Assembly (NCBI RefSeq): GCF_000160775.2
Contig: NZ_CM001024.1
Location: 719,016-783,015 of the forward strand
Origin: Aeromicrobium marinum DSM 15272
GTDB lineage: Bacteria; Actinomycetota; Actinomycetes; Propionibacteriales; Nocardioidaceae
DNA: 64,000 bases
Direction: 5' to 3'
Shown: positions 1-64,000 of the stretch, piece after piece
How the letters are laid out: every line of letters starts with the position of its first letter
Numbering within the stretch: the first letter of the stretch is position 1
Translations under genes and position numbers: made by a program
Notes under the pieces: generated by a model
What the model was told of the DNA's origin: nothing
Databases searched by the model: none
The model's input: only the letters and a program-made list of their open reading frames with translations

Positions 1-150
1 CGCCGACTCCTCGCGCAGGGCGACGGAGCCGACCCGCTCGTCGTCGACGAGGACCGCGAAGCCGTCGAACCCGCCGGTGCTGCGCGTCGGCCGGAGGACG
101 AGGTCGCCGTCCCGGAGCTCGCCGGTGGCTGCGGGCAGGGGGTCGGACAT
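1..150 (-). CDS. N-terminal fragment, probable GNAT-type acetyltransferase (runs off the window)
   Basis: The frame is open from an ATG whose complement ends at 150 to the window edge, giving 50 residues beginning MSDPLPAATGELRDGDLVLR. The segment LRDGDLVLRPTR followed by a hydrophobic strand and VDDERVGSVALREE looks like the first two strands of a GNAT fold, where a substrate-binding strand precedes a 'vivG' strand. The acetyl-CoA-binding motif would lie beyond the edge, so the family is an inference. It is transcribed divergently from the GNAT gene at 242. Confidence 0.5.
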   Translation of the reverse strand, partial: MSDPLPAATGELRDGDLVLRPTRSTGGFDGFAVLVDDERVGSVALREESA

Positions 151-241
151 GCGGGCTCCCGGGGACGAGACGGCGGACGGGTCCACCGTACGACGCGCCG
201 CCGTGGCCCGCGCCCCGGTCGACGTGGGCCACCATGGTGCG

Positions 242-733
242 ATGAGCGACACCACCGTCCGGCCGGCCCGGACCGACGACGTCCCACGGATCCATGCGCT
301 GGTGCACGAGCTGGCCGCGTACGAGCGCGAACCGGACAGCTGCACCGTGACGGTCGACCAGCTCCGGACGGCGTTGTTCGGGGACGCCCCGGCGCTGTTC
401 GCCCATGTGGCGGTCGTCGACGACGACGTGGTCGGCACCGCGATCTGGTTCCTCAACTACTCCACGTGGGACGGCGCGCACGGCATCTACCTCGAGGACC
501 TGTTCGTCCGGCCGGACGTCAGGGGCAGGGGAGCGGGGCGGGACCTCCTGGCGACCCTGGCCCGCCTGTGCGCAGCACGCGGCTACTCACGTCTCACGTG
601 GTCCGTGCTCGACTGGAACGCTCCCTCGATCGCCTTCTACGAGTCGCTCGGCGCACGGCCCATGGACGGGTGGTCGACCTACCGACTCTCGGGCCCGGCC
701 CTCGCCGCCCTCGGAGCCCCGCCCACCCCCTGA
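242..733 (+). CDS. GNAT acetyltransferase, spermidine/diamine N1-acetyltransferase-like
   Basis: A 163-residue protein starting at ATG 242. It aligns over its length with the small SAT1/SAT2 (spermidine/spermine N1-acetyltransferase) subgroup of GNAT enzymes, which move an acetyl group from acetyl-CoA to polyamines or thialysine. The visible SAT-like features are the N-terminal helix LVHELAAYE, the strand YLEDLFV, the acetyl-CoA pyrophosphate loop RGRGAGRDLL, and the C-terminal WNAPSIAFYESLGA, which carries the Asn and Tyr of the family. Longer upstream in-frame extensions are Arg/Ser-rich and not protein-like. CACCAT at 230-235 lies 6 nt before the start, a possible leaderless -10, but it is weak. 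The real substrate is unknown. Confidence 0.85.
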   Translation: MSDTTVRPARTDDVPRIHALVHELAAYEREPDSCTVTVDQLRTALFGDAPALFAHVAVVDDDVVGTAIWFLNYSTWDGAHGIYLEDLFVRPDVRGRGAGRDLLATLARLCAARGYSRLTWSVLDWNAPSIAFYESLGARPMDGWSTYRLSGPALAALGAPPTP

Positions 734-787
734 CCTCACCACCCGCGGGACCTCACCAACCCGCGGGACCTCACCAACCCGCTGGGA
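734..787 (+). repeat. Direct repeats (about 18 bp) running into the palindrome at 778
   Basis: Three head-to-tail units of CCTCACCAACCCGCGGGA or a close variant start at 734, 751 and 769 (17, 18 and 19 nt). The third unit ends inside the left arm of the palindrome, where CCCGCGGGA becomes CCCGCTGGGA. The first unit overlaps nothing coding, because the GNAT stop ends at 733. The repeats look like tandem duplications of the element boundary. Confidence 0.75.
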
Positions 788-844
788 GTGACGTTCCTGC
801 CCCAGAAGAGGTGTTTCGAGGGCAGAAACGTCACTCCCAGCGGG
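778..844. repeat. Long palindromic intergenic repeat, copy 1
   Basis: Left arm 778-802 (starts CCCGCTGGGAGTGACGTT) pairs with right arm 820-844 (ends CGTCACTCCCAGCGGG). The arms are 25 nt with a single mismatch, and the loop is 17 nt (803-819). Copies with the same arms and the same loop length lie at 17946-18012 and 38802-38868. Here the element sits between convergent genes (GNAT and ptsH). There is no T-tract, so it is not a standard intrinsic terminator, although a 25-bp stem could still stop or stabilise transcripts from both sides. Confidence 0.85.
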
Positions 845-869
845 GGAGGCAAGCAGCGGGGGAGTGGGG
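838..869 (+). repeat. Right-hand boundary duplication of palindrome copy 1
   Basis: Two 16-nt direct units beginning CAGCGGGGGAG lie at 838-853 and 854-869. The first is the outer end of the palindrome's right arm, so both borders of this copy have been duplicated in tandem. Confidence 0.65.
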
Positions 870-874
870 GGAGC

Positions 875-1132
875 TCAGGCGTCGAGGTCGGTGGCGACGA
901 GCTCCGCGATGCGGGCCAGGGTCGCCTCGTCGTCACTCTCGACGGTGATCTCGTCGCCGGCCTTCGCGCCGAGCGTCATGATCATGAGGGCCGAGCCGGC
1001 ATCGACCGGCACCCCTCCGGCGGTCGCGAGGGTGACCGGGACCCCGGCCTCCGTGGCGGCCTGGGCGATGGTGGCGGCGGGACGGGCGTGCAGTCCGACC
1101 GACGATCCGACGGTGACGGTGGTGGTGGCCAT
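875..1132 (-). CDS. ptsH: Phosphocarrier protein HPr
   Basis: An 85-residue protein of normal HPr length. HPr accepts phosphate from PEP via enzyme I on a histidine and passes it to EIIA domains. The phosphorylation site is seen as GLHARPAA with His15, and a serine in DAGSALMIM (Ser47) occupies the regulatory-site region of Firmicutes HPr. It starts 30 nt downstream of the fruA stop on the same strand, so the two are probably cotranscribed as a fructose-responsive pair. No enzyme I or fruK (1-phosphofructokinase) gene lies in the window. Confidence 0.95.
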   Translation of the reverse strand: MATTTVTVGSSVGLHARPAATIAQAATEAGVPVTLATAGGVPVDAGSALMIMTLGAKAGDEITVESDDEATLARIAELVATDLDA

Positions 1133-1162
1133 GGTGGTCCTCTCGGGCAGGTGGATGGTCGG

Positions 1163-3208
1163 TCAGACGGTGGCGGGCACGGGAGCGTCGGTCACCGGCG
1201 AGTCGGCCGGTCGGGTGACCTCCTTGAGCGCGGTCACGGCGATCGCGCTGATGACGGTACCGACGAGCAGCGAGGCCAGGAACCACGCCACGTTGTCGAC
1301 GGCGAACAGCACGAAGATGCCGCCGTGGGGTGCTGCGAGGGTCACCCCGGTGCCCATCGCCATGGCGCCGGCGACCGACGAGCCGAGCATCATCGCCGGG
1401 ATGACCCGCAACGGGTCGGCGGCGGCGAACGGGATCGTTCCCTCGCTGATGAACGAGGCACCCAGCAGCCACGCAGCCTTGCCGTTTTCGCGCTCGGCAT
1501 TGCTGTAGAGGCGGGGCCGCAGGACGGTCGACAGCGCCATGGCGAGCGGAGGGGTCATGCCGGAGATCATCACCGCGGCCATGATCTTGAGCTCGGTGGA
1601 GTCACCGCCGGCGATCGCCCCGGCCGTGAGGCCGGTCGTGGCGAACACGTAGGCCGCCTTGTTGACCGGACCGCCGAGGTCGAAGGCCATCATCGCCCCG
1701 AGGATGGCGCCGAGCAGCACGACCGATCCGCCGGACAGGCCGTTGAGCCAGTCGGTCAGGCCGTCGGCTGCGTCGGCGATGGGGCGACCCAGCACCAGCA
1801 GCATCAGGAGACCGGCGACGATCGTGGTCACCAGGGGGATCACGACGACCGGCATCAGTCCGGCGAGCCACCGAGGGGTCGGGCGCCGGCCGAGGTAGCC
1901 GGCGACGAGGCCCGCGAGCAGGCCGCCCACGATGCCCCCGAGGAACCCGGCTCCGATCTGGTTGGCCAGGAAACCCATGACGAAGCCGGGGGCGATGCCC
2001 GGTCGGTCGGCCATCGCGTAGGCGATGTAGCCGGCGAGGGCCGGCACCAGGAACGAGAACGCCCAGCCGCCCAGGAGGAACAGCAGGGCGCCGATGAAGG
2101 TGAACAGGCTGCTGTCGAACGCGGCCTGCGGCAGCGCGTCCGGGAGGTTCAGCAGCGAGTTGCTCTGCAGGAAGAGGGTGGCGTTGTTCGCGTCGCCACC
2201 CTCGGGGGTCAGGGCGAGCTCGTAGCCGCCCAGCAGGAAGCCGAGGGCGATCAGCAGACCGCCGGCCGCCACGAACGGGATCATGTAGCTGACTCCGGTC
2301 AGCAACCACTGCCGGAGCCTGAGCCCGATCCCGGCCTCGCCGGAGGTCGTGCCCGACGGCTCGGAGGCGGCGTCCTTGGCCTCGGCCTGCACGGTGGCTG
2401 CAGCGGGGTCGGAGGCCGCGGCGACGGCGTCGGCGATCATGGCGTCCGGGTCGTTGATGGCGCGCTTGACCCCGCTGGCCACGACCGGCTTGCCGACGAA
2501 CCGGGAGCGGTCCTTCACGCCGACGTCGGTGGCGAAGATGACCGCGCCGGCCCGCCGCAGCACGTCGGCGGCCACGGGGGTGGAGCCCGACGACCCCTGG
2601 GTCTCGACGGTCAGGGTGACCCCCGCCCGGTCGGCGGCGGCGGTCAGTGCGTCGGCCGCCATGTAGGTGTGCGCGATGCCGGTGGGGCACGCCGTGACGG
2701 CCACGATCGAGACGCCGGCGGTCGGAGCGGCCTGCGCGGTGGGAGCCGCGTCCGGGGCGATCGCCTCGTTCACGAGCGACACGACGGCCTCGGCGTCGGG
2801 TGCCGCGCGCAGGGCCGCGGTGAAGTCCGGTCGCACGAGCGAGCGGGCCAGGGCCGACAACAGCGTGAGGTGGTCGGAGTCCCCGCCCTCGGGGGCCGCG
2901 ATCAGGAAGACCAGGTCGGCGCCACCGTCGGCCGCGCCGAAGTCGGCGGCCGGCCGAAGCCGGGCGAAGGCCAGGGTCGGACTGCTGACGGCCGTCGATC
3001 GGCAGTGGGGGATGGCGATGCCCCAGGGCAGGCCGGTGGCCGACTGCGCCTCGCGGGCCAGGGCGTCGTCGCGCAGCCGGTCGGCCGAGCCGGCACGGCC
3101 GGCGGCCGCCACCTGGGTGGCCAGTGCACCGATGACGGCGGCGGCGTCGGTGCCGAGGTCGGTGTCGAGTGACACGAGATCGGTGGTGATGAGTCCGAGG
3201 TCTGACAT
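1163..3208 (-). CDS. fruA: PTS fructose-specific transporter, fused EIIABC
   Basis: A 681-residue protein that imports fructose and phosphorylates it to fructose-1-phosphate. Domain order is visible. EIIA spans about residues 1-145, with the phospho-His in GIAIPHCR (His68). EIIB spans about 165-265, with the catalytic Cys in VTACPTGIAHT (Cys174). A low-complexity Ala/Asp linker follows, then the polytopic EIIC from about 285 beginning GVSYMIPFVAAGGLL. The length is typical for actinobacterial FruA. It is the first gene of a fruA-ptsH unit. The usual partners fruK and a DeoR-type fruR are absent here, so regulation may come from elsewhere acting on the operator-like repeats just upstream. Confidence 0.95.
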   Translation of the reverse strand: MSDLGLITTDLVSLDTDLGTDAAAVIGALATQVAAAGRAGSADRLRDDALAREAQSATGLPWGIAIPHCRSTAVSSPTLAFARLRPAADFGAADGGADLVFLIAAPEGGDSDHLTLLSALARSLVRPDFTAALRAAPDAEAVVSLVNEAIAPDAAPTAQAAPTAGVSIVAVTACPTGIAHTYMAADALTAAADRAGVTLTVETQGSSGSTPVAADVLRRAGAVIFATDVGVKDRSRFVGKPVVASGVKRAINDPDAMIADAVAAASDPAAATVQAEAKDAASEPSGTTSGEAGIGLRLRQWLLTGVSYMIPFVAAGGLLIALGFLLGGYELALTPEGGDANNATLFLQSNSLLNLPDALPQAAFDSSLFTFIGALLFLLGGWAFSFLVPALAGYIAYAMADRPGIAPGFVMGFLANQIGAGFLGGIVGGLLAGLVAGYLGRRPTPRWLAGLMPVVVIPLVTTIVAGLLMLLVLGRPIADAADGLTDWLNGLSGGSVVLLGAILGAMMAFDLGGPVNKAAYVFATTGLTAGAIAGGDSTELKIMAAVMISGMTPPLAMALSTVLRPRLYSNAERENGKAAWLLGASFISEGTIPFAAADPLRVIPAMMLGSSVAGAMAMGTGVTLAAPHGGIFVLFAVDNVAWFLASLLVGTVISAIAVTALKEVTRPADSPVTDAPVPATV

Positions 3209-3232
3209 GGCTGCTGCTTCCCGCGTGAGTTC

Positions 3233-3295
3233 ATGTGGATTTGATGTGGTCTTGTGTGGCTTTCACAGTGAACACCGGCGGGAGTGTGATGTCAA
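3233..3295 (-). promoter_or_regulatory. fruA promoter with phased direct-repeat operator
   Basis: On the minus strand a perfect -35 TTGACA (3295-3290) is followed after 17 nt by TTCACT (3272-3267) as a weak -10. The -10 lies inside the palindrome TTCACAGTGAA (3262-3272). Just downstream, between the predicted start and the fruA ATG, the plus-strand pentamer TGTGG recurs at 3234, 3245 and 3255, spaced 11 and 10 bp, that is one helical turn apart. Repeats in phase downstream of a promoter suggest a repressor site. DeoR-type FruR is the natural candidate but is not encoded here. Confidence 0.5.
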
Positions 3296-3341
3296 GCACG
3301 TCCGGGTGACGGGCTCTCCGGCCGGTCCGCCCGACCCTGTC

Positions 3342-3347
3342 TATGCT
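3342..3347 (+). promoter_or_regulatory. -10 element for the enoyl-CoA hydratase gene
   Basis: TATGCT fits the actinobacterial TANNNT -10 and lies 48 nt upstream of the ATG at 3396. No convincing -35 is visible. Confidence 0.35.
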
Positions 3348-3395
3348 GCGACACGCAGGCCGCCGACCGCGGTGGTCACGACGCAGGAGGCCGTC

Positions 3396-4175
3396 ATGGG
3401 TGAGTTCGTCCGGCTCGAGGTCGAGGCAGGCGTGGGGACGCTGCGCCTGGACCGTCCGAAGATGAACGCTCTCGACGCGCAGATGCAGCGCGAGATCATC
3501 GAGGCCGCCGTCGAGGCCGACCGACGTGACGACGTGGCCGCCGTCGTCCTCTACGGCGGTGAGCGGGTCTTCGCCGCCGGTGCGGACGTCAAGGAGATGC
3601 AGACCATGACCTACCAGGAGATGGTCCTCCACGGTCACCTGCTGCAGGACTTCACCCGTGCGGTCGCGGCGATCGGCAAGCCGACGGTCGCCGCCATCAC
3701 CGGGTTCGCGCTCGGTGGCGGCTGCGAGGTGGCGCTGGCGGCCGACGTCCGGATCGCCGCCGACTCCGCGAAGCTCGGACAGCCGGAGATCGGCCTCGGC
3801 ATCATCCCGGGCGCCGGTGGCACCCAACGGCTGGCCCGGCTGGTCGGCCCGGCCCGCGCGAAGGACCTGATCTTCACCGGACGCTTCGTCGATGCCGCCG
3901 AGGCGCTCGAGATCGGCCTGGTCGATCGGGTGGTCCCCGCCGCCGACGTCCACACGGCAGCCGTCGAGTGGGCCACGCAGTTCGTGGGGGGCCCGGCGCT
4001 GGCGTTGCGGGCGGCGAAGAGCGCCATCGATCGTGGACTCGAGGTGGACCTGCAGAGCGGTCTGGAGATCGAGCGCCTGGAGTTCACCGGTCTGTTCGCC
4101 ACCGATGACCGCACGGCGGGCATGACGTCCTTCGTGGAGGACGGTCCGGGGCGGGCCACGTTCACGGGTCGCTGA
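3396..4175 (+). CDS. Enoyl-CoA hydratase/isomerase family protein
   Basis: A 259-residue crotonase-fold protein that probably hydrates 2-trans-enoyl-CoA in fatty-acid beta-oxidation. The oxyanion-hole motifs AAGADVKEM and GFALGGGCEVALAADVR are present. The acidic residues expected of true hydratases appear as GGGCE and in GQPEIGLGIIPGAGGTQR. The ATG at 3396 is fixed by AGGAGG at 3385-3390. The frame continues upstream but there reads antisense to fruA and is not protein-like. It is a single-gene unit divergent from fruA. Substrate chain length cannot be told from sequence. Confidence 0.92.
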   Translation: MGEFVRLEVEAGVGTLRLDRPKMNALDAQMQREIIEAAVEADRRDDVAAVVLYGGERVFAAGADVKEMQTMTYQEMVLHGHLLQDFTRAVAAIGKPTVAAITGFALGGGCEVALAADVRIAADSAKLGQPEIGLGIIPGAGGTQRLARLVGPARAKDLIFTGRFVDAAEALEIGLVDRVVPAADVHTAAVEWATQFVGGPALALRAAKSAIDRGLEVDLQSGLEIERLEFTGLFATDDRTAGMTSFVEDGPGRATFTGR

Positions 4176-4284
4176 GGCTCGACGCGCTGGCCCGGGGCCG
4201 TGCGGGGAGTCCCCGATACGACCGATCGCATGAGGCATACTGGCCCGGGACGGTGACAACACGGTCGCGCAAGGAGAGGGAGTC

Positions 4285-6831
4285 ATGACGGACTCAGACC
4301 AGAACCCGGCGTCCGATCGCATGCGATCGGACCCCCTGCAGGTCGCCGCGGACGTCCTGAACAGTCGGGACAGCGACGAGGCCGAGGCCACTGCTGCAGC
4401 GGACGAGGACCGATCCCTGAGCCCGCGCGAGCGGCGGGCCGCGGCTCGTGCTGCCAAGGCTGCTGCCCTCGAACAGCGTCGCCAGGAGCGAGCCGCAGCG
4501 CGCGCGCAGCGCGGTCGCCGTGGGGCCAGGGCCGACGACTCCCAGGACACCGACCCCGATGACGGCGACGAGTCCACGTCGCACGAGGAGCCCTCCGCCG
4601 AGACCGCTTCGGCGTCCGACGACCACCGGGCCGACGAGAAGCCGGCCGAGCAGACCCTTGCGCAGAAGCTCGAGGCCGCCCGGTCCGCAGCCTCGACGCC
4701 GCCCGACCAGATCGCTGCCGAGCTCGACGCCGACCCGGTCGTCGTCGAGGACGACGGACTGCCGAGCTGGTCGTCGTGGTCCCGTCCGGAGCCGGAGCCC
4801 GAGAAGCCGGCCGAGATGACGCTCGGATCGCGCCTGGCCGCGTTGCGAGCCCCGGTGACCGCCGCACAGGCCGCCGCCGAGACGCCGGACGCCGAGGTCG
4901 AGCCCGACGCCGACCCGCAGCTCGATGAGGCAGCCGGGTCCGCGCCGGAAGCTGGCGCCACGGTTCCGGAGCCCGAGCAGACGCCCGAGGTCGAGCCGGA
5001 GCCGGTCGCCGAGCCGGTGGCCGAGCAGGAGCCCGAGCCCGAACCGGTGGCCGAGCAGCAGCCCGAGCCCGAACCGGTGGCCGAGCAGCAGCCCGAGCCC
5101 GAACCGGTGGCCGAGCAGGCTCCGGCCGCATCGTCGGAGTTCACCTTCGACGCCGACCCGCCCGCGCAGCCTGCTGCCGGGCCGACCTTCGCCGAGAAGC
5201 TCGCGGCGGCGAGCGCCGCTGCTCAGCAGCGTGTCGCGGCTGCCCGTGCCGAGGCCTCGCGCCTGATGGACGAGGCTGCCCGCGAGCGGGCCGAGGTCGC
5301 CGCCAGGCTCGAGGCCGACGAGACCACCCAGCGGGAGCTGGCCCAGGCCACCCTCCGCGCGGCCGAGCAGGCGGCCGAGGAGCGCGTGGCCGCCGCCCGC
5401 TCCGAGGCCGACCGTGTCGCCCGCGAGATCGAGCGCGAGCGCGAGGCGGCCGCCGCCAAGATCGCCGAGCTCCAGCTCGCCGCCGACCAGCGGGTCGAGG
5501 CCGCACGCGCCGACGCCGAGCGGCAGGCCCAGCAGCGCATCGCCGAGGCCACCGCAGAGGCCCAGCGCCTCGCCGAGGAGTCCGAGGCCCAGGTCAAGGC
5601 CACGGCCGAGCGCCGCATGGCCGAGGCGGAGGCAGCAGCCGAGGAGGCCGCGCAACGTCGACTCGAGGCCGCCGAGGCCGATGCTCAGCGTCAGATCGAC
5701 CAGGCACGTGCCGCGGCCGACGAGGTCGCACGCAAGGCTGCTGAGGACCGCGAGGCCGCCCTCGCGCAGCTGGGCCAGGAGCGGGCCGACGGTGACGCCC
5801 GTCTGGCCGAGGTCACCGCCGAGGCCGAGCGGATCGTCAAGGAGGCCGAGCAGTCGTCGGCGGCCCACGTCGCCGCCGCCAAGGCCGAGGCCGAGAAGTA
5901 TGCGCAGGAGGTGGCGTCCGAGCGGGTCGCGATCGCCGTGCGCATCGCCGATGCCGAGCGTCAGGCCGAGGAGAAGCTGGTGGCGGCCAAGGTCGAGGCC
6001 GAGCGCCTGGCTTCCGCCGCCGCCGTCCGGCACGAGGAGGCTGCGGCCGAGCTGGCCCGCGAGCGCGACGAGGCGAAGCTGCTGGTCGAGCGCGCGAACG
6101 CCGAGGCGGAGAAGCTGGCTCGCGACGCAGAGGCGCAGCGCGTCGAGGCGGCAGCCCGACTGGCCGACGCCGAGCGGCAGGCCGAGGAACGCGTCCGGCT
6201 GGCCCAGGCGGAGGCCGAGCGGGTCGCTGCCGAGGCGGCGGAGGCCGCCCGGGTGGCCGCAGAGGCGCGGGCCGACGCCGAGCGTCGCCAGCACGCCGAG
6301 GCAGAGGCGGCCCGGCAGGACGCCGAGCGCAAGGTCGCCGAGGCCGAGCGTGACGCCGCCGAACGGGTGGCCCAGGCCCAGGAGGAGGCCCGCCGGGTCG
6401 CCGCGCAGGCCGAGGCGGACGCCCAGCAGCGGGTCGCCGAGGCGCGCGCCGAGGCCGAGCGACTCACCGCGGAGTCCAAGCGGGATGCGCAGGACCGGCT
6501 CAGCCGCGCGGTCGCTGCCGCGCGTGAGGCCGCCGAGCAGAAGCTGCAGGAGGCCGAGCGCACGGCCATGGAGTGGGTCGCTGCTGCCGAGGCGGAGGCC
6601 GAGCGGGTCGCGCAGTCCCACATCGTCATGGCCAACCAGTCGGCGAAGGAATCCAGCTTCGCTGCACCGGCGCCCGCCGTGGAGGAGTTCGTCGACGAGC
6701 CCGCCGCAGACCCCGAGCAGGACCAGCCTGATGCAGGCGAGACCGCCGAGGGCGAATCGCTCCGGGAGGTGAATGACGAGTCCGGAGCCCTCGCCCCCCC
6801 GACCAAAAAAAGAAACATCCGACGCAGCTGA
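4285..6831 (+). CDS. Large Ala/Glu-rich coiled-coil protein
   Basis: An 848-residue protein with no enzymatic domain that I recognise. Residues 1-120 are charged, with an Arg/Ala helix [13 protein letters not shown] short motif T(L/F)xxKLxAxR recurs at about 122, 177 and 299. Residues 240-285 contain the tandem ([10 protein letters not shown]) repeat. From about 299 to 785 the protein is almost uninterrupted AEAERxA-type coiled coil, comparable in style to actinobacterial polar scaffold proteins (DivIVA/Scy-like) or F0F1 b-subunit-like stalks. No transmembrane segment is seen. GGAG precedes the ATG. CATACT at 4236-4241 is a candidate -10. Its last 59 nt overlap the next gene in the +1 frame across C7 and A7 runs. 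A cytoskeletal or envelope scaffold role is inference. Confidence 0.75.
5014..5120 (+). repeat. In-frame 30-bp tandem repeat encoding [10 protein letters not shown]
   Basis: CCGGTGGCCGAGCAG followed by a Glu/Pro-coding half recurs at 5014, 5044, 5074 and 5104, a strict 30-bp period. The two central units are identical, which points to recent slippage or recombination in the coiled-coil gene. Confidence 0.85.
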
Positions 6832-8161
6832 CCTGACCCGGGCCGACCCGATCGCCGCTGCCGCCGCGAGCTTCGCTGCGGCAGGAGAAGCCGTCGTTCC
6901 TCCCGAGGACGATCCGGAGGAGACCCCGCGGCGCCGGTGGGCGCCGTTCCGGGCGCCGACGGCCGGTGACATCGTCGCGGACGACGACGCCGATCAGTCC
7001 GCCGACGCCGAGGCGGACGACACCGGCACGCAGGAGGGTCTCGCGTCGGAGTCGACGGAGGCCCCGCAGGCGGTCGAGGACGTCCGGATCGACCTCACCG
7101 TGGTCGACGAGACCACGGGGGACGGCGATCCCGAGCCCGTCGAGCAGCTGACCCCGCGGCAGCGGGCTCTGCAGGAGCGACAGGTCGCGCGGCGGGAGCG
7201 ACAGGAGGCCCGCGCTGCGGCCGCTGTCGCCCGGCGCGAGGCCAAGATCGCCCGACGCGAGCAGCGGCGACGTGCCCCGAAGCCGGCCGTGCAGGAGACC
7301 GCTGACGACGCACCGGTGGACGCCGTGCCCGTCGAGGACGAGGCCGCCGTCGAGGAGGCCCTGGTCGAGGAGATCCTCGCGGTCGAATCGACCGAGCCGG
7401 AGCCGGAGCCGGAACCGGAGCCGGAGCCGGAACCTGAGCCGGAGCCGGAGCCGGAGCCCGAGCCGGAGCCGGAGCCCGAGCCGGAGCCGGAACCTGAGCC
7501 GGAGCCGGAGCCGGAGCCGGAGCCCGAGCCGGAACCCGAGCCCGAGCCGGAACCCGAGCCCGAGCCGGAACCCGAGCCCGAGCCGGAACCCGAGCCGGAG
7601 CCCGAACCTGAGCCGGACCCCGAGCCCGAACCGGTCGAGGTCCGCGACACGGGCGACGAGCGAGCCGCCCGCAAGGCCGAGAAGCTCGAGGCCAAGCGGC
7701 AGGCGGCCGAGGAGCGCGCGGCCCGCAAGGCCGGCGCCGCGGCGGACAAGCTGCGTCGCCGCGAGGAGAAGCAGCAGGCCAAGGCTGCCCAGGTCGCCGA
7801 AGCCCGTCACGACGAGGTGCCGGAACCTCCGGATCTCCCCGGTGGCAACGGCACCACGAAGAAGGCGCTCGCGGCCGCAGCCGCGGTCGTGGGCGCGGCG
7901 GGACTCATCTTCTCGGTCGTCCTGGCGGTCGGCGCCCTGATCGTGGCGCTGGGCGCCGACGGCGGAGGGTTCTTCGGCGCACTCGAGTCCGTGTGCAACG
8001 TGCTCACCGGTCCGCTGCAGGGTCTGGTCGACTTCAGCGGCACGAACGCCGACAAGAAGGAATCACTCGTCGCGTGGGGTCTGGGATCGATGATCTACCT
8101 CGTGGTGGGTCTGGCGGCACAGTCGGTGCTGCGGGCACGGGTCGAGGCCGCGCCCCGCTGA
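6773..8161 (+). CDS. (Glu-Pro)n-rich protein with C-terminal membrane domain
   Basis: A 462-residue protein. The first 130 residues are acidic and disordered. There follow basic Arg/Ala helices ([16 protein letters not shown]) and an (EP)n stretch of roughly 80 residues at about 208-288. A second basic helix [13 protein letters not shown] comes next, and a membrane domain with two hydrophobic helices at about 362-390 and 437-455. The segment between the helices ([15 protein letters not shown]) looks extracytoplasmic. It starts inside the preceding coiled-coil gene in another frame. GGGAGG at 6764-6769 is only 3 nt from the ATG, so translation is probably coupled. The proteins share Arg/Ala charged helices and may form one complex. 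Function unknown. Confidence 0.75.
7394..7635 (+). repeat. GAGCCG hexanucleotide microsatellite, (Glu-Pro)n
   Basis: About 240 bp of GAGCCG/GAGCCC/GAACCG/GAACCC units encode an unbroken Glu-Pro dipeptide array. Codon wobble (GAG/GAA, CCG/CCC) differs between units, so the array is purified for protein sequence rather than being a fresh DNA expansion. Such arrays form extended rods that span the periplasm in TonB-like proteins. Confidence 0.9.
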
Positions 8162-8374
8162 CGGAGGCGACGGCGCACGGGCGGGCCCGGCCGTGTGACC
8201 CATGGCATGCGGCGCACGGGTCGCCGCTCGTGCTACGACTCGGTAGCATGCGGGTGAACCGGGCCGACTCCCGCCGCGGACGACGCAGTGGCAGAGTGGA
8301 CCCGACAGCCATCGACGATGGCCGCGGTGCCGAAGCCCGGCTCCGTGATCCCCGAACGTCCCAGGAGGGTCCTC

Positions 8375-9154
8375 GTGACCAAGATCGTTGTGGCGGTCAA
8401 GTACGTGCCGGATGCCACGGCAGACCGCACCTTCACCTCTGACAACACCGTCGATCGCGAGGGCGTGGACGGTCTGCTGTCCGAGCTCGACGAGTACGCG
8501 GTCGAGCAGGCGCTGCAGGTCGTCGAGGCCGGCGAGGGTGAGGTCACCGTGCTCACGGTCGGCCCGGCCGACGCCGCCGACGCGGTCCGCAAGGCTCTCC
8601 AGATGGGCGCCGACGCAGGCGTCCACGTCGAGGACGACGCCATCGCCGGTTCCGACGCGTTCGCCACCTCCCTGGTGCTGGCCAAGGCCATCGAGAAGCT
8701 CGACTACGACCTGGTGTTCTTCGGCATGGCGTCGACCGACGGCGGCCTGGGCATCGTCCCGACGCTCGTCGCCGAGCGCCTCGGCCTGCCCGCCGTGACG
8801 TTCGCCTCGGAGGTCAGCGTCGACGGCGACACCGTCACCATCCGTCGTGACGGCGACGCCGCCACGCAGGAGATCCAGGCCAGCGGCAAGCTCGTCGTCA
8901 GCGTGACCGACCAGACCGGCGAGGCCCGCTACCCGTCGTTCAAGGGCATCATGGCTGCGAAGAAGAAGCCCGTCGAGAGCTGGAGCCTGGCCGACCTCGG
9001 TGTCGACGCCGGCGACGTCGGTCTCGACAACGCCTGGTCGGCCGTCGAGTCGTCCACGCCTCGCCCGCCGCGCACGGCCGGTGAGATCGTCACCGACGAG
9101 GGGGACGGCGGCTCCAAGCTCGTCGACTTCCTCGCCGCCAAGAAGTTCGTCTGA
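8375..9154 (+). CDS. etfB: Electron transfer flavoprotein, beta subunit
   Basis: A 259-residue small subunit of ETF, which carries electrons from acyl-CoA dehydrogenases to ETF:quinone oxidoreductase. The start is GTG 8375 (VTKIVVAVKYVPDA), set by AGGAGG at 8363-8368. The frame stays open upstream but the extra residues are not conserved-looking. The family features are KYVPD near the N-terminus, the AMP-site loop DYDLVFFGMASTDGG, and the recognition-loop region GMVVxxxP-equivalent YPSFKGIMAAKKKP. It is followed 14 nt later by etfA. TAGCAT (8244-8249) is a possible distant -10. Confidence 0.95.
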   Translation: MTKIVVAVKYVPDATADRTFTSDNTVDREGVDGLLSELDEYAVEQALQVVEAGEGEVTVLTVGPADAADAVRKALQMGADAGVHVEDDAIAGSDAFATSLVLAKAIEKLDYDLVFFGMASTDGGLGIVPTLVAERLGLPAVTFASEVSVDGDTVTIRRDGDAATQEIQASGKLVVSVTDQTGEARYPSFKGIMAAKKKPVESWSLADLGVDAGDVGLDNAWSAVESSTPRPPRTAGEIVTDEGDGGSKLVDFLAAKKFV

Positions 9155-9168
9155 GAAGGAGCACGTCC

Positions 9169-10116
9169 ATGACTGAAGTTCTCGTGCTGATCGATGCTCC
9201 CGAGGGCAAGGCCACCAAGCCGTCCCTGGAGCTCCTGACCATCGCCCGCCGCATCGGCGAACCGTCCGCCGTCGTCTTCGGCGGCTCGGTCCCGAGCACG
9301 CTCGCCGAGTACGGCGCCGAGAAGATCTACCAGTTCGACGACGCCGTCTACGACGAGTTCCTCGTGGCCCCCAAGGCCGAGGCCCTCTCGCAGCTCGTCG
9401 CCGAGAAGAGCCCGGCCGCCGTGCTCGTCCCGTCGTCCGCCGAGGGCAAGGAGATCGCCGCCCGGGTCGCCCTGCGCGCCGACTCCGGCCTGATCACCGA
9501 CGCCGTCGACGTCCAGGTCGCCGACGGTGCCATCGTCACGACTCAGTCGGTGTTCGCCGGCAACTTCACCGTCGACGCCAAGGTCACCCAGGGCGTCCCG
9601 GTCATCGCGGTCAAGCCGAACTCGACCGCACCCGAGGCGGTCACGGGCGCCGGCACCGTCGAGGCCGTCACCTGTGAGGTCTCCGACGCCGCGAAGGGCG
9701 CCAAGATCACCTCCAGCAAGCCCAAGGAGGCCTCGGGACGTCCCGAGCTGACCGAGGCGGCCATCGTGGTCTCCGGCGGTCGTGGCACCGGTGGCGACTT
9801 CTCCGAGGTCGAGGCCTTCGCCGACAGCCTCGGTGCCGCCGTGGGCGCCTCGCGCGCCGCGGTCGACTCCGGCTGGTACCCGCACTCGTTCCAGGTCGGT
9901 CAGACCGGCAAGGTCGTGTCGCCCCAGCTGTACGTCGCCAACGGCATCTCCGGTGCCATCCAGCACCGCGCCGGCATGCAGACGTCCAAGACCATCGTCG
10001 CGGTCAACAAGGACGAGGAGGCGCCGATCTTCGAGCTCGTCGACTTCGGCGTCGTGGGAGACCTCAAGACGGTCCTGCCGCAGGCCACCGACGAGGTCGC
10101 CAAGCGCAAGGGCTGA
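9169..10116 (+). CDS. etfA: Electron transfer flavoprotein, alpha subunit
   Basis: A 315-residue FAD-binding subunit. The C-terminal FAD domain is clear: [10 protein letters not shown], then [40 protein letters not shown], which contains the flavin-contacting Gln-Thr-Gly-Lys and Ser-Gly-Ala. An AAGGAG ribosome site precedes the ATG. It completes the etfBA operon, and a perfect 14-bp-stem terminator follows directly. Together with the enoyl-CoA hydratase at 3396 it points to local fatty-acid oxidation capacity. Confidence 0.96.
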
Positions 10117-10136
10117 TCCGCTCCACGCACCACCCC

Positions 10137-10173
10137 ACCGAACCCCCGGGCCTCGCGGTCCCGGGGGTTCGGT
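10137..10173 (+). terminator. Terminator after etfBA
   Basis: ACCGAACCCCCGGG (10137-10150) pairs perfectly with CCCGGGGGTTCGGT (10160-10173) around a 9-nt loop. There is no U-run, as is common in high-GC actinobacteria. Confidence 0.8.
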
Positions 10174-10235
10174 GCGTCCGTAGTCCCTCCGGGCCGGTCG
10201 GCATGGTTGCCTCGAACCAGGTGTCAGTTTGATGA

Positions 10236-10315
10236 AGTAGCCCGAAGTGACTACTCAGGTGGCTCTGCCCGGTGATAGGTATGGATGCTGCGCGCCCGGT
10301 ACGGAAGCCGGGCGC
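10236..10315 (+). promoter_or_regulatory. Upstream region of the ABC importer: inverted repeat and leader hairpin
   Basis: AGTAG (10236-10240) and CTACT (10251-10255) form an inverted repeat around 10 nt, which may be an operator. A leader hairpin follows: GCGCCCGG at 10292-10299 pairs with CCGGGCGC at 10308-10315. AGGAGG then precedes the ATG at 10344. TAGGTA near 10276-10281 is a poor -10 candidate. The regulator is unknown. Confidence 0.35.
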
Positions 10316-10343
10316 CCCAGCATGACGACACAGGAGGAATCGG

Positions 10344-11975
10344 ATGCGTCTCACTCGGCGTAATCGCCTGACGGGCCTGGTGGCGGCAGTCGCTGCCAGC
10401 AGCTTGGTCCTGGCAGCCTGCTCAGGCGGGGACGACAGCGGCGGAGGTGACTCCGACTCGTTCCAGATCGCCTACAACGGCGACGGCGGACACGACGCCT
10501 GGGTCGACGCGGTCTCCAACCAGCTGCGCAACAACCTGGACATCGACGCCTCGGGCCGCTCCTACGCGACCTTCGACGAGCTGCGCAACGACGTGGTCGA
10601 CCGGACGATCACGACGGCCTTCCGCACCGGCTGGCAGCCGGACTACCCGTCGATCTACAACTACCTGCAGCCGCTCTACTTCACCGGAGCCGGCTCCAAC
10701 GACGGCGACTACTCCAGCGAGGAGTTCGACGACCTCATGACGCAGGTCTCCGGCGCCCAGGAGCAGGCCGAGGCGTTCAGCCTGCAGGAGCAGGCCCAGG
10801 AGGTCCTGCTGCAGGACCTGCCGGCCATCCCGCTGTGGTACTCCAACGTCGCCGCGGTCGCCGCCCTCGACGTCGAGAACGTGTCCTTCACGTGGCAGAA
10901 CCTGCCCGACTACGTGTCCATCAGCAAGCCCGAGGGCGGACCCATCACGGTCGACGGCTCGCAGCCGCAGAACCCGTTGGTGCCCTCGGCGACCAACGAG
11001 ACCGGTGGCGGCAACGTCATCGACAACCTGTGGGAGGGCCTGGTCCGCTACGAGTCCGACGGCACCGCGGTCAACGCCGTGGCCGAGTCGATCACCTCCG
11101 AGGACAACCTCACCTGGACCGTGGTCATCAAGGACGGTCAGCAGTTCGCGGACGGCACCCCCGTCACGGCCAGCTCCTTCGTGGATGCCTGGAACTACGG
11201 CGCGGTGGGCTCCAACGCCCAGCTGAACTCGTACTTCTACTACCCGATCGCCGGATTCGACGAGGCGCAGGCCGACGAGGCCGACGGCCTGTCCGGTCTG
11301 ACCGTGGTCGACGACTCGACGTTCACCATCGAGCTGAACCAGCCCGAGGCGAGCTTCCCGGACCGTCTGGGCTACTCGGCGTTCTACCCGCTGCCCGCGA
11401 CGGCCTTCGACGACCTGGAGGCCTTCGGCCGCAACCCGATCGGCAACGGCGTGTACCGCCTGGCCGGCCCGGACGCCTGGGAGGACGACGTCCGCATCTC
11501 GCTGGTCCCCAACGAGAACTACGTGGGTGACGTCGTCCCGGCCAACGACGGCATCACCTTCACCTTCTACACGAACCTGGACGCCGCCTACACCGACGTG
11601 CAGGCCGGCAACCTCGACGTGCTGAAGACCGTGCCCGACAGTGCTCTGACGACCTACGAGACGGACGAGAACGTGCAGTCGTTCAACGTGCCCGGCTCGG
11701 TGTTCCAGTCGTTCACCATCCCGTTCTCGCTCGAGCACTTCGGCGACGACGAGGAGGGTCGTCTGCGTCGTCAGGCGATCAGCCTGGCGATCAACCGTGA
11801 GGAGATCACCGACGCGATCTTCAACGGCAGCCGCACGCCGGCGCGGGACTTCAGCTCGCCGGTCATGCCCGGGTACAACGACGCCCTGGAGGGCAGCGAC
11901 GTGCTCGAGTTCGATCCCGAGCGGGCCAAGGACCTGTGGGAGCAGGCCAACGAGATCAACCCGTGGAACGGCTGA
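10344..11975 (+). CDS. Oligopeptide ABC transporter substrate-binding lipoprotein, circularly permuted
   Basis: A 543-residue family-5 (OppA/DppA-like) binding lipoprotein. The signal peptide ends in a lipobox LVLAAC (Cys26), followed by a Gly/Ser/Asp linker. The order of the mature domains is wrong for the family. Residues about 39-196, from SFQIAYNGDGGHDAW to the LPAIPLWYSN...DYVSISK tail, are what normally ends such proteins. Residues about 204-543, beginning SQPQNPLVPSATNETGGG and ending DLWEQANEINPWNG, are what normally begins and fills them. Joining the present C-terminus (NPWNG) to SFQIAYN restores the canonical order exactly. Nothing is duplicated or missing and total length is normal. 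Both junctions are in frame. It heads an operon with two permeases and a double ATPase. Substrate is probably short peptides. Confidence 0.9.
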   Translation: MRLTRRNRLTGLVAAVAASSLVLAACSGGDDSGGGDSDSFQIAYNGDGGHDAWVDAVSNQLRNNLDIDASGRSYATFDELRNDVVDRTITTAFRTGWQPDYPSIYNYLQPLYFTGAGSNDGDYSSEEFDDLMTQVSGAQEQAEAFSLQEQAQEVLLQDLPAIPLWYSNVAAVAALDVENVSFTWQNLPDYVSISKPEGGPITVDGSQPQNPLVPSATNETGGGNVIDNLWEGLVRYESDGTAVNAVAESITSEDNLTWTVVIKDGQQFADGTPVTASSFVDAWNYGAVGSNAQLNSYFYYPIAGFDEAQADEADGLSGLTVVDDSTFTIELNQPEASFPDRLGYSAFYPLPATAFDDLEAFGRNPIGNGVYRLAGPDAWEDDVRISLVPNENYVGDVVPANDGITFTFYTNLDAAYTDVQAGNLDVLKTVPDSALTTYETDENVQSFNVPGSVFQSFTIPFSLEHFGDDEEGRLRRQAISLAINREEITDAIFNGSRTPARDFSSPVMPGYNDALEGSDVLEFDPERAKDLWEQANEINPWNG

Positions 11976-12014
11976 CCCACCCGGTCTGACCCGTCCCGTC
12001 TGATCTGCACGACG

Positions 12015-12052
12015 GTCGCGTGGGGTGGCGCTGCGGCGCCACCCCACGCGAC
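12015..12052 (+). terminator. Strong intercistronic hairpin between binding protein and permeases
   Basis: GTCGCGTGGGGTGGCG (12015-12030) and CGCCACCCCACGCGAC (12037-12052) form a perfect 16-bp stem with a 6-nt loop. The position, between a binding-protein gene and its permease genes, fits partial termination or 3' protection giving excess binding protein. Confidence 0.75.
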
Positions 12053-12088
12053 CTCTCGTGATCGGCAATCCCGGCCCAGGAGGCTCCC

Positions 12089-13015
12089 GTGTGGTGGTAC
12101 GTCGGCAAGCGGTTGCTCCAGACCATCCCGGTGGTCCTCGGAGCAACGTTCATCATCTACGCGCTGGTGTTCCTGCGCCCGGGTGACCCGGTGGGTGCGT
12201 TGTTCGGTGACAAGCCGGTCAGCGAGGCCGTCAAGGCCCAGATCGAGATGCAGTACAACCTCGACAAGCCCTTCGTCGTGCAGTGGCTGTTGTTCCTCAA
12301 GGACGCGCTGACGCTCGACTTCGGCACCGCCTTCAGCGGCCGGCCGGTCACCGACCTGCTCGCGAGCGCCTTCCCGGTCACGTTGAAACTGGCCGGCATG
12401 GCCCTGGTCATCGAGATGGTGCTCGGCGTCATCGCCGGCACGATCGCCGGTCTGCGCCGGGGCAAGCTGTTCGACTCCACCATGCTCGTGACCTCGCTGC
12501 TGGTCATCGCGGTGCCGATCTTCGTGTTCGGCTTCCTGCTGCAGCTGATCGTCGGCGTCCAGCTGGGGTGGGCCCCGCCGACGGTGGGCGGCGAGGCCTC
12601 CTTCCGCAACCTGCTGCTGCCGGCCATCGTGCTGGGACTCGTCTCGTTCGCGTACGTGCTGCGCCTGACGCGCACCGCGGTCTCGGAGAACCTGACCGCC
12701 GACCACGTCCGCACGGCACGGGCCAAGGGCCTGTCCGAACGCACCGTGACCAACCGGCACGTGCTGCGCAACTCCCTGGTGCCCGTCGTGACGTTCCTCG
12801 GTGTCGACCTCGGCACGCTCATGGCCGGGGCGGTGGTCACCGAGGGCATCTTCAACATCCCCGGCGTCGGCGGTCTGGCCTTCGGGGCCATCCAACGAGG
12901 TGAGACCCCCACGATCGTCTCGGTCGTGACGGTGTTCGTGCTGATCTACGTCGCCACGAGCCTGATCGTCGACCTGCTGTACGCCGCACTCGACCCGAGG
13001 ATCCGCTATGTCTGA
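12089..13015 (+). CDS. Oligopeptide ABC transporter permease, DppB/OppB type
   Basis: A 308-residue inner-membrane permease starting at GTG 12089, with AGGAGG at 12078-12083. It shows the family's N-terminal helix (KRLLQTIPVVLGATFIIYALVFLRPGDPV) with the extracytoplasmic loop containing YNLDKPF. It then has five further hydrophobic helices and the cytoplasmic EAA-loop region ENLTADHVRTARAKGLSERTV, which docks on the ATPase. It ends ALDPRIRY, typical of DppB homologues. It overlaps the next permease by 8 nt. Confidence 0.94.
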   Translation: MWWYVGKRLLQTIPVVLGATFIIYALVFLRPGDPVGALFGDKPVSEAVKAQIEMQYNLDKPFVVQWLLFLKDALTLDFGTAFSGRPVTDLLASAFPVTLKLAGMALVIEMVLGVIAGTIAGLRRGKLFDSTMLVTSLLVIAVPIFVFGFLLQLIVGVQLGWAPPTVGGEASFRNLLLPAIVLGLVSFAYVLRLTRTAVSENLTADHVRTARAKGLSERTVTNRHVLRNSLVPVVTFLGVDLGTLMAGAVVTEGIFNIPGVGGLAFGAIQRGETPTIVSVVTVFVLIYVATSLIVDLLYAALDPRIRYV

Positions 13016-13982
13016 GACTCCCCGCCCCGGTCAGGAGCGTTGGGTCGCCCCGCTGGAGGAGACGCCCCTGCGCGCGGTCGACTCCGTCGACGACGACGCC
13101 CCGCCCGAGAGCCAGTGGAAGGAGGCCTGGAAGCGGATGCGGGTCAACCCGCTGTTCTGGGTGTCCAGCGTGCTGCTGTTCCTGCTGGCGATCATGCTGG
13201 CGGTGCCCGGGCTCTTCACCAGCCAGGACCCGACCTTCTGCCAGCTCAGCGACTCGCTCGGCCCGGCGCGCAGCGGCCATCCCTTCGGCTTCAACCAGCA
13301 GGGCTGCGACGTCTGGGCCCGCACCCTCTACGGGGCGCGCGCCTCGGTGCTCGTCGGCGTGGTCACGACCCTCATCGTCGCCCTGATCGGCGTCGTGACG
13401 GGTGCCGTGGCCGGCTTCTACGGCCGCTGGCTCGACGCGGTGATCTCGCGGATCGCCGACATCTTCTTCTCCATCCCGTTGCTGCTCGCCGCGATCGTGA
13501 CGCTCTCGGTGCTCAACAACGTCTTCCCGGACCGCGGCTTCTGGGGCGGCTGCATGGCGGTCATCCTGGCGCTGTCGTTGTTCGCGTGGCCCAGCATCAC
13601 CCGGCAGATGCGGGCCGCGGTGCTCACGGTGAAGAACCTTGAGTTCGTCGACGCGGCCAAGGCGATCGGCGCGTCGCCGCGGGCCAACCTGGTGCGGCAC
13701 ATCGTGCCCAACTCGTTGGCGCCGGTGATCGTCACCTCGACCATCTCGCTGGGCATCTTCATCGTCACCGAGGCGACCCTGTCGTTCCTGGGACTCGGGC
13801 TGCCCAACCAGGTGATCTCGTGGGGCAACGACATCTCCGACGCGCAGGTGCTGGTGCGGGCCGGTGACAACCTCTCGGTCATGTTCGTGCCCGCCACCGC
13901 CCTCGCGCTGACCGTGCTCGCGTTCATCCTGCTGGGTGATGCGGTCAAGGACGCGCTCGACCCGAAGGCGAGGAAGTCATGA
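13008..13982 (+). CDS. Oligopeptide ABC transporter permease, DppC/OppC type
   Basis: A 324-residue second permease. An N-terminal cytoplasmic tail of about 50 residues precedes the first helix (FWVSSVLLFLLAIMLAVP). The OppC-type extracytoplasmic segment GPARSGHPFGFNQQGCDVWARTLYGARASVLVG is present, followed by further helices and the EAA motif LEFVDAAKAIGASPRANLVRHIVPN. It ends ALDPKARK. The start overlaps the end of the first permease gene and its own stop overlaps the ATPase start (ATGA at 13979), so all three are translationally coupled. Confidence 0.94.
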   Translation: MSETPRPGQERWVAPLEETPLRAVDSVDDDAPPESQWKEAWKRMRVNPLFWVSSVLLFLLAIMLAVPGLFTSQDPTFCQLSDSLGPARSGHPFGFNQQGCDVWARTLYGARASVLVGVVTTLIVALIGVVTGAVAGFYGRWLDAVISRIADIFFSIPLLLAAIVTLSVLNNVFPDRGFWGGCMAVILALSLFAWPSITRQMRAAVLTVKNLEFVDAAKAIGASPRANLVRHIVPNSLAPVIVTSTISLGIFIVTEATLSFLGLGLPNQVISWGNDISDAQVLVRAGDNLSVMFVPATALALTVLAFILLGDAVKDALDPKARKS

Positions 13983-15673
13983 GCACCCCCCTGCTGGAGG
14001 TCCGCGACCTGAGCGTCGCCTTCCGCGACGGCAAGGATCTCGTCCCGGCGGTCAGCGGCGCCAGTCTGACCGTGTACCCGGGGCAGACCGTGGCCATCGT
14101 CGGCGAGTCCGGCTCCGGCAAGTCCACCACGGCGCACGCCGTGATCGGTCTGCTGCCGGGCACCGGAGAGGTCACCGGCGGCGAGATCCTGTTCGAGGGC
14201 AAGGACATCGCGCACGCCCGCAGACGTGACATCGTCGCCCTGCGCGGCTCGTCGATCGGGCTGGTCCCTCAGGACCCGATGTCGAACCTCAACCCGCTGT
14301 GGCGGGTCGGCCGGCAGATCAAGGAGTCGTTGGTCGCCAACGACGTCGCGACCGGCAAGGCCGCCGATCGGCGGGTCGTCGAGCTGCTCGAGGAGGCCGG
14401 CCTGCCCGACGCCGACCGGCGGGCGCGACAGTTCCCCCACGAGTTCTCCGGCGGCATGCGGCAGCGGGCGCTGATCGCGATGGGTCTGGCGGCGCGACCG
14501 AAGCTGCTGATCGCCGACGAGCCCACCTCCGCGCTCGACGTGACGGTGCAGAAGCAGATCCTCGACCACCTCGAGACGCTGACCGCCGACCTCGGGGTCG
14601 CGGTGCTGCTCATCACCCACGACCTGGGCCTCGCCGCGGAGCGGGCCGACCACCTCGTGGTGATGTACCGCGGTCGCGTGGTGGAGTCCGGTCCGGCCCT
14701 GGAGATCCTCACGGATCCGCGCCACCCCTACACCCGGCGCCTCGTGTCGTCGGCGCCGTCGTTGGCCTCGCAGCGGTTGTCGTCGCAGCAGGCCCGCACC
14801 GAGGTGCGCGAGGCCGCGACCGAGGTGCCCGGCACCGACACCGCGTCCACCCGCGACGACGTCATCGTGGTCGAGGACCTCACCAAGGTGTTCAAGCTCC
14901 CGGGCAAGGGGCCGTTCTCCTCGACCGACTTCACCGCGGTCGACGACGTGTCGTTCCGCCTGCCGCGGGGCACGACGACGGCGATCGTGGGCGAGTCGGG
15001 ATCGGGCAAGTCCACCGTCGCCCGGATGGTGCTGGGGCTGCTGGAGCCGACCTCGGGAACGGTCAGGTTCGACGGCGTCGACGTCTCCACGGTGTCGGGC
15101 AAGGGCGCGCAACTGCAGCTGCGGCGTCGGATGCAGCCGGTGTTCCAGAACCCGTACGCCTCGCTCGATCCGATCTACACGATCTACCGCTCGATCGAGG
15201 AGCCCCTGCGCACCCATGGCATCGGCACCGACGCCGAGCGGGAGGCCAAGATCCGGCAGCTGCTCGACCAGGTGTCGCTGCCGACGACGGTCATGAGCCG
15301 GTTCCCGCACGAGCTGTCCGGCGGCCAGCGTCAGCGGGTGGCGATCGCGCGGGCCCTCGCACTCGATCCCGAGGTCGTCATCTGCGACGAGGCGGTGTCG
15401 GCGCTCGACGTGCTGGTGCAGGCGCAGATCCTGTCGCTGCTCAACGACCTGCAGGCCGAGCTGGGGCTCAGCTACCTGTTCATCACCCACGACCTGGCGG
15501 TCGTGCGGCAGATCGCCGACGACGTGCTGGTCATGCAGGACGGCCGGATCGTGGAGGCGGCGAGCGTCACCGAGGTGTTCGACTCCCCGCGGGAGCCGTA
15601 CACCCGGGCGCTGCTGGACGCCATCCCGGGCGGTTCGATCCCCATCGGCGTGGTCGAGGCGGGCGACGACTAG
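13979..15673 (+). CDS. Oligopeptide ABC transporter, fused double ATP-binding protein (DppD-DppF type)
   Basis: A 564-residue protein with two complete nucleotide-binding domains that in many bacteria are separate proteins. Domain 1 (about 1-260) has Walker A GESGSGKSTT, a signature FSGGMRQRALIA and Walker B LLIADEPTSALD. Domain 2 (about 290-555) has Walker A GESGSGKSTV, a signature LSGGQRQRVAIA and VVICDEAVSALD. Here Pro of the usual DEP is Ala, giving DEAVSALD as often seen in DppF. Both switch histidines are present (ITHDLGLA, ITHDLAVV). A linker at about 265-290 joins the domains. It energises the two permeases. Confidence 0.95.
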   Translation: MSTPLLEVRDLSVAFRDGKDLVPAVSGASLTVYPGQTVAIVGESGSGKSTTAHAVIGLLPGTGEVTGGEILFEGKDIAHARRRDIVALRGSSIGLVPQDPMSNLNPLWRVGRQIKESLVANDVATGKAADRRVVELLEEAGLPDADRRARQFPHEFSGGMRQRALIAMGLAARPKLLIADEPTSALDVTVQKQILDHLETLTADLGVAVLLITHDLGLAAERADHLVVMYRGRVVESGPALEILTDPRHPYTRRLVSSAPSLASQRLSSQQARTEVREAATEVPGTDTASTRDDVIVVEDLTKVFKLPGKGPFSSTDFTAVDDVSFRLPRGTTTAIVGESGSGKSTVARMVLGLLEPTSGTVRFDGVDVSTVSGKGAQLQLRRRMQPVFQNPYASLDPIYTIYRSIEEPLRTHGIGTDAEREAKIRQLLDQVSLPTTVMSRFPHELSGGQRQRVAIARALALDPEVVICDEAVSALDVLVQAQILSLLNDLQAELGLSYLFITHDLAVVRQIADDVLVMQDGRIVEAASVTEVFDSPREPYTRALLDAIPGGSIPIGVVEAGDD

Positions 15674-15700
15674 CCACCGACCAGGGGGTGGGACGCCGGG

Positions 15701-15729
15701 TTGACTCGTTCGAACGCATGTTCGATCAT
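15701..15729 (+). promoter_or_regulatory. SOS (LexA-controlled) promoter of the mutasome operon
   Basis: TCGAACGCATGTTCGA (15710-15725) is a perfect match to the actinobacterial SOS box TCGAAC-N4-GTTCGA. It lies between -35 TTGACT (15701-15706) and -10 GATCAT (15724-15729), which are 17 nt apart, so bound LexA would block RNA polymerase. The -10 is 6 nt from the GTG of imuA', implying a leaderless mRNA. Confidence 0.9.
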
Positions 15730-15735
15730 GGGTGA

Positions 15736-16398
15736 GTGACGGTCGATCTCGAGGAGCTCAGGCAGCGGGTCGCCGCGCTCGAGGGGCGTGCCGGGGGTGC
15801 GGCCCTGCCCGTCCACCCCGCGCTGGCCGGGCTGGTCGCCCTGCGCGCCGGTGGCGTCTACGGGGTCGATGCCGCCAGTCTGCTCACCACGGTGCTGGCC
15901 GGCCCCTCGGCCCACGGGGCGTGGTGCGGCATCGTCGGCTCGGCCGATCTGGGGCTCGAGGCTGCCGCCGAGGCCGGTCTCGACCTCTCCCGGACCGTGC
16001 TGGTGCCCGACCCGGGCGATGCCTGGTTGGAGGTCACCGCGGCTCTGGTCGACGTGCTCGGCATCGTGGCGGTCCGGCCGCCGCGGTCGGTGCGTCCCGG
16101 TGACGCCTCGCGGCTCACCGCCCGGCTGCGCACCAGGGGTTCGGCGCTCGTCGTCTGGGGGGAGTGGCCGCGGTGCGACGCCCGCCTCAGCCTCGTCCGG
16201 TCGCACTGGTCGGGGGTGGGTGCCGGCCACGGCCGGTTGGTCGCCCGCCGAGCCGTGCTCGAGGTCCGCCAGGGTGCCGGTCCCGTCCGGCGCAGCGAGG
16301 TGTGGTGGCCCGCGGCCGATCTGGTGGCCCGCGAGGTCGAGCCGCCACTCACCGCCCCCACCCCGATCCGCCGTCCCGGCATGAGGAGCACGGCATGA
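15736..16398 (+). CDS. imuA': Mutasome accessory protein ImuA'-like
   Basis: A 220-residue protein resembling the SulA/RecA-like ImuA' of actinobacterial damage-induced mutagenesis cassettes, where it bridges RecA and the ImuB-DnaE2 complex. A RecA-like core can be followed: a VDAASLLTTVLAG helix, the strand WCGIVGSADLGLEAAAEAGLDL, the strand VLVPDPG and GSALVVWGEWP. There is no canonical Walker A lysine motif, as usual in ImuA'. The GTG at 15736 lies 6 nt after the -10, supporting this start. The stop overlaps the imuB ATG (ATGA). Assignment rests on context plus weak sequence resemblance. Confidence 0.82.
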   Translation: MTVDLEELRQRVAALEGRAGGAALPVHPALAGLVALRAGGVYGVDAASLLTTVLAGPSAHGAWCGIVGSADLGLEAAAEAGLDLSRTVLVPDPGDAWLEVTAALVDVLGIVAVRPPRSVRPGDASRLTARLRTRGSALVVWGEWPRCDARLSLVRSHWSGVGAGHGRLVARRAVLEVRQGAGPVRRSEVWWPAADLVAREVEPPLTAPTPIRRPGMRSTA

Positions 16399-17900
16399 GG
16401 ACGCTCGCGGTGTGGTGCCCCGACTGGCCGGTCGTCGCGGCCCGGGTTCCGGTCACGGTCCCGGCCGCGGTCATCGCCGGGGGAGAGGTGCTGGCCTGTT
16501 CACCCGCGGCACGACTGGAGGGGGTCCGCCGTGGCATGCGACGCCGTGACGCCCAGTCGCGCTGTCCCGAGCTGACCCTGCTCGACCACCGGCCCGAGCT
16601 CGATGCCCGGGCGTTCGAGGAGGTGCTGGCCGCCATCGAGGACCTCACCCCCGGGGTGGCGCCGCTGCGACCGGGGCTGTGCGCCCTCCGGGTGCCTCCG
16701 CGGTACCACGGGGGTGAGCGTGAGACCGCCGCCGTCATCGCCGAGCGGGTCGTCGAGCTCGGTCTGTGGGACGTCCGCCTGGGCATCGCTGACGGCATGT
16801 TCGCCGCCGAGCAGGCGTCCCGCCGGGCTCTCACGCAGGACGTCCTCATCGTGGCGCCCGGTGGATCGGCCGACTTCCTGGCCGACCTGCCCGTCGAGGC
16901 GGCCGACGACACCGCCATGGTCGACCTGCTGCGCCGGCTCGGGGTCCGCACGTTGGGGGCGTTCGCCTCCCTCGCGGCGGGTGACGTCCGCACCCGGTTC
17001 GGTGACCACGGGATGCTCCTGCACCGGCTGGCGCGGGGCGAGGACCCGCACCCGATCTCCCGACGGTCGATGCCGCCGGAGTTCACGGCCGGTCTGACCC
17101 TGGAGCCCCCGGTCGAGCTGGTCGAGCCGATCGTCTTCAGCCTGCGTCGCACGGCGGAGTCCTTCGTGCAGCGACTGGCCGACCACCAGCTGGTCTGCAC
17201 CGCGGTCACGGTCGAGGTCGACGCCGACGGCGCCCTCGCGTCCTCCCGCACGTGGCGCCACCCCCGGTGGTTCAGCAGTGTCGACCTGCTCGACCGGGTC
17301 CGGTGGCAGCTGCAGGGCACCGACACGGTGCGGGCGCCGGTCGATGCCGTCCGGCTCGTCCCGGAGGAGACCCACGGTCTGGGCGAGCACGCCGAGTCGT
17401 TGTTCGGTTCGGGACCCGATGCCGAGGTCGAACGGGGTGTCGCCCGGGTGCAGAGCCTCCTCGGGCACGACGCGGTGCAGGCGGTCGCGGTGCAGGGCGG
17501 TCGCGGGCCGGCCGACCGGCAACGACTGGTCCCGTGGGGCGAGCGTGACGACACCGGTCGTCCCGCCGGTCGGCCGTGGCCCGGGCGGCTCCCTGCCCCC
17601 GCGCCGGCCACGGTGTTCGACTCCCCGCCGGCCGCGGTCGTGGTGGGTGCCGAGGGCCAGCCGGTCGGCGTCAGTGGCCGTGGTGCGGTGTCGGCCGCCC
17701 CCGCCCGCTTCCGGGCCACCGCCGACGGTGACTGGCAACCGGTGGCCTCCTGGGCCGGTCCGTGGCCGGTCGACGAACGCTGGTGGGACGAAGCCGGAGC
17801 CCGACGGCTCGCCCGGTTCCAGGTCGTCGGGGTCGACGGCAGCGCCTGGCTGATGGTCGTCGAGGGCTCCCGGTGGTGGACCGAGGCCCGCTATGACTGA
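16395..17900 (+). CDS. imuB: Y-family polymerase-like protein ImuB
   Basis: A 501-residue Y-family-like protein starting at ATG 16395 inside the imuA' stop. The N-terminus RTLAVWCPDWPVVAA is typical of ImuB. The acidic residues that coordinate metal in active Y-polymerases are not where they should be (CPDWP replaces the DxD/N region, and no catalytic Asp-Glu pair is seen near residue 100). It is therefore expected to be catalytically dead and to act as a clamp-binding scaffold. Residues 60-260 follow the palm/finger and HhH region (RLGVRTLGAFASLAAGDVRTRFG). The C-terminal third is the ImuB-specific extension. Induced with dnaE2 by DNA damage. Confidence 0.9.
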   Translation: MRTLAVWCPDWPVVAARVPVTVPAAVIAGGEVLACSPAARLEGVRRGMRRRDAQSRCPELTLLDHRPELDARAFEEVLAAIEDLTPGVAPLRPGLCALRVPPRYHGGERETAAVIAERVVELGLWDVRLGIADGMFAAEQASRRALTQDVLIVAPGGSADFLADLPVEAADDTAMVDLLRRLGVRTLGAFASLAAGDVRTRFGDHGMLLHRLARGEDPHPISRRSMPPEFTAGLTLEPPVELVEPIVFSLRRTAESFVQRLADHQLVCTAVTVEVDADGALASSRTWRHPRWFSSVDLLDRVRWQLQGTDTVRAPVDAVRLVPEETHGLGEHAESLFGSGPDAEVERGVARVQSLLGHDAVQAVAVQGGRGPADRQRLVPWGERDDTGRPAGRPWPGRLPAPAPATVFDSPPAAVVVGAEGQPVGVSGRGAVSAAPARFRATADGDWQPVASWAGPWPVDERWWDEAGARRLARFQVVGVDGSAWLMVVEGSRWWTEARYD

Positions 17901-17902
17901 CC

Positions 17903-17952
17903 CCACCCTCCCGCTGCCCCCCACCTTCCCGCTGGCCCACACCTTCCCGCTG
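17903..17952 (+). repeat. Direct repeats (about 18 bp) running into palindrome copy 2
   Basis: Three approximate units of CCACCTTCCCGCTGGC start near 17903, 17921 and 17938. The last runs into the left palindrome arm (CCCGCTGG at 17946). The period and position match the duplications left of copy 1 at 734-787, but the unit sequence outside the arm differs. Confidence 0.65.
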
Positions 17953-18012
17953 GCAGTGACGTTTCTGCCCCGAAACCGCGCATTTCAGGGCAGGAACGTC
18001 CCTCCCAGCGGG
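17946..18012. repeat. Long palindromic intergenic repeat, copy 2 (imuB-dnaE2 gap)
   Basis: Left arm 17946-17970 (starts CCCGCTGGCAGTGACGTTTC) and right arm 17988-18012 (ends CGTCCCTCCCAGCGGG) are 25 nt with three mismatches. The loop is again 17 nt (17971-17987), and inside it GAAA and TTTC can extend pairing. It lies between two cotranscribed genes, 17 nt before the dnaE2 start. Its right border adjoins the GGAGGGAGGA ribosome-binding region, so folding could affect dnaE2 translation or operon read-through. Confidence 0.85.
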
Positions 18013-18029
18013 GGCGGGAGGGAGGACTG

Positions 18030-21000
18030 ATGGGGTGGAACAACCCCGACATGCCGTGGCGTGAGCTCGAACGCCGACTCAGCGGCGCGCCGCTCACCGA
18101 CGAGCGTCCCGACGGGGGCGACGGTCCGGCGTTCAGCCGCAAGCGTCCGCGCTACGAACCGACACCGCTCGCCGGCCCGTCCGGTCCGGTCGTGCCGTAT
18201 GCCGAGCTGCACTGCCACAGCCACTACAGCTTCCTCGACGGCGCCAGCGGTCCGGCCGACCTGGCCGAGGAGGCGGTGCGCCTCGGACTGTCCGCGCTGG
18301 CCCTCACCGACCACGACGGGTTCGCCGGAGCCCCGGTGTTCGCCGAGGCAGCCCAGGAGCACGGTCTCGCCACCGTGTTCGGCGCCGAGCTGTCCCTCGG
18401 CCTGCCCGGCCCGCAGAACGGGGTCGCCGATCCCGTGGGCACCCACCTGCTGGTGCTGGCCCGCGGGGCCGAGGGGTACCACCGGCTCGCCGCCGCCATC
18501 ACCGACGCCCACCTGCACGGCGACGAGAAGGGCCGGCCGGTGTACGACCTCGACCAGCTGGCGGCACACGGTCGCGACCACTGGATCGTGCTCACCGGGT
18601 GCCGCAAGGGCGCGGTCCGCCATGCCCTGGCCACCGCCGGTGTGTCGGCCGCGGCGGCCGAGCTCGACCGGCTCACGGCACTGTTCGGTCTGGACCACGT
18701 GGTCGTCGAGCTCACCCACCACGGTCTGCCCGACGACAGCCGCCGCAACGACGCCCTGGCCTCGTTGGCCGCCGACCACGGCCTCCCGGTCGTCGCCACC
18801 GGGAACGTGCACCACGCCACCCCCGCCGGCGGGCGGCTCGCCGCCGCCATGGCGGCCATCCGGGCCCGCCGCAGTCTGGCCGATCTCGACGGCTGGCTGC
18901 CACCCTCGGGCGCGGCCCACCTGCGCTCGGGCGCCGAGATGCAGGCACGCTTCGCCCGGTACCCCGGCGCGGTGGCCCGGTCGGTCACCATCGCCGAGCA
19001 GATCGCCTTCGACCTGCGGTCGGTCACGCCACGGTTGCCCGTGCGCGGTGTGCCCGCCGGGCACACCAACCTGTCCTGGCTGCGTGAGCTGGCCGACCGT
19101 GGCATCGCCCGGCGGTACGCCCACGACCCCGGTCCCGCCCGCGAACGCATCGAGCGTGAGCTGGCGGTCATCGCCGACAAGGGGTTCGAGGGCTACTTCC
19201 TCATCGTGCACGACATCGTCCGCGAGGCACGCGAGCGCGGCATCCTCTGCCAGGGTCGGGGATCGTCGGCCAACTCCGCGCTCTGCTACGCCCTCGAGAT
19301 CACGGCCGTCGACTCGATCCGCTACGGCCTGCCGTTCGAGCGGTTCCTGGCCTCCACCCGTGACGAGGAGCCCGACATCGACGTCGACTTCGACTCCGAC
19401 CGGCGCGAGGAGGTCATCCAGTGGGTCTACGACACGTACGGGCGTCGCAACGCCGCCCAGGTCGCCAACGTCATCACCTACCGGCCACGGTCGGCGATCC
19501 GCGACGCGGCCAAGGCGCTGGGGTACTCCACCGGACAGCAGGACGCGTGGAGCAGGTCCGCCGAGCGGTGGGGTGGGCTGGAGCCCGACGCCGAGCTGCC
19601 GGCCCCGGTCGTCGAGCTGGCCGAGCAGCTCATGGGCTCGCCACGACATCTGGGCATCCACTCCGGCGGCATGATCCTGACGGAGCGTCCGATCGGCGAG
19701 GTGTGCCCCATCGAGCGGGCCCGCATGACTGACCGCACCGTGCTGCAGTGGGACAAGGACGCCTGCGAGTGGATGGGGCTGGTCAAGTTCGACCTGCTGG
19801 GTCTGGGCATGCTCGGCGCGCTCGACCACACCTTCGGCCTCGTCGAGACCCATCTGGGGGAGCGGTGGGGTCTGGACACCATCCCCAAGGAGGAGCCCGG
19901 CGTCTTCGACATGCTGTGCCGGGCCGACTCGATCGGGGTCTTCCAGGTCGAGAGCCGCGCCCAGATCGGCACCCTGCCCCGGCTGCAGCCGCGCAGCTAC
20001 TACGACCTGGCGATCGAGATCGCCCTCATCCGGCCCGGCCCGATCCAGGGCGGTGCCGTGCACCCGTACATCCGCCGGGCCACCGGCCGTGAACCGGTGA
20101 CCTACCCCCACCCCGTCCTCGAGCCCGTGCTGCGACGCACCAAGGGGGTGCCGCTGTTCCAGGAGCAGCTCATGCAGATGGCCATCGTGCTGGGAGGCTG
20201 CACCGGCGACGAGGCCGACCTGCTCCGCCGGGCGATGGGGTCCAAGCGCGGCATCGAGCGCATCGAACGACTCAAGGACCAGCTGTTCACCGGCATGGCC
20301 GAGCACGGCATCACCGGCGAGGCCGCCGACGCGATCTACGTCACGATCCAGTCGTTCGCCAACTTCGGGTTCGCCGAGAGCCACGCCCTCAGCTTCGCGC
20401 TGCTCGTCTATGCCAGCAGCTGGCTGAAGCTGCACTATCCGGCGGCCTTCCTCGCCGCCCTGCTGCGCAACCAGCCGATGGGCTTCTACTCCCCCCAGTC
20501 GCTCGTCGCCGATGCCCGTCACCACGGGGTGACGACGCGCGGCCCCGACATCGTCCGCTCGATGGCCACCGCCGATCTCGAGCCGCTCGACGCCCGGTCG
20601 GTGCGGGCCTCCGGCCTCGACTCCTGTCTGCATCGCGAGCAGCCGCCGATGACGCGGTTCGATCCCGACGGCGTCGACCCCACCACCACCCACCGTCGCG
20701 ACGAGGGGCTCGCGGTCCGGCTCGGGCTCGACGCCGTGCAGGGCGTCGGTGCCGAGGTCGCGGCCCGGGTGGTGGCCGCCCGCGAGGAGCGACCCTTCGC
20801 CGACATGGCCGACGTGGCCCGTCGCACCGCCCTCACGGTCGCCCAGATGGAGTCGCTCGCCACCGCGGGAGCCTTCGACAGCTTCGGTCTCACCCGACGG
20901 CAGGCGTTGTGGAACGCCGGGTACACCGACCGTCCCGACCAGCTGCCCGGAACCGCCACCACGGCACCGCCGCCCACGCTGCCGGGCATGAGCGCGGTCG

Positions 21001-21431
21001 AGACCACGCTGGCCGATCTGTGGTCCACGCGGATCTCGCCCGACCGGCACCCGATGGAGCACCTGCGTGAGCTGCTGACGTCCGAGCAGGTGCTCTCGGT
21101 GGCGGGCGCCATGGCCGGCGAGCACGGCCGGCGGGTGCGGGTGGCCGGACTCATCACGCACCGGCAGCGGCCCATGACCGCCTCGGGGGTCACCTTCCTC
21201 AACCTCGAGGACGAGACCGGCATGCTCAACGTGGTCGTGCTCACCGAGGTGTGGGAGCGCAACCGTCGGGTCCTGCGCAACGCTGCGGGCGTGGTGATCC
21301 GGGGCATGCTGGAGATCACCGACGCCCGGGTGGTCAACCTGGTCGCCGAACGGGCCGACCGCATCGAGGGGCTGTACCCGGCGGCCGCCGGCCGGATCCC
21401 CGGCCGGCACCGCTCCCGCGACTACCAGTGA
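18030..21431 (+). CDS. dnaE2: Error-prone DNA polymerase III alpha subunit DnaE2
   Basis: A 1133-residue C-family polymerase, the catalytic member of the mutasome. An N-terminal leader of about 55 residues is followed by the PHP domain (YAELHCHSHYSFLDGAS). The polymerase core with catalytic aspartates is at DEEPDIDVDFDSDRREEV. QGRGSSANSALCYALEIT, the HhH region (GLDAVQGVGAEVAARVVAA) and a C-terminal OB fold (RVRVAGLITHRQRPM) follow. It is shorter at the C-terminus than replicative DnaE1, as DnaE2 proteins are. ATG 18030 follows GGAGGACTG. It is expressed with imuA'-imuB from the SOS promoter unless the hairpin at 17946 interferes. Confidence 0.96.
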   Translation: MGWNNPDMPWRELERRLSGAPLTDERPDGGDGPAFSRKRPRYEPTPLAGPSGPVVPYAELHCHSHYSFLDGASGPADLAEEAVRLGLSALALTDHDGFAGAPVFAEAAQEHGLATVFGAELSLGLPGPQNGVADPVGTHLLVLARGAEGYHRLAAAITDAHLHGDEKGRPVYDLDQLAAHGRDHWIVLTGCRKGAVRHALATAGVSAAAAELDRLTALFGLDHVVVELTHHGLPDDSRRNDALASLAADHGLPVVATGNVHHATPAGGRLAAAMAAIRARRSLADLDGWLPPSGAAHLRSGAEMQARFARYPGAVARSVTIAEQIAFDLRSVTPRLPVRGVPAGHTNLSWLRELADRGIARRYAHDPGPARERIERELAVIADKGFEGYFLIVHDIVREARERGILCQGRGSSANSALCYALEITAVDSIRYGLPFERFLASTRDEEPDIDVDFDSDRREEVIQWVYDTYGRRNAAQVANVITYRPRSAIRDAAKALGYSTGQQDAWSRSAERWGGLEPDAELPAPVVELAEQLMGSPRHLGIHSGGMILTERPIGEVCPIERARMTDRTVLQWDKDACEWMGLVKFDLLGLGMLGALDHTFGLVETHLGERWGLDTIPKEEPGVFDMLCRADSIGVFQVESRAQIGTLPRLQPRSYYDLAIEIALIRPGPIQGGAVHPYIRRATGREPVTYPHPVLEPVLRRTKGVPLFQEQLMQMAIVLGGCTGDEADLLRRAMGSKRGIERIERLKDQLFTGMAEHGITGEAADAIYVTIQSFANFGFAESHALSFALLVYASSWLKLHYPAAFLAALLRNQPMGFYSPQSLVADARHHGVTTRGPDIVRSMATADLEPLDARSVRASGLDSCLHREQPPMTRFDPDGVDPTTTHRRDEGLAVRLGLDAVQGVGAEVAARVVAAREERPFADMADVARRTALTVAQMESLATAGAFDSFGLTRRQALWNAGYTDRPDQLPGTATTAPPPTLPGMSAVETTLADLWSTRISPDRHPMEHLRELLTSEQVLSVAGAMAGEHGRRVRVAGLITHRQRPMTASGVTFLNLEDETGMLNVVVLTEVWERNRRVLRNAAGVVIRGMLEITDARVVNLVAERADRIEGLYPAAAGRIPGRHRSRDYQ

Positions 21432-21462
21432 CGTCCGCCCGCCCCCGGGGAGGGGAAGGGGG

Positions 21463-22770
21463 TCAGCGGGGGTCGTCGGTGACCCGGGTCGAGCCGTCGG
21501 GCAGGCGGGTCACGGTGAAGGCGTCGGCCAGGTCGCCGACCGCCAGGTCGGTGCGGGCGCGGTCCGGTCCGAGTCCGGCGACGTAGGAGCGGTACATGAG
21601 GCGGTCGGCCTCGACGCGGATGCTCTGCCAGGTGGCCACCTGGTCGTGGGCGACCTCACGGATCGCGCCGTTGCGGGTCCAGTTGTTCCGGTCCGCGGTG
21701 TCCAGGTCGTAGAACTTGGCACCGGCGTGCGACACCACGAACACCGGCCCGCGGTCCGTGGCAGCATCGGTGTCGAGCCGACCCCGCGCGTACGCGTGGT
21801 CGTGGCCCTGCAGCACCAGGTCGACGTCGTACTGCTCGAGGATCGGCAACCAGGACTCCCGCAGCGCAGCGTTGTTGCGGTCGGCGCGGGCGGCGAACAT
21901 CGGTTGGTGGAACGTGACCACGGTCCACGGCATCGGGTTCTCGGCCAGCGTCCGCCGCAGCCACGCGGTCTGGGTCACGTCCCGACCGTCGAGGTTGGAG
22001 TTCGCGTCCAGACTGACGAACCGGACCCCGCCGAGGTCGGCGAACCAGGCTCCCTCGCTCTGCCCGACCGGACCGTTGTCCGGCAGACCGAAGTGCCCGA
22101 GGTAGGCCGTCATCCCCGGGTCGCCCCAGAGCTCGTGGTTGCCCGGTGCGCTGAGGAGCGTCGAGGAGGCGGCGTGCGGTCCGAGCCCGGCGAACCACGC
22201 ACCCCACTGGCCGTCGTCGTCCGCCAGGTTGACCAGGTCTCCCGCGTGGACCTGGGCGCGGGCCTGGGGGTGGGCGTCGAACGCGGCCTCCGCGGCGGCC
22301 GGCCACGCCTCTCCGAGTCCCTCCTGGGCGTCGCCGAAGTAGAGGAACGTCCACGGGTCGTCGGCCGTCACGGTCGTGAACTCGAACCAGGGCGACCAGA
22401 CCCCGTCGCCGCCGACCCGGTAGCGGTAGGTCTGCCCAGCCGCCAGGTCGTCCACCACGGCGGTGTGGTGCCGTGCCGCCGGAGCATCGCGGCCCGGCCG
22501 GACGACCTGCGACCTCATGGCCGCGACCCGTCGGGTCGGCCCGCCGGGCGTCCCGATCTCGACCGCGCCCTCCGTGACCGGTTCCGCGGTGCGCCAGGTG
22601 ACGCTCCGGGAGTCGGGGGAGGCGCCGGGGTTGAGGACGACCCGGTCCGGCGCGGTGCCCGGGGCGACGGCGGCGGATGCGCTCGGCGTCGTGTCGACCG
22701 CCACCGCGACACCGACCAGACCGGCGCCGACCAGGACGGTGAGCACGGTCAGGTGGCGCAGGGTCCTCAC
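21463..22770 (-). CDS. Secreted purple-acid-phosphatase-like metallophosphoesterase
   Basis: A 435-residue protein if started at GTG 22770, where a signal peptide begins (RTLRHLTVLTVLVGAGLVGVAV) ending near PSASAA. The frame is open further upstream but that part is Arg-rich and not signal-like. Residues about 40-140 form a fibronectin-like purple-acid-phosphatase N-terminal domain. The calcineurin-like domain follows, with metal ligands in LYFGDAQE, HAGDLVN, APGNHE, VTFHQPMF and LQGHDHAYAR. It likely hydrolyses phosphomonoesters outside the cell. TAGGGT on the minus strand (22783-22778) is 7 nt before the GTG, supporting the start and a near-leaderless mRNA. Single-gene unit, convergent with dnaE2. 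Confidence 0.9.
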   Translation of the reverse strand: MRTLRHLTVLTVLVGAGLVGVAVAVDTTPSASAAVAPGTAPDRVVLNPGASPDSRSVTWRTAEPVTEGAVEIGTPGGPTRRVAAMRSQVVRPGRDAPAARHHTAVVDDLAAGQTYRYRVGGDGVWSPWFEFTTVTADDPWTFLYFGDAQEGLGEAWPAAAEAAFDAHPQARAQVHAGDLVNLADDDGQWGAWFAGLGPHAASSTLLSAPGNHELWGDPGMTAYLGHFGLPDNGPVGQSEGAWFADLGGVRFVSLDANSNLDGRDVTQTAWLRRTLAENPMPWTVVTFHQPMFAARADRNNAALRESWLPILEQYDVDLVLQGHDHAYARGRLDTDAATDRGPVFVVSHAGAKFYDLDTADRNNWTRNGAIREVAHDQVATWQSIRVEADRLMYRSYVAGLGPDRARTDLAVGDLADAFTVTRLPDGSTRVTDDPR

Positions 22771-22863
22771 GCCCGCGACCCTAGGTCGCTCACGGGCACC
22801 GGCGGTGAACACCTGGTCACGGGGTCCCGAACGCGGTCCGACCGATCGATGCCGGCCACAGGG

Positions 22864-22905
22864 TTGCACTGACCATAAGGTGGGGTTAGAGTCAGGAGTA
22901 CCTGA
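22864..22905 (+). promoter_or_regulatory. nrtR-nad operon promoter and candidate NrtR operator
   Basis: TTGCAC (22864-22869), 17 nt, then TAGAGT (22887-22892) make a good housekeeping promoter with the start near 22899. The palindrome TCAGG-N4-CCTGA (22892-22905) covers the transcription start, and is followed by AAGGAGG and the ATG at 22918. An inverted repeat on the start site of a gene for an autoregulated NAD repressor is the expected place for its operator. Binding itself is inference. Confidence 0.65.
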
Positions 22906-22917
22906 AGGAGGTGGCCG

Positions 22918-23643
22918 ATGTCGACCGACGTGCTGGCCGGACCCGTACCGGCGACGGACCACGTGACCGTCGCCGTGTCGACGGTCATCTTCGCGCTGCG
23001 TCCGCACCCCACGACGGGGGTGTCCACGCTGTGGCTCCCGCTCGTCCGGCGGATCCGCGAACCGTACGAGGGCCAGTGGGCCCTGCCGGGCGGACCGCTG
23101 GAGTCCGACGAGGACCTGGTCACGTCGGCGCGCCGCACCTTGGAGCGCACCACCGGTCTGGACCCTCGCCACCTCGAGCAGCTGTACTCCTTCGGAGCGG
23201 TCGACCGGTCACGCGCGGGCGACGAGCAGCAGTGCCGCGACCGGGTCGTGTCGATCGTCTACTGGGCCCTCGTGCGGGCCGAGGAGGCCGAGCGGGCGGT
23301 GAACGGGCAGAACGTGCGGTGGTTCGTCGCCGACGAGGTGCCGGAGCTGGCCTTCGACCACAACGCCATCGTGCGCTACGCCCTGGCCCGACTCCGCAGC
23401 AAGATCACCTACTCGCCGATCGCCCACGCCTTCCTCGACGACGAGTTCACGCTCGCCCAGCTGAGGGCCGTGCACGAGGGTGTCCTGCTGCGTCCTCTCG
23501 ATCCGGCGAACTTCCGCCGGCAGGTGCTGGCCTCCAGCTCGGTCGAGCCGACGGGGCAGTTCCTGACCGGCACCAGCCACCGACCGCCGGCCCTGTACCG
23601 GTCGCTGTCGCGTCCCACCCACCAGCCCGAGGAGCAGGCATGA
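22918..23643 (+). CDS. nrtR: NrtR-type Nudix-related transcriptional regulator of NAD synthesis
   Basis: A 241-residue protein. The N-terminal Nudix fold (about 15-150) has a degenerate Nudix box, GGPLESDEDLVTSARRTLERTTG, in which the catalytic REUxEE core reads RRTLERT. That is consistent with a domain that senses ADP-ribose-like ligands rather than cleaving them. The C-terminal 90 residues (SKITYSPIAHAFLDDEFTLAQLRAVHEGVL...) match the winged-helix part of NrtR. It is cotranscribed with nadA (ATGA overlap at 23640), the classic arrangement for repression of de novo NAD synthesis. Residual hydrolase activity cannot be excluded. Confidence 0.88.
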   Translation: MSTDVLAGPVPATDHVTVAVSTVIFALRPHPTTGVSTLWLPLVRRIREPYEGQWALPGGPLESDEDLVTSARRTLERTTGLDPRHLEQLYSFGAVDRSRAGDEQQCRDRVVSIVYWALVRAEEAERAVNGQNVRWFVADEVPELAFDHNAIVRYALARLRSKITYSPIAHAFLDDEFTLAQLRAVHEGVLLRPLDPANFRRQVLASSSVEPTGQFLTGTSHRPPALYRSLSRPTHQPEEQA

Positions 23644-24908
23644 CCACCGACACCCGATCGGTCAACCAGACCATCACGTCCGACCCGTCCTCCAGCTGCG
23701 ACGTCGAGCTGGCGGCCGGCCCGTGGGAGTTCGACCTCGTCGCCGGCTACGGCCCCGGGGCCTCCGAGGACGACGTCATCCCCGACCCCGTCGTCCGTCC
23801 CGGACAGCTGCCGGCCGCGTACCAGCGGATGGACGAGGAGGACCTGCACGCCCGGATCCGGGCCGCCAAGGAGTCCTTGGGAGACCGGCTGGTGATCCTC
23901 GGCCACTTCTACCAGCGCGACGAGGTCGTGCGGCACGCGGACTTCGTGGGTGACTCCTTCCAGCTGGCCAACGCGGCGCTGACCCGACCCGACGCCGAGC
24001 ACATCGTGTTCTGCGGCGTGCACTTCATGGCCGAGACCGCCGACATCCTGGCCAGGCCCGACCAGCACGTGATCCTGCCGAACCTCGCGGCCGGCTGCTC
24101 GATGGCCGACATGGCCGACGAGGACTCCGTCGAGTCCGCGTGGGAGCAGCTCACCGAGATCTACGGCACCGAGCCCGACGCGTCGGGCCGCCAGCCCGTC
24201 ATCCCCGTGACGTACATGAACTCCTCGGCCGCGCTCAAGGCCTTCTGCGGCCGGCACGGCGGGATCGTGTGCACCTCCTCGAACGCCTCCACCGTGCTGG
24301 AGTGGGCGTTCGAGCGCGGGCAGCGGGTGCTGTTCTTCCCCGACCAACACCTCGGCCGCAACACCGCCAAGGCGATGGGCATCGAGCTGGACGCCATGCC
24401 GATGGTCAACCCCCGCAAGCCGCTGCTCGGTCAGACCGAGCAGGTCCTGCGCGACGCCGAGGTCCTGCTGTGGCCGGGCTTCTGCTCGGTGCACAAGCGG
24501 TTCACCGTCGCGCAGATCGAGGCTGCCCGCGCCCAGCACCCGGGCGTCAAGGTCGTGGTGCACCCCGAGTGCCCCATGCCGGTCGTCGACGCTGCTGACG
24601 CCGCCGGGTCCACCGACTTCATCCGCAAGTTCGTGGCGGCGTCCGAACCCGGTGACGTCATCGCGATCGGCACCGAGATCAACATGGTCAACCGGTTGGC
24701 CGCCGAGTACCCGGACCGCACCATCTTCTGCCTGGACCCGGTGGTCTGCCCGTGCTCGACGATGTACCGGATCCATCCCGGGTACCTGGCCTGGGTCCTC
24801 GACGGCATCGTCGAGGGCGAGGTCCGCAACGAGATCGTGGTCGATGCCGAGGTCGCCACCCATGCCAAGGTCGCGCTCGAGCGCATGCTCGCGGCGCTGC
24901 CGAAGTAG
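23640..24908 (+). CDS. nadA: Quinolinate synthase A
   Basis: A 422-residue [4Fe-4S] enzyme that condenses iminoaspartate with dihydroxyacetone phosphate to quinolinate. The conserved blocks are LGHFYQRDEVVRHADFVGDS, FCGVHFMAETADIL, VTYMNSSAALKAFCG, IVCTSSNA, FFPDQHLGRNTA, HPECPMPVV and VCPCSTMYRI. Cysteines in FCGVHF, IVCTSS and VVCPC are the likely cluster ligands. The N-terminal 50 residues before the core are longer than in E. coli, as usual for Actinobacteria. The start overlaps the nrtR stop. Cluster assembly is presumably served by the cysteine desulfurase at the end of the same operon. Confidence 0.97.
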   Translation: MTTDTRSVNQTITSDPSSSCDVELAAGPWEFDLVAGYGPGASEDDVIPDPVVRPGQLPAAYQRMDEEDLHARIRAAKESLGDRLVILGHFYQRDEVVRHADFVGDSFQLANAALTRPDAEHIVFCGVHFMAETADILARPDQHVILPNLAAGCSMADMADEDSVESAWEQLTEIYGTEPDASGRQPVIPVTYMNSSAALKAFCGRHGGIVCTSSNASTVLEWAFERGQRVLFFPDQHLGRNTAKAMGIELDAMPMVNPRKPLLGQTEQVLRDAEVLLWPGFCSVHKRFTVAQIEAARAQHPGVKVVVHPECPMPVVDAADAAGSTDFIRKFVAASEPGDVIAIGTEINMVNRLAAEYPDRTIFCLDPVVCPCSTMYRIHPGYLAWVLDGIVEGEVRNEIVVDAEVATHAKVALERMLAALPK

Positions 24909-24925
24909 ATCGGAGGGTTCTGCTC

Positions 24926-26449
24926 ATGACCCACCTCATCGTGGTCGGATCCGGCGTGGCCGGACTGACCTGTGCTCTCGAAGCGGCCGCCGCCGGCTTC
25001 GAGGTCACCCTGCTCGCCAAGGCGCGGCTCACCGAGAGCAACACCCGCTACGCGCAGGGCGGCGTGGCGGTCGCTCTCGCCGACGTCGACAGCCCCGCGT
25101 CCCATCTGGCCGACACCCTGGCCGCCGGCGCCGGTCTGGGCGACCCCGACACGGCGGGCATCCTGTGCGCGGAGGGCCCGACCGCGATCCACGAGCTGAT
25201 CGGCCGCGGGGTGCAGTTCGACCGTGACGGCGACGACCTCGCCCACGGTCTGGAGGCGGCGCACTCGCACCCGCGCATCCTGCACGCCGGGGGCGATGCC
25301 ACCGGCGCCGGGATCGCGTACGCCCTGGTCGACCGGGTGCGCGCTGCCGCGGTGACGATCCTCGAGGAGACCACCGTGGTCGACCTCGTCGTCGATGGCG
25401 AGCGCGTGGTGGGCGTGCGGCTGCTCGACGGTCGCGACCTGCGGGCCGACGAGGTGGTGCTGGCCACGGGGGGAGCCGGGCAGCTGTTCCCCCACACCAC
25501 CAATCCCGAGGTGGCGACCGCCGACGGCATCGCCATGGCCCTGCGCGCCGGGGCAGCCGTCGCGGACCTGGAGTTCTACCAGTTCCACCCCACTGCCCTG
25601 GTCGCCACCGACAGCTTCCTCGTCTCCGAGGCGGTCCGCGGCGAGGGTGCGGTGCTGCTCGACGCCGCCGGCCGCAGGTTCATGACCGACGTCCACCCCG
25701 ATGCCGAGCTCGCGCCGCGCGACGTGGTGGCGCGAGGTATCGCGGCCTGCATGGCCGACCAGCCGGGGGTGCCCGTGACGCTCGACGCCACCGCGCTCGG
25801 GCCCGACTTCCTCGCCCGCCGGTTCCCCACGATCGACGCGGCCTGCCGCGCCCGCGGGTGGGACTGGTCCACCACCCCCGTCCCGGTCGCGCCGGCGGCG
25901 CACTACTTCATGGGCGGTGTCCGGACCGACGCATGGGGCCGCACCTCCGTGGCGGGGCTGTGGGCCGTCGGTGAGGTCGCCTGCAACGGCCTGCACGGCG
26001 CCAACCGGCTCGCGTCCAACTCGCTGCTCGAGGGTGCCGTGTACGGCGGCAGGGTGGTCGAGGCGCTCCTCGCCCGACCCGCGGCCGAGCCCCGGGATCC
26101 GCAGTGGGCCGAGCCGGTGGTGGTCGACCTCGCCGACACCGAGGAGGCGGCCGAGTTCACCCGGGCCGACCTGCAGGAGCTCATGTGGGACGCCGTGGGG
26201 CTGAGCCGCGATGCTGCCGGTCTGGCCGAGGCCCGCCGCGTGCTGCGCAGCTGGCGTGCACCGGCGGTCTCCGACGTGAAGTCGGCCGAGGACGCCAACC
26301 TGCTGCTGGTCGCCCGGGCCATGGTCGACGCCGGCGCGGCGCGGGTCGAGTCACGCGGCGGGCACTTCCGCACCGACGCGCCGGACACCGACCCGGCCCA
26401 GGCCCTGCACTCGGTGCTCGTGCCGGCCCGGGCCATGGTGCCGGCATGA
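24926..26449 (+). CDS. nadB: L-aspartate oxidase
   Basis: A 507-residue FAD enzyme oxidising L-aspartate to iminoaspartate, the substrate of NadA. The FAD dinucleotide motif is at the N-terminus (LIVVGSGVAGLTCALEAAAAG). There follow TESNTRYAQGGVAVAL, the substrate-loop histidines of the succinate dehydrogenase/fumarate reductase superfamily (FYQFHPTAL), and GLWAVGEVACNGLHGANRLASNSLLEG. ATG 24926 follows CGGAGGG. A longer reading frame upstream overlaps nadA and is spurious. Its stop overlaps the nadC start (ATGA). Confidence 0.96.
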   Translation: MTHLIVVGSGVAGLTCALEAAAAGFEVTLLAKARLTESNTRYAQGGVAVALADVDSPASHLADTLAAGAGLGDPDTAGILCAEGPTAIHELIGRGVQFDRDGDDLAHGLEAAHSHPRILHAGGDATGAGIAYALVDRVRAAAVTILEETTVVDLVVDGERVVGVRLLDGRDLRADEVVLATGGAGQLFPHTTNPEVATADGIAMALRAGAAVADLEFYQFHPTALVATDSFLVSEAVRGEGAVLLDAAGRRFMTDVHPDAELAPRDVVARGIAACMADQPGVPVTLDATALGPDFLARRFPTIDAACRARGWDWSTTPVPVAPAAHYFMGGVRTDAWGRTSVAGLWAVGEVACNGLHGANRLASNSLLEGAVYGGRVVEALLARPAAEPRDPQWAEPVVVDLADTEEAAEFTRADLQELMWDAVGLSRDAAGLAEARRVLRSWRAPAVSDVKSAEDANLLLVARAMVDAGAARVESRGGHFRTDAPDTDPAQALHSVLVPARAMVPA

Positions 26450-27291
26450 CGCTGGAACGCCGGCAGATCCGGCGGGTCGTGGAGATGGCGCTCGACGAGG
26501 ACGCACCGTCGGGCGACCTGACCTCCCAGGTCTTCGTGCCGGCCGGGGCCATGGCCGTCGCCGACCTCGTGGCCCGTGAACCGGGGGTGTTCGCCGGACG
26601 TGAGGTGTTCGAGGTGGCCATGACCACCCTGGACCCCGCGGTCGAGGTGCGGACCCACCTGGACGACGGCGAGGCGTTCTCCGCCGGCGACCGGCTGGCC
26701 CACGTCGAGGGTCCCGCGCGTGCGGTCCTGCAGTCCGAGCGGGTGGCGCTCAACCTGCTGCAGCGGATGTGCGGGATCGCCACCTTGACGGCGCAGTACG
26801 TCGCGGCCGTCGACGGCACCGGGGTCCGGGTCGCCGACACGCGCAAGACGACGCCGGGGCTGCGGGCCCTCGAACGGCACGCGGTGCGGTGCGGTGGTGG
26901 ACACAACCACCGGTTCTCGCTGTCGGACGCGGTGATGGCCAAGGACAACCACCTCGCCCTCATCGGTGACCTCACGGCGGCGATCAGGTCCGCCCGTGCC
27001 GCGCTGCCGCACACGACCCACCTGGAGGTCGAGGTCGACCGCATCGCGCAGATCGAGCCGGTGCTCGCCGGCGGTGTCGACACGATCATGCTCGACAACT
27101 TCACGCCCGACGAGCTCCGCGAAGGCGTCGCTCTGGTCGCCGGACGCGCCGTCGTCGAGGCCAGCGGGGGTGTGACCCTCGACAGCATCGCCACGATCGC
27201 CGCCACGGGGGTCGACGTCGTCAGCGTCGGAGCGCTCACCCACAGCGCACGGGCTCTGGACCTGGGCCTGGACGTGGTCCTCACCGCATGA
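26446..27291 (+). CDS. nadC: Nicotinate-nucleotide pyrophosphorylase (carboxylating)
   Basis: A 281-residue quinolinate phosphoribosyltransferase that makes nicotinate mononucleotide and CO2. Family blocks are DEDAPSGDLTSQ, RVALNLLQRMCGIATLT, ADTRKTTPGLRALERHAVRCGGG (the Arg/Lys PRPP and quinolinate contacts), HNHRFSLSDAVMAKDNH, EVEVD and EASGGV. It starts within the nadB stop and ends within the next start, so nadB, nadC and the desulfurase are translationally coupled. Confidence 0.97.
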   Translation: MTLERRQIRRVVEMALDEDAPSGDLTSQVFVPAGAMAVADLVAREPGVFAGREVFEVAMTTLDPAVEVRTHLDDGEAFSAGDRLAHVEGPARAVLQSERVALNLLQRMCGIATLTAQYVAAVDGTGVRVADTRKTTPGLRALERHAVRCGGGHNHRFSLSDAVMAKDNHLALIGDLTAAIRSARAALPHTTHLEVEVDRIAQIEPVLAGGVDTIMLDNFTPDELREGVALVAGRAVVEASGGVTLDSIATIAATGVDVVSVGALTHSARALDLGLDVVLTA

Positions 27292-28394
27292 TCTACCTCG
27301 ACGCCGCCGCCACCTCGCCGGTGCGCCGCGAGGTGATCGAGGCGATGTGGCCGCACCTCACCGGCGACTTCGGCAATCCGTCGAGCCACCACGAGGTGGG
27401 GGAGTCCGCACGCCGTGCGCTGGACGCGGCGCGGGCCGACGTCGCACGCTTCCTCGGCTGCCGGCCCGGTGAGGTCGTGTTCACCGGCGGCGGCACGGAG
27501 GCGGACAACGCCGCGGTCAAGGGCATCACGGCTGCGTCGACCCGCGGACGACACGTCGTGGTGTCGGCGGTCGAGCACCCGGCCGTGCTGGAGTCGGCGC
27601 ACCACGTGGCACGCACGGGGGGAGCGCTCACGGTGCTGCCGGTCGACGGCGCCGGCCGGGTCGACCCCGCCGACCTCGAGCAGGCCCTGCGCGACGAGAC
27701 CGCGCTCGTCAGCATCCAGCACGCCAACAACGAGGTCGGCACGGTCCAGCCGGTCGCCGACCTCGCCGCGGTCGCCGCGGCGAGGGGCGTCCCGTTCCAC
27801 ACCGATGCGGTGCAGACCGCCGGCTGGCTCGACCTCGACGTCGGCGCCCTGGGCGTGCAGGCCCTGAGCCTGTCGGGCCACAAGCTGGGCGCGCCCAAGG
27901 GCATCGGGGTGCTCTACCTCGCGCGCCGCACGCCGTTCGAGCCGCTGCTGCACGGCGGCGGGCAGGAGTCGGAGCGCCGCTCGGGCACCGAGAACGTCGC
28001 CGGGGCGGTCGGCCTCGCGGCGGCCGTCCGCCTGCTCGACGTCGACACCGCGTCCGTGGTGCGCCGGCGCGACGCGTTCATCGAGCGGGTCCTGGCCGAG
28101 GTGCCCGTCGCCCGCCTCACGGGTCACCCCACCGAGCGGCTGCCGGGCAGCGCGTCGTTCGTCTTCCCGGGCCGCAGCGGGGAGTCGATCCTGCTCGACC
28201 TGGAGCGGCGCGGCATCGTCTGCTCCAGCGGGTCGGCGTGTGCCGCCGGCAGCGACGAGCCCAGCCACGTGCTGATCGCGATGGGCCTGGAACCCGAGGT
28301 CGCGCAGACGGCCGTGCGGTTCAGCTTCGGCCCGCACGTCACCGACGACCAGCTGGCTGAAGCGGTGGACGCTCTGGTGGCCAGCGTCGCCTGA
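27288..28394 (+). CDS. Cysteine desulfurase of the NAD operon (NadS-like)
   Basis: A 368-residue class-V aminotransferase-fold enzyme that takes sulfur from cysteine. The PLP lysine is in LSGHKLGAPKGIG and the catalytic cysteine loop is CSSGSACAAGSDEPSH. The His that stacks on PLP lies in the EHPAV block. It is the last gene of nrtR-nadABC, overlapping nadC by 4 nt. By position it is the dedicated sulfur donor for the NadA cluster, as proposed for NadS proteins. A second, separate desulfurase linked to mnmA lies at 45560. The two are clearly different subtypes (loop CSSGSAC against STGSAC). Confidence 0.92.
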   Translation: MIYLDAAATSPVRREVIEAMWPHLTGDFGNPSSHHEVGESARRALDAARADVARFLGCRPGEVVFTGGGTEADNAAVKGITAASTRGRHVVVSAVEHPAVLESAHHVARTGGALTVLPVDGAGRVDPADLEQALRDETALVSIQHANNEVGTVQPVADLAAVAAARGVPFHTDAVQTAGWLDLDVGALGVQALSLSGHKLGAPKGIGVLYLARRTPFEPLLHGGGQESERRSGTENVAGAVGLAAAVRLLDVDTASVVRRRDAFIERVLAEVPVARLTGHPTERLPGSASFVFPGRSGESILLDLERRGIVCSSGSACAAGSDEPSHVLIAMGLEPEVAQTAVRFSFGPHVTDDQLAEAVDALVASVA

Positions 28395-28396
28395 GG

Positions 28397-28430
28397 TAGT
28401 CTGAGCACGGTTCGTACCCGACTCGGGGGA
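28397..28430 (+). promoter_or_regulatory. Promoter and leader of the first lipoprotein/exoprotein pair
   Basis: TAGTCT (28397-28402) is a -10 candidate immediately after the desulfurase stop. Twenty nt later comes TCGGGGGA (28423-28430), a motif found at the same distance from a TAGNNT box at 29931 and 43419. Confidence 0.45.
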
Positions 28431-28431
28431 G

Positions 28432-29001
28432 TTGATCGTCATCGCTGTTCGCGGCCCGGCCGGCCTGCTGCTGGTCGCCCTGCTCGTGCTCGCCGGCTGC
28501 TCGTCGGCCCAGGACGACGACCCGCCGGAGATCCTGCCGACCGCGTCAGCCACCGCCGACGGCCCGCTCGGGCTGGTCCCGACCGAACCGCCGGAGCGCC
28601 CCGACGACGAGGAGTCGGAGGCGGGCGCCGCCGAGTTCGCCGCCTACGTGGCGCAGCTGACCTTCTACGCGTTGGGCTCGGGCGACAACGATCCGCTGAC
28701 GGACATCGCCGACCTCGAGCTGTGCGACCTCTGCGGCGACTACGCCCAGAACAGCGGGACCCGCCAGGTGTCGGCCGATCCGTTGACGGTCGCCGACCCG
28801 CTGGTCACCGACAACGGCGACGGTTTCATCAACGTCCAGCAGATCGTCACCTATCCCGACGGCCAGGAGATCGATCCCGACAGCGGAGACGTGCTCGAGG
28901 AGCTCGAGACCGGGCAGCGCAACATGTCGGTCAATCTCCGGTGGGACGACGGCCGCTGGCAGCTCCAGTCGTTCAGCTTCCCCGAAAGGGCCCCCGCATG
29001 A
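28432..29001 (+). CDS. Lipoprotein, probable DUF6318-type
   Basis: A 189-residue lipoprotein. TTG 28432 is the only start codon available after an in-frame stop at 28402. The signal peptide (GPAGLLLVALLVLAGC) ends in a lipobox LAGC. After a Pro/Asp-rich linker comes a compact domain, EFAAYVAQLTFYALGSGDNDPL...CDLCGDY, with a CxxC pair and an NTF2-like look, similar to actinobacterial DUF6318 lipoproteins. It overlaps the next gene by 4 nt. A similar lipoprotein/exoprotein pair is at 43432/44025. Function unknown. The setting before a Tad operon suggests an envelope partner. Confidence 0.75.
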   Translation: MIVIAVRGPAGLLLVALLVLAGCSSAQDDDPPEILPTASATADGPLGLVPTEPPERPDDEESEAGAAEFAAYVAQLTFYALGSGDNDPLTDIADLELCDLCGDYAQNSGTRQVSADPLTVADPLVTDNGDGFINVQQIVTYPDGQEIDPDSGDVLEELETGQRNMSVNLRWDDGRWQLQSFSFPERAPA

Positions 29002-29873
29002 CCCGTCGCACCGTCACGACCATCGTCGCCTGCCTGGCGCTCGCCGCGGCTTCGCTGCTGGGTGCGTCCGGCGCGTACGCCGACTGGGACGCCGAGGGCG
29101 ACGGCGACACCGTGATCATCGAGGGGTCCCAGCCGGGCTCCACGGGCAGCAATCCGGGCGGCGGCACCGTCGTGTCCGTCCCTCAGGAGTGGACCGAGAC
29201 CTACCGCGTTCCGGCGTGCAGCCCGAACTCGGTCTCGCAGGACGCCGAGGGCAACACCATCACGTACGCTGACGTGCTGTGCACGGCGTGGTCCGCGTGT
29301 CCTGGGGACGGCGAGAACCGCTGGTTCGTCTACACCCGGGTCCATCCGGTGGAGGGCCGACCCACCAACTGGGCGTTCCAGGGCTCCGAGTGCCGTGCGG
29401 CGTCGCAGGGCTCCGAGGGCGGCCCGGTCCAGATCACCGAGGCCGACGTGCTGGAGGCGGTCCGTGAGACCGCCCCGCGTCCGGTGGTCAACGCCGAGCC
29501 GACCCCCGTGACCTACGTCAACGTGCCGACGAACTTCTCGACCACGGCCGCCGGCGAGACCCGGACGGTCACGGTCCTCGGCGTCGCCCTGCAGGTGCAG
29601 TTCGAACCGACCACCGCCACCTGGTCGTTCGGCGACGGATCCTCCGCCACCGGGGCCGGCATCGCCGGGGCCGCGGTCGGCGCCCCCGGGGCCGTCGAGC
29701 ACCAGTACCGCCGGGCCGGCACCCGACAGGTCTCGGTCACCCAGGCGTACACCGTCACCGTCGTCGTCCCCGGTGCGCCCACGATCACGTTGGGGACACC
29801 ACTGACCACCACGAGCGACCCCTTCGCGCTGGAGGTGGGCGAGATCCAGTCGCTCGTCACCCGGGTGCGCTGA
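28998..29873 (+). CDS. Secreted protein with PKD-like domain
   Basis: A 291-residue exported protein whose signal peptide ends near GASGAYA. A Gly/Ser linker (SQPGSTGSNPGGG) follows, then a Cys-containing domain (CSPN...CTAWSACPG...GSEC) and a beta-rich C-terminal part with the PKD-type motif ATWSFGDGSS. The last 150 residues align by eye with the C-terminal part of the protein at 44025: VNVPT / VNLPT, VTVLGVALQV / VTVTAVAGALQI and EIQSLVTRV / EAQTLVQRV. The start overlaps the lipoprotein stop. Probably acts on the outer face of the envelope. Unknown function. Confidence 0.75.
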   Translation: MTRRTVTTIVACLALAAASLLGASGAYADWDAEGDGDTVIIEGSQPGSTGSNPGGGTVVSVPQEWTETYRVPACSPNSVSQDAEGNTITYADVLCTAWSACPGDGENRWFVYTRVHPVEGRPTNWAFQGSECRAASQGSEGGPVQITEADVLEAVRETAPRPVVNAEPTPVTYVNVPTNFSTTAAGETRTVTVLGVALQVQFEPTTATWSFGDGSSATGAGIAGAAVGAPGAVEHQYRRAGTRQVSVTQAYTVTVVVPGAPTITLGTPLTTTSDPFALEVGEIQSLVTRVR

Positions 29874-29880
29874 CCTCAGG

Positions 29881-29975
29881 TTCGCCCCTGCCCCGGAGGT
29901 CGCCTAGGATGGCGCTCGGCCGTGTCACGTTCGGGGGACGCGCACGGCGCGCGAGACGACTGCATTCCCCCGAAC
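29881..29975 (+). promoter_or_regulatory. Tad operon promoter and structured leader
   Basis: TTCGCC (29881-29886), 18 nt, TAGGAT (29905-29910) form a plausible promoter. The predicted leader contains a 10-bp inverted repeat, GTTCGGGGGA (29929-29938) with TCCCCCGAAC (29966-29975). It encloses a smaller hairpin CGCGC-ACG-GCGCG (29939-29951). The right arm ends 25 nt before the ATG. The structure may regulate expression of the pilus operon. Confidence 0.45.
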
Positions 29976-30000
29976 ACCAGAACCGGGGAGATCGTCGACG

Positions 30001-30765
30001 ATGGCCACCGACACCACGCGGGTTGCGTCCACCACCGAGCAGGACCGTCAGCGTGACCGCGCCGCCCGCGGGATCCGCTCCCGTGAGCGCGCCGCCGGGG
30101 GAGCCGACCGGCCCTCCCCGCCGCGGCGCCGGCGTCCGGCTCTGGCCGCCCTCGCGGTGCTCCTCATCGTGGGCGGAGCGGCCCTCGCGGGTCTGCTGGC
30201 CCTCCGGCTGGACAGCCGCGAGCCCGTCCTGGTGCTCAACCAGGACGTCTCCGCCGGCACCGAGATCACCGCCGACCTGCTGACCACCGCCGACGTCGCC
30301 AGCAGTCCGCTGATGCTGGTGCGGGAGAACCAGGTCGACCAGGTGCTGGGCACCTACGCCCGCACCGGCCTCTCCGAGGGGCAGCTGCTCGACACCTCGA
30401 TGCTGACCCGTGAGGAGCCGGTCTCGGCGGGTGACGTCCGGGTCGGGTTCACCCTGACCCCGGGTCGGGTCCCGCCCGACCTGCGCTCGGGCGACGAGGT
30501 CCGCCTGGTGCGTCTCGGCGACGGGACCCAGCCGGCCGAGGCGCTGGCCGTCGGGCTCGTGCTGAGCGCCAGCTCGCCGACCGACGGTGGCGGCGGCCTC
30601 GGCGGCGACATCGCGAGCGACGGTTTCGGCACGGTCCTGGTGGCCGAGGGGGCCAGCGACGCCGTGGTCGACGCGGCCGGCCGCGACCTGCTCGGCGTGA
30701 CCGTCGTGCGGCGCGGCGTCGCGATCGACGACGCCGACCTGCGGGTGCTGGGGGCGCCCTCGTGA
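30001..30765 (+). CDS. SAF-domain membrane protein, CpaB/RcpC-like
   Basis: A 254-residue protein with a basic cytoplasmic tail of about 50 residues and one transmembrane helix (ALAALAVLLIVGGAALAGLLAL). An extracytoplasmic SAF domain follows (VLNQDVSAGTEITADLLTTADV...), the same domain as in CpaB/RcpC of Tad pili, where it sits in the periplasm as part of the assembly machine. The GTGA overlap with the next gene and its place at the head of the Tad genes support this role. Confidence 0.8.
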   Translation: MATDTTRVASTTEQDRQRDRAARGIRSRERAAGGADRPSPPRRRRPALAALAVLLIVGGAALAGLLALRLDSREPVLVLNQDVSAGTEITADLLTTADVASSPLMLVRENQVDQVLGTYARTGLSEGQLLDTSMLTREEPVSAGDVRVGFTLTPGRVPPDLRSGDEVRLVRLGDGTQPAEALAVGLVLSASSPTDGGGGLGGDIASDGFGTVLVAEGASDAVVDAAGRDLLGVTVVRRGVAIDDADLRVLGAPS

Positions 30766-31544
30766 GCCTCGTCTCCTTCGTGTCCGCCAAGGGCTCGCCC
30801 GGTGTCACCCGCACGGTCACCGGCCTGGCGACGGTGTGGGGCGACCCGGTCGTCGTCGCCGATCTCGACCCGGCCGGCGGCGACCTCGCCCTGCGGCACC
30901 GGGGCGAGGACGGCACACCCCTGGATCTGGACCACGGCGTGGTGTCGCTCGGTGCCGCCCTGCGGCGGGGCGACGCGGCGGACCTCCACGACCACCTGCA
31001 GCACACCGAGGACGGGCACCATGTGCTCGTGGGCGTCACCTCGCCGGGCCAGGTCCAGGGCCTGGGCACCTCGCTGCCCCACATCGCCACGACCTTGCGG
31101 TCGGCCGGCGAGGACGTCCTCGTCGACGGTGGCCGGTTCTCGCCGGGGTCGCCGGTCACGCCGGTGGTCGAGCGGTCATCGGCCCTCGTCTTCGTCGTGC
31201 GCTCGGAGGTCGAGGCCCTGGCTCACCTGCGGGAGCGGCTCACCGCCCTCGCCGAGCCGCTGCACCTGGGCGCCGTCGACGGACTCCCGACCGGCGTCGT
31301 CCTCGTGGGGGATCCTCGTGACGGCCGCAGCGCCAAGGACGTCGACCAGCTCCTGGGATCGGCCGGACTCCCGGTGAGCGTGCTCGGGGTGGTGGCCCAC
31401 GACCCCCGCACGGTCCGCGGCCTGTCGGCGGGGTCCGTGCGCCACCTGCACCGCACCTCGTTCATCCGCTCCTTGCACGACGTCGCGGCGGGCGTCCGCT
31501 CGCTGGCGGCGAGCCGCTCGCGAGCCGTCGAGGGGGCGAGGTGA
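30762..31544 (+). CDS. TadZ/CpaE-like MinD-type ATPase, degenerate P-loop
   Basis: A 260-residue protein starting at GTG 30762. The N-terminus SLVSFVSAKGSPGVTRTVTG replaces the deviant Walker A of MinD/TadZ proteins (KGGxGKT). The first lysine is kept, but the GK lysine is Val-Thr, so ATP hydrolysis is doubtful. VVVADLDPAGGDLALR matches the A' motif region. TadZ proteins mark the pole or site where the Tad machine assembles. The stop overlaps the start region of tadA (31541). Confidence 0.78.
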   Translation: MSLVSFVSAKGSPGVTRTVTGLATVWGDPVVVADLDPAGGDLALRHRGEDGTPLDLDHGVVSLGAALRRGDAADLHDHLQHTEDGHHVLVGVTSPGQVQGLGTSLPHIATTLRSAGEDVLVDGGRFSPGSPVTPVVERSSALVFVVRSEVEALAHLRERLTALAEPLHLGAVDGLPTGVVLVGDPRDGRSAKDVDQLLGSAGLPVSVLGVVAHDPRTVRGLSAGSVRHLHRTSFIRSLHDVAAGVRSLAASRSRAVEGAR

Positions 31545-32854
31545 CCATGGACCAGCAGCTGCTCCGCCGCCTGCGCGAACAGGTCGCCGACACCTTGTCG
31601 CGTCAGCGGCGCGAGGATGCCACGGCCGGCCTCCCGCCGATGACCAGCGAGGACGAGCGCCAGTTCGCGCGCGCCGTCATCGCCCGCGTGCTGGAGGCGC
31701 ACGCCCGCACCGAGATCGCGGCCGGCCGCACGCCGCCGGACCGCGGTGCCGAGGAGGAGCTCGCCGACGGCATCCACGCGGCGCTCTACGGCGTGGGCCG
31801 GCTGCAGCCGCTGCTGGACGACCCCGAGGTCGAGAACATCGACATCAACGGGTGCGACAACGTCTTCGTCGGCTACGCCAACGGCGAGGAGCGGCGTCTG
31901 CCGCCCGTCGCGGAGTCCGACGACGAGCTCGTCGAGCTGGTCCAGGTGCTGGGCGCCTACTCCGGCCTCACCAGCCGGCCGTTCGACAGCGCCAACCCCC
32001 AGCTCGACCTGCGGCTGCCGGACGGCAGCCGGTTGTCGGCCGTCATGGGCGTCACTCCACGGCCCTCGCTGTCGATCCGTCGCGCCCGGTTGAGTCGGGT
32101 GAGCCTGGACATGCTCGTCGAGAGCGGCACCATGTCGCCCGACCTCGCGTCGTTCCTGTCCGCCGCGGTCGGTGCGCGCAAGAACATCATGATCGCGGGA
32201 GCCACCAACGCCGGCAAGACGACGTTGCTGCGCGCCCTGGCCAACGAGATCCCGCCCGACGAACGACTCATCACCGTCGAGCGGGCACTGGAGCTCGGCC
32301 TCGGCGAGTTCCGCGACCTGCACCCCAACGTCGTGGCCTTCGAGGAACGTCTGCCCAACTCCGAGGGGCAGGGAGCCATCGGGATGGCCGACCTGGTCCG
32401 GAGGTCCCTGCGGATGAATCCCAGCCGGGTCATCGTGGGTGAGGTGCTCGGCGACGAGATCGTCACGATGCTCAACGCCATGAGCCAGGGCAACGACGGC
32501 TCGCTGTCGACGATCCACGCGAACTCCTCGCTGGAGGTCTTCAACCGCATCTCGACGTACGCGATCCAGTCGACCGAACGGCTTCCGGCCGATGCCACCG
32601 CGATGCTCATCGCCGGTGCCATCGACTTCGTCGTCTTCGTCGAGCGACGCAACGAGTTCGCGAGCGGCGGGGGCCTGCGCCGGTTGATCACCTCGGTCCG
32701 CGAGGTCAACGGCGTCGACGGTCGGGTGCTGTCCAGCGAGGTGTTCGCCGAGGGGCCCGATGCCATGGCCGTCCCGGCGGCCGCGATCAGCTGTCAGGAC
32801 GACCTCGAGGCGGCGGGCTACCGTCCGACGTTGTTCCACGAACGGGTCGGCTGA
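31541..32854 (+). CDS. tadA: Tad pilus/secretion ATPase TadA (CpaF family)
   Basis: A 437-residue type II/IV secretion ATPase that powers pilin export or pilus assembly. The N-terminal domain (about 1-140) contains LLDDPEVENIDINGCD, characteristic of CpaF. The RecA-like domain has Walker A IAGATNAGKTTLLRAL, an Asp-box RLITVERALELGLG, Walker B RVIVGEVLGDEI and the His-box GNDGSLSTIHANS. Two starts are possible, GTG 31541 (overlapping the tadZ-like stop) and ATG 31547, differing by two residues. Central gene of the Tad operon. Confidence 0.94.
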   Translation: MTMDQQLLRRLREQVADTLSRQRREDATAGLPPMTSEDERQFARAVIARVLEAHARTEIAAGRTPPDRGAEEELADGIHAALYGVGRLQPLLDDPEVENIDINGCDNVFVGYANGEERRLPPVAESDDELVELVQVLGAYSGLTSRPFDSANPQLDLRLPDGSRLSAVMGVTPRPSLSIRRARLSRVSLDMLVESGTMSPDLASFLSAAVGARKNIMIAGATNAGKTTLLRALANEIPPDERLITVERALELGLGEFRDLHPNVVAFEERLPNSEGQGAIGMADLVRRSLRMNPSRVIVGEVLGDEIVTMLNAMSQGNDGSLSTIHANSSLEVFNRISTYAIQSTERLPADATAMLIAGAIDFVVFVERRNEFASGGGLRRLITSVREVNGVDGRVLSSEVFAEGPDAMAVPAAAISCQDDLEAAGYRPTLFHERVG

Positions 32855-32856
32855 CC

Positions 32857-33726
32857 ATGGTCTCCCTCGACCTGCTCCTCATCATCGCCCTCGGTGCCGC
32901 CGTGGGCGGTGCCGGCGTGCTGCTGGTGTTCGCGCTGCGGCCGCGGGAGGAGCGCAGCGTCGTCGGACCGCGCTCGGGCGTGCAGCCGGCCCTGCGACGG
33001 CTCGGTGCCCGCGTTCCCGGCACCGCCGCGGCGGTGCTGGTCACCCTGCTGCTCACCCGGTGGCCGGTCCTCGCGGCGGCGGCCGGTGCCCTGGTGTTCT
33101 TCGGTCCGGCCCTGTTCGGCGGAGCCGCGCAGGAGAAGCGGGCGATCGCCAAGCTCGAGGGCCTCGCGGCCTGGACCGAGTCCCTGCGCGACACGATCGC
33201 CGGCGCGGTCGGCCTGGAGCAGGCCATCCCGGCGACCGCCTACGCGGCCGCACCCTCGATCGCGCCCCAGCTGACGATCCTCGCCGATCGGCTGCGGGTC
33301 CGCACGCCGCTGCCGGTGGCCCTGCAGCGGTTCGCCGACGACCTGGACGATCCCAGTGCCGACCTCATCGTCGCCGCCCTGATGCTCAACGCCAAGCTGC
33401 GCGGTCCCGGTCTGCGGGACGTCCTCACCTCGCTGGCCGACTCGGCCCGCGAGGAGCTGGAGATGCGACGCCGGGTCGGTGCGGGCCGGGCGAGCACGCG
33501 CCGCAGCGTGCAGATCGTCATGGCGATCTCGATCGCCTTCGTGTTCGGCCTGACGCTGTTCAACCGCGACTACGTGGAGCCGTTCTCGTCGGCGCTGGGG
33601 CAGGTCGTGCTCCTGGTGGTGATGCTGTTCTTCGTGGCTGGCTTCGCCTGGATGCGCCGGTTGTCGGACTTCGAGCTGCCCGACCGGTTCCTGTTCACCG
33701 CCGGGACGCAGGAGGCTCGCCGATGA
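32857..33726 (+). CDS. tadB: Tad inner-membrane platform protein TadB
   Basis: A 289-residue T2SSF-domain protein. Hydrophobic helices lie at about 4-28, 55-80, 215-235 and 245-265. The cytoplasmic T2SSF domain between them has LEGLAAWTESLRDTIAGAVGLEQAI and ADLIVAALMLNAKLRGPGL. It starts 2 nt after the tadA stop and overlaps tadC by ATGA. TadB and TadC form the membrane platform that TadA drives. Confidence 0.9.
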   Translation: MVSLDLLLIIALGAAVGGAGVLLVFALRPREERSVVGPRSGVQPALRRLGARVPGTAAAVLVTLLLTRWPVLAAAAGALVFFGPALFGGAAQEKRAIAKLEGLAAWTESLRDTIAGAVGLEQAIPATAYAAAPSIAPQLTILADRLRVRTPLPVALQRFADDLDDPSADLIVAALMLNAKLRGPGLRDVLTSLADSAREELEMRRRVGAGRASTRRSVQIVMAISIAFVFGLTLFNRDYVEPFSSALGQVVLLVVMLFFVAGFAWMRRLSDFELPDRFLFTAGTQEARR

Positions 33727-34637
33727 TCCTCGTCCTCGCCTGTGGCGCGCTGGCCGGAGTCGGCGCCCTCCTGCTCGTCCTGCAGTTCGACCACGGCACC
33801 GGCACGGCCGCCGCCGAGCTGGCCCGTCTGGACGCCGCCCGGCAACGCTCCACCCGCACCACCACCCTCACGGCCGACCGCCGGCACCAGACCGAGTCGC
33901 AGCGACTGCGCCGGGTCGGGTCCACCGTGAGAGCAGGCATGGAGGCCCGGGGGTGGAAGGTGCCCGCCGGGGTCCGCGCCGACCTCGCCGTCATGGGCCG
34001 CTCGGTCGAGACCCACCTGGGCATGTCGGTGCTCGCCGGGGTCGCCGGCCTGTTCGCGCCGGCCGTGGCGCTGTCCCCGCTCATCTACGCCTTCGACCTG
34101 AGCCTCACCATCCCGCTCTGGTTGGCCCTGGTCGGTGGCGCCGGTGGCTTCGTGCTCGCGACGGCTCAGCTGTCGACCGAGGCGAAGGAACGTCGCCGCG
34201 ACTTCCGCCATGTCGTCAGTGCCTTCCTCGACCTGGTGTCCATGAACCTGGCCGGCGGTCGCGGTGTCCCCGAGGCGCTCAGCGCCGCGGCCGGGCTCAG
34301 CGACGGGTGGGCGATGGTCCGTCTCCGCGACGCGATGGAGTCGGCGCGGCTGCAGGGCGTCACTCCGTGGGCCGCGCTCGGAGACCTCGGTGACGAGATG
34401 GCCGTCAAGGAGCTGAGCGACCTCGCAGCGGCCCTGGCGCTGGTGGCCGAGGACGGCGCCAAGGTCCGTCAGTCGCTCGCCGCCCGTGCCGCCTCGATGC
34501 GTCAGCGGGAGCTGACCGACGCCGAGGGCCGGGCCGAGCAGCAGTCCCAGTCGATGCTCGTCGCCCAGCTGCTGCTCTGCCTCGGATTCCTGCTCTTCCT
34601 CATCTACCCGGCGATCGCCAATGTCGTCGGTGTCTGA
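33723..34637 (+). CDS. tadC: Tad inner-membrane platform protein TadC
   Basis: A 304-residue T2SSF-domain membrane protein and partner of TadB. Helices lie at about 1-18, 100-125, 128-150 and 280-300. The cytoplasmic domain carries DFRHVVSAFLDLVSMNLAGGRGVPEAL and ELSDLAAALALVAEDGAKVRQSL. Coupled to tadB by a 4-nt overlap. A 24-nt gap with GGAGG leads to the pilin gene. Confidence 0.9.
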   Translation: MILVLACGALAGVGALLLVLQFDHGTGTAAAELARLDAARQRSTRTTTLTADRRHQTESQRLRRVGSTVRAGMEARGWKVPAGVRADLAVMGRSVETHLGMSVLAGVAGLFAPAVALSPLIYAFDLSLTIPLWLALVGGAGGFVLATAQLSTEAKERRRDFRHVVSAFLDLVSMNLAGGRGVPEALSAAAGLSDGWAMVRLRDAMESARLQGVTPWAALGDLGDEMAVKELSDLAAALALVAEDGAKVRQSLAARAASMRQRELTDAEGRAEQQSQSMLVAQLLLCLGFLLFLIYPAIANVVGV

Positions 34638-34661
34638 ACCCCTCACCCCCGGAGGTACTCC

Positions 34662-34883
34662 ATGAAGAACTACGACCGACTCGTGAACCCGGCCTCGACG
34701 CTGGGTTTCCTGATGACCTTCCTCGACGTCCAGCGCACGCGCGTCCGTGACGAGCGTGGTGCCTCGGCCGTCGAGTGGGTGCTGATCGCGGCCGCCCTGG
34801 TCCTCATCGTGGGTGCGGTCGTCGCCGTCCTGCGCGACGCGATCGAGGGTCGCGCCGAAGACGTCGGCAACCAGATCCGCTGA
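34662..34883 (+). CDS. Flp-type prepilin
   Basis: A 73-residue precursor. The leader ends in basic DERGASAVEWVLIAAALVLIVG. The cleavage-site pattern G/A...E followed by one long hydrophobic helix is that of type IVb (Flp) pilins, with Glu at position +5 after RGAS and then an 18-residue helix. Its own ribosome site (GGAGG at 34651-34655) suggests higher translation than its neighbours. This is the likely major pilus subunit. No prepilin peptidase (TadV/CpaA) is in the window. Confidence 0.85.
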   Translation: MKNYDRLVNPASTLGFLMTFLDVQRTRVRDERGASAVEWVLIAAALVLIVGAVVAVLRDAIEGRAEDVGNQIR

Positions 34884-34885
34884 CC

Positions 34886-35278
34886 GTGCGGAGGCGGCGG
34901 CCCGAGGAGGCGGGGGTGAGCTCGATCGAGCTCGTCCTCTACATGCCCCTGCTCATGACCGCCATCCTCATGACCGTGCAGTTCTCGCTCGTCTACCTGG
35001 GCAACCAAGCGGCGTCGGCCTCGGCCCGTGAGGCGGCTCGGGTCGCCCGGGTCACCGGCGACGCCACTCAGGGGCAGGCCAAGGGGGAGAGCCTCGCGCG
35101 CGACCTCGGGCGAGGCGTGCTCGACGACGTCGACGTGCAGGTGGTGCAGATCGACGGCGACCGGATGCGGGCCACCGTCTCCGGTCGCGCACCGGGGATC
35201 CTGCCGTTCCTGACCCCGCCGCGCGTCAGCGACTCCGTGCAGGGCCCCATCGAGCAGTTCGTGCAGGACGCACCATGA
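34886..35278 (+). CDS. TadE-like pseudopilin
   Basis: A 130-residue protein starting at GTG 34886, 2 nt after the pilin stop (GTG 34916 is an alternative). A short basic tail, then VSSIELVLYMPLLMTAILMTVQFSLVYLG (prepilin-like Glu followed by a hydrophobic helix) and NQAASASAREAARVAR, is the TadE-like pattern. The remainder is a small extracytoplasmic domain. It is a probable minor pilin or pseudopilin of the Tad system. Confidence 0.82.
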   Translation: MRRRRPEEAGVSSIELVLYMPLLMTAILMTVQFSLVYLGNQAASASAREAARVARVTGDATQGQAKGESLARDLGRGVLDDVDVQVVQIDGDRMRATVSGRAPGILPFLTPPRVSDSVQGPIEQFVQDAP

Positions 35279-35694
35279 GGGCGCCGGTGCGTCGGCGGCG
35301 CGGGGACGAGCGGGGGTCGATGGCGATCGAGGTGGTGCTCCTCGTGCCGATCCTGGTCATGTTCCTCCTGCTCGTCGTGGCCGCCGGCCGGTACGTCACC
35401 GTGCGGTCCGACATCGACTCCGCGGCGCGCGACGCCGCGCGGGCGGCCTCGCTCGAGCGCACTCCTGCGGCCGCCCGGGCGGCGGCCCAGCAGGTGGCGG
35501 CCTCACAGCTGCAGGGGTACTCCGACTGCCAGGTCGCCCGCATGGGCGGCTCGTTCGTCTCGGGGGGCGTCATCGACATCACGTTGGAGTGCCGGGTCAG
35601 CAACGAGGGTCTCGGCCTGATCGGGCTCGGCGGCAGCCTGCAGATCTCGGGCGATGCCAGTGCCCCGATCGACACCTACCGGAGGACCGGATGA
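35275..35694 (+). CDS. TadE/TadF-like pseudopilin
   Basis: A 139-residue protein overlapping its neighbours at both ends by ATGA. A basic tail with DERGSMAIEVVLLVPILVMFLLLVVAAGRYV carries the prepilin-like Glu and helix. SDIDSAARDAARAASLER follows, as in TadE/F proteins. The extracytoplasmic part has two cysteines (SDCQV, LECRV) that may form a disulfide. A second minor pilin of the locus. Confidence 0.82.
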   Translation: MRAPVRRRRGDERGSMAIEVVLLVPILVMFLLLVVAAGRYVTVRSDIDSAARDAARAASLERTPAAARAAAQQVAASQLQGYSDCQVARMGGSFVSGGVIDITLECRVSNEGLGLIGLGGSLQISGDASAPIDTYRRTG

Positions 35695-36122
35695 GGCGGC
35701 CCCGGGAGGAACGGGGTGCGGCCACGATCTTCGTGCTGGGGCTCTCGGTCGTGCTCCTGCTGTGCGCCGGGCTGGTGGTCGACGGCGGACTCGCGATCAA
35801 CGCCCGGATGGCGGTCGCCGACGATGCCGAGCAGGCCGCGCGGATCGGCGCCGACTCCATCGACGTGGCCGCGCTGCGCGCCGGCAGCGGGATCGTCATC
35901 GACGCGGGGCTGGCGACGCAGCGGGCCGGAGCGTTCCTGGCGAACCGCGGCTACGGGGCAGGGCAGGCGACCGTCGTGGTCGACGCCGCCAACGGCGCCG
36001 TCACCGTCGAGCTCCGCGACACCACCACCACCCTGATCCTGGGCCTGGTGGGCATCAACCAGTACGACGTCAGCGCCGGGGCCACGTCCACCCCGAACAC
36101 CGGACCCCAGGGGGCACCATGA
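35691..36122 (+). CDS. TadG-like pseudopilin (short)
   Basis: A 143-residue protein with REERGAATIFVLGLSVVLLLCAGLVVDGG, a TadG-type N-terminal helix, then INARMAVADDAEQAARIGADSIDV. Classic TadG proteins continue into a large von Willebrand-like domain, which is missing here, giving the short actinobacterial form. The start overlaps the previous stop and the stop overlaps the next start. Confidence 0.8.
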   Translation: MRRPREERGAATIFVLGLSVVLLLCAGLVVDGGLAINARMAVADDAEQAARIGADSIDVAALRAGSGIVIDAGLATQRAGAFLANRGYGAGQATVVVDAANGAVTVELRDTTTTLILGLVGINQYDVSAGATSTPNTGPQGAP

Positions 36123-38791
36123 CCGAACCGTCGACGCACCACGAGCCGGTCTCCACCGACCCGGCCCGATTCGCCCGACCCGCACGGACGGCGCCGCCGC
36201 CGCGTCGTCGCGGCCTCGAGGTCGTCGGCTCGCTGCTCGCCCTCCTCGGGCTCGTGGTCGGCGTCCCCGCCGTCCTGATCGCGTTGTCCGGCCCGCCGCC
36301 GATTCCCACGTCGGTACCCTCGGCCCGCGACTTCGCCCAACAGCTGAGCGTCGAGGACCTCGTGATGCTGCTGGTCGCCGTCGTGTGGCTGGCCTGGTTG
36401 TACTTCCTGGTGTGTGTGGCCGTCGAGGTGGTCGCCGCCCGCCGCGGCGGACTCGCGCGCACCGTCCCGCTCGCCGGTCCTCTGCAGAAGCTGGCGCAGG
36501 TGCTGGTCGGCACCCTGCTGCTGACCGGACTCATGGCCACCTCGGCGCAGGCGGCCACGACGGACCACGCGCCCGCGCCGGCCCATGTGGCGAGTGCGGT
36601 GGTCGAGGCCGATGCGCCCACGCCCGCCCCCGACACCGCGACCGAGACCGCCGCCCAGGAGTCCGACCTCGCCGACCAGAAGGTCTACACCGTCAAGGCG
36701 CCGAACAACGGGTACCACGACAACCTGTGGGACATCGCCGAGAACCACCTCGGCAGCGGACTGCGGTACAAGGAGATCTACGAGCTCAACAAGGACCGGG
36801 TCCAGGCCGACGGTCGCCAGCTCGAGCTGGCACGGCTGATCCAGCCCGGGTGGGAGCTGGTCATGCCGGCCGACGCGCTGGGCATCGCGCCCGTCGCCGC
36901 ACCCGACGCCGCACCCGCGCCGCCGGCACCGACGCCCGTCGACGGGGCCGTCGAGCCCGGCGACGCCGGTTCGACGGATCTCGCCTCGGACGGTTCGGGC
37001 GTGCAGGGCGCGTGGTCAGGGGGTGCCGGACTCGTGGCGGCGGGAGTGATCGCGGCCCTGGCCCTGCGGCGGCGCTCCACGATCGGCCGCCGGCCGGACG
37101 ACGAGGCGCGCGTGGTCGAGGACGAGCTCCTCGTCGCCGCGACCCTGCGACGGGCCACGGGGCTCGACCGGGTCCTGCGGTCGCTGGCCGCCGACTGCCG
37201 ACGCGCAGCGGTGGGACTGCCGCCGGTGTACGCGGTGGTCGTCGACGAGCGGGCGGTGGAGCTGCGCCTCGCACCGGCGGTCCCGGAGGCGGTCGACGGA
37301 TGGACCGTCGACGACGAGGGCCGCGTCTGGCGACGTGAACTGACCGACGACGTCTCCGGCACCGTCGACGACATCGCGCCGTACCCCGGCCTGGTGAGCC
37401 TCGGCGTCGACGACGACGGGCGAGACGTGCTGGTCGACCTGGAGGCCGCCGGCGGCGTCATCTCCCTCGGCGGCGACCCGTCGATCGCTGCCGAGATCGC
37501 CGCGTCGATCGCGGTCCAGGCTGCCACCGCGCCCTGGGCGCGGACCATGGCCGTGATCGCCTCGGACCTGCCCGACGACCTGCGCGACATCGCCCCGGAC
37601 CGGCTGACCTCTGTCGACGACCTGGGCGCCGCCCTGGCCGACCTCGAGGCCAGGGTCGACGGGCTGCGCGAGGACGTGCTCACCGGTCGCATGCGGCGCC
37701 GTTCGCCCCAGGCCACCCACCTGGTGGTGGCGGGCAGCAGACCCACGCCGGAGGTGTCCGAGCGACTGAGCGCCCTGGCCGGGGACCGGCGGCAGTCCCT
37801 GTCGGTCGTCGTGGCCGGCGCGCACCCGGCGGCGCGGTGGCGCCTGCACGTCGACGAGCACGGCTCCCTCACGGTCCCGGCCCTCGACCTCACCCTGGCC
37901 GCCAGCCGCATCAGCCCCGCTCAGGCGTCCGGCATCGCCGAGCTGTTCACCGCGGCCGAGGACGCGCGGCCCGACGCCACGGACCGGGTCGAGGTGCAGA
38001 CCCCGCTGCGGCGTCACGTGGACGCCGACTGGAGCACGGCGGGCCTGCGGGTCGGGGTGCTCGGCGTCCTCACCGTCCAGGGCACGGGTGACCTTCCGGC
38101 CGACCGGGCCGCGGTCGCGACCGAGCTGACGACCTATCTCGCCCTGCACCCCGAAGGTGTCCACCCGACCGTCCTCGCCGGCGTGCTGTGGCCACGTGGC
38201 GTGACCGCCGACGTTCGCGACGCGACCATCGAGCGGGCCCGCGCGTGGCTGGGCTCGGCACCGGACGGCAGCCACGTGCTGCGGGCCGACGCCGACGGCC
38301 GCCTGTCGCTGTCCGACGACGTCGTCTGCGACTGGGACTGCTTGCGCAACCTGCTGGTGCAGGCCCACGGGTCGTCGACGACCCGCGACGAGACGGAGCA
38401 CCTGCGACGTGCCCTGAAGCTGGTGCGCGGAGAGGCCTTCGCGGGTGTTCCCGAAGGACGGTACGGCTGGGTCGCTCGTGACGACACCGCACGGACCATC
38501 CTCGGTGTGGTGGTCGACGCGTCGCTGCGGCTGGCGGCGCTGGCCGGCGACGACGGCGACCACCCCGGTGTCGTGCAGGCCGCCGAGGCAGGGTTGCGGG
38601 CAGCCGCGGCCAACCAGGCGTTGTGGCGGGTGCTGCTGCGCGCCCGGCACGCCGAGTCCGGCGTGGCGGGGGTGCAGAAGACCCTGGACGAGATGAGTGT
38701 CGCCCTGCACGGGTTGGCCCTGGAACCCGAGACCGAGGCCTTGGTCGAGGAGCTCCTCCCGTCGAGCGGGTCCCTCGCCTCCGGCAGCTGA
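36119..38791 (+). CDS. LysM-containing membrane protein with BTAD-type regulator domain
   Basis: An 890-residue protein closing the Tad operon. Hydrophobic helices lie at about 33-57, 80-105 and 125-145. A LysM domain at about 189-250 (YTVKAPNNGYHDNLWDIAENHLG...) would bind peptidoglycan. A fourth helix lies at about 302-317. A large cytoplasmic region follows, with a winged-helix-like segment from about 641 (GLRVGVLGVLTVQG...LWPRGVTADVRDATIERARAWLG) and a helical BTAD domain to the end (WRVLLRARHAESGVAGVQKTL), as in SARP/AfsR regulators. One chain therefore joins cell-wall binding to a transcription-factor-type domain. Such proteins recur in actinobacterial Tad loci, but their function is unknown. 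Confidence 0.82.
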   Translation: MTEPSTHHEPVSTDPARFARPARTAPPPRRRGLEVVGSLLALLGLVVGVPAVLIALSGPPPIPTSVPSARDFAQQLSVEDLVMLLVAVVWLAWLYFLVCVAVEVVAARRGGLARTVPLAGPLQKLAQVLVGTLLLTGLMATSAQAATTDHAPAPAHVASAVVEADAPTPAPDTATETAAQESDLADQKVYTVKAPNNGYHDNLWDIAENHLGSGLRYKEIYELNKDRVQADGRQLELARLIQPGWELVMPADALGIAPVAAPDAAPAPPAPTPVDGAVEPGDAGSTDLASDGSGVQGAWSGGAGLVAAGVIAALALRRRSTIGRRPDDEARVVEDELLVAATLRRATGLDRVLRSLAADCRRAAVGLPPVYAVVVDERAVELRLAPAVPEAVDGWTVDDEGRVWRRELTDDVSGTVDDIAPYPGLVSLGVDDDGRDVLVDLEAAGGVISLGGDPSIAAEIAASIAVQAATAPWARTMAVIASDLPDDLRDIAPDRLTSVDDLGAALADLEARVDGLREDVLTGRMRRRSPQATHLVVAGSRPTPEVSERLSALAGDRRQSLSVVVAGAHPAARWRLHVDEHGSLTVPALDLTLAASRISPAQASGIAELFTAAEDARPDATDRVEVQTPLRRHVDADWSTAGLRVGVLGVLTVQGTGDLPADRAAVATELTTYLALHPEGVHPTVLAGVLWPRGVTADVRDATIERARAWLGSAPDGSHVLRADADGRLSLSDDVVCDWDCLRNLLVQAHGSSTTRDETEHLRRALKLVRGEAFAGVPEGRYGWVARDDTARTILGVVVDASLRLAALAGDDGDHPGVVQAAEAGLRAAAANQALWRVLLRARHAESGVAGVQKTLDEMSVALHGLALEPETEALVEELLPSSGSLASGS

Positions 38792-38801
38792 CCGGCACCT
38801 C

Positions 38802-38868
38802 CCCGCTGGGAGTGACGTTTCGGCCCCGAGATCACCGATTCCGGGGCCGAAACGTCACTCCCAGCGGG
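38802..38868. repeat. Long palindromic intergenic repeat, copy 3 (perfect stem)
   Basis: Left arm 38802-38826 (starts CCCGCTGGGAGTGACGTTTC) and right arm 38844-38868 are perfectly complementary over 25 bp, with a 17-nt loop (38827-38843) containing ATC-ACC-GAT as a further mini-hairpin. It fills the gap between convergent genes (LysM-BTAD gene and eccC-like gene). The arm tip reads CGGCCC here but CTGCCC in the other copies, and both arms changed together. That is a compensatory change preserving the stem. Confidence 0.88.
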
Positions 38869-38881
38869 AGGGTGACCCGGG

Positions 38882-41800
38882 TCAGGCGATCAGGGGGACC
38901 TGGATGGTGACCAGGGCGCTGTCGCCGAGGTTGGCCAGGACGCGGCCCGCCTGTGCGGGCGCACCGATGGAGCTGCGCGGCATCCGCACACCGATCAGCT
39001 CGCCGTCGCTGGTGCTCTGCGGGGCGATGACGACGCCCTGGCGGCCCTTCAGGTCGACCTGCCAGCCGCTGAAGCCGCTACCGATCTCGCTGGAGTCACC
39101 ACCGACCACGATGGCCCGACGGTGATCGGCGGCGGTGCGCTGCAAGGACTTGAGGTAGTCCTTCGCGTCGACGTCCTTGAGCAGCTCGCCGTCGTCGACG
39201 ATCAACACGACCGGACCGTCCCGCAGCTCGATCAGCGGGCGCAGCTCGTCCTCGGCCAGCTCCGCGCCGGTGAGGACCCCTCGGACCCCGTCGCGCCCGG
39301 CCAGATCGCGCAGCGGTGAGGGTCGGGGTGCGATGACGACGAGCTCTCCGCCACCGCGGAGGACCGACTCGGCGACGGAGTGCAGCACGGTCGACCGGCC
39401 CGACCGCGGTGGCCCGCCGACCATCGCCACCGGCGTCAGGGCGAGGTCCAGTCCGACGGCGGTCAGCTCGTCACCACCCACGCCGACCAGACCCCACAGG
39501 GGAGCCGGCTCGGGGTCGACGCGCAGGGCCCAGGCCTCGTCGAAGGTGATCCGCGCCGGCAGCACGTCCACACGGAACGGGCGCGCCGATCGCGGCACCT
39601 CGGCGTACCTCTCGGCCGACTCCTGCCCGAGGCGGCGCAGCTCGGCACCCTGGGCCTGGCCCGCAGGATCGGCGTCGAGCAGGGCGATCTGCAGCTCGAT
39701 CCCGGACTCCGACCGGAACCCCCGGCCCTCAGCGATCTCCTCGGGCATCGAGCGGGGCTGCAGGCCGATGAGCGAGTAGTCACCACGGTCGGGCAGGCGC
39801 AGGCCGATCTTGTCCTCGACCATCGAGCCCATCCGCGCGTTGACGAGCTGTCGGTCGCCCGTGATGACCAGGTGGATCCCGGCGGACGCACCCTCGCGGA
39901 GGAAGCTGTGGACGATGTCCAGCAGTGCTCCACCGTCGAGCTCGGCCAGGCTGCCGAGGAACCCCTCCCAGCGGTCGATCATCACCACCACGTGGGGGAG
40001 TCGCTCACCCTCGGGCACCGACGACCGCAGCTCGTCGAGGTCGGCGAAGCCCCCGGTGGCCAAGACCTCCTGTCGCCGGGCGAGCTCGGCCCGGAGACGG
40101 CCGAACAGTCGGGTGGCCCGATCGGTCTGGATGCGCTGCACCACGGCCCCGCAGTGCGGCAGGTCGTCGAGCGGGAGCAGCGCACCGTTGCCGCAGTCGA
40201 GCGCGTACAGGTGCACGTCGGCCGGGCTCACGGTCTGCGCGATCGACCCGGCCATGGTGCGCAGCGCCTGCGAGCGGCCGCTGCGCGGACCGCCCACGAT
40301 CGACAGGTGCGAGAACGTCGAGAAGTCGATGGCAGCGTGTCGCCGGGCCTGCTGCGCCGGCAGGTCCTCGATCCCGAACGGGATCGGGGGCAGCACGGCC
40401 GTGTTCGGCACTGGGGGTGCGGCCTCGGTGAGCAGGTCGCCGAGCCGCACGTCGGTCGTCAGTGACGGCAGCCATGGGCTGTGCTGAGGGGCGAGCCCGA
40501 GCTCGTCGTTGGCCTCGCGGATCGCCGCGACCAGCACCGTGAGGTCGGTGACCTCGGCGTCGTCCACCACGTCGACCTTCGGGGGAACGGCGGCCGGCTG
40601 CGGAAGCTGCGGGAGGTCGATGGGGCTGACCCACGGCGCCGAGGTGGTCGTGACGGTGCCCGGCCGACGGCCGCCGACCCGACCCGACTGGAACGGCACG
40701 AGCGAGTTCGCGCCGAGCCGCACGTAGGCCCGTCCGGGCGTGCTCTTGGCGATGTTGCCGGCTTCGGGCGAGTCGATCACGTCCGAGCTCTCCGACCCGT
40801 CGGTGACCCGCAGGGCGATCCGGAGGTTGGTGTTGGCGCGGATCTCGGGCGACACCACCCCGCCGGGGCGCTGCGTGGCGAGGATCAGGTGGATGCCGAG
40901 CGACCGACCGCGCTGCGCGATGTTGACCAGGCCGGTCACGAAGTCCGGCAGCTCACGCGCCAGGGACGCGAACTCGTCGATGACGATCAGCAGGCGCGGC
41001 ATCGCGTCCAGCTCGGGGCGCTTGGTCTGCAGGTCGACGTAGTCCTCGATGTCCTTCGCGCCGGCGTCGGCGAGCTGGTGCTCGCGACGGTTCAGCTCCG
41101 CGCCGAGCGACACGAGGGCGCGCTCGACGAGGTGGGTGTCGAGGTCGGTGACCATGCCGACGGTGTGCGGCAGGTCGACGCAGTCCTTGAACGCCGCCCC
41201 ACCCTTGTAGTCGACCAGCACGAACGTCATGCCGTCCGGACGGTTGGCCACGGCCAGCGACGCGACGATCGACTGCAGCAGCTCGGACTTGCCCGCACCG
41301 GTGGTACCGGCGATGAGCCCGTGCGGGCCGTCCTTGCGCATGTCGATCGCGAACGGGCCGTCCAGCGAGATGCCGACCACGGCCTCGGTCGACCGGGGGC
41401 TGACGGCCCAGCGACCGCGGATCAGGTCCGAGGTCGGTGGTTCGATCGACATGACCTCGGTCAGCCGGCACGCGGCGGGCAGCACCGAGTCGTCGTCACC
41501 GCCGGAGATGTCCCGCAGCGGGGCCAGGGCGCGGGCGACGCGGGCGAACCAGGCCGGCTCGACGAGATCGGGCGTGATGTCGTCCACCACGGTGACCTTC
41601 TGCTGCCGCAGCGTGACCCCGCTGCGCGTCTGCAGCACGACGGCGCTGGCTTCCTCGGGGAGCAGTCGCTCGTCGGTGTCGAGGCCGATGCTGAAGATCC
41701 CGACCGAGGGTCCCTGCTTCAGCAGCGCCACGACGCCGGGCAGCGACCGCAGCCGGCGGGCGCCGTCCAGGACGACCACCACGTCGGCCCAGCCGTGCTC

Positions 41801-43351
41801 GCGGGTGGTGCGCGACGACGACGCCGCCTGCCGGGCGGCCATCATGGCGGTGAGCTCGGCGATCCGGCGGGCACAGGTCTCGGCGTCGATCCCGATCGTC
41901 ACCACGGTGTCCTGGCCGGACTGCGGGCGGGCGTGCGGCAACCAGCGGATCCAGTCCCAGGCGTCAGCGCCGTCGGCGTTCGTCAGCACGTAGACCTGCG
42001 TGTCACGGGGGCTCTGGAGCGTCGCGAGCTGGGCGACCATCCACGAGGTGAGCCGCCGGGTGAGGTCGTCGTCGCCGGCGATGCCGATGACGCCGCGGTC
42101 GGCCAGCGACACGGTGACCGGCACGTCGTAGGCGCGCTGCACGGTGCGGCGGCGATGCTCGAGCTCCTCGGGGTCGTCGACCGTGACCTCGGACTCCAGG
42201 TCGCCCACCCCGATCCGCAGCGACAGGTAGTCGGGGTCGGTGGTGCGTCGCTCCCACAGGCGGGCGCGCGGTCCGTGGGCGATCAGCAGTGTGAGCGCGG
42301 GGTCGGGCGCCTCCATGCGGCGGGCGATCCGTTCGTCGACCACGGCCTGCTCGACGTCGGCCTCGATACGGCTCTTCTTGTCGCGGTACTCGGCGATCTG
42401 CTGACGGTACGTCCGTTTGCCCTGCTTCTTGCCCTGGACGTACGAGCCCAGCATCATCATCGGCGAGAAGATCGCCATGGTCAGCATGTACCACCGGCCG
42501 AGGACCACGGCGAGGCTCACGCCCATGATCACGGGCAGCAGCATCACCAGCCACGGCAGCCCACCTCGATCGGACTCCTTCGGGACCGGCGGCAGCTTGA
42601 AGGCGGTGTCGCGGTCGGGCGGGAGCAGGCGGGGCGGCCGGTTGTAGTCGATCCACCCGGGGTCCGGGCTGTCCTCCACGGCGGCGTCGGGGGTGTCGAC
42701 GTGCTCGAGCTCCAGCAGGGTGTCGCCGATGCGCAGCTGCCCACCGATCGGCCAGAGGACCGGCTCGCCGGTCAGCGGTGCGCGGTCGAGCGTCAGCCCG
42801 TGGTCGACGTGGGGGACGGACTCCGCGAGCACCTCGGCAGCCCCGTCGATCGCGTGGACCATGGCCATCGCGTGCACGTCCAGGTCGATGACGGCGCACA
42901 CCGGCGGGATCCGCCCGTCGGTCAGCGCGATCGCGCATCCCGGGTCGGTGCCGATCGTGGAGTCGCCCACGCCGAGCCGGTGGACGGCTCCGGCCCCGGT
43001 GCCCGACACCACCCGGATCTCGAGCAGTCCGTCGGGCTCCTCCACGACCGAGGTCGAGACGTCCCCGATCGACAGGACCGAGCCGTGCCGGATCCCGGAC
43101 TCGGCGAACGGCAGGTCGGGGTCGACCGGTTCACCCCGCAGGAAGAACGTCGGTCGTTCCCCGGCACCGCGCGCCCGCCCGTCGCGACGGGCGGTCAACG
43201 AGATGACACCGGCCGTCTCCATCGCCGGCAGGCCGGCTCGCTCCAGGAGGCTGTCGAACACCTCGGACATGGGCGCCGACGCCTCGCCGTCGACCACCAC
43301 GTGCTGTCTCGACCCCACCCGAGGATCAACCACGATCATCTCGATCCGCAT
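38882..43351 (-). CDS. Type VII secretion FtsK/SpoIIIE ATPase, EssC/EccC-like, with N-terminal FHA domains
   Basis: A 1489-residue protein. ATG 43351 (MRIEMIVVDP) is chosen because TATGCT on the minus strand lies 6 nt before it. Two FHA-like N-terminal domains (about 1-215, GDSTIGTDPGCAIALTDGR) precede two membrane helices (about 260-305, LPWLVMLLPVIMGVSLAVVLG and LTMAIFSPMMMLGSYV). Three FtsK-type ATPase domains follow. Domain 1 has Walker A GTTGAGKSELL and Walker B LLIVIDEFASLA. Domains 2 and 3 read GGPRSGRSQ and GGPPRSGRST, with Arg in place of the P-loop Lys. The FHA-FHA-TM-ATPase x3 layout is that of Firmicutes EssC more than mycobacterial EccC. It is a single-gene unit with no eccB, eccD, eccE or mycP nearby. 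Confidence 0.9.
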   Translation of the reverse strand: MRIEMIVVDPRVGSRQHVVVDGEASAPMSEVFDSLLERAGLPAMETAGVISLTARRDGRARGAGERPTFFLRGEPVDPDLPFAESGIRHGSVLSIGDVSTSVVEEPDGLLEIRVVSGTGAGAVHRLGVGDSTIGTDPGCAIALTDGRIPPVCAVIDLDVHAMAMVHAIDGAAEVLAESVPHVDHGLTLDRAPLTGEPVLWPIGGQLRIGDTLLELEHVDTPDAAVEDSPDPGWIDYNRPPRLLPPDRDTAFKLPPVPKESDRGGLPWLVMLLPVIMGVSLAVVLGRWYMLTMAIFSPMMMLGSYVQGKKQGKRTYRQQIAEYRDKKSRIEADVEQAVVDERIARRMEAPDPALTLLIAHGPRARLWERRTTDPDYLSLRIGVGDLESEVTVDDPEELEHRRRTVQRAYDVPVTVSLADRGVIGIAGDDDLTRRLTSWMVAQLATLQSPRDTQVYVLTNADGADAWDWIRWLPHARPQSGQDTVVTIGIDAETCARRIAELTAMMAARQAASSSRTTREHGWADVVVVLDGARRLRSLPGVVALLKQGPSVGIFSIGLDTDERLLPEEASAVVLQTRSGVTLRQQKVTVVDDITPDLVEPAWFARVARALAPLRDISGGDDDSVLPAACRLTEVMSIEPPTSDLIRGRWAVSPRSTEAVVGISLDGPFAIDMRKDGPHGLIAGTTGAGKSELLQSIVASLAVANRPDGMTFVLVDYKGGAAFKDCVDLPHTVGMVTDLDTHLVERALVSLGAELNRREHQLADAGAKDIEDYVDLQTKRPELDAMPRLLIVIDEFASLARELPDFVTGLVNIAQRGRSLGIHLILATQRPGGVVSPEIRANTNLRIALRVTDGSESSDVIDSPEAGNIAKSTPGRAYVRLGANSLVPFQSGRVGGRRPGTVTTTSAPWVSPIDLPQLPQPAAVPPKVDVVDDAEVTDLTVLVAAIREANDELGLAPQHSPWLPSLTTDVRLGDLLTEAAPPVPNTAVLPPIPFGIEDLPAQQARRHAAIDFSTFSHLSIVGGPRSGRSQALRTMAGSIAQTVSPADVHLYALDCGNGALLPLDDLPHCGAVVQRIQTDRATRLFGRLRAELARRQEVLATGGFADLDELRSSVPEGERLPHVVVMIDRWEGFLGSLAELDGGALLDIVHSFLREGASAGIHLVITGDRQLVNARMGSMVEDKIGLRLPDRGDYSLIGLQPRSMPEEIAEGRGFRSESGIELQIALLDADPAGQAQGAELRRLGQESAERYAEVPRSARPFRVDVLPARITFDEAWALRVDPEPAPLWGLVGVGGDELTAVGLDLALTPVAMVGGPPRSGRSTVLHSVAESVLRGGGELVVIAPRPSPLRDLAGRDGVRGVLTGAELAEDELRPLIELRDGPVVLIVDDGELLKDVDAKDYLKSLQRTAADHRRAIVVGGDSSEIGSGFSGWQVDLKGRQGVVIAPQSTSDGELIGVRMPRSSIGAPAQAGRVLANLGDSALVTIQVPLIA

Positions 43352-43357
43352 GTACGC

Positions 43358-43363
43358 AGCATA
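43358..43363 (-). promoter_or_regulatory. Leaderless -10 of the EssC/EccC-like gene
   Basis: TATGCT on the minus strand (complement of AGCATA), 6 nt before ATG 43351. It fixes that ATG over an upstream one at 43381. Confidence 0.6.
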
Positions 43364-43390
43364 GGTCGGCGTGCACCCCACCGGATCCGG

Positions 43391-43426
43391 TAGCGTGAGC
43401 GCCGAACTGATCGAGATGTCGGGGGA
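43391..43426 (+). promoter_or_regulatory. Promoter and leader of the second lipoprotein/exoprotein pair
   Basis: TAGCGT (43391-43396), then 22 nt, then TCGGGGGA (43419-43426). This is the same layout as at 28397-28430 and 29905-29938. GGGGGA would serve as ribosome site for the ATG at 43432. Confidence 0.45.
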
Positions 43427-43431
43427 TGACG

Positions 43432-44028
43432 ATGATCACGAGAATCGCGGCGAGTGCTGCCGTCCTGGGCCTCCTGCTCACGGCCGGGTGCGGAGGCGGT
43501 GACGACGAGTCGGCCCCGTTGCCCTCGCTCGGTGCGCAGACGCCCGACGAGGACGGCGGGTCGGAGGACCTCCCGACGACGATCGAGCAGGCCAAGCAGA
43601 TCGCCGTGGCCGACCTCGGCTCGAGCGTCGCCGAGACGGCCGAGGAGCAGGCTGCGGTCGAGGCCTGGATGACCTACTGGGAGGCCGTGACCGAGACCTT
43701 CTCCTCCGGCAGCCCGTCGCCGAAGCTCGACGTCGCGACCGGTCAGGCCTCCACCTTCGTCCTCGACGGGCTCAACCAGCTGCAGTCCACCGGCCAGCGG
43801 GTGGTCGGCTGGACCCGGACCCACGTCCAGGCGATCGAGGGCAGCGGTGCCGCGACGGTCCTGCGGATCTGCGGGGAGAACTACTCGTTCAACGTCGACG
43901 CCGCGGGCGAGCCGACGGAGGAGATCCGTCCCTTCTACGAGATCACCGCCTCCTTGTCGTCCGACGGCCCGCGGACACAGGTCACCGGCTTCGCGGTGAC
44001 CTACCCGGACGGGAGCTGCCTCGCATGA
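43432..44028 (+). CDS. Lipoprotein next to the T7SS ATPase
   Basis: A 198-residue lipoprotein. ATG 43432 is preferred, with GGGGGA 5 nt upstream. ATG 43426 would add two residues but lies inside that ribosome site. The signal peptide ITRIAASAAVLGLLLTAGC ends in lipobox LTAGC. An acidic linker and an NTF2-like domain follow (EEQAAVEAWMTYWEAVTETFSSGSP...WTRTHVQAIEGSGAATVLRIC). It overlaps the following exoprotein gene (ATGA). The overall plan matches the pair at 28432/28998. It diverges from the EssC/EccC-like gene. Function unknown. Confidence 0.75.
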   Translation: MITRIAASAAVLGLLLTAGCGGGDDESAPLPSLGAQTPDEDGGSEDLPTTIEQAKQIAVADLGSSVAETAEEQAAVEAWMTYWEAVTETFSSGSPSPKLDVATGQASTFVLDGLNQLQSTGQRVVGWTRTHVQAIEGSGAATVLRICGENYSFNVDAAGEPTEEIRPFYEITASLSSDGPRTQVTGFAVTYPDGSCLA

Positions 44029-45062
44029 TCGTCTCCGCAACGGGCGCCCGCCGTCCGCACGCCCTGGCCGTGCTCCTGCTCTTTGCGCTGCTCGCCGTGG
44101 CCCTGTGCGCCAGCCCGGCGTCGGCCGGTTTCACCGATCCCGGGGGCGAGTCCACAGGCGACGGCTACGTGGCCACGGCGCCGATCAGCATCTCCGGGCA
44201 GGTCCCCGGAGGGACGACCGTCGCGGCCTCCGCGCCGGCCCTGTGCTGGTGGGAGCCGATCGCGCTGACCACCGAGAGTGTCGAGGCGATCGCCGGCTTC
44301 TTCGCGATCTTCGGCATCGGTGCCGACCTCGCGGCCCTCCAGCAGGTGTACGCCGACCAGGAGGCCACCGGGGAGCAGTTCGGCTGGTACGTCCGCCGGC
44401 ACCGTGACGGGGCCACCGACGAGCAGCTGGCGGCGGCCGGCTGCAACGGTTTCTCCGGTCCCTACGAGGGCTTGTTCATCGGGTCGTTGATCCGTCCGTT
44501 CCCGCCCGGCAACCCGCCGGTCCCACTGCCGGCGCCGGAGGAGATGGCCGCGGTGGCCCTGGAGTACCTGGACCTGCAGCCGGCCGCGTTGGACTGGAAC
44601 CCGCGAGCGGCGCAGATCGGTGGCGCGACCCTGGTCAACCTGCCCACCTGGCTGTGGGTCACCAACGCCGATGCGGCCGTGGGTGACGCGCAGGGCGAAC
44701 GCTCCGTCACCGCGACGGCCGGCGCCGGCGGCCAGACCGTGTCGGTCACCGTCACCGCCGTGGCCGGGGCGCTGCAGATCGCGTCGCCCGGAGGCGCGGT
44801 GTCGTGCTCGCCGGCCCAGGCCCGCACGGCCTGGGCGCCGACCGTCGCGGAGAACACCGCCTGCGTGCTGACCTTCGACCGCGCGTCGGTGCGGTACCCG
44901 GCCGGGTTCCCGGTACGGGCGACGGTCGCGTGGTCGGCCTCGTGGACGGGGTCCGGCCCCGGGGTTCCCGCCGGGGCCCAGCCGCTCGACGGGGTGAGCC
45001 TGACGTCGACGACCGAGATCCCGGTCCGCGAGGCCCAGACCCTCGTTCAACGGGTGGGCTGA
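44025..45062 (+). CDS. Secreted protein, paralogue of the 28998 product
   Basis: A 345-residue exported protein with signal peptide ending near CASPASA. Residues about 35-140 include CWWEP and an Ala-rich helical stretch. The C-terminal half (from about 195) is beta-rich and resembles the C-terminal half of the 28998 protein (VNLPTWLWV, VSVTVTAVAGALQI, EAQTLVQRV). Two cysteines (VSCSPAQ, TACVLTF) may pair. It lies between the lipoprotein gene, with a 4-nt overlap, and the WXG100 gene 132 nt downstream. Unknown function at the cell surface. Confidence 0.72.
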   Translation: MIVSATGARRPHALAVLLLFALLAVALCASPASAGFTDPGGESTGDGYVATAPISISGQVPGGTTVAASAPALCWWEPIALTTESVEAIAGFFAIFGIGADLAALQQVYADQEATGEQFGWYVRRHRDGATDEQLAAAGCNGFSGPYEGLFIGSLIRPFPPGNPPVPLPAPEEMAAVALEYLDLQPAALDWNPRAAQIGGATLVNLPTWLWVTNADAAVGDAQGERSVTATAGAGGQTVSVTVTAVAGALQIASPGGAVSCSPAQARTAWAPTVAENTACVLTFDRASVRYPAGFPVRATVAWSASWTGSGPGVPAGAQPLDGVSLTSTTEIPVREAQTLVQRVG

Positions 45063-45078
45063 CGTCGCGGCGGACGGG

Positions 45079-45107
45079 ATGACGTGGGTCGGGGCCTCGG
45101 TTATCGT
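45079..45107 (+). promoter_or_regulatory. Promoter of the WXG100 gene
   Basis: ATGACG (45079-45084), 17 nt, TATCGT (45102-45107). The predicted transcript has a leader of about 80 nt before ATG 45195 and ends at the hairpin at 45504, so the WXG100 gene is its own unit. Confidence 0.45.
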
Positions 45108-45194
45108 GGCTGCAGTATCGACCCAGAGCCGGATGTGATCCGGAGGCCAGCAGAGGCCGTCGGGGGGCCGGCACCACTACCGAAAGGTTCGATC

Positions 45195-45491
45195 ATGGCG
45201 AACGTCAACGTCACCTACGAGGACATGCGTGGAGCGGCCACGAAGCTCAAGAGCGGACAGGGCGAGATCGAGGGCACCCTCGACAAGCTCAAGTCGCTCG
45301 TCGAGGAGCTCGTCAGCGGCGGCTACGTCACCGACAAGTCCTCCAAGGCCTTCAACACCAGCTACGAGGACTTCAACTCCGGTGCCCGCGAGATGATCGA
45401 GGGTCTCACCGGCATGGGTGAGTACCTCGTGAAGGCCGCCCAGGCGCTCGAGGACACCGACGAGCAGCTCGCGTCCGCCCTCAAGGGCTGA
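45195..45491 (+). CDS. WXG100-family (ESAT-6-like) protein
   Basis: A 98-residue protein, the normal size for T7SS substrates, with two predicted helices joined by a turn. The canonical Trp-X-Gly turn is replaced by SGGYVTDKSSKAF. Gly and the following YVT..S.AF pattern fit the subfamily that lacks Trp. The first helix carries VTYEDMRGAATKLKSGQGEIEGTL and the second YEDFNSGAREMIEGL. It is a likely secreted helical hairpin substrate or co-substrate of the ATPase at 38882. ATG 45195 follows GAAAGG. Monocistronic, closed by a strong terminator. Confidence 0.85.
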   Translation: MANVNVTYEDMRGAATKLKSGQGEIEGTLDKLKSLVEELVSGGYVTDKSSKAFNTSYEDFNSGAREMIEGLTGMGEYLVKAAQALEDTDEQLASALKG

Positions 45492-45503
45492 CCGGCATCG
45501 TTC

Positions 45504-45544
45504 GTCTCGCCCCGGCTGCGACCCGGTCGCAGCCGGGGCGAGAC
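45504..45544 (+). terminator. Terminator after the WXG100 gene
   Basis: GTCTCGCCCCGGCTGCGAC (45504-45522) pairs perfectly with 45526-45544, a 19-bp stem with a 3-nt loop. It separates the esx unit from the desulfurase-mnmA genes. TACGCT (45545-45550) immediately after it is the likely -10 for the next gene. Confidence 0.85.
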
Positions 45545-45559
45545 TACGCTGGGGGAGTC

Positions 45560-46759
45560 ATGACCATGCCGTCCTCCCACGCCTACCTCGACCATGCGGC
45601 CACCACGCCGATGGTCCCCGAGGCGATCGCCACGATGGCCGAGGAGCTCGCCCGGGTCGGCAACCCCTCGTCCCTGCACGCCCAGGGTCGCGCCGCGAAG
45701 CGCGTGGTGGAGGAGTCGCGCGAGCTGATCGCGGAACGGCTCGGCGCCCGGCCGAGCGAGGTCGTGTTCTGCTCCGGCGGCACCGAGGCCAACAATCTGG
45801 CGATCAAGGGGTTGTACTGGGCCCGGCACGAGCGGGACCCGTCCCGCACGCGCGTCGTCTACAGCGCGATCGAGCACCACGCCCTCCTGGACCCCGTGCA
45901 GTGGTTGGCCAAGCACGAAGGTGCCGACGTCGTCACGACCGGTGTCGACCGCGCCGGCCGGCTGCTGGTCGACGACCTGCGGTCCACCGTCGAGGCCGAC
46001 CCCGGCTCCGTGGCGGCGGTCACCACGATGTGGGCCAACAACGAGATGGGGTCGGTCCAGCCGGTCCACGAGGTCGTGGCGATCGCCCGCGAGCACGGGA
46101 TCGCCGTCCACAGCGACGCGGTGCAGGCAGCCGGTCACCTGCCGCTCGACTTCGCCGCCAGCGGGCTGGACGCCCTCACCCTGACGGCCCACAAGCTCGG
46201 TGGTCCGCTCGGGATCGGGGCACTGCTGGTGCGCCGCGGCCTCGACGTCGTCCCCCTGCTCCACGGCGGGGGGCAGGAGGGCGACCTGCGGTCCGGCACG
46301 ATCGGCTCCGCGCTCATCGCGGCCTTCGCCACCGCCGTCGACGTGTCCGCGGCCCGGCGGGAGCAGACCGGTCCGCGCCTGGAGGCGCTGCGTTCGCGGC
46401 TCGTCGACGGCATCACGGCGATCGTCCCCGACGCGATCGTCAACGGCGCCGCCGATCCGGCCGAGCGACTGCCCAACATCGCGCACGTCACCTTCCCGGG
46501 GTGCGAGGGCGACGCCATGTTGATGCTGTTCGACGCCCGCGGCGTCTCGGTCTCGACGGGGTCGGCCTGCACGGCCGGCGTGCCCCAGCCCAGCCACGTC
46601 CTGCTGGCCATGGGCTACGACGAGACCGCCGCACGCGGATCGTTGCGGTTCAGCCTCGGCCACAGCAGCACCGACGACGACGTCGACCGGGTCCTCGCGG
46701 CCCTGCCCGAGGTGCACGCCCGGGCGGTGTCGGCGTCGTCGGCGCGCGGTGCCCGATGA
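45560..46759 (+). CDS. Cysteine desulfurase (IscS-like, tRNA thiolation)
   Basis: A 399-residue PLP enzyme that mobilises sulfur from cysteine. Key blocks are [25 protein letters not shown], the IEHHALL histidine, PLP lysine [11 protein letters not shown], and the catalytic loop [15 protein letters not shown]. It sits immediately before mnmA (stop 46759, mnmA ATG 46770), the conserved actinobacterial pairing. Its persulfide most likely feeds 2-thiouridine formation, perhaps with general Fe-S duty. ATG 45560 follows GGGGGAG. A second ATG at 45566 is possible. Confidence 0.94.
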
Positions 46760-46769
46760 GGCGGGCGCG

Positions 46770-47840
46770 ATGAGGGTCGTCGCCGCGATGTCCGGCGGTG
46801 TCGACTCGGCCGTCGCCGCGGCGCGTGCGGTCGATGCCGGACACGACGTCACAGGCGTGCACCTGGCGCTCAGCCGCAATCCGCGCTCGTACCGGTCCGG
46901 CGCCCGGGGCTGCTGCTCCATCGAGGACGCCGGTGACGCCCGTCGTGCCGCCGACGCCCTCGGCATCGCGTTCTACGTGTGGGACATGAGCGAGGAGTTC
47001 GCCGACCACGTCGTCGACGACTTCGTGGCCGAGTACGCCGCCGGGAGAACGCCCAACCCGTGTCTGCGGTGCAACGAGTCGATCAAGTTCGCCGCCGTCC
47101 TCGACCGGGCCCTGGCCCTGGGGTTCGACGCTGTCGTCACCGGCCACTACGCCGACCTGCGGACCGCGCCAGACGGCACGATCGAGATGCACCGCGCCGT
47201 CGACGCCGCGAAGGACCAGTCGTACGTGCTCGGGGTGCTGACCCAGGACCAGCTCGCCCACTCGATGTTCCCCCTCGGGGGTTCGGTCAAGTCCGACGTG
47301 CGGATCGAGGCCGAGCGACGCGGGCTGCAGGTCGCGACCAAGCCCGACAGCCACGACATCTGCTTCATCCCCGACGGCGACAACGCCGCTTGGCTCACCG
47401 AGAAGCTCGGTCCGCGGCCCGGGGAGATCGTCGACGAGCAGGGCGCGGTGGTGGGGTCGCACGACGGTGCCTACGCGTTCACGATCGGCCAGCGCCGGGG
47501 CCTCCGGCTCGGGGTGCCCGCCGACGACGGCAGGCCGCGGTTCGTGCTGGACATCGAGCCGGTCAGCGGCACCGTCACGGTCGGCGCGCGGGAGTCGCTG
47601 ACCGTCGACCGGTTGGAGTGCATCAAGCCGTTGTGGTGCGGCTCGCCCCCGGTCTCGCTGCACGCCACGGTCCAGCTGCGGGCGCACGGCGCCGAGCACC
47701 GTGCCCGTGTCCGGGTCGCGGAGGGCGCGGTCGACGTCGAGCTGACCGATCCCGCGGAGGGGATCGCACCCGGCCAGGCCTGCGTCATCTACGACGGCAC
47801 CAGGGTGGTCGGATCGGCCACCATCGCCCGGACCGGCTGA
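46770..47840 (+). CDS. mnmA: tRNA-specific 2-thiouridylase
   Basis: A 356-residue enzyme that adenylates and thiolates U34 of tRNA Lys, Glu and Gln. The PP-loop [10 protein letters not shown] is at the N-terminus. The two catalytic cysteines lie in [12 protein letters not shown] and in [19 protein letters not shown] and [12 protein letters not shown], with the C-terminal beta-barrel, complete the family pattern. ATG 46770 is chosen. A GTG at 46749 in the same frame would add seven residues and overlap the desulfurase end. Sulfur comes from the upstream enzyme. Confidence 0.96.
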
Positions 47841-47866
47841 GACGCATCGCGGCAGTCCCGTGTGGC

Positions 47867-47872
47867 TAGACT
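47867..47872 (+). promoter_or_regulatory. -10 element of the T7SS-associated operon
   Basis: TAGACT lies 41 nt before the GTG at 47914, just after the mnmA stop. AGGGGGG near 47900 provides a ribosome site. This starts a new transcript distinct from mnmA. Confidence 0.4.
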
Positions 47873-47913
47873 GGCCGCGGATGCACCGGTGACGACGCAA
47901 GGGGGGCCGAGCC

Positions 47914-48198
47914 GTGTCCGACCTCAAGGTCGACTTCATGCTGCTCGAGATGGCCGAGAAGGATCTCGGGACGCTCAAGCACGAGTTCGACAACCTCGAG
48001 AAGCGCCGCGACGAGACCGAGGACCTGTGGGGTCACCGGGGGGTCCGCGACGCCATGGGCGAGTTCGCCGGCAACATGGACCGCAGCCGCAAGAAGCTGT
48101 CGGAGTCCCTGCAGGTGCTCGGCGAGCAGATCAGCGCCACGCTCCAGGCGTTCCGCGACGCCGAGGACGAGCTCGTCACGGCATGGGAGAAGGAGTAG
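47914..48198 (+). CDS. WXG100-like small helical protein
   Basis: A 94-residue protein starting at GTG 47914. The sequence is wholly helical and charged, with a Trp-Gly turn (ETEDLWGHRGVRDAMGEF) in the middle between two helices, the layout of WXG100 proteins (length about 100, WXG at mid-chain). It precedes a putative T7SS-exported protein by 2 nt, as WXG partners of LXG/T7SS toxins do. It probably forms a complex with the next product for export. Confidence 0.78.
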   Translation: MSDLKVDFMLLEMAEKDLGTLKHEFDNLEKRRDETEDLWGHRGVRDAMGEFAGNMDRSRKKLSESLQVLGEQISATLQAFRDAEDELVTAWEKE

Positions 48199-48200
48199 CC

Positions 48201-49334
48201 GTGGGCGCACGTGCAGGCGAGTGGCACCACCTCGGGTACAGCTCCGACCCGGTGCCCGGCGACCCCGATGACGTCGGCCGGGAGGCCACGGACTACGGCG
48301 ACATCGCCGGGACGATCAAGGCCCAGGCGTACCGGCTCCGCCGGATGTCGGAGTCCGACGACGACCTCCGGGGACACTACGTCGACGAGATCAAGTCCAG
48401 CATGGCCGACGTCGCCGACCAGCTCGACGACGTCCACCACCGCTTCCTCGTCACCAGCCAACAGCTCACGCTGCTGGAACCGGCCCTCGAGACGGCCCGC
48501 AGCGAGACCAGGGCCGCGCTCGACCTGAGGCTGACCGAGCTGGAGGAGGCTGCCGAGGAGGAGGACCCCGAGCCACGCCTGCCGGGGGAGCGGACGCCGG
48601 CGCAGAAGAAGGCCCAGGACGCCATGGAGGCCTTCAACACCACGGCCGACAGCATCGCCCGGAAGATCAGGGAGGCCGCGGACGACGACATGAAGGACTC
48701 CCGGTGGGACCGCTTCAAGTCGGTCATCGACAAGATCGCCCCGTTCCTGAAGGCCCTGAAGGTCCTCATCACGATCGCCATCGTCGTGCTCGCGGTGGTG
48801 GCCCTGTTCATCCCCGGACTCAACATGATCGTGCTGGGGCTGATCCTCGCCTCACTGGCGATCAACCTGACCCTGGCGTCCACCGGCAACGGATCGTGGA
48901 CCGACGTCTGGCTCGACCTCGCCTCGCTGGCGACCTTCGGCCTCGGATCGGCGATCGGGGCGCTGGCGAAGGGCGGACGCCTGGCGTTCCTGAGCCGGCC
49001 GGCCTCGTCGGCCGCCCGCGCCGCCTTCAACGGCAACACCGGTCTGAGCCGCTTCTCCCAGGCGTACAAGTCGTTCAAGGGGGTCATGGACCTGCGCAAG
49101 TTCACCATGGCCAGCGGCCAGTCGGGCACCCTCAGGGAGATCGTCAAGTCCGGGTTCAACCGGGACATGGTGCAGTTCACCCGCAGCATCGCCGACATCC
49201 AGAAGACCTTCCCTGCCTACAACCCCAGCCGGGCGCTGCAGAACACCTGGACGATGGCCAACGGCGGCAGCTTCGCCATCAACATCAACTCCGTCGCAGG
49301 GCTCCCGTCGGCGGTGGGCGCGGTGCGCGACTAG
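48201..49334 (+). CDS. Putative T7SS-exported protein with N-terminal WXG-like helical domain and membrane-active segment
   Basis: A 377-residue protein starting at GTG 48201 (no longer upstream reading is credible). The N-terminus WHHLGYSSDPVPGDPDDV leads into a helical WXG100-like domain with coiled coil to about 165. This matches the putative T7SS signal domain seen on actinobacterial effectors. An acidic linker (EEAAEEEDPEP) follows. At about 187-228 there are two hydrophobic helices (VLITIAIVVLAVVALFIPG and MIVLGLILASLAINL). The C-terminal 140 residues lack a recognisable enzyme motif. It could be a membrane-disrupting toxin or a structural partner. The reading stops in TAG overlapping the next GTG by 1 nt. 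Confidence 0.72.
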   Translation: MGARAGEWHHLGYSSDPVPGDPDDVGREATDYGDIAGTIKAQAYRLRRMSESDDDLRGHYVDEIKSSMADVADQLDDVHHRFLVTSQQLTLLEPALETARSETRAALDLRLTELEEAAEEEDPEPRLPGERTPAQKKAQDAMEAFNTTADSIARKIREAADDDMKDSRWDRFKSVIDKIAPFLKALKVLITIAIVVLAVVALFIPGLNMIVLGLILASLAINLTLASTGNGSWTDVWLDLASLATFGLGSAIGALAKGGRLAFLSRPASSAARAAFNGNTGLSRFSQAYKSFKGVMDLRKFTMASGQSGTLREIVKSGFNRDMVQFTRSIADIQKTFPAYNPSRALQNTWTMANGGSFAININSVAGLPSAVGAVRD

Positions 49335-49906
49335 TGGGACGAGCGCGTCTCGACGTCGACGCCGACCCGTCGACGTGGCTGATCGGGCCCACCGAGGACC
49401 GGCCGTACGACCGCTGGCTGCCCGCCGCGGTCGACGTGGTGTGTGAGGACTTCGAGGTCGAGGACGCCGAGGGCCGGGACTACGTCACGCAGGTCCTGCA
49501 GGTCTTCGGCCGCGACGACGACCACCCCCTGACCGAACGCCTGCTCCGATGGAGGGCCGTCGAGGACGCCCCCCTGCCGGTTCGCTTCGGCATGGTGACG
49601 CGGGAGAGCTGGCCCGCCGAGGACGTCGAGGCCTACCTGCGGGCCGAGGACCTCCTGGTCGTCGAGGCGCCGGTCGTCGAGGCGGTCGAGGACGTTCCCG
49701 ACGGCCGATCGGTCCGCCGCAGCCTGTCGTACAGCCTCCTGGACGACGAGCTCGTCGTCAGTCTTCGGTACGTCGTGGAGTCGCCGTCGTCCCCCTCGCT
49801 CCTCGCCGTCGTGCACACGGCCTCCACCCACCCCAACCTGATGGTCGAGGCCGTCTCGGACCTCGATCTGCTGTGTCGCACCCTGCACGCCAGGGGCAGC
49901 GCGTGA
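49334..49906 (+). CDS. Unknown protein of the T7SS-associated operon (possible immunity or chaperone)
   Basis: A 190-residue soluble protein starting at GTG 49334, 1 nt overlapping the previous stop. No known motif is visible. The predicted order is strands, then an alternating alpha/beta region, ending SPSSPSLLAVVHTASTHPNLMVEAVSDLDLL. This tail resembles that of the next protein (YWYVVTFTTFGHEHPRDGLADAMVELFDAI): a beta-strand, a turn with His/Pro and a final helix. Both are probably the same small fold (DcrB/Mog1-like is a guess). Position after a candidate effector suits immunity or chaperone function. Confidence 0.6.
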   Translation: MGRARLDVDADPSTWLIGPTEDRPYDRWLPAAVDVVCEDFEVEDAEGRDYVTQVLQVFGRDDDHPLTERLLRWRAVEDAPLPVRFGMVTRESWPAEDVEAYLRAEDLLVVEAPVVEAVEDVPDGRSVRRSLSYSLLDDELVVSLRYVVESPSSPSLLAVVHTASTHPNLMVEAVSDLDLLCRTLHARGSA

Positions 49907-50514
49907 GCGACATGCGCTACGGACTCATGCTGCCGTCGCCGTGGCAGCACGTGCCGCTCGGACGCGGGCGCAGGGAACGGATCGCCGAGATCGTCGACGA
50001 GGCGTTGGCGAGGCTCCCCGACGATGCGCCGCCCGACCAGGTCGCGCAGGGGCGGATCAAGCTCACCGAGATGCTGGAGACCCGACTGAGGGCGGCCGTC
50101 GAGACGGGCGCGGTCGACTTCTACCTGCCGACGGCCCTGACGCGCGGGGTCGACGTCCGATCCTCCTTCCTCGTCAACGAGGTGCTGCCCGACGCGTCAG
50201 CACCGGAGGGGGTCACGGGCCAGGTCCTGGCGCGACTGCTGGCCGACGACGGCGCGAAGCCGGTCACCGCAGGACACACCGTGTGGGTCCGGACCGAGGA
50301 GGTCGTCGACCGCGCGGCTGACGAGACGGTGTCCGACGACGTCAGCGTGCGCAAGGTCGAGTACACGACGGCCCTGCCGGCCGACGAGCGGTACTGGTAC
50401 GTCGTGACGTTCACGACGTTCGGCCACGAGCACCCGCGGGACGGGCTGGCCGACGCCATGGTCGAGCTGTTCGACGCGATCATGTCGACCTGGCGCTGGC
50501 TGGAGGCCGCATGA
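49903..50514 (+). CDS. Unknown protein of the T7SS-associated operon, sibling of the preceding product
   Basis: A 203-residue soluble protein starting at GTG 49903 (ATG 49912 is an alternative). It begins RYGLMLPSPWQHVPL, followed by a helix with RRERIAEIVDEALARL. The C-terminus VVTFTTFGHEHP...VELFDAIMSTWRW is typical of small uncharacterised actinobacterial proteins found beside ESX genes. It overlaps both neighbours by 4 nt, so it is translated as part of one coupled operon. Function unknown. Confidence 0.6.
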   Translation: MSDMRYGLMLPSPWQHVPLGRGRRERIAEIVDEALARLPDDAPPDQVAQGRIKLTEMLETRLRAAVETGAVDFYLPTALTRGVDVRSSFLVNEVLPDASAPEGVTGQVLARLLADDGAKPVTAGHTVWVRTEEVVDRAADETVSDDVSVRKVEYTTALPADERYWYVVTFTTFGHEHPRDGLADAMVELFDAIMSTWRWLEAA

Positions 50515-51539
50515 CCGCCGTCGAGCCTCTGGTGCTGCGACCGGACGCGGACCGCTACGTCGCCTGGCTCCGTCGGCCGGAGCCGGCGATCGTCGTCGTG
50601 GCCGTGCTCTACGGCGGGGTCGCCCTCGTCTCCGGGGTGGCGACGTGGCTGACCGGAGGTGGCGTCGTGCCGCTCGCGGTCGTCGTCGGTGCCATCCTGA
50701 CCGGCGTCGTGCTTGGCCTCGGGGGCGCGCTGCTGTCGATGCGTACCTCGTCCGTCACGATCACGGACGGCACGATCGTGCACCGCAGCTGGTTCGTCCG
50801 ACGGACGGTGCTGCCGACGGACGACCTGCGGGGCATCCTCGCCGACTACCGGCCACCGGTCTCGCAGAACAGCAGCGCCCTGCTGGTCCTGCAGTCCGGG
50901 GCCGGCCGCGGCCGGCGCATCCGTCTGAACGGCGCCTTCTGGACCGATGCTGACCTGGCGACCGTCGCCGCGGCCGCCGGGGTGCCCCGGGTGGCGGGCG
51001 AGCTGCGGGCGCGGGACGTCGAGCAGCGGCTCCCCGGGATCCTGCGGTTCCGTGAGCGGCGGCCGGTGCTCTTCCTGGCGGCCTTCCCCGTCGGGGTGCT
51101 GCTGGTCGCCGTCGTCGGCGGGGCCCTCTACCTGGGACTGTCCGACGCGGAGCAGGGCGAGTTCCCGGCGGCTGCCGCCGACCGGCAGGACGTGCTCGTC
51201 GACGACGTCGTCGCAGCGGTCGGGACGAGGGACCCGGCGGGGAGCGACCGGATCGTCGTCGGTGTGTCCGACTGTGACGCCGTCGACGGCCAGGTCCAGC
51301 GGCGGGTCGAGCGCACGGTCGGACTGGGGTCCGTCGACACGGGGGAGGTGGCCGCGCGCGTCGAGCTCGTGGTCGTGGATCGCGGCCTCGACGACGTCGA
51401 CATCGAGCTCGAGGCCGAGCAGCTCGAGCTCCGCGCCGGCGACGGGACGTCGACCTTCGACGGGGGAGCCCTCCTCGAGGTCTCGGTGGAGGACGGCGTC
51501 CTCGAGGTCGCCTCGACCACGGCGTGCGTCGCACCATGA
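50511..51539 (+). CDS. Membrane protein with PH-like domain
   Basis: A 342-residue protein. Two helices at about 24-46 and 50-75 (AIVVVAVLYGGVALVSGVATWL and VVPLAVVVGAILTGVVLGLGG) precede a small PH-like beta domain at about 80-150 (VTITDGTIVHRSWFVRRTVLPTDDLRGI). A third helix lies at about 180-205 (RPVLFLAAFPVGVLLVAVVGGALYLGL). The C-terminal 130 residues, with a possible disulfide (SDCDAV, TACVAP), would lie outside. It is the last gene of the T7SS-associated operon and could be its membrane anchor or receptor. Its 3' end overlaps the metE-like start. Confidence 0.68.
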   Translation: MTAVEPLVLRPDADRYVAWLRRPEPAIVVVAVLYGGVALVSGVATWLTGGGVVPLAVVVGAILTGVVLGLGGALLSMRTSSVTITDGTIVHRSWFVRRTVLPTDDLRGILADYRPPVSQNSSALLVLQSGAGRGRRIRLNGAFWTDADLATVAAAAGVPRVAGELRARDVEQRLPGILRFRERRPVLFLAAFPVGVLLVAVVGGALYLGLSDAEQGEFPAAAADRQDVLVDDVVAAVGTRDPAGSDRIVVGVSDCDAVDGQVQRRVERTVGLGSVDTGEVAARVELVVVDRGLDDVDIELEAEQLELRAGDGTSTFDGGALLEVSVEDGVLEVASTTACVAP

Positions 51540-52492
51540 CCGGCACGGGGATCGGCTCGATGCCGGGCGAGGACCTCGCCGAGACGCTGAGGATCGTCCT
51601 CGACACGGTCGGCGACCTGCCGTTCGTCCCCGAGCTGCCCGCGCGCGGCGCACCGGCAGGGATGATCGGACGCTCCGGCGCCATGCTCGACGGGCTCGGG
51701 CTCGACCTCCAGCCCGCCGGATGGCGGTTCACCCCGGCTCCGGGCCTCGACCACCGGCGAGCGCGGTCGCTGCTGGCCCGCGACCTCGACCTCGTGGAGG
51801 AGCTCGCGCACGGGCACGTCGGCCGGTTCAAGCAGCAGGTGGCCGGGCCGTGGACGCTCGCCGCGATGATCGAGCGCCCACTGGGGGACAAGGTGCTGGC
51901 CGACCACGGTGCGCGTCGTGAGCTGGCGGAGTCCCTGGCCGAGGGTCTGGGGGGCCAGATCGCCGACCTGCGGCGCCGACTGCCGGACGCCCAGATCGTC
52001 GTGCAGGTCGACGAGCCGGCCCTGCCGGCGGTGCTGGGCGCCGGTGTCCCCACGGCGAGCGGGTTCTCCCGGCATCGCGCCGTCCACCCGCCGGAGGTCG
52101 ACGCCGCGCTGCGCATGGTCACCGAGGCGATCCGGCGGGCCGGCGCGACGCCGGTCGTGCACGTGTGCGCCGCCGAGGTGCCCGTCGCACTGCTCGCCGG
52201 GGCGGGGTTCGCGGCGATCTCGTTCGACCAGGGGCTCGCCCGGCCGACCGACGTGTGGGCCGAGATCTTCGAGTCCGGGGTCGATCTGTGGCCGGGGGTC
52301 GTGCCGTCCACCGACGCGGACCTCTCCGACCGGGTGCTGCGGGGGCGGGTCGACGCCTTCTTCGACCGGATGGGTTTCGGCGAGGACTCGAGGCAGGGCC
52401 GGGTCGTCGTCACACCCACGTGCGGGCTCGCCGGCGCGAGCCCGGCCCATGCGGCCGCAGCCCTCACCACGGCGGCCCGCCTCACCACCTGA
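51536..52492 (+). CDS. Cobalamin-independent methionine synthase-like protein (MetE C-terminal domain only)
   Basis: A 318-residue protein corresponding to the catalytic C-terminal barrel of MetE without the N-terminal half. Likely zinc ligands are seen in VVHVCAAEV and PTCGLAGA, and the methyl-donor side motif in VQVDEPALPAVLGAGVP. The conserved start TGTGIGSMPG is typical of the short actinobacterial form found next to ligA. The reaction is not established for this form, which could transfer methyl groups from another donor. ATG 51536 overlaps the preceding stop. It belongs to the conserved mnmA...ligA backbone. Confidence 0.85.
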   Translation: MTGTGIGSMPGEDLAETLRIVLDTVGDLPFVPELPARGAPAGMIGRSGAMLDGLGLDLQPAGWRFTPAPGLDHRRARSLLARDLDLVEELAHGHVGRFKQQVAGPWTLAAMIERPLGDKVLADHGARRELAESLAEGLGGQIADLRRRLPDAQIVVQVDEPALPAVLGAGVPTASGFSRHRAVHPPEVDAALRMVTEAIRRAGATPVVHVCAAEVPVALLAGAGFAAISFDQGLARPTDVWAEIFESGVDLWPGVVPSTDADLSDRVLRGRVDAFFDRMGFGEDSRQGRVVVTPTCGLAGASPAHAAAALTTAARLTT

Positions 52493-55006
<2,514 letters not shown>

Positions 55007-55031
55007 CCCGCCCGGCGGGGCGGACGTGCCG

Positions 55032-55037
55032 TAGGTT
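55032..55037 (+). promoter_or_regulatory. Leaderless -10 of the 55044 gene
   Basis: TAGGTT, 6 nt before GTG 55044, with no ribosome-binding sequence between. Confidence 0.5.
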
Positions 55038-55043
55038 CGAGGC

Positions 55044-56075
55044 GTGTCCTCCTCCGACGCCGCGGCTCTCGCCGACCGTCTCCTCGATGCCCAGGTCGCC
55101 TTCCACCTCCGACGCCTGACCGGCGACGACCTGGCGGCCACCGTCGCCGGACTCGCCGAGCAGCTGCTGGACACTGTCGGGAGCCGTCAGATCGCGGACC
55201 TGGTCGACCGCGAGGTCGTGGCCGAGATCGTCGGGCGGGCCCTGACCGACGGCCCCGGCAGCCCCGCGGTCGCCGCCTTCGTGGAGCTGGCGCGGGACCT
55301 CGTCCGTGCCGGGCCGGAGGAGTCGTTCGCCCTGTCCGACCTCGTCGACCGCCACGAGGTCGAGCGGCTGGTCGACGAGGTCATGGACCTGACGCCGGTG
55401 CTCGGGCGAGCGTTGGAGCAGCTGACGTCCAGCCCTGCGGTCGGTGCCACCGCCTCGCGATTCATGGGCCGGGTGGTCGGAGAGGTGCTGGCCACCAACC
55501 AGGCCGTCGCCGACCGGGTCCCCGGCCTCGGCTCGCTGGTCTCGTTCGGCACCCGCGCCGCGGCCGGGGTCGTGGGGGCGGCGGACAAGCAGCTCGACGG
55601 CCTGCTCGCCGACGCGGCCGGCAAGGGCGGCACCCTGGCGGTCCGTCGTCTCAACCGGATCATCCTGGACACCCTGGACGACCCCACCACGCGCGAGGCG
55701 ATCCTGCAGGTGTGGGACCTCGTCGCGGCCGAGCCGATCAGGTCGGGCGGTGCGAGCGAGGAGGACCCGCTGGCGGGCGTGGTCGGCGCGGGCCACGACC
55801 TGCTCGTCGCGGTCCTGGCCCGGCCCGAGGTCGTCGCCCTCGGGCACGCCGCGGTCGCACGGTTCTTCGACAGCTTCGGCGGCTACACCCCGGCGGAGCT
55901 GCTGGTCGAGCTCGAGCTGGACCGGGCCGAGCTGGTCGACTGGGCCGTGCGCCTGGCGCCGGGGATCGCAGGCTCGATGATCGAGTCCGGCGAGCTCGAG
56001 CAGCTGCTGCGCGCCGAGCTCGGACCGTTCTACGCGTCCGACGAGGTGGCGCGGCTGCTGACCGGCCCCGCCTGA
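55044..56075 (+). CDS. Uncharacterised helical protein
   Basis: A 343-residue protein starting at GTG 55044. No known motif is visible. The sequence is acidic and almost entirely helical, with amphipathic segments such as LADLVDREVVAEIVGRAL and SDLVDRHEVERLVDEVMDL repeated in style. A weakly hydrophobic stretch VSFGTRAAAGVVGAADKQL occurs mid-chain, and RLAPGIAGSMIESGELEQLL near the end. There is no signal peptide or clear membrane helix. It lies between ligA and ppk2 and ends 6 nt before the convergent ppk2 stop. I cannot assign a function. Confidence 0.7.
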   Translation: MSSSDAAALADRLLDAQVAFHLRRLTGDDLAATVAGLAEQLLDTVGSRQIADLVDREVVAEIVGRALTDGPGSPAVAAFVELARDLVRAGPEESFALSDLVDRHEVERLVDEVMDLTPVLGRALEQLTSSPAVGATASRFMGRVVGEVLATNQAVADRVPGLGSLVSFGTRAAAGVVGAADKQLDGLLADAAGKGGTLAVRRLNRIILDTLDDPTTREAILQVWDLVAAEPIRSGGASEEDPLAGVVGAGHDLLVAVLARPEVVALGHAAVARFFDSFGGYTPAELLVELELDRAELVDWAVRLAPGIAGSMIESGELEQLLRAELGPFYASDEVARLLTGPA

Positions 56076-56081
56076 CCGGGA

Positions 56082-56978
56082 TCAGTCCACGTTCTCGTTG
56101 GTGGCGTCGAACAGGTCAGCCGCCGCGCCGACCACGAGGGGGTCCGGCGCTCCGACCACCTCCCGGTCCTTGCCGGGGTAGTCGAACCGGTCCAGCACGT
56201 GGCGCATCGCCTCCAACCGGGCTCGCTTCTTGTCGTTGCTCTTCACGACCGTCCACGGTGAGTGCTTCGTGTCGGTCTTCTTGAACATCGACTCCTTGGC
56301 CGCGGTGTAGTCGTCCCACTTGTCCAACGACGCGAGGTCCATCGGCGACAGCTTCCACTGCCGGACGGGATCGATCCGGCGGATCGTGAACCGGGTCAGC
56401 TGCTCCGAGCGCGACACCGAGAACCAGAACTTGACCACGTGGATGCCGTCGTTGACGAGCATCTTCTCGAACGCCGGCGCCTGGCGCAGGAACTCGGTGT
56501 ACTGGTCGGGCGTGCAGAAGTCCATGACCCGCTCCACCCCGGCGCGGTTGTACCAGGACCGGTCGAAGAAGACGATCTCGCCGGCAGCCGGCAGGTGCGG
56601 CACGTACCGCTGGAAGTACCACTGGCTCTGCTCACGGTCGGTGGGCTTGGTCAGCGCGACCACGCGCGCGCCTCGGGGGTTCAGGTGCTCGGTGAACCGC
56701 TTGATCGTGCCACCCTTGCCCGCGGCGTCACGCCCCTCGAAGACCAGGACCAGGCGCTGCCCGGTCTCCTCGACCCAGTGCTGCAGCTTGACCAGCTCGA
56801 TCTGCAGCAGTCGCTTGTCGTGCTCGTAGACGGTCCGGTCGAGCCGCTCGCCGTACGGGTACCCCTCCCTCCACGTGTCCACCGCGAGGCCGTCGGGACT
56901 CAGCAGGACGGGGTCGTCGTCGTCATCGTCGCGGACGGTGTGACCGACCGGCAGGTCGACACGGGAGAGATCGAGCAT
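56082..56978 (-). CDS. ppk2: Polyphosphate kinase 2
   Basis: A 298-residue PPK2-family enzyme moving phosphate between polyphosphate and nucleotides. Walker A GRDAAGKGGTIKR, the lid region TKPTDREQSQWYFQRYVPHLPAAGEI, Walker B VFFDRSWYNRAGVERVM and LSPMDLASLDKWDDYTAAKE (class I PPK2) are all present. A TAGCGT -10 on the minus strand (56990-56985) lies 6 nt before the ATG, again predicting a leaderless mRNA. The direction (NDP/NTP preference) cannot be told reliably from sequence. Confidence 0.95.
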   Translation of the reverse strand: MLDLSRVDLPVGHTVRDDDDDDPVLLSPDGLAVDTWREGYPYGERLDRTVYEHDKRLLQIELVKLQHWVEETGQRLVLVFEGRDAAGKGGTIKRFTEHLNPRGARVVALTKPTDREQSQWYFQRYVPHLPAAGEIVFFDRSWYNRAGVERVMDFCTPDQYTEFLRQAPAFEKMLVNDGIHVVKFWFSVSRSEQLTRFTIRRIDPVRQWKLSPMDLASLDKWDDYTAAKESMFKKTDTKHSPWTVVKSNDKKRARLEAMRHVLDRFDYPGKDREVVGAPDPLVVGAAADLFDATNENVD

Positions 56979-57023
56979 GAGCGGACGCTAGGCCGATCGG
57001 GTGAACGGGAGGTGACGGCACCG

Positions 57024-57371
57024 TCAGCCCCCGCGGCGCCACAGCAGGGCGAAGACCGAGATCGAGACGGCGGCCCAGAGCACGCCCCAGACCAGCAGTC
57101 CGGCCGCGGCCGCGTAGACGCCGACGGTCAGGAACATGAGCGACTGCACGCCGAACCGGGCCGGTTGGTCCAGTCGGCGGGCCGACGCCTCGCTGGACCA
57201 CTGGACGAACAGGGCCACGGCGAACAGGCCGAGGAAGATGCCGAGCGCCCACCCCCGCCAGCCGCCGGCGAGCTGCGTCCCGACGGCGACCAGCAGGGCG
57301 AACATGGCGGCCTCGCACACCAGCGCAGCGCCGTCCAGCGGCCCCACCCCGACCGGCTTCTCAGGATTCAC
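57024..57371 (-). CDS. Small four-helix membrane protein (DUF2568/YrdB-like)
   Basis: A 115-residue protein starting at GTG 57371. Four hydrophobic helices (about 15-35, 38-58, 72-92, 94-110) fill the chain, with EA in the first (LVCEAAMFALLVAVGTQLAGG) and WSSEASARRLDQPARFGVQ as the central loop. The resemblance to DUF2568 proteins is moderate. Diverges from the flavoprotein gene across a 34-nt gap. Function unknown. Confidence 0.7.
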   Translation of the reverse strand: MNPEKPVGVGPLDGAALVCEAAMFALLVAVGTQLAGGWRGWALGIFLGLFAVALFVQWSSEASARRLDQPARFGVQSLMFLTVGVYAAAAGLLVWGVLWAAVSISVFALLWRRGG

Positions 57372-57377
57372 CCGAGC

Positions 57378-57399
57378 AGCCTAGGCGCACCGGTACGGT
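57378..57399. promoter_or_regulatory. Back-to-back leaderless promoters
   Basis: TAGGCT on the minus strand (57383-57378) is 6 nt from GTG 57371, and TACGGT on the plus strand (57394-57399) is 6 nt from ATG 57406. The two divergent -10 elements are separated by 10 bp, so their -35 regions lie inside the opposite gene. Confidence 0.55.
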
Positions 57400-57405
57400 C
57401 TGGGC

Positions 57406-59070
57406 ATGACTGAGCGTCGGCCCGACCCCGTGATCCTGCTGGTCGGCACGCCGACGTCCGCCGACTCCCTCGAGGCGGAGTTCTCCACCCGGTACGGCCG
57501 CGACTACGACATCGTCTCGGTGGTCGGCCCGGAGGCGGCGGCCGACGAGGTGGACCGGCTGTGTGCCGGCGGCCGGGCGATCGCCCTGATCGGGGTCGAC
57601 TTCCAGATCGACGGCGGTGCGCCCGAGCTCCTCGACCGGCTGCGCGTCGTGACGCCGACGAGCCGGCGGCTGGTGCTCATCGCCTTCGCCGAGTTCTTCC
57701 GTGCGACCGAGGTGCTCCGGCCGACGCTGGCGGCCGGACACATCGACACCTACCTGATCATCCCGCAGGGTCCGCGGGACGAGGAGTTCCACACCGCGAT
57801 CGTGGAGTACCTCTCGGACTGGGCGGTCTCGGCGGCGACCTCCGAGGTCACGGGGGTCCAGATCGTGGAGGACGGCGCCCAGCCCGAGGTGGCCGGCATC
57901 CGGGACTTCCTCGACCGGATGGGCCTGCCGTACACGCGCTACCGACCCGACACCGAGACCGGGCGGCAGGTGCTGGAGCAGGTCGGTCGCGGTGCGGCGT
58001 TGCCCGTCGTCGTCGCGTTCGGCCGGCCGCCGCTGGTGGGGGCGACCGCCGGTTCCGTCGCCTCCCTCATGTACGGATCGCCGGCCGACCTGGGGGAGGA
58101 CCACGTGGCCGACCTCGTCGTGGTGGGTGCCGGTCCGGCCGGTCTCGCGGCGGCCGTCTACGGGGCGTCGGAGGGCCTCACGACCGTCGTGCTCGACGCG
58201 GGCGCCGTGGGCGGTCAGGCCGGCACGAGCTCGATGATCCGCAACTACCTGGGGTTTCCGCGGGGGGTGTCCGGCATGCGACTCGCGTTCCGTGCGCGGC
58301 TGCAGGCCACGCGGTTCGGTGCCCGCATGTTCACCGGCCGCGAGGTGGTCGGACTGCGCCCGGGCGGCGTGCACGAGATCGTGCACCGCGACGGTGTGGT
58401 GCGGGGGAGGGCCGTCCTGCTGGCGTGCGGGGTCCACTACCGCCGGCTCGGCGTCGAGCCGCTGGAGGACCTCGTGGGAGCGGGTGTCCACTACGGCGCC
58501 GCCACCGGGATCGCTCGTGAGATGGAGGGCCGGGAGGTGTTCATCGTGGGCGGGGGCAATTCCGCCGGTCAGGCCGCCATCCACCTGGCCCGGTTCGCCC
58601 GGCACGTGACGATCGTCATCCGACGCAGCGGGCTGGAGGACACCATGTCGGCCTACCTGATCGACGAGATCGCGACGAACCGGCGGATCACGGTGCGGCC
58701 CGGCTCCCGCGTCGTCGACGGAGGCGGAGCGGGCCGGCTGGAGTGGATCGCCCTGGCGGCCGACGACGGATCGGTGGAGCGGGAGCCGGCCGACGGACTG
58801 TTCCTCCTGCTGGGCGCCGACCCGGGGTGCGGGTGGCTGCCCGACGCGGTCCTGCGGGACGACCGGGGGTTCGTCCTGACGGGGCGCGACCTCCCGGTGC
58901 ACGCCTGGCCGGACGGCGCCCCGCCGGCACCGCTCGAGACCTCCGTGCCGGGGATCTTCGCGGCCGGGGACGTGCGGGCGGGGTCCATGAAGCGGGTCGC
59001 CTCGGCCAGCGGTGAGGGCGCCGGTGCCGTCGCCCAGGTCCACGCCCACCTCGCGCCCGCGCCGGAGTAG
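57406..59070 (+). CDS. Thioredoxin-reductase-like flavoprotein with N-terminal receiver-like and glutaredoxin-like domains, no CxxC
   Basis: A 554-residue protein. Residues about 8-140 resemble a response-regulator fold (VILLVGTPTSADSLEAEF...). Residues 145-225 look thioredoxin/glutaredoxin-like (IRDFLDRMGLPYTRYRPDTE...LPVVVAFG). From about 235 a complete thioredoxin-reductase fold follows, with FAD motif VVVGAGPAGLAAAVYGASEG, NAD(P)H motif EVFIVGGGNSAGQAAIHLAR and GIFAAGDVRAGSMKRVA. The redox CATC motif that should precede the second nucleotide motif reads GAAT (HYGAATGIA), so dithiol chemistry is impossible at that site. It may be a diaphorase or sensor-like oxidoreductase. The start is supported by the leaderless -10. 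Confidence 0.87.
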   Translation: MTERRPDPVILLVGTPTSADSLEAEFSTRYGRDYDIVSVVGPEAAADEVDRLCAGGRAIALIGVDFQIDGGAPELLDRLRVVTPTSRRLVLIAFAEFFRATEVLRPTLAAGHIDTYLIIPQGPRDEEFHTAIVEYLSDWAVSAATSEVTGVQIVEDGAQPEVAGIRDFLDRMGLPYTRYRPDTETGRQVLEQVGRGAALPVVVAFGRPPLVGATAGSVASLMYGSPADLGEDHVADLVVVGAGPAGLAAAVYGASEGLTTVVLDAGAVGGQAGTSSMIRNYLGFPRGVSGMRLAFRARLQATRFGARMFTGREVVGLRPGGVHEIVHRDGVVRGRAVLLACGVHYRRLGVEPLEDLVGAGVHYGAATGIAREMEGREVFIVGGGNSAGQAAIHLARFARHVTIVIRRSGLEDTMSAYLIDEIATNRRITVRPGSRVVDGGGAGRLEWIALAADDGSVEREPADGLFLLLGADPGCGWLPDAVLRDDRGFVLTGRDLPVHAWPDGAPPAPLETSVPGIFAAGDVRAGSMKRVASASGEGAGAVAQVHAHLAPAPE

Positions 59071-59076
59071 ACCCCC

Positions 59077-59082
59077 TACGAT
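59077..59082 (+). promoter_or_regulatory. -10 element of the gatCAB operon
   Basis: TACGAT, 34 nt before ATG 59117, just after the flavoprotein stop. AAGGAA near 59108 would be the ribosome site. Confidence 0.45.
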
Positions 59083-59116
59083 GGGTCGGTCCCACCCCAT
59101 CCCTGCAAGGAACCTC

Positions 59117-59422
59117 ATGTCTGAGCCCTCGGGCATCTCGCGGGCGGACGTGGCCCACCTCGCCGGTCTCGCCCGCATCGACCTCAGTGACGCCGAGCTC
59201 GACCGGTTGGCCGGTGAGCTGCCCGCGATCCTCCAGCACGTCGCGGCCGTCCAGGACGCCGCCGGACCACAGATCCGCCCGATGAGCCACCCGCAGCCGA
59301 TCGTCAACGTGTTCCGCGAGGACATCGTGGTGCCCGGGCTGACCCCGGACGACGCGCTGGCCGGTGCCCCCGCCAGCGAGGACCAGCGGTTCCTCGTCCC
59401 CCGCATCCTCGGGGAGGACTGA
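59117..59422 (+). CDS. gatC: Asp-tRNA(Asn)/Glu-tRNA(Gln) amidotransferase subunit C
   Basis: A 101-residue subunit that wraps around and stabilises GatA-GatB. Recognised by [21 protein letters not shown], the [10 protein letters not shown] helix and the extended C-terminal tail with [20 protein letters not shown] and [11 protein letters not shown] 59117. Its stop shares one base with the gatA start. Confidence 0.95.
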
Positions 59423-60906
59423 TGGTGCACACCCTCAGCGCCGCCGACCTGGCGGCCCGTCTGGCGAACGGCGACCTGACCTCGGTGGAGGCCACGCAGG
59501 CGAGCCTCGACCGGATCGACGCCGTCGACGGCGCGATCCATGCCTTCCTCCACGTCGACGCCGAGGGGGCCCTGGCGACGGCTCGTGACGTCGACGCCCG
59601 CCGCGCCGCCGGCGAGCAGCTGCCGGCCCTGGCCGGCGTGCCGATCGCGGTCAAGGACATCGTCACGACGGTCGGCCAGCCGACCACCTGCGGGTCGCGC
59701 ATCCTCGACGGCTGGGTCCCGCCGTACGACGCGACGGTCGTCAGTCGTCTGCGCGCCGCCGGCCTCCCGATCGTCGGCAAGACCAACATGGACGAGTTCG
59801 CGATGGGCTCGTCGACCGAGCACTCCGCGTTCGGGCCCACCCGCAACCCCTGGGACACCGGCCGGATCCCCGGTGGCTCGGGCGGCGGCTCCGCGGCCGC
59901 CGTGGCCGCCTTCGAGGTCCCGCTCGCGATCGGCACCGACACGGGCGGATCGATCCGCCAGCCCGGGGCGATGACGGGGACGGTCGGGGTCAAGCCGACC
60001 TACGGCGGCGTGAGTCGCTACGGCCTCGTCGCGATGGCCAGCAGCCTCGACCAGGCCGGGCCGGTCACGCGCACCGTGCTCGATGCCGCCCTCCTGCACG
60101 AGCTGATCGCCGGCCACGATCCCCGCGACTCCACCAGTCTGACCGCTCCGGTGCCGCCCGTCGTGGCGGCCGCCCGACGCGCGGACGTCGCCGGCCTGCG
60201 CATCGGCGTCGTCCGTGAGCTCGGTGGCGAGGGGTTCCAGCCAGGGGTGCGCGACCGCTTCGACGAGGCCGTCGCGCTGCTCACCGGCGCCGGCGCCGAG
60301 GTCGTGGAGGTGTCGTGCCCGAACTTCGTCCACGGCATCGCCGCCTACTACCTCGTGATGCCGAGCGAGGTGTCGTCGAACCTCGCCAAGTTCGACGCGA
60401 TGCGGTTCGGGCTGCGCACCTTCCCCGAGGGGGTCGAGCAGCCCAGCGCCGAGCAGGTCATGGCCGCGACGCGCGACGCCGGCTTCGGCGACGAGGTCAA
60501 GCGGCGCATCATCCTGGGCACCTACGCCCTGTCCAGCGGCTACTACGACGCCTACTACGGGTCGGCCCAGCAGGTGCGGACGCTCATCGCCCAGGACTTC
60601 GCCGCCGCGTTCGATCAGGTCGACGTGCTGATCTCGCCGACCGCCCCCACCACGGCGTGGCCGCTGGGCGACAAGCTCGACGACCCGCTGGCGATGTACC
60701 TCGCCGACGTGGCGACCATCCCGGCCAACCTGGCCGGCGTCCCCGGCATCTCGGTACCGGCCGGGCTCGCCGACGGCCTCCCGGTCGGGGTGCAGTTCCT
60801 GGCCCCCGCCCTGGCCGACGACCGGCTGTACAACGTCGCCGCTGCGCTGGAGGCGATGCTCGTCGACACGTGGGGCCAGCACCTGAGCCCGGAGGAGATC
60901 CGATGA
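59422..60906 (+). CDS. gatA: Asp-tRNA(Asn)/Glu-tRNA(Gln) amidotransferase subunit A
   Basis: A 494-residue amidase that releases ammonia from glutamine for transamidation. The Ser-cisSer-Lys triad is visible: Lys in [11 protein letters not shown], cis-Ser in [11 protein letters not shown] and nucleophile Ser in [35 protein letters not shown] is the GatA signature. It overlaps gatC by 1 nt and gatB by 4 nt. Confidence 0.97.
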
Positions 60907-62414
60907 CCACCACTTCGCTGGTGCCGTTCGACGAGGCGATCACCCGGTACGACCCGGTGATGGGCCTGGAGGTCCATGTCGAGCTGAACACCGCCACCAA
61001 GATGTTCTGCGGCTGTCCGACGGAGTTCGGCGCCGAGCCGAACACCCAGGTGTGCCCGGTGTGTCTGGGCCTGCCCGGTGCCCTGCCGGTCGTCAACGCC
61101 AAGGCGGTCGAGTCCGCGATCCGCATCGGACTGGCGCTCAACTGCGAGATCGCCGAGTGGTGCCGGTTCGCCCGCAAGAACTACTTCTACCCCGACATGC
61201 CGAAGAACTTCCAGACCTCGCAGTACGACGAGCCGATCGCGGCCGACGGCTGGACCGAGGTGGAGGTCGTGCTCGACGACGGATCGGTCTCGACCTTCCG
61301 CATCGAGATCGAGCGCGCGCACATGGAGGAGGACACCGGCAAGTCGTTGCACGTCGGGGGAGCGACGGGGCGCATCCAGGGCGCCGACCACTCGTTGCTG
61401 GACTACAACCGTGCCGGGATCCCGCTGATCGAGATCGTGACCCGCACGATCGAGGTGCCGGCCCAGCACGCTCCGGCCGTCGCGCGCGCCTACGTCAACC
61501 ACCTGCGTGACCTGATGGTGGCGCTCGGGGTGTCCGACGCCCGCATGGACCAGGGTTCGCTGCGCGCGGACGTGAACCTCTCGCTCAAGCCGTCGGGCAC
61601 GAGCACGCTCGGGACCCGCAGCGAGACCAAGAACGTGAACTCGTTCCGTTCGGTCGAGCGGGCGGTGCGGTTCGAGGTCGGCCGGCACGCGGCGGTGCTG
61701 GACGGCGGTGGATCGGTCCTGCAGGAGACCCGGCACTTCCACGAGTCCGACGGCAGCACCTCGCCGGGACGTGAGAAGTCCGACGCCGACGACTACCGGT
61801 ACTTCCCGGAGCCGGACCTGGCGCCGGTGGCGCCGAGCCGGGCCTGGGTCGAGGAGCTGAGGACCACCCTGCCGGAACCGCCCGCGGAGCGGCTCCGGCG
61901 ACTGCAGGGCGAGTGGGGGTTCGGCGATCTCGAGATGCGCGACACGATCGGTGCCGGAGCGCTCGACCTGGTCGCTGCCACGATCGAGGCCGGCACGTCC
62001 GCGCAGATCGCCCGCAAGTGGTGGCTGGGCGACCTGGCGCGACGCTCCAACGACACGGGACGCGAGCTGGCGGACCTCGGGATCTCGCCGGCCGACGTCG
62101 CTGGTGTCCAGGCGCTGATCGACGCCGGACGCATCAACGACAAGCTCGCACGGGAGGTCTTCGACGGCGTCATCGCCGGTGAGGGCTCCCCGGAGGAGGT
62201 CGTCGTCGCCCGGGGCCTCGAGGTCGTCTCCGACGACGGTGCCCTCGGCGACGCGGTCGACCGGGCCATCGAGGCCAACCCCGACGTCGCCCAGAAGATC
62301 CGCGACGGCAAGGTGGCGGCGGCAGGAGCGTTGATCGGCGCCGTCATGAAGGAGATGCGCGGACAGGCCGACGCCGGTCGGGTCCGCGAGCTGGTCCTGC
62401 AGAAGCTGTCGTGA
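60903..62414 (+). CDS. gatB: Asp-tRNA(Asn)/Glu-tRNA(Gln) amidotransferase subunit B
   Basis: A 503-residue tRNA-binding kinase/transamidase subunit. [10 protein letters not shown] at the start, the zinc site CGCPTEFG...[45 protein letters not shown] and [12 protein letters not shown] (here [11 protein letters not shown]), and a C-terminal YqeY-like tail domain, are all present. The complex corrects misacylated Glu-tRNA(Gln) and/or Asp-tRNA(Asn), implying that the host lacks GlnRS or AsnRS. Confidence 0.97.
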
Positions 62415-62773
62415 CAGTCCTCGTGGAACGCGTGCGCGCGCTGGCCCTGGCCCTGCCGGAGGCGACCGAACGGGTCAGCCACGGCACGGCGGCGTGGTTC
62501 ATCGGCCGCGCGCCGCAGTTCGCGTCGTTCGACGACCACCACCACGGTGCGGACCACGTCGCGGTGTGGCTCGCCGCCCCACCCGGCCGGCAGGCCGACC
62601 TGGTGGCGCAGGACCCCGCGAGGTTCTTCGCACCGCCCTACGTCGGCGGACGGGGCTGGCTCGGCGTGCGGTTGGACGCCGACACCGACTGGGACGAGGT
62701 GGCGGACCTGATGGCCGACGCGTGGCAGACGGTGGCCCGACCGGCCCAGCGCCGCCGCGCGGATCCCTCCTGA
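62411..62773 (+). CDS. MmcQ/YjbR family protein
   Basis: A 120-residue protein starting at GTG 62411, overlapping the gatB stop by 4 nt. It has the family's opening helix [26 protein letters not shown], a strand pair ([19 protein letters not shown]), [13 protein letters not shown] and a final [16 protein letters not shown] helix. The fold is thought to be DNA-binding-like (CyaY-type) but no function is proven. Coupled to gatCAB here. Confidence 0.85.
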
Positions 62774-62784
62774 CGGCCGGAAGG

Positions 62785-63657
62785 TCAGACCCGTTCGATG
62801 AGGGCCCTCAGCTCGGCCAGGACGAGCTCGGGGTGCTCGACGGGGATGAAGTGGGTCGCCCGGATCTCGCGGAAGCGGGCCCCCGGGATGCGCTCGGCAG
62901 CTGACCGCATGGCGGCCGATCCGGCCAGCAGGTCGCGCGTGCCGGCGAGGAACGTCGTCGGCACGGTGATGCCCGACAGGGACACCCGGGAGTGCTCCGA
63001 GGCCGACAGCGCGAGTCGGGCGTACCACGCCGGATGGGTGGTGAAGAACTCCTGCAGCACGGTCTGCAGCTCGGCGGAGTCGGCGGCGGGGGAGATGAAC
63101 CGGGACATGCGGACCAGGTCGGCGGTGAACCGGGTCCAAGGCCACCGACGGCTGAGCGGGGCGATGCCGTGCCCGGTGACGGTGGTGGCCCGGGTCAGGG
63201 TGACCATGAGGTTCTCGGCGACCCGGGGCGGGACCTTGAGCGGAGCCAGCATCGTCGAGAAGGTGGAACCGGGGACGCCGGCGACCGCCAGGATGCCCTG
63301 GACCCGCGACGGATCGCGGTAGGCCAGCTCGAAGGCCACGTTGACGCCGAACGACCACCCGACGACCACGGCGGACTCGACGCCGATGTCGTCCATCACC
63401 GCGGTGATGTCCTCGATGTGGGCGTCCATGTCGATGCGTCCGTTGGCGGGCCGTTCGGATCCGCCGACGCCGCGGTGGTTCCAGCCGACGACCCGGAGGC
63501 CGCTGCCCGGCTGCAGGAGCAGGGGCCAGGCCTGGGGCGGCGTGCCGAGCCCGTTCGAGACGATCACGACCGGGCCGTCGCCGTCGTTGGTCCAGGCGCG
63601 CAGCCGGGTCCCGTCGGCGCTGGTCACGTCGTACAGGCGGAGGAACGAGGTCGTCAC
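62785..63657 (-). CDS. Alpha/beta hydrolase
   Basis: A 290-residue alpha/beta-fold hydrolase starting at GTG 63657. The oxyanion/cap region NGLGTPPQAW, nucleophile elbow VVGWSFGVN (Ser), catalytic Asp in LAGTRDLLAGS and His in THFIPVEHPEL make a complete triad. HRGVGGS is the typical strand-4 motif. No signal peptide, so it acts in the cytoplasm. Substrate unknown. GATGAT on the minus strand, 6 nt before the GTG, is a weak leaderless -10. Confidence 0.9.
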   Translation of the reverse strand: MTTSFLRLYDVTSADGTRLRAWTNDGDGPVVIVSNGLGTPPQAWPLLLQPGSGLRVVGWNHRGVGGSERPANGRIDMDAHIEDITAVMDDIGVESAVVVGWSFGVNVAFELAYRDPSRVQGILAVAGVPGSTFSTMLAPLKVPPRVAENLMVTLTRATTVTGHGIAPLSRRWPWTRFTADLVRMSRFISPAADSAELQTVLQEFFTTHPAWYARLALSASEHSRVSLSGITVPTTFLAGTRDLLAGSAAMRSAAERIPGARFREIRATHFIPVEHPELVLAELRALIERV

Positions 63658-63707
63658 GGCAGCATCATCCCACGGCGACCCGCGGTCGTCGGTCCGGCGC
63701 GTCCGGG

Positions 63708-64000
63708 TCAGCCCCGGCGCACCGCGGCCTCGATCAGCCGGGCGGCACCGTCGGTCGAGTGCGGCAGGAACAGGGAGGGCTCGGTGAGCTCCAGCTCCAT
63801 GAGGCGGACCTGTCCGTCGCGGTCGGTGACCACGTCCACCCGGGCGTACAGCAGCTCGGTGTCGAGCAGGTCGCAGGTCACGTCGAGGGTCCGTCGGCCC
63901 AGGGCCAGCTCGTCGGAGGTGGGGGTCCGGGGGCTGATCGCCTCACGCATCTCCGGTGCCGCCCGGGCGGCCTGTCCGCGGGCCAGCATGGGCCCCTTGC
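63708..64000 (-). CDS. C-terminal fragment of an ATP-grasp-like protein
   Basis: The frame runs in from the window edge and ends at 63708, giving 96 residues. LLYARVDVVTDRDGQVRLMELELTEPSLFLPHS is the end of an ATP-grasp fold. The Arg, the Asp-Gly loop and the metal-binding Glu-x-Glu followed by TEPSLF match RimK/glutathione-synthase-like ligases of the type that end in LIEAAVRR. The body of the enzyme is outside the window, so the substrate cannot be inferred. Confidence 0.7.
   Translation of the reverse strand, partial: KGPMLARGQAARAAPEMREAISPRTPTSDELALGRRTLDVTCDLLDTELLYARVDVVTDRDGQVRLMELELTEPSLFLPHSTDGAARLIEAAVRRG

Follow-up and report, generated by a model that had tools for sequence, protein, structure and literature searches.

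The window, a stretch of 64,000 nucleotides from the single-contig genome (3.08 Mb) of Aeromicrobium marinum DSM 15272, contains a gene for a family-5 (DppA-type) binding lipoprotein that is completely circularly permuted behind a signal peptide that has kept its place. In our preferred reading, to which we assign a probability of roughly 0.85, the gene would encode a functional DppA of a Dpp/Opp-type ABC importer and would have been permuted in place, as appears to have happened recurrently elsewhere. A first-pass annotation of this DNA had described the swap in the one gene; beyond that, the same arrangement is present in five groups of Actinomycetota, and it seems to have originated at one and the same loop on several occasions.

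Comparison of the window protein with canonical family members revealed the swapped order in three ways: (i) Mycobacterium tuberculosis DppA (7jls) matches it in two swapped blocks (E 5.5e-150 overall), chain residues 30-379 corresponding to window residues 200-543 and chain residues 381-538 to residues 40-197; (ii) in BLASTP against canonical proteins from the own genus or family, residues 56-401 and 400-558 of L004 pair with window residues 201-543 and 37-195 at 68 and 70% identity, respectively; and (iii) the canonical protein L203 adds a third block that pairs the signal peptides, window residues 1-37 with L203 residues 33-71. These are the two off-diagonal blocks that the first-pass annotation had anticipated for such an alignment, and the boundaries that it gave for the reading frame are correct (Table 1). 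Its junctions, placed near 10455 and 10935, were close; we place one seam after residue 39 (about 10460) and the other at residues 196-200 (10929-10943). Every segment of the canonical mature protein is present once, in frame, and loss or duplication is confined to linker residues, so that the original description of a swap with nothing duplicated or lost holds apart from these.

Table 1. Features of the permuted receptor gene and its operon, in window coordinates
Feature	Coordinates	Strand	Basis
Circularly permuted DppA-type (SBP family 5) lipoprotein, 543 aa	10344..11975	+	ORF translation, structure-database match, BLASTP
Lipoprotein signal peptide, up to lipobox Cys26 (10419-10421)	10344..10421	+	Like canonical signal peptides of own genus
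Gly/Ser/Asp-rich linker, residues 27-39, before new N-terminus of folded part	10422..10460	+	
Canonical C-terminal segment, residues 40-195, with W97 and D100	10461..10928	+	Alignment
Join PEGGP, residues 196-200, old C-terminus to old N-terminus	10929..10943	+	
Canonical N-terminal segment, residues 201-543; new C-terminus INPWNG	10944..11972	+	Alignment
Strong hairpin between receptor gene and first permease gene	12014..12053	+	
DppB-like permease (BPD_transp_1)	12089..13015	+	Pfam
DppC-like permease (OppC_N, BPD_transp_1)	13008..13982	+	Pfam
DppD-DppF-like double ATPase (two ABC_tran stretches, oligo_HPY)	13979..15673	+	Pfam

The Pfam profile SBP_bac_5 scores 193.2 bits on the window protein (cut-off 32.4) and matches it as far as position 279 of its 368 positions, the remaining part sitting in front. 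The assignment to SBP family 5 (cluster C) is thus made on a match that does not cover the whole profile in canonical order. The match ends at position 277 in four other permuted proteins that were scanned and reaches 367 in one canonical protein; such truncated hits suggest that automatic annotation can hide permuted cases. Among the best 60 of 69 PDB matches of the window protein, the top ones are DppA and OppA proteins, and no MglB-kind glucose/galactose receptor, as would be expected of a cluster B relative, is named. After rotation, the homology to M. tuberculosis DppA (7jls, 8wd9 and 6e3d), a canonical lipoprotein of cluster C and SBP family 5, extends throughout the mature protein. Both are lipoproteins with the pocket tryptophan and aspartate; the window protein differs in that its segments are swapped and its anchor leads into the C-terminal half.

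In total, 45 genomes carry the swapped order, at 47 distinct loci (54 entries before removal of repeats). These belong to five groups: the own genus (Aeromicrobium), Microbacterium, Sanguibacter, two metagenome-assembled genomes (MAGs) of the Bifidobacteriaceae set, and genus g153. Relatives are 34-74% identical to the window protein and have the same seams. That 44 further genomes share order and seams, single-contig assemblies among them, rules out both chance and an assembly chimera in the window genome, and answers the call of the first-pass annotation for other genomes with this arrangement.

Within the groups, the permuted order was observed in at least 4 of 49 genomes of the own genus (46 of the 49 have any match), at least 7 of 366 Microbacterium genomes, at least 5 of 6 genomes in the genus of Sanguibacter suarezii, at least 2 of 18 in the Bifidobacteriaceae set (4 loci), and at least 27 of 49 in g153. 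The other 22 genomes of g153 comprise 5 with the canonical order, 2 with broken permuted copies and 15 lacking a match at E 1e-50. A search of 213 genomes from the family of g153 gave a match at E 1e-90 in 130; the permuted order was seen in 27 of these, and every one belongs to g153. At L228 and L229 (genomes G1407 and G1433) the permuted genes are broken, one by a frame break and the other by about 1.1 kb of intervening DNA. The permuted order is rare across broad samples: at least 2 of 393 genomes in a class-wide sample and at least 10 of 396 in the order of Microbacterium have it. The class, Microbacterium and Microbacterium-order counts are lower bounds, as three best candidates were scored in most genomes, at E cut-offs of 1e-60, 1e-130 and 1e-132, respectively. 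Sampling was directed at Actinomycetota, and one survey retained 80 of 579 related loci. In the own genus, Microbacterium and g153, canonical and permuted forms occur in different species of one genus. Genome G821 has three permuted receptors (L159, L169 and L170), one sharing just 34% identity with the window protein and two with no permease match in the fetched stretches; here, the permuted form may have been duplicated and diverged.

All five groups are opened at the same site, a short loop that reads W-(S/D)-G-x-F in canonical proteins, with variants present. The opening leaves a new C-terminus and a new start that reads F/L-x-I/L-A-Y-N in most rows, and the permuted protein ends 0-2 residues past the last aromatic residue at 44 of the 47 distinct loci. 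The join between the old termini, judged by eye, is about five residues long in four groups, where it often contains a DG or GG turn, and about eight residues long in g153. Of 18 permuted rows examined, 17 have a linker of 8-18 residues behind the lipobox; in g153 this linker is often longer.

Signal peptides, also compared by eye, fall into local types: MRLTRR in the own genus, VKRNK in Microbacterium, LKIRK in Sanguibacter and Cellulomonas, and a twin-arginine-like SRRxFG type in g153. The local canonical type is kept in four of the five groups; for the Bifidobacteriaceae group, visual comparison showed no clear local match. Permuted proteins of different groups resemble one another somewhat more than expected over their last residues, which rank second of 79 windows. 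This likeness was clearer before g153 joined the set and is weak after. Together with the similar joins it reflects either convergence or a trace of shared history; as a sign of one origin, the likeness at the new C-terminus was set aside, being weak with g153 included.

Pfam matches in the window identify two permeases, a double ATPase and ETF subunits, which bears out the earlier placement of the gene before two permeases and a double ATPase. The order etfB-etfA-receptor-dppB-dppC-dppDF is common to the window and to the three canonical and two permuted genomes fetched from the own genus; a third permuted contig ends within dppB. In each of the four permuted genomes of this genus, one of which (G001) is 83% complete, the permuted gene is the sole match at E 1e-40 or better. 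In this genus, the permuted gene replaces the canonical gene in the same operon. A ribosome-binding-like AGGAGG precedes the ATG of the receptor gene. Elsewhere in the window, the open reading frame at 6773-8161 encodes a protein with a long central Pro-Glu repeat and has no Pfam match.

The hairpin between the receptor and dppB genes is very stable and has no T run, and the spacer has a fold z-score of -5.2. It may adjust the expression of the receptor relative to the permeases. Of the receptor-permease spacers, 34 of 46 behind permuted genes and 122 of 141 behind canonical ones contain perfect inverted repeats of at least 7 bases, and in Microbacterium the hairpin of the dppB spacer has a local form common to both orders. 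A CTGA-rich sequence past the stop codon was observed in 18 of the 46 permuted spacers versus 40 of the 141 canonical ones.

Several features bear on whether the permuted gene has lost its function or is decaying. Residues W97 and D100 of the window protein align, with the same W-x-x-D spacing, to W442 and D445 of M. tuberculosis DppA, which are described as peptide-pocket residues in the part of the report available (PMC6751184). Counted over distinct loci, the pocket motif GWxxDYP is present in 43 of 47 receptors with the permuted order and in 132 of 146 with the canonical order. The dN/dS ratio is 0.18-0.49 for eight permuted pairs and 0.14 and 0.25 for two canonical pairs, as estimated by a simple count method that included the in-frame stretch before the start codon. 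Some loci do point towards decay: broken permuted copies occur in two g153 genomes, and among the 27 permuted genomes of g153 an in-frame lipobox is missing from two (L195 and L218) and the end is different in a third (L224). Against this stand the retained lipobox, pocket residues and operon, the low dN/dS, and the absence of any second match at E 1e-40 or better in the four own-genus genomes, and we consider decay as the general explanation very improbable. Judged from sequence, the permuted protein probably folds correctly and transports peptides.

The position of the cut predicts the consequence for the anchor. The halves of M. tuberculosis DppA are given as residues 1-249 (N-terminal) and 267-541 (C-terminal) in the text available from PMC6751184. 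Since the cut near residue 380 falls inside the C-terminal half, the lipid anchor should shift to the other lobe, from the N-lobe to the C-lobe; the relocation relative to the lobes proposed in the first-pass annotation follows from this position. In E. coli, the scoop motif of DppB is reported to fill the cleft between the receptor lobes (PMC12136057, as far as the accessible text goes). A search for convergent change in the DppB scoop region of the permuted groups gave no signal.

To count the origins, we compared trees of the receptor, of its two segments and of the DppB permease. The tree of 67 rotated receptors requires five changes (bootstrap range 5-5), with every permuted group forming one clade, and its starred branches alone force four changes. 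Earlier receptor trees without g153 showed four separate permuted clades, and in a quick tree the nearest relatives of the permuted proteins of g153 are the canonical proteins of g153. The first receptor tree left out L017 and L075 as short, L025 because it has just one segment, and rows identical to others; L170 (long branch) and distant outgroup rows were dropped from later trees. Both the 69-row and the 67-row set are selections from the rows. The DppB tree, built from 64 of the 67 rows (L003, L169 and L225 missing), also gives five changes, with an unsettled bootstrap range of 4-6, and its starred branches alone force three. The transfer of a whole operon from one permuted source was considered and rejected, as the permuted groups are separate in the DppB tree too. 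For the first four groups, the N-segment tree gives three changes; the C-segment tree gives five but is poorly resolved, is compatible with one origin, and splits the own-genus and Microbacterium groups.

AU tests, for which the groupings were picked after the first tree and the p values are uncorrected, rejected a single clade for the 19 permuted rows of the first four groups (p=5.2e-7, at a cost of 274.5 log units), as well as the pairs own genus and Microbacterium (p=2e-44), own genus and Sanguibacter (p=1e-35), Sanguibacter and Microbacterium (p=1e-73), g153 and own genus (p=2e-46), and g153 and Microbacterium (p=0.001). The pair g153 and Sanguibacter gave p=0.031, which would fail correction for several tests. 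Under the same uncorrected scheme, rejection was not reached for the Bifidobacteriaceae group paired with Sanguibacter (p=0.23) or with g153 (p=0.097). Given the separate placement in trees and the AU tests, three origins are well supported and four or five are likely; the Bifidobacteriaceae group could share its origin with another group. Reversals to the canonical order are a less economical alternative.

The trees also bear on a different history, in which a single ancient permutation passed between lineages by gene transfer, and each copy took on its local look afterwards, through gene conversion with the canonical genes already resident. The two Bifidobacteriaceae pairings that escaped rejection and the C-segment tree taken alone are compatible with it, as are the similar length and turn residues of the join in four groups and the slight excess likeness at the new C-terminus. 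Yet the groups are separate in the trees of the whole receptor and of the permease, the signal peptides look local in four groups, and g153 has a longer join and a different C-terminus. Moreover, both segments and the signal peptide would have to be converted several times without the canonical order ever being restored, and a second, same-strand copy of either segment was absent within 4 kb at the 233 loci with hits, counting copies of at least 25 query residues at more than 30% identity (query slices slightly shifted). We therefore regard transfer followed by conversion as unlikely.

Recurrent permutation in place, our preferred reading, would proceed as follows: (i) the signal peptide, the anchor cysteine, the upstream genes and the permease and ATPase genes stay put; (ii) the mature coding sequence is opened in a short loop of the C-terminal half, and the old ends are joined by about five residues; and (iii) the fold and the binding cleft should remain unchanged, so that peptides would be caught and handed to DppBC as before, with the membrane tether now attached via the C-lobe instead of the N-lobe. 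Because the signal peptide is fixed and the 3' spacer preserved, two routes suggest themselves: an internal tandem duplication may have been trimmed on both sides, or the C segment (about 470 bases) may have moved in a single step to a position behind the linker. The segment-copy search described above revealed no relics or intermediates.

Permutation of a lipoprotein is already known. Tp0684 (MglB-2) of Treponema pallidum is described, in the portion of the source available (PMC4990184), as a naturally circularly permuted glucose-binding lipoprotein of a proposed type Ic, or cluster Bc; its topology also occurs in relatives from treponemes and Gram-positive bacteria, and its authors suggest a link between permutation and anchoring. 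The window protein shares with Tp0684 the natural circular permutation of a lipid-anchored binding protein. As presented in that portion, Tp0684 has a cluster B sugar-binding fold and is treated as one family, whereas the window protein belongs to cluster C by sequence and the permuted proteins form several separate groups beside canonical orthologues. The recurrence is the notable part. A search of the literature on permuted binding proteins, with most subscription journals outside its coverage, returned no cluster C case and no recurrence in a binding protein. Permutation by duplication is documented for saposin/swaposin and DNA methyltransferases (PMC3320104), with which our proteins share a gene-encoded circular permutation of the whole protein. 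They differ from these cases, as outlined in the accessible text, in that no duplicated or partly truncated intermediate was found among our loci and the signal peptide stays in place.

As to why the same change should recur, we put forward tentatively, and with less than even confidence, that the move of the anchor from the N-lobe to the C-lobe may be advantageous in some envelopes or for some substrates. Natural selection would then have re-tethered the receptor by this means time after time, which would make the repeated permutation a case of convergent evolution of topology.

Whole-protein circular permutation is mostly known from pairs that parted long ago, and for this reason its mechanism and advantage are hard to test. 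Its apparent recurrence in related bacteria makes this rare rearrangement testable as a repeatable evolutionary event. Close canonical and permuted pairs, which in the own genus have the same operon and the same type of signal peptide, allow direct tests of the origin of the permuted gene, of the need for a functional intermediate, and of the effect of the anchoring site on transport.
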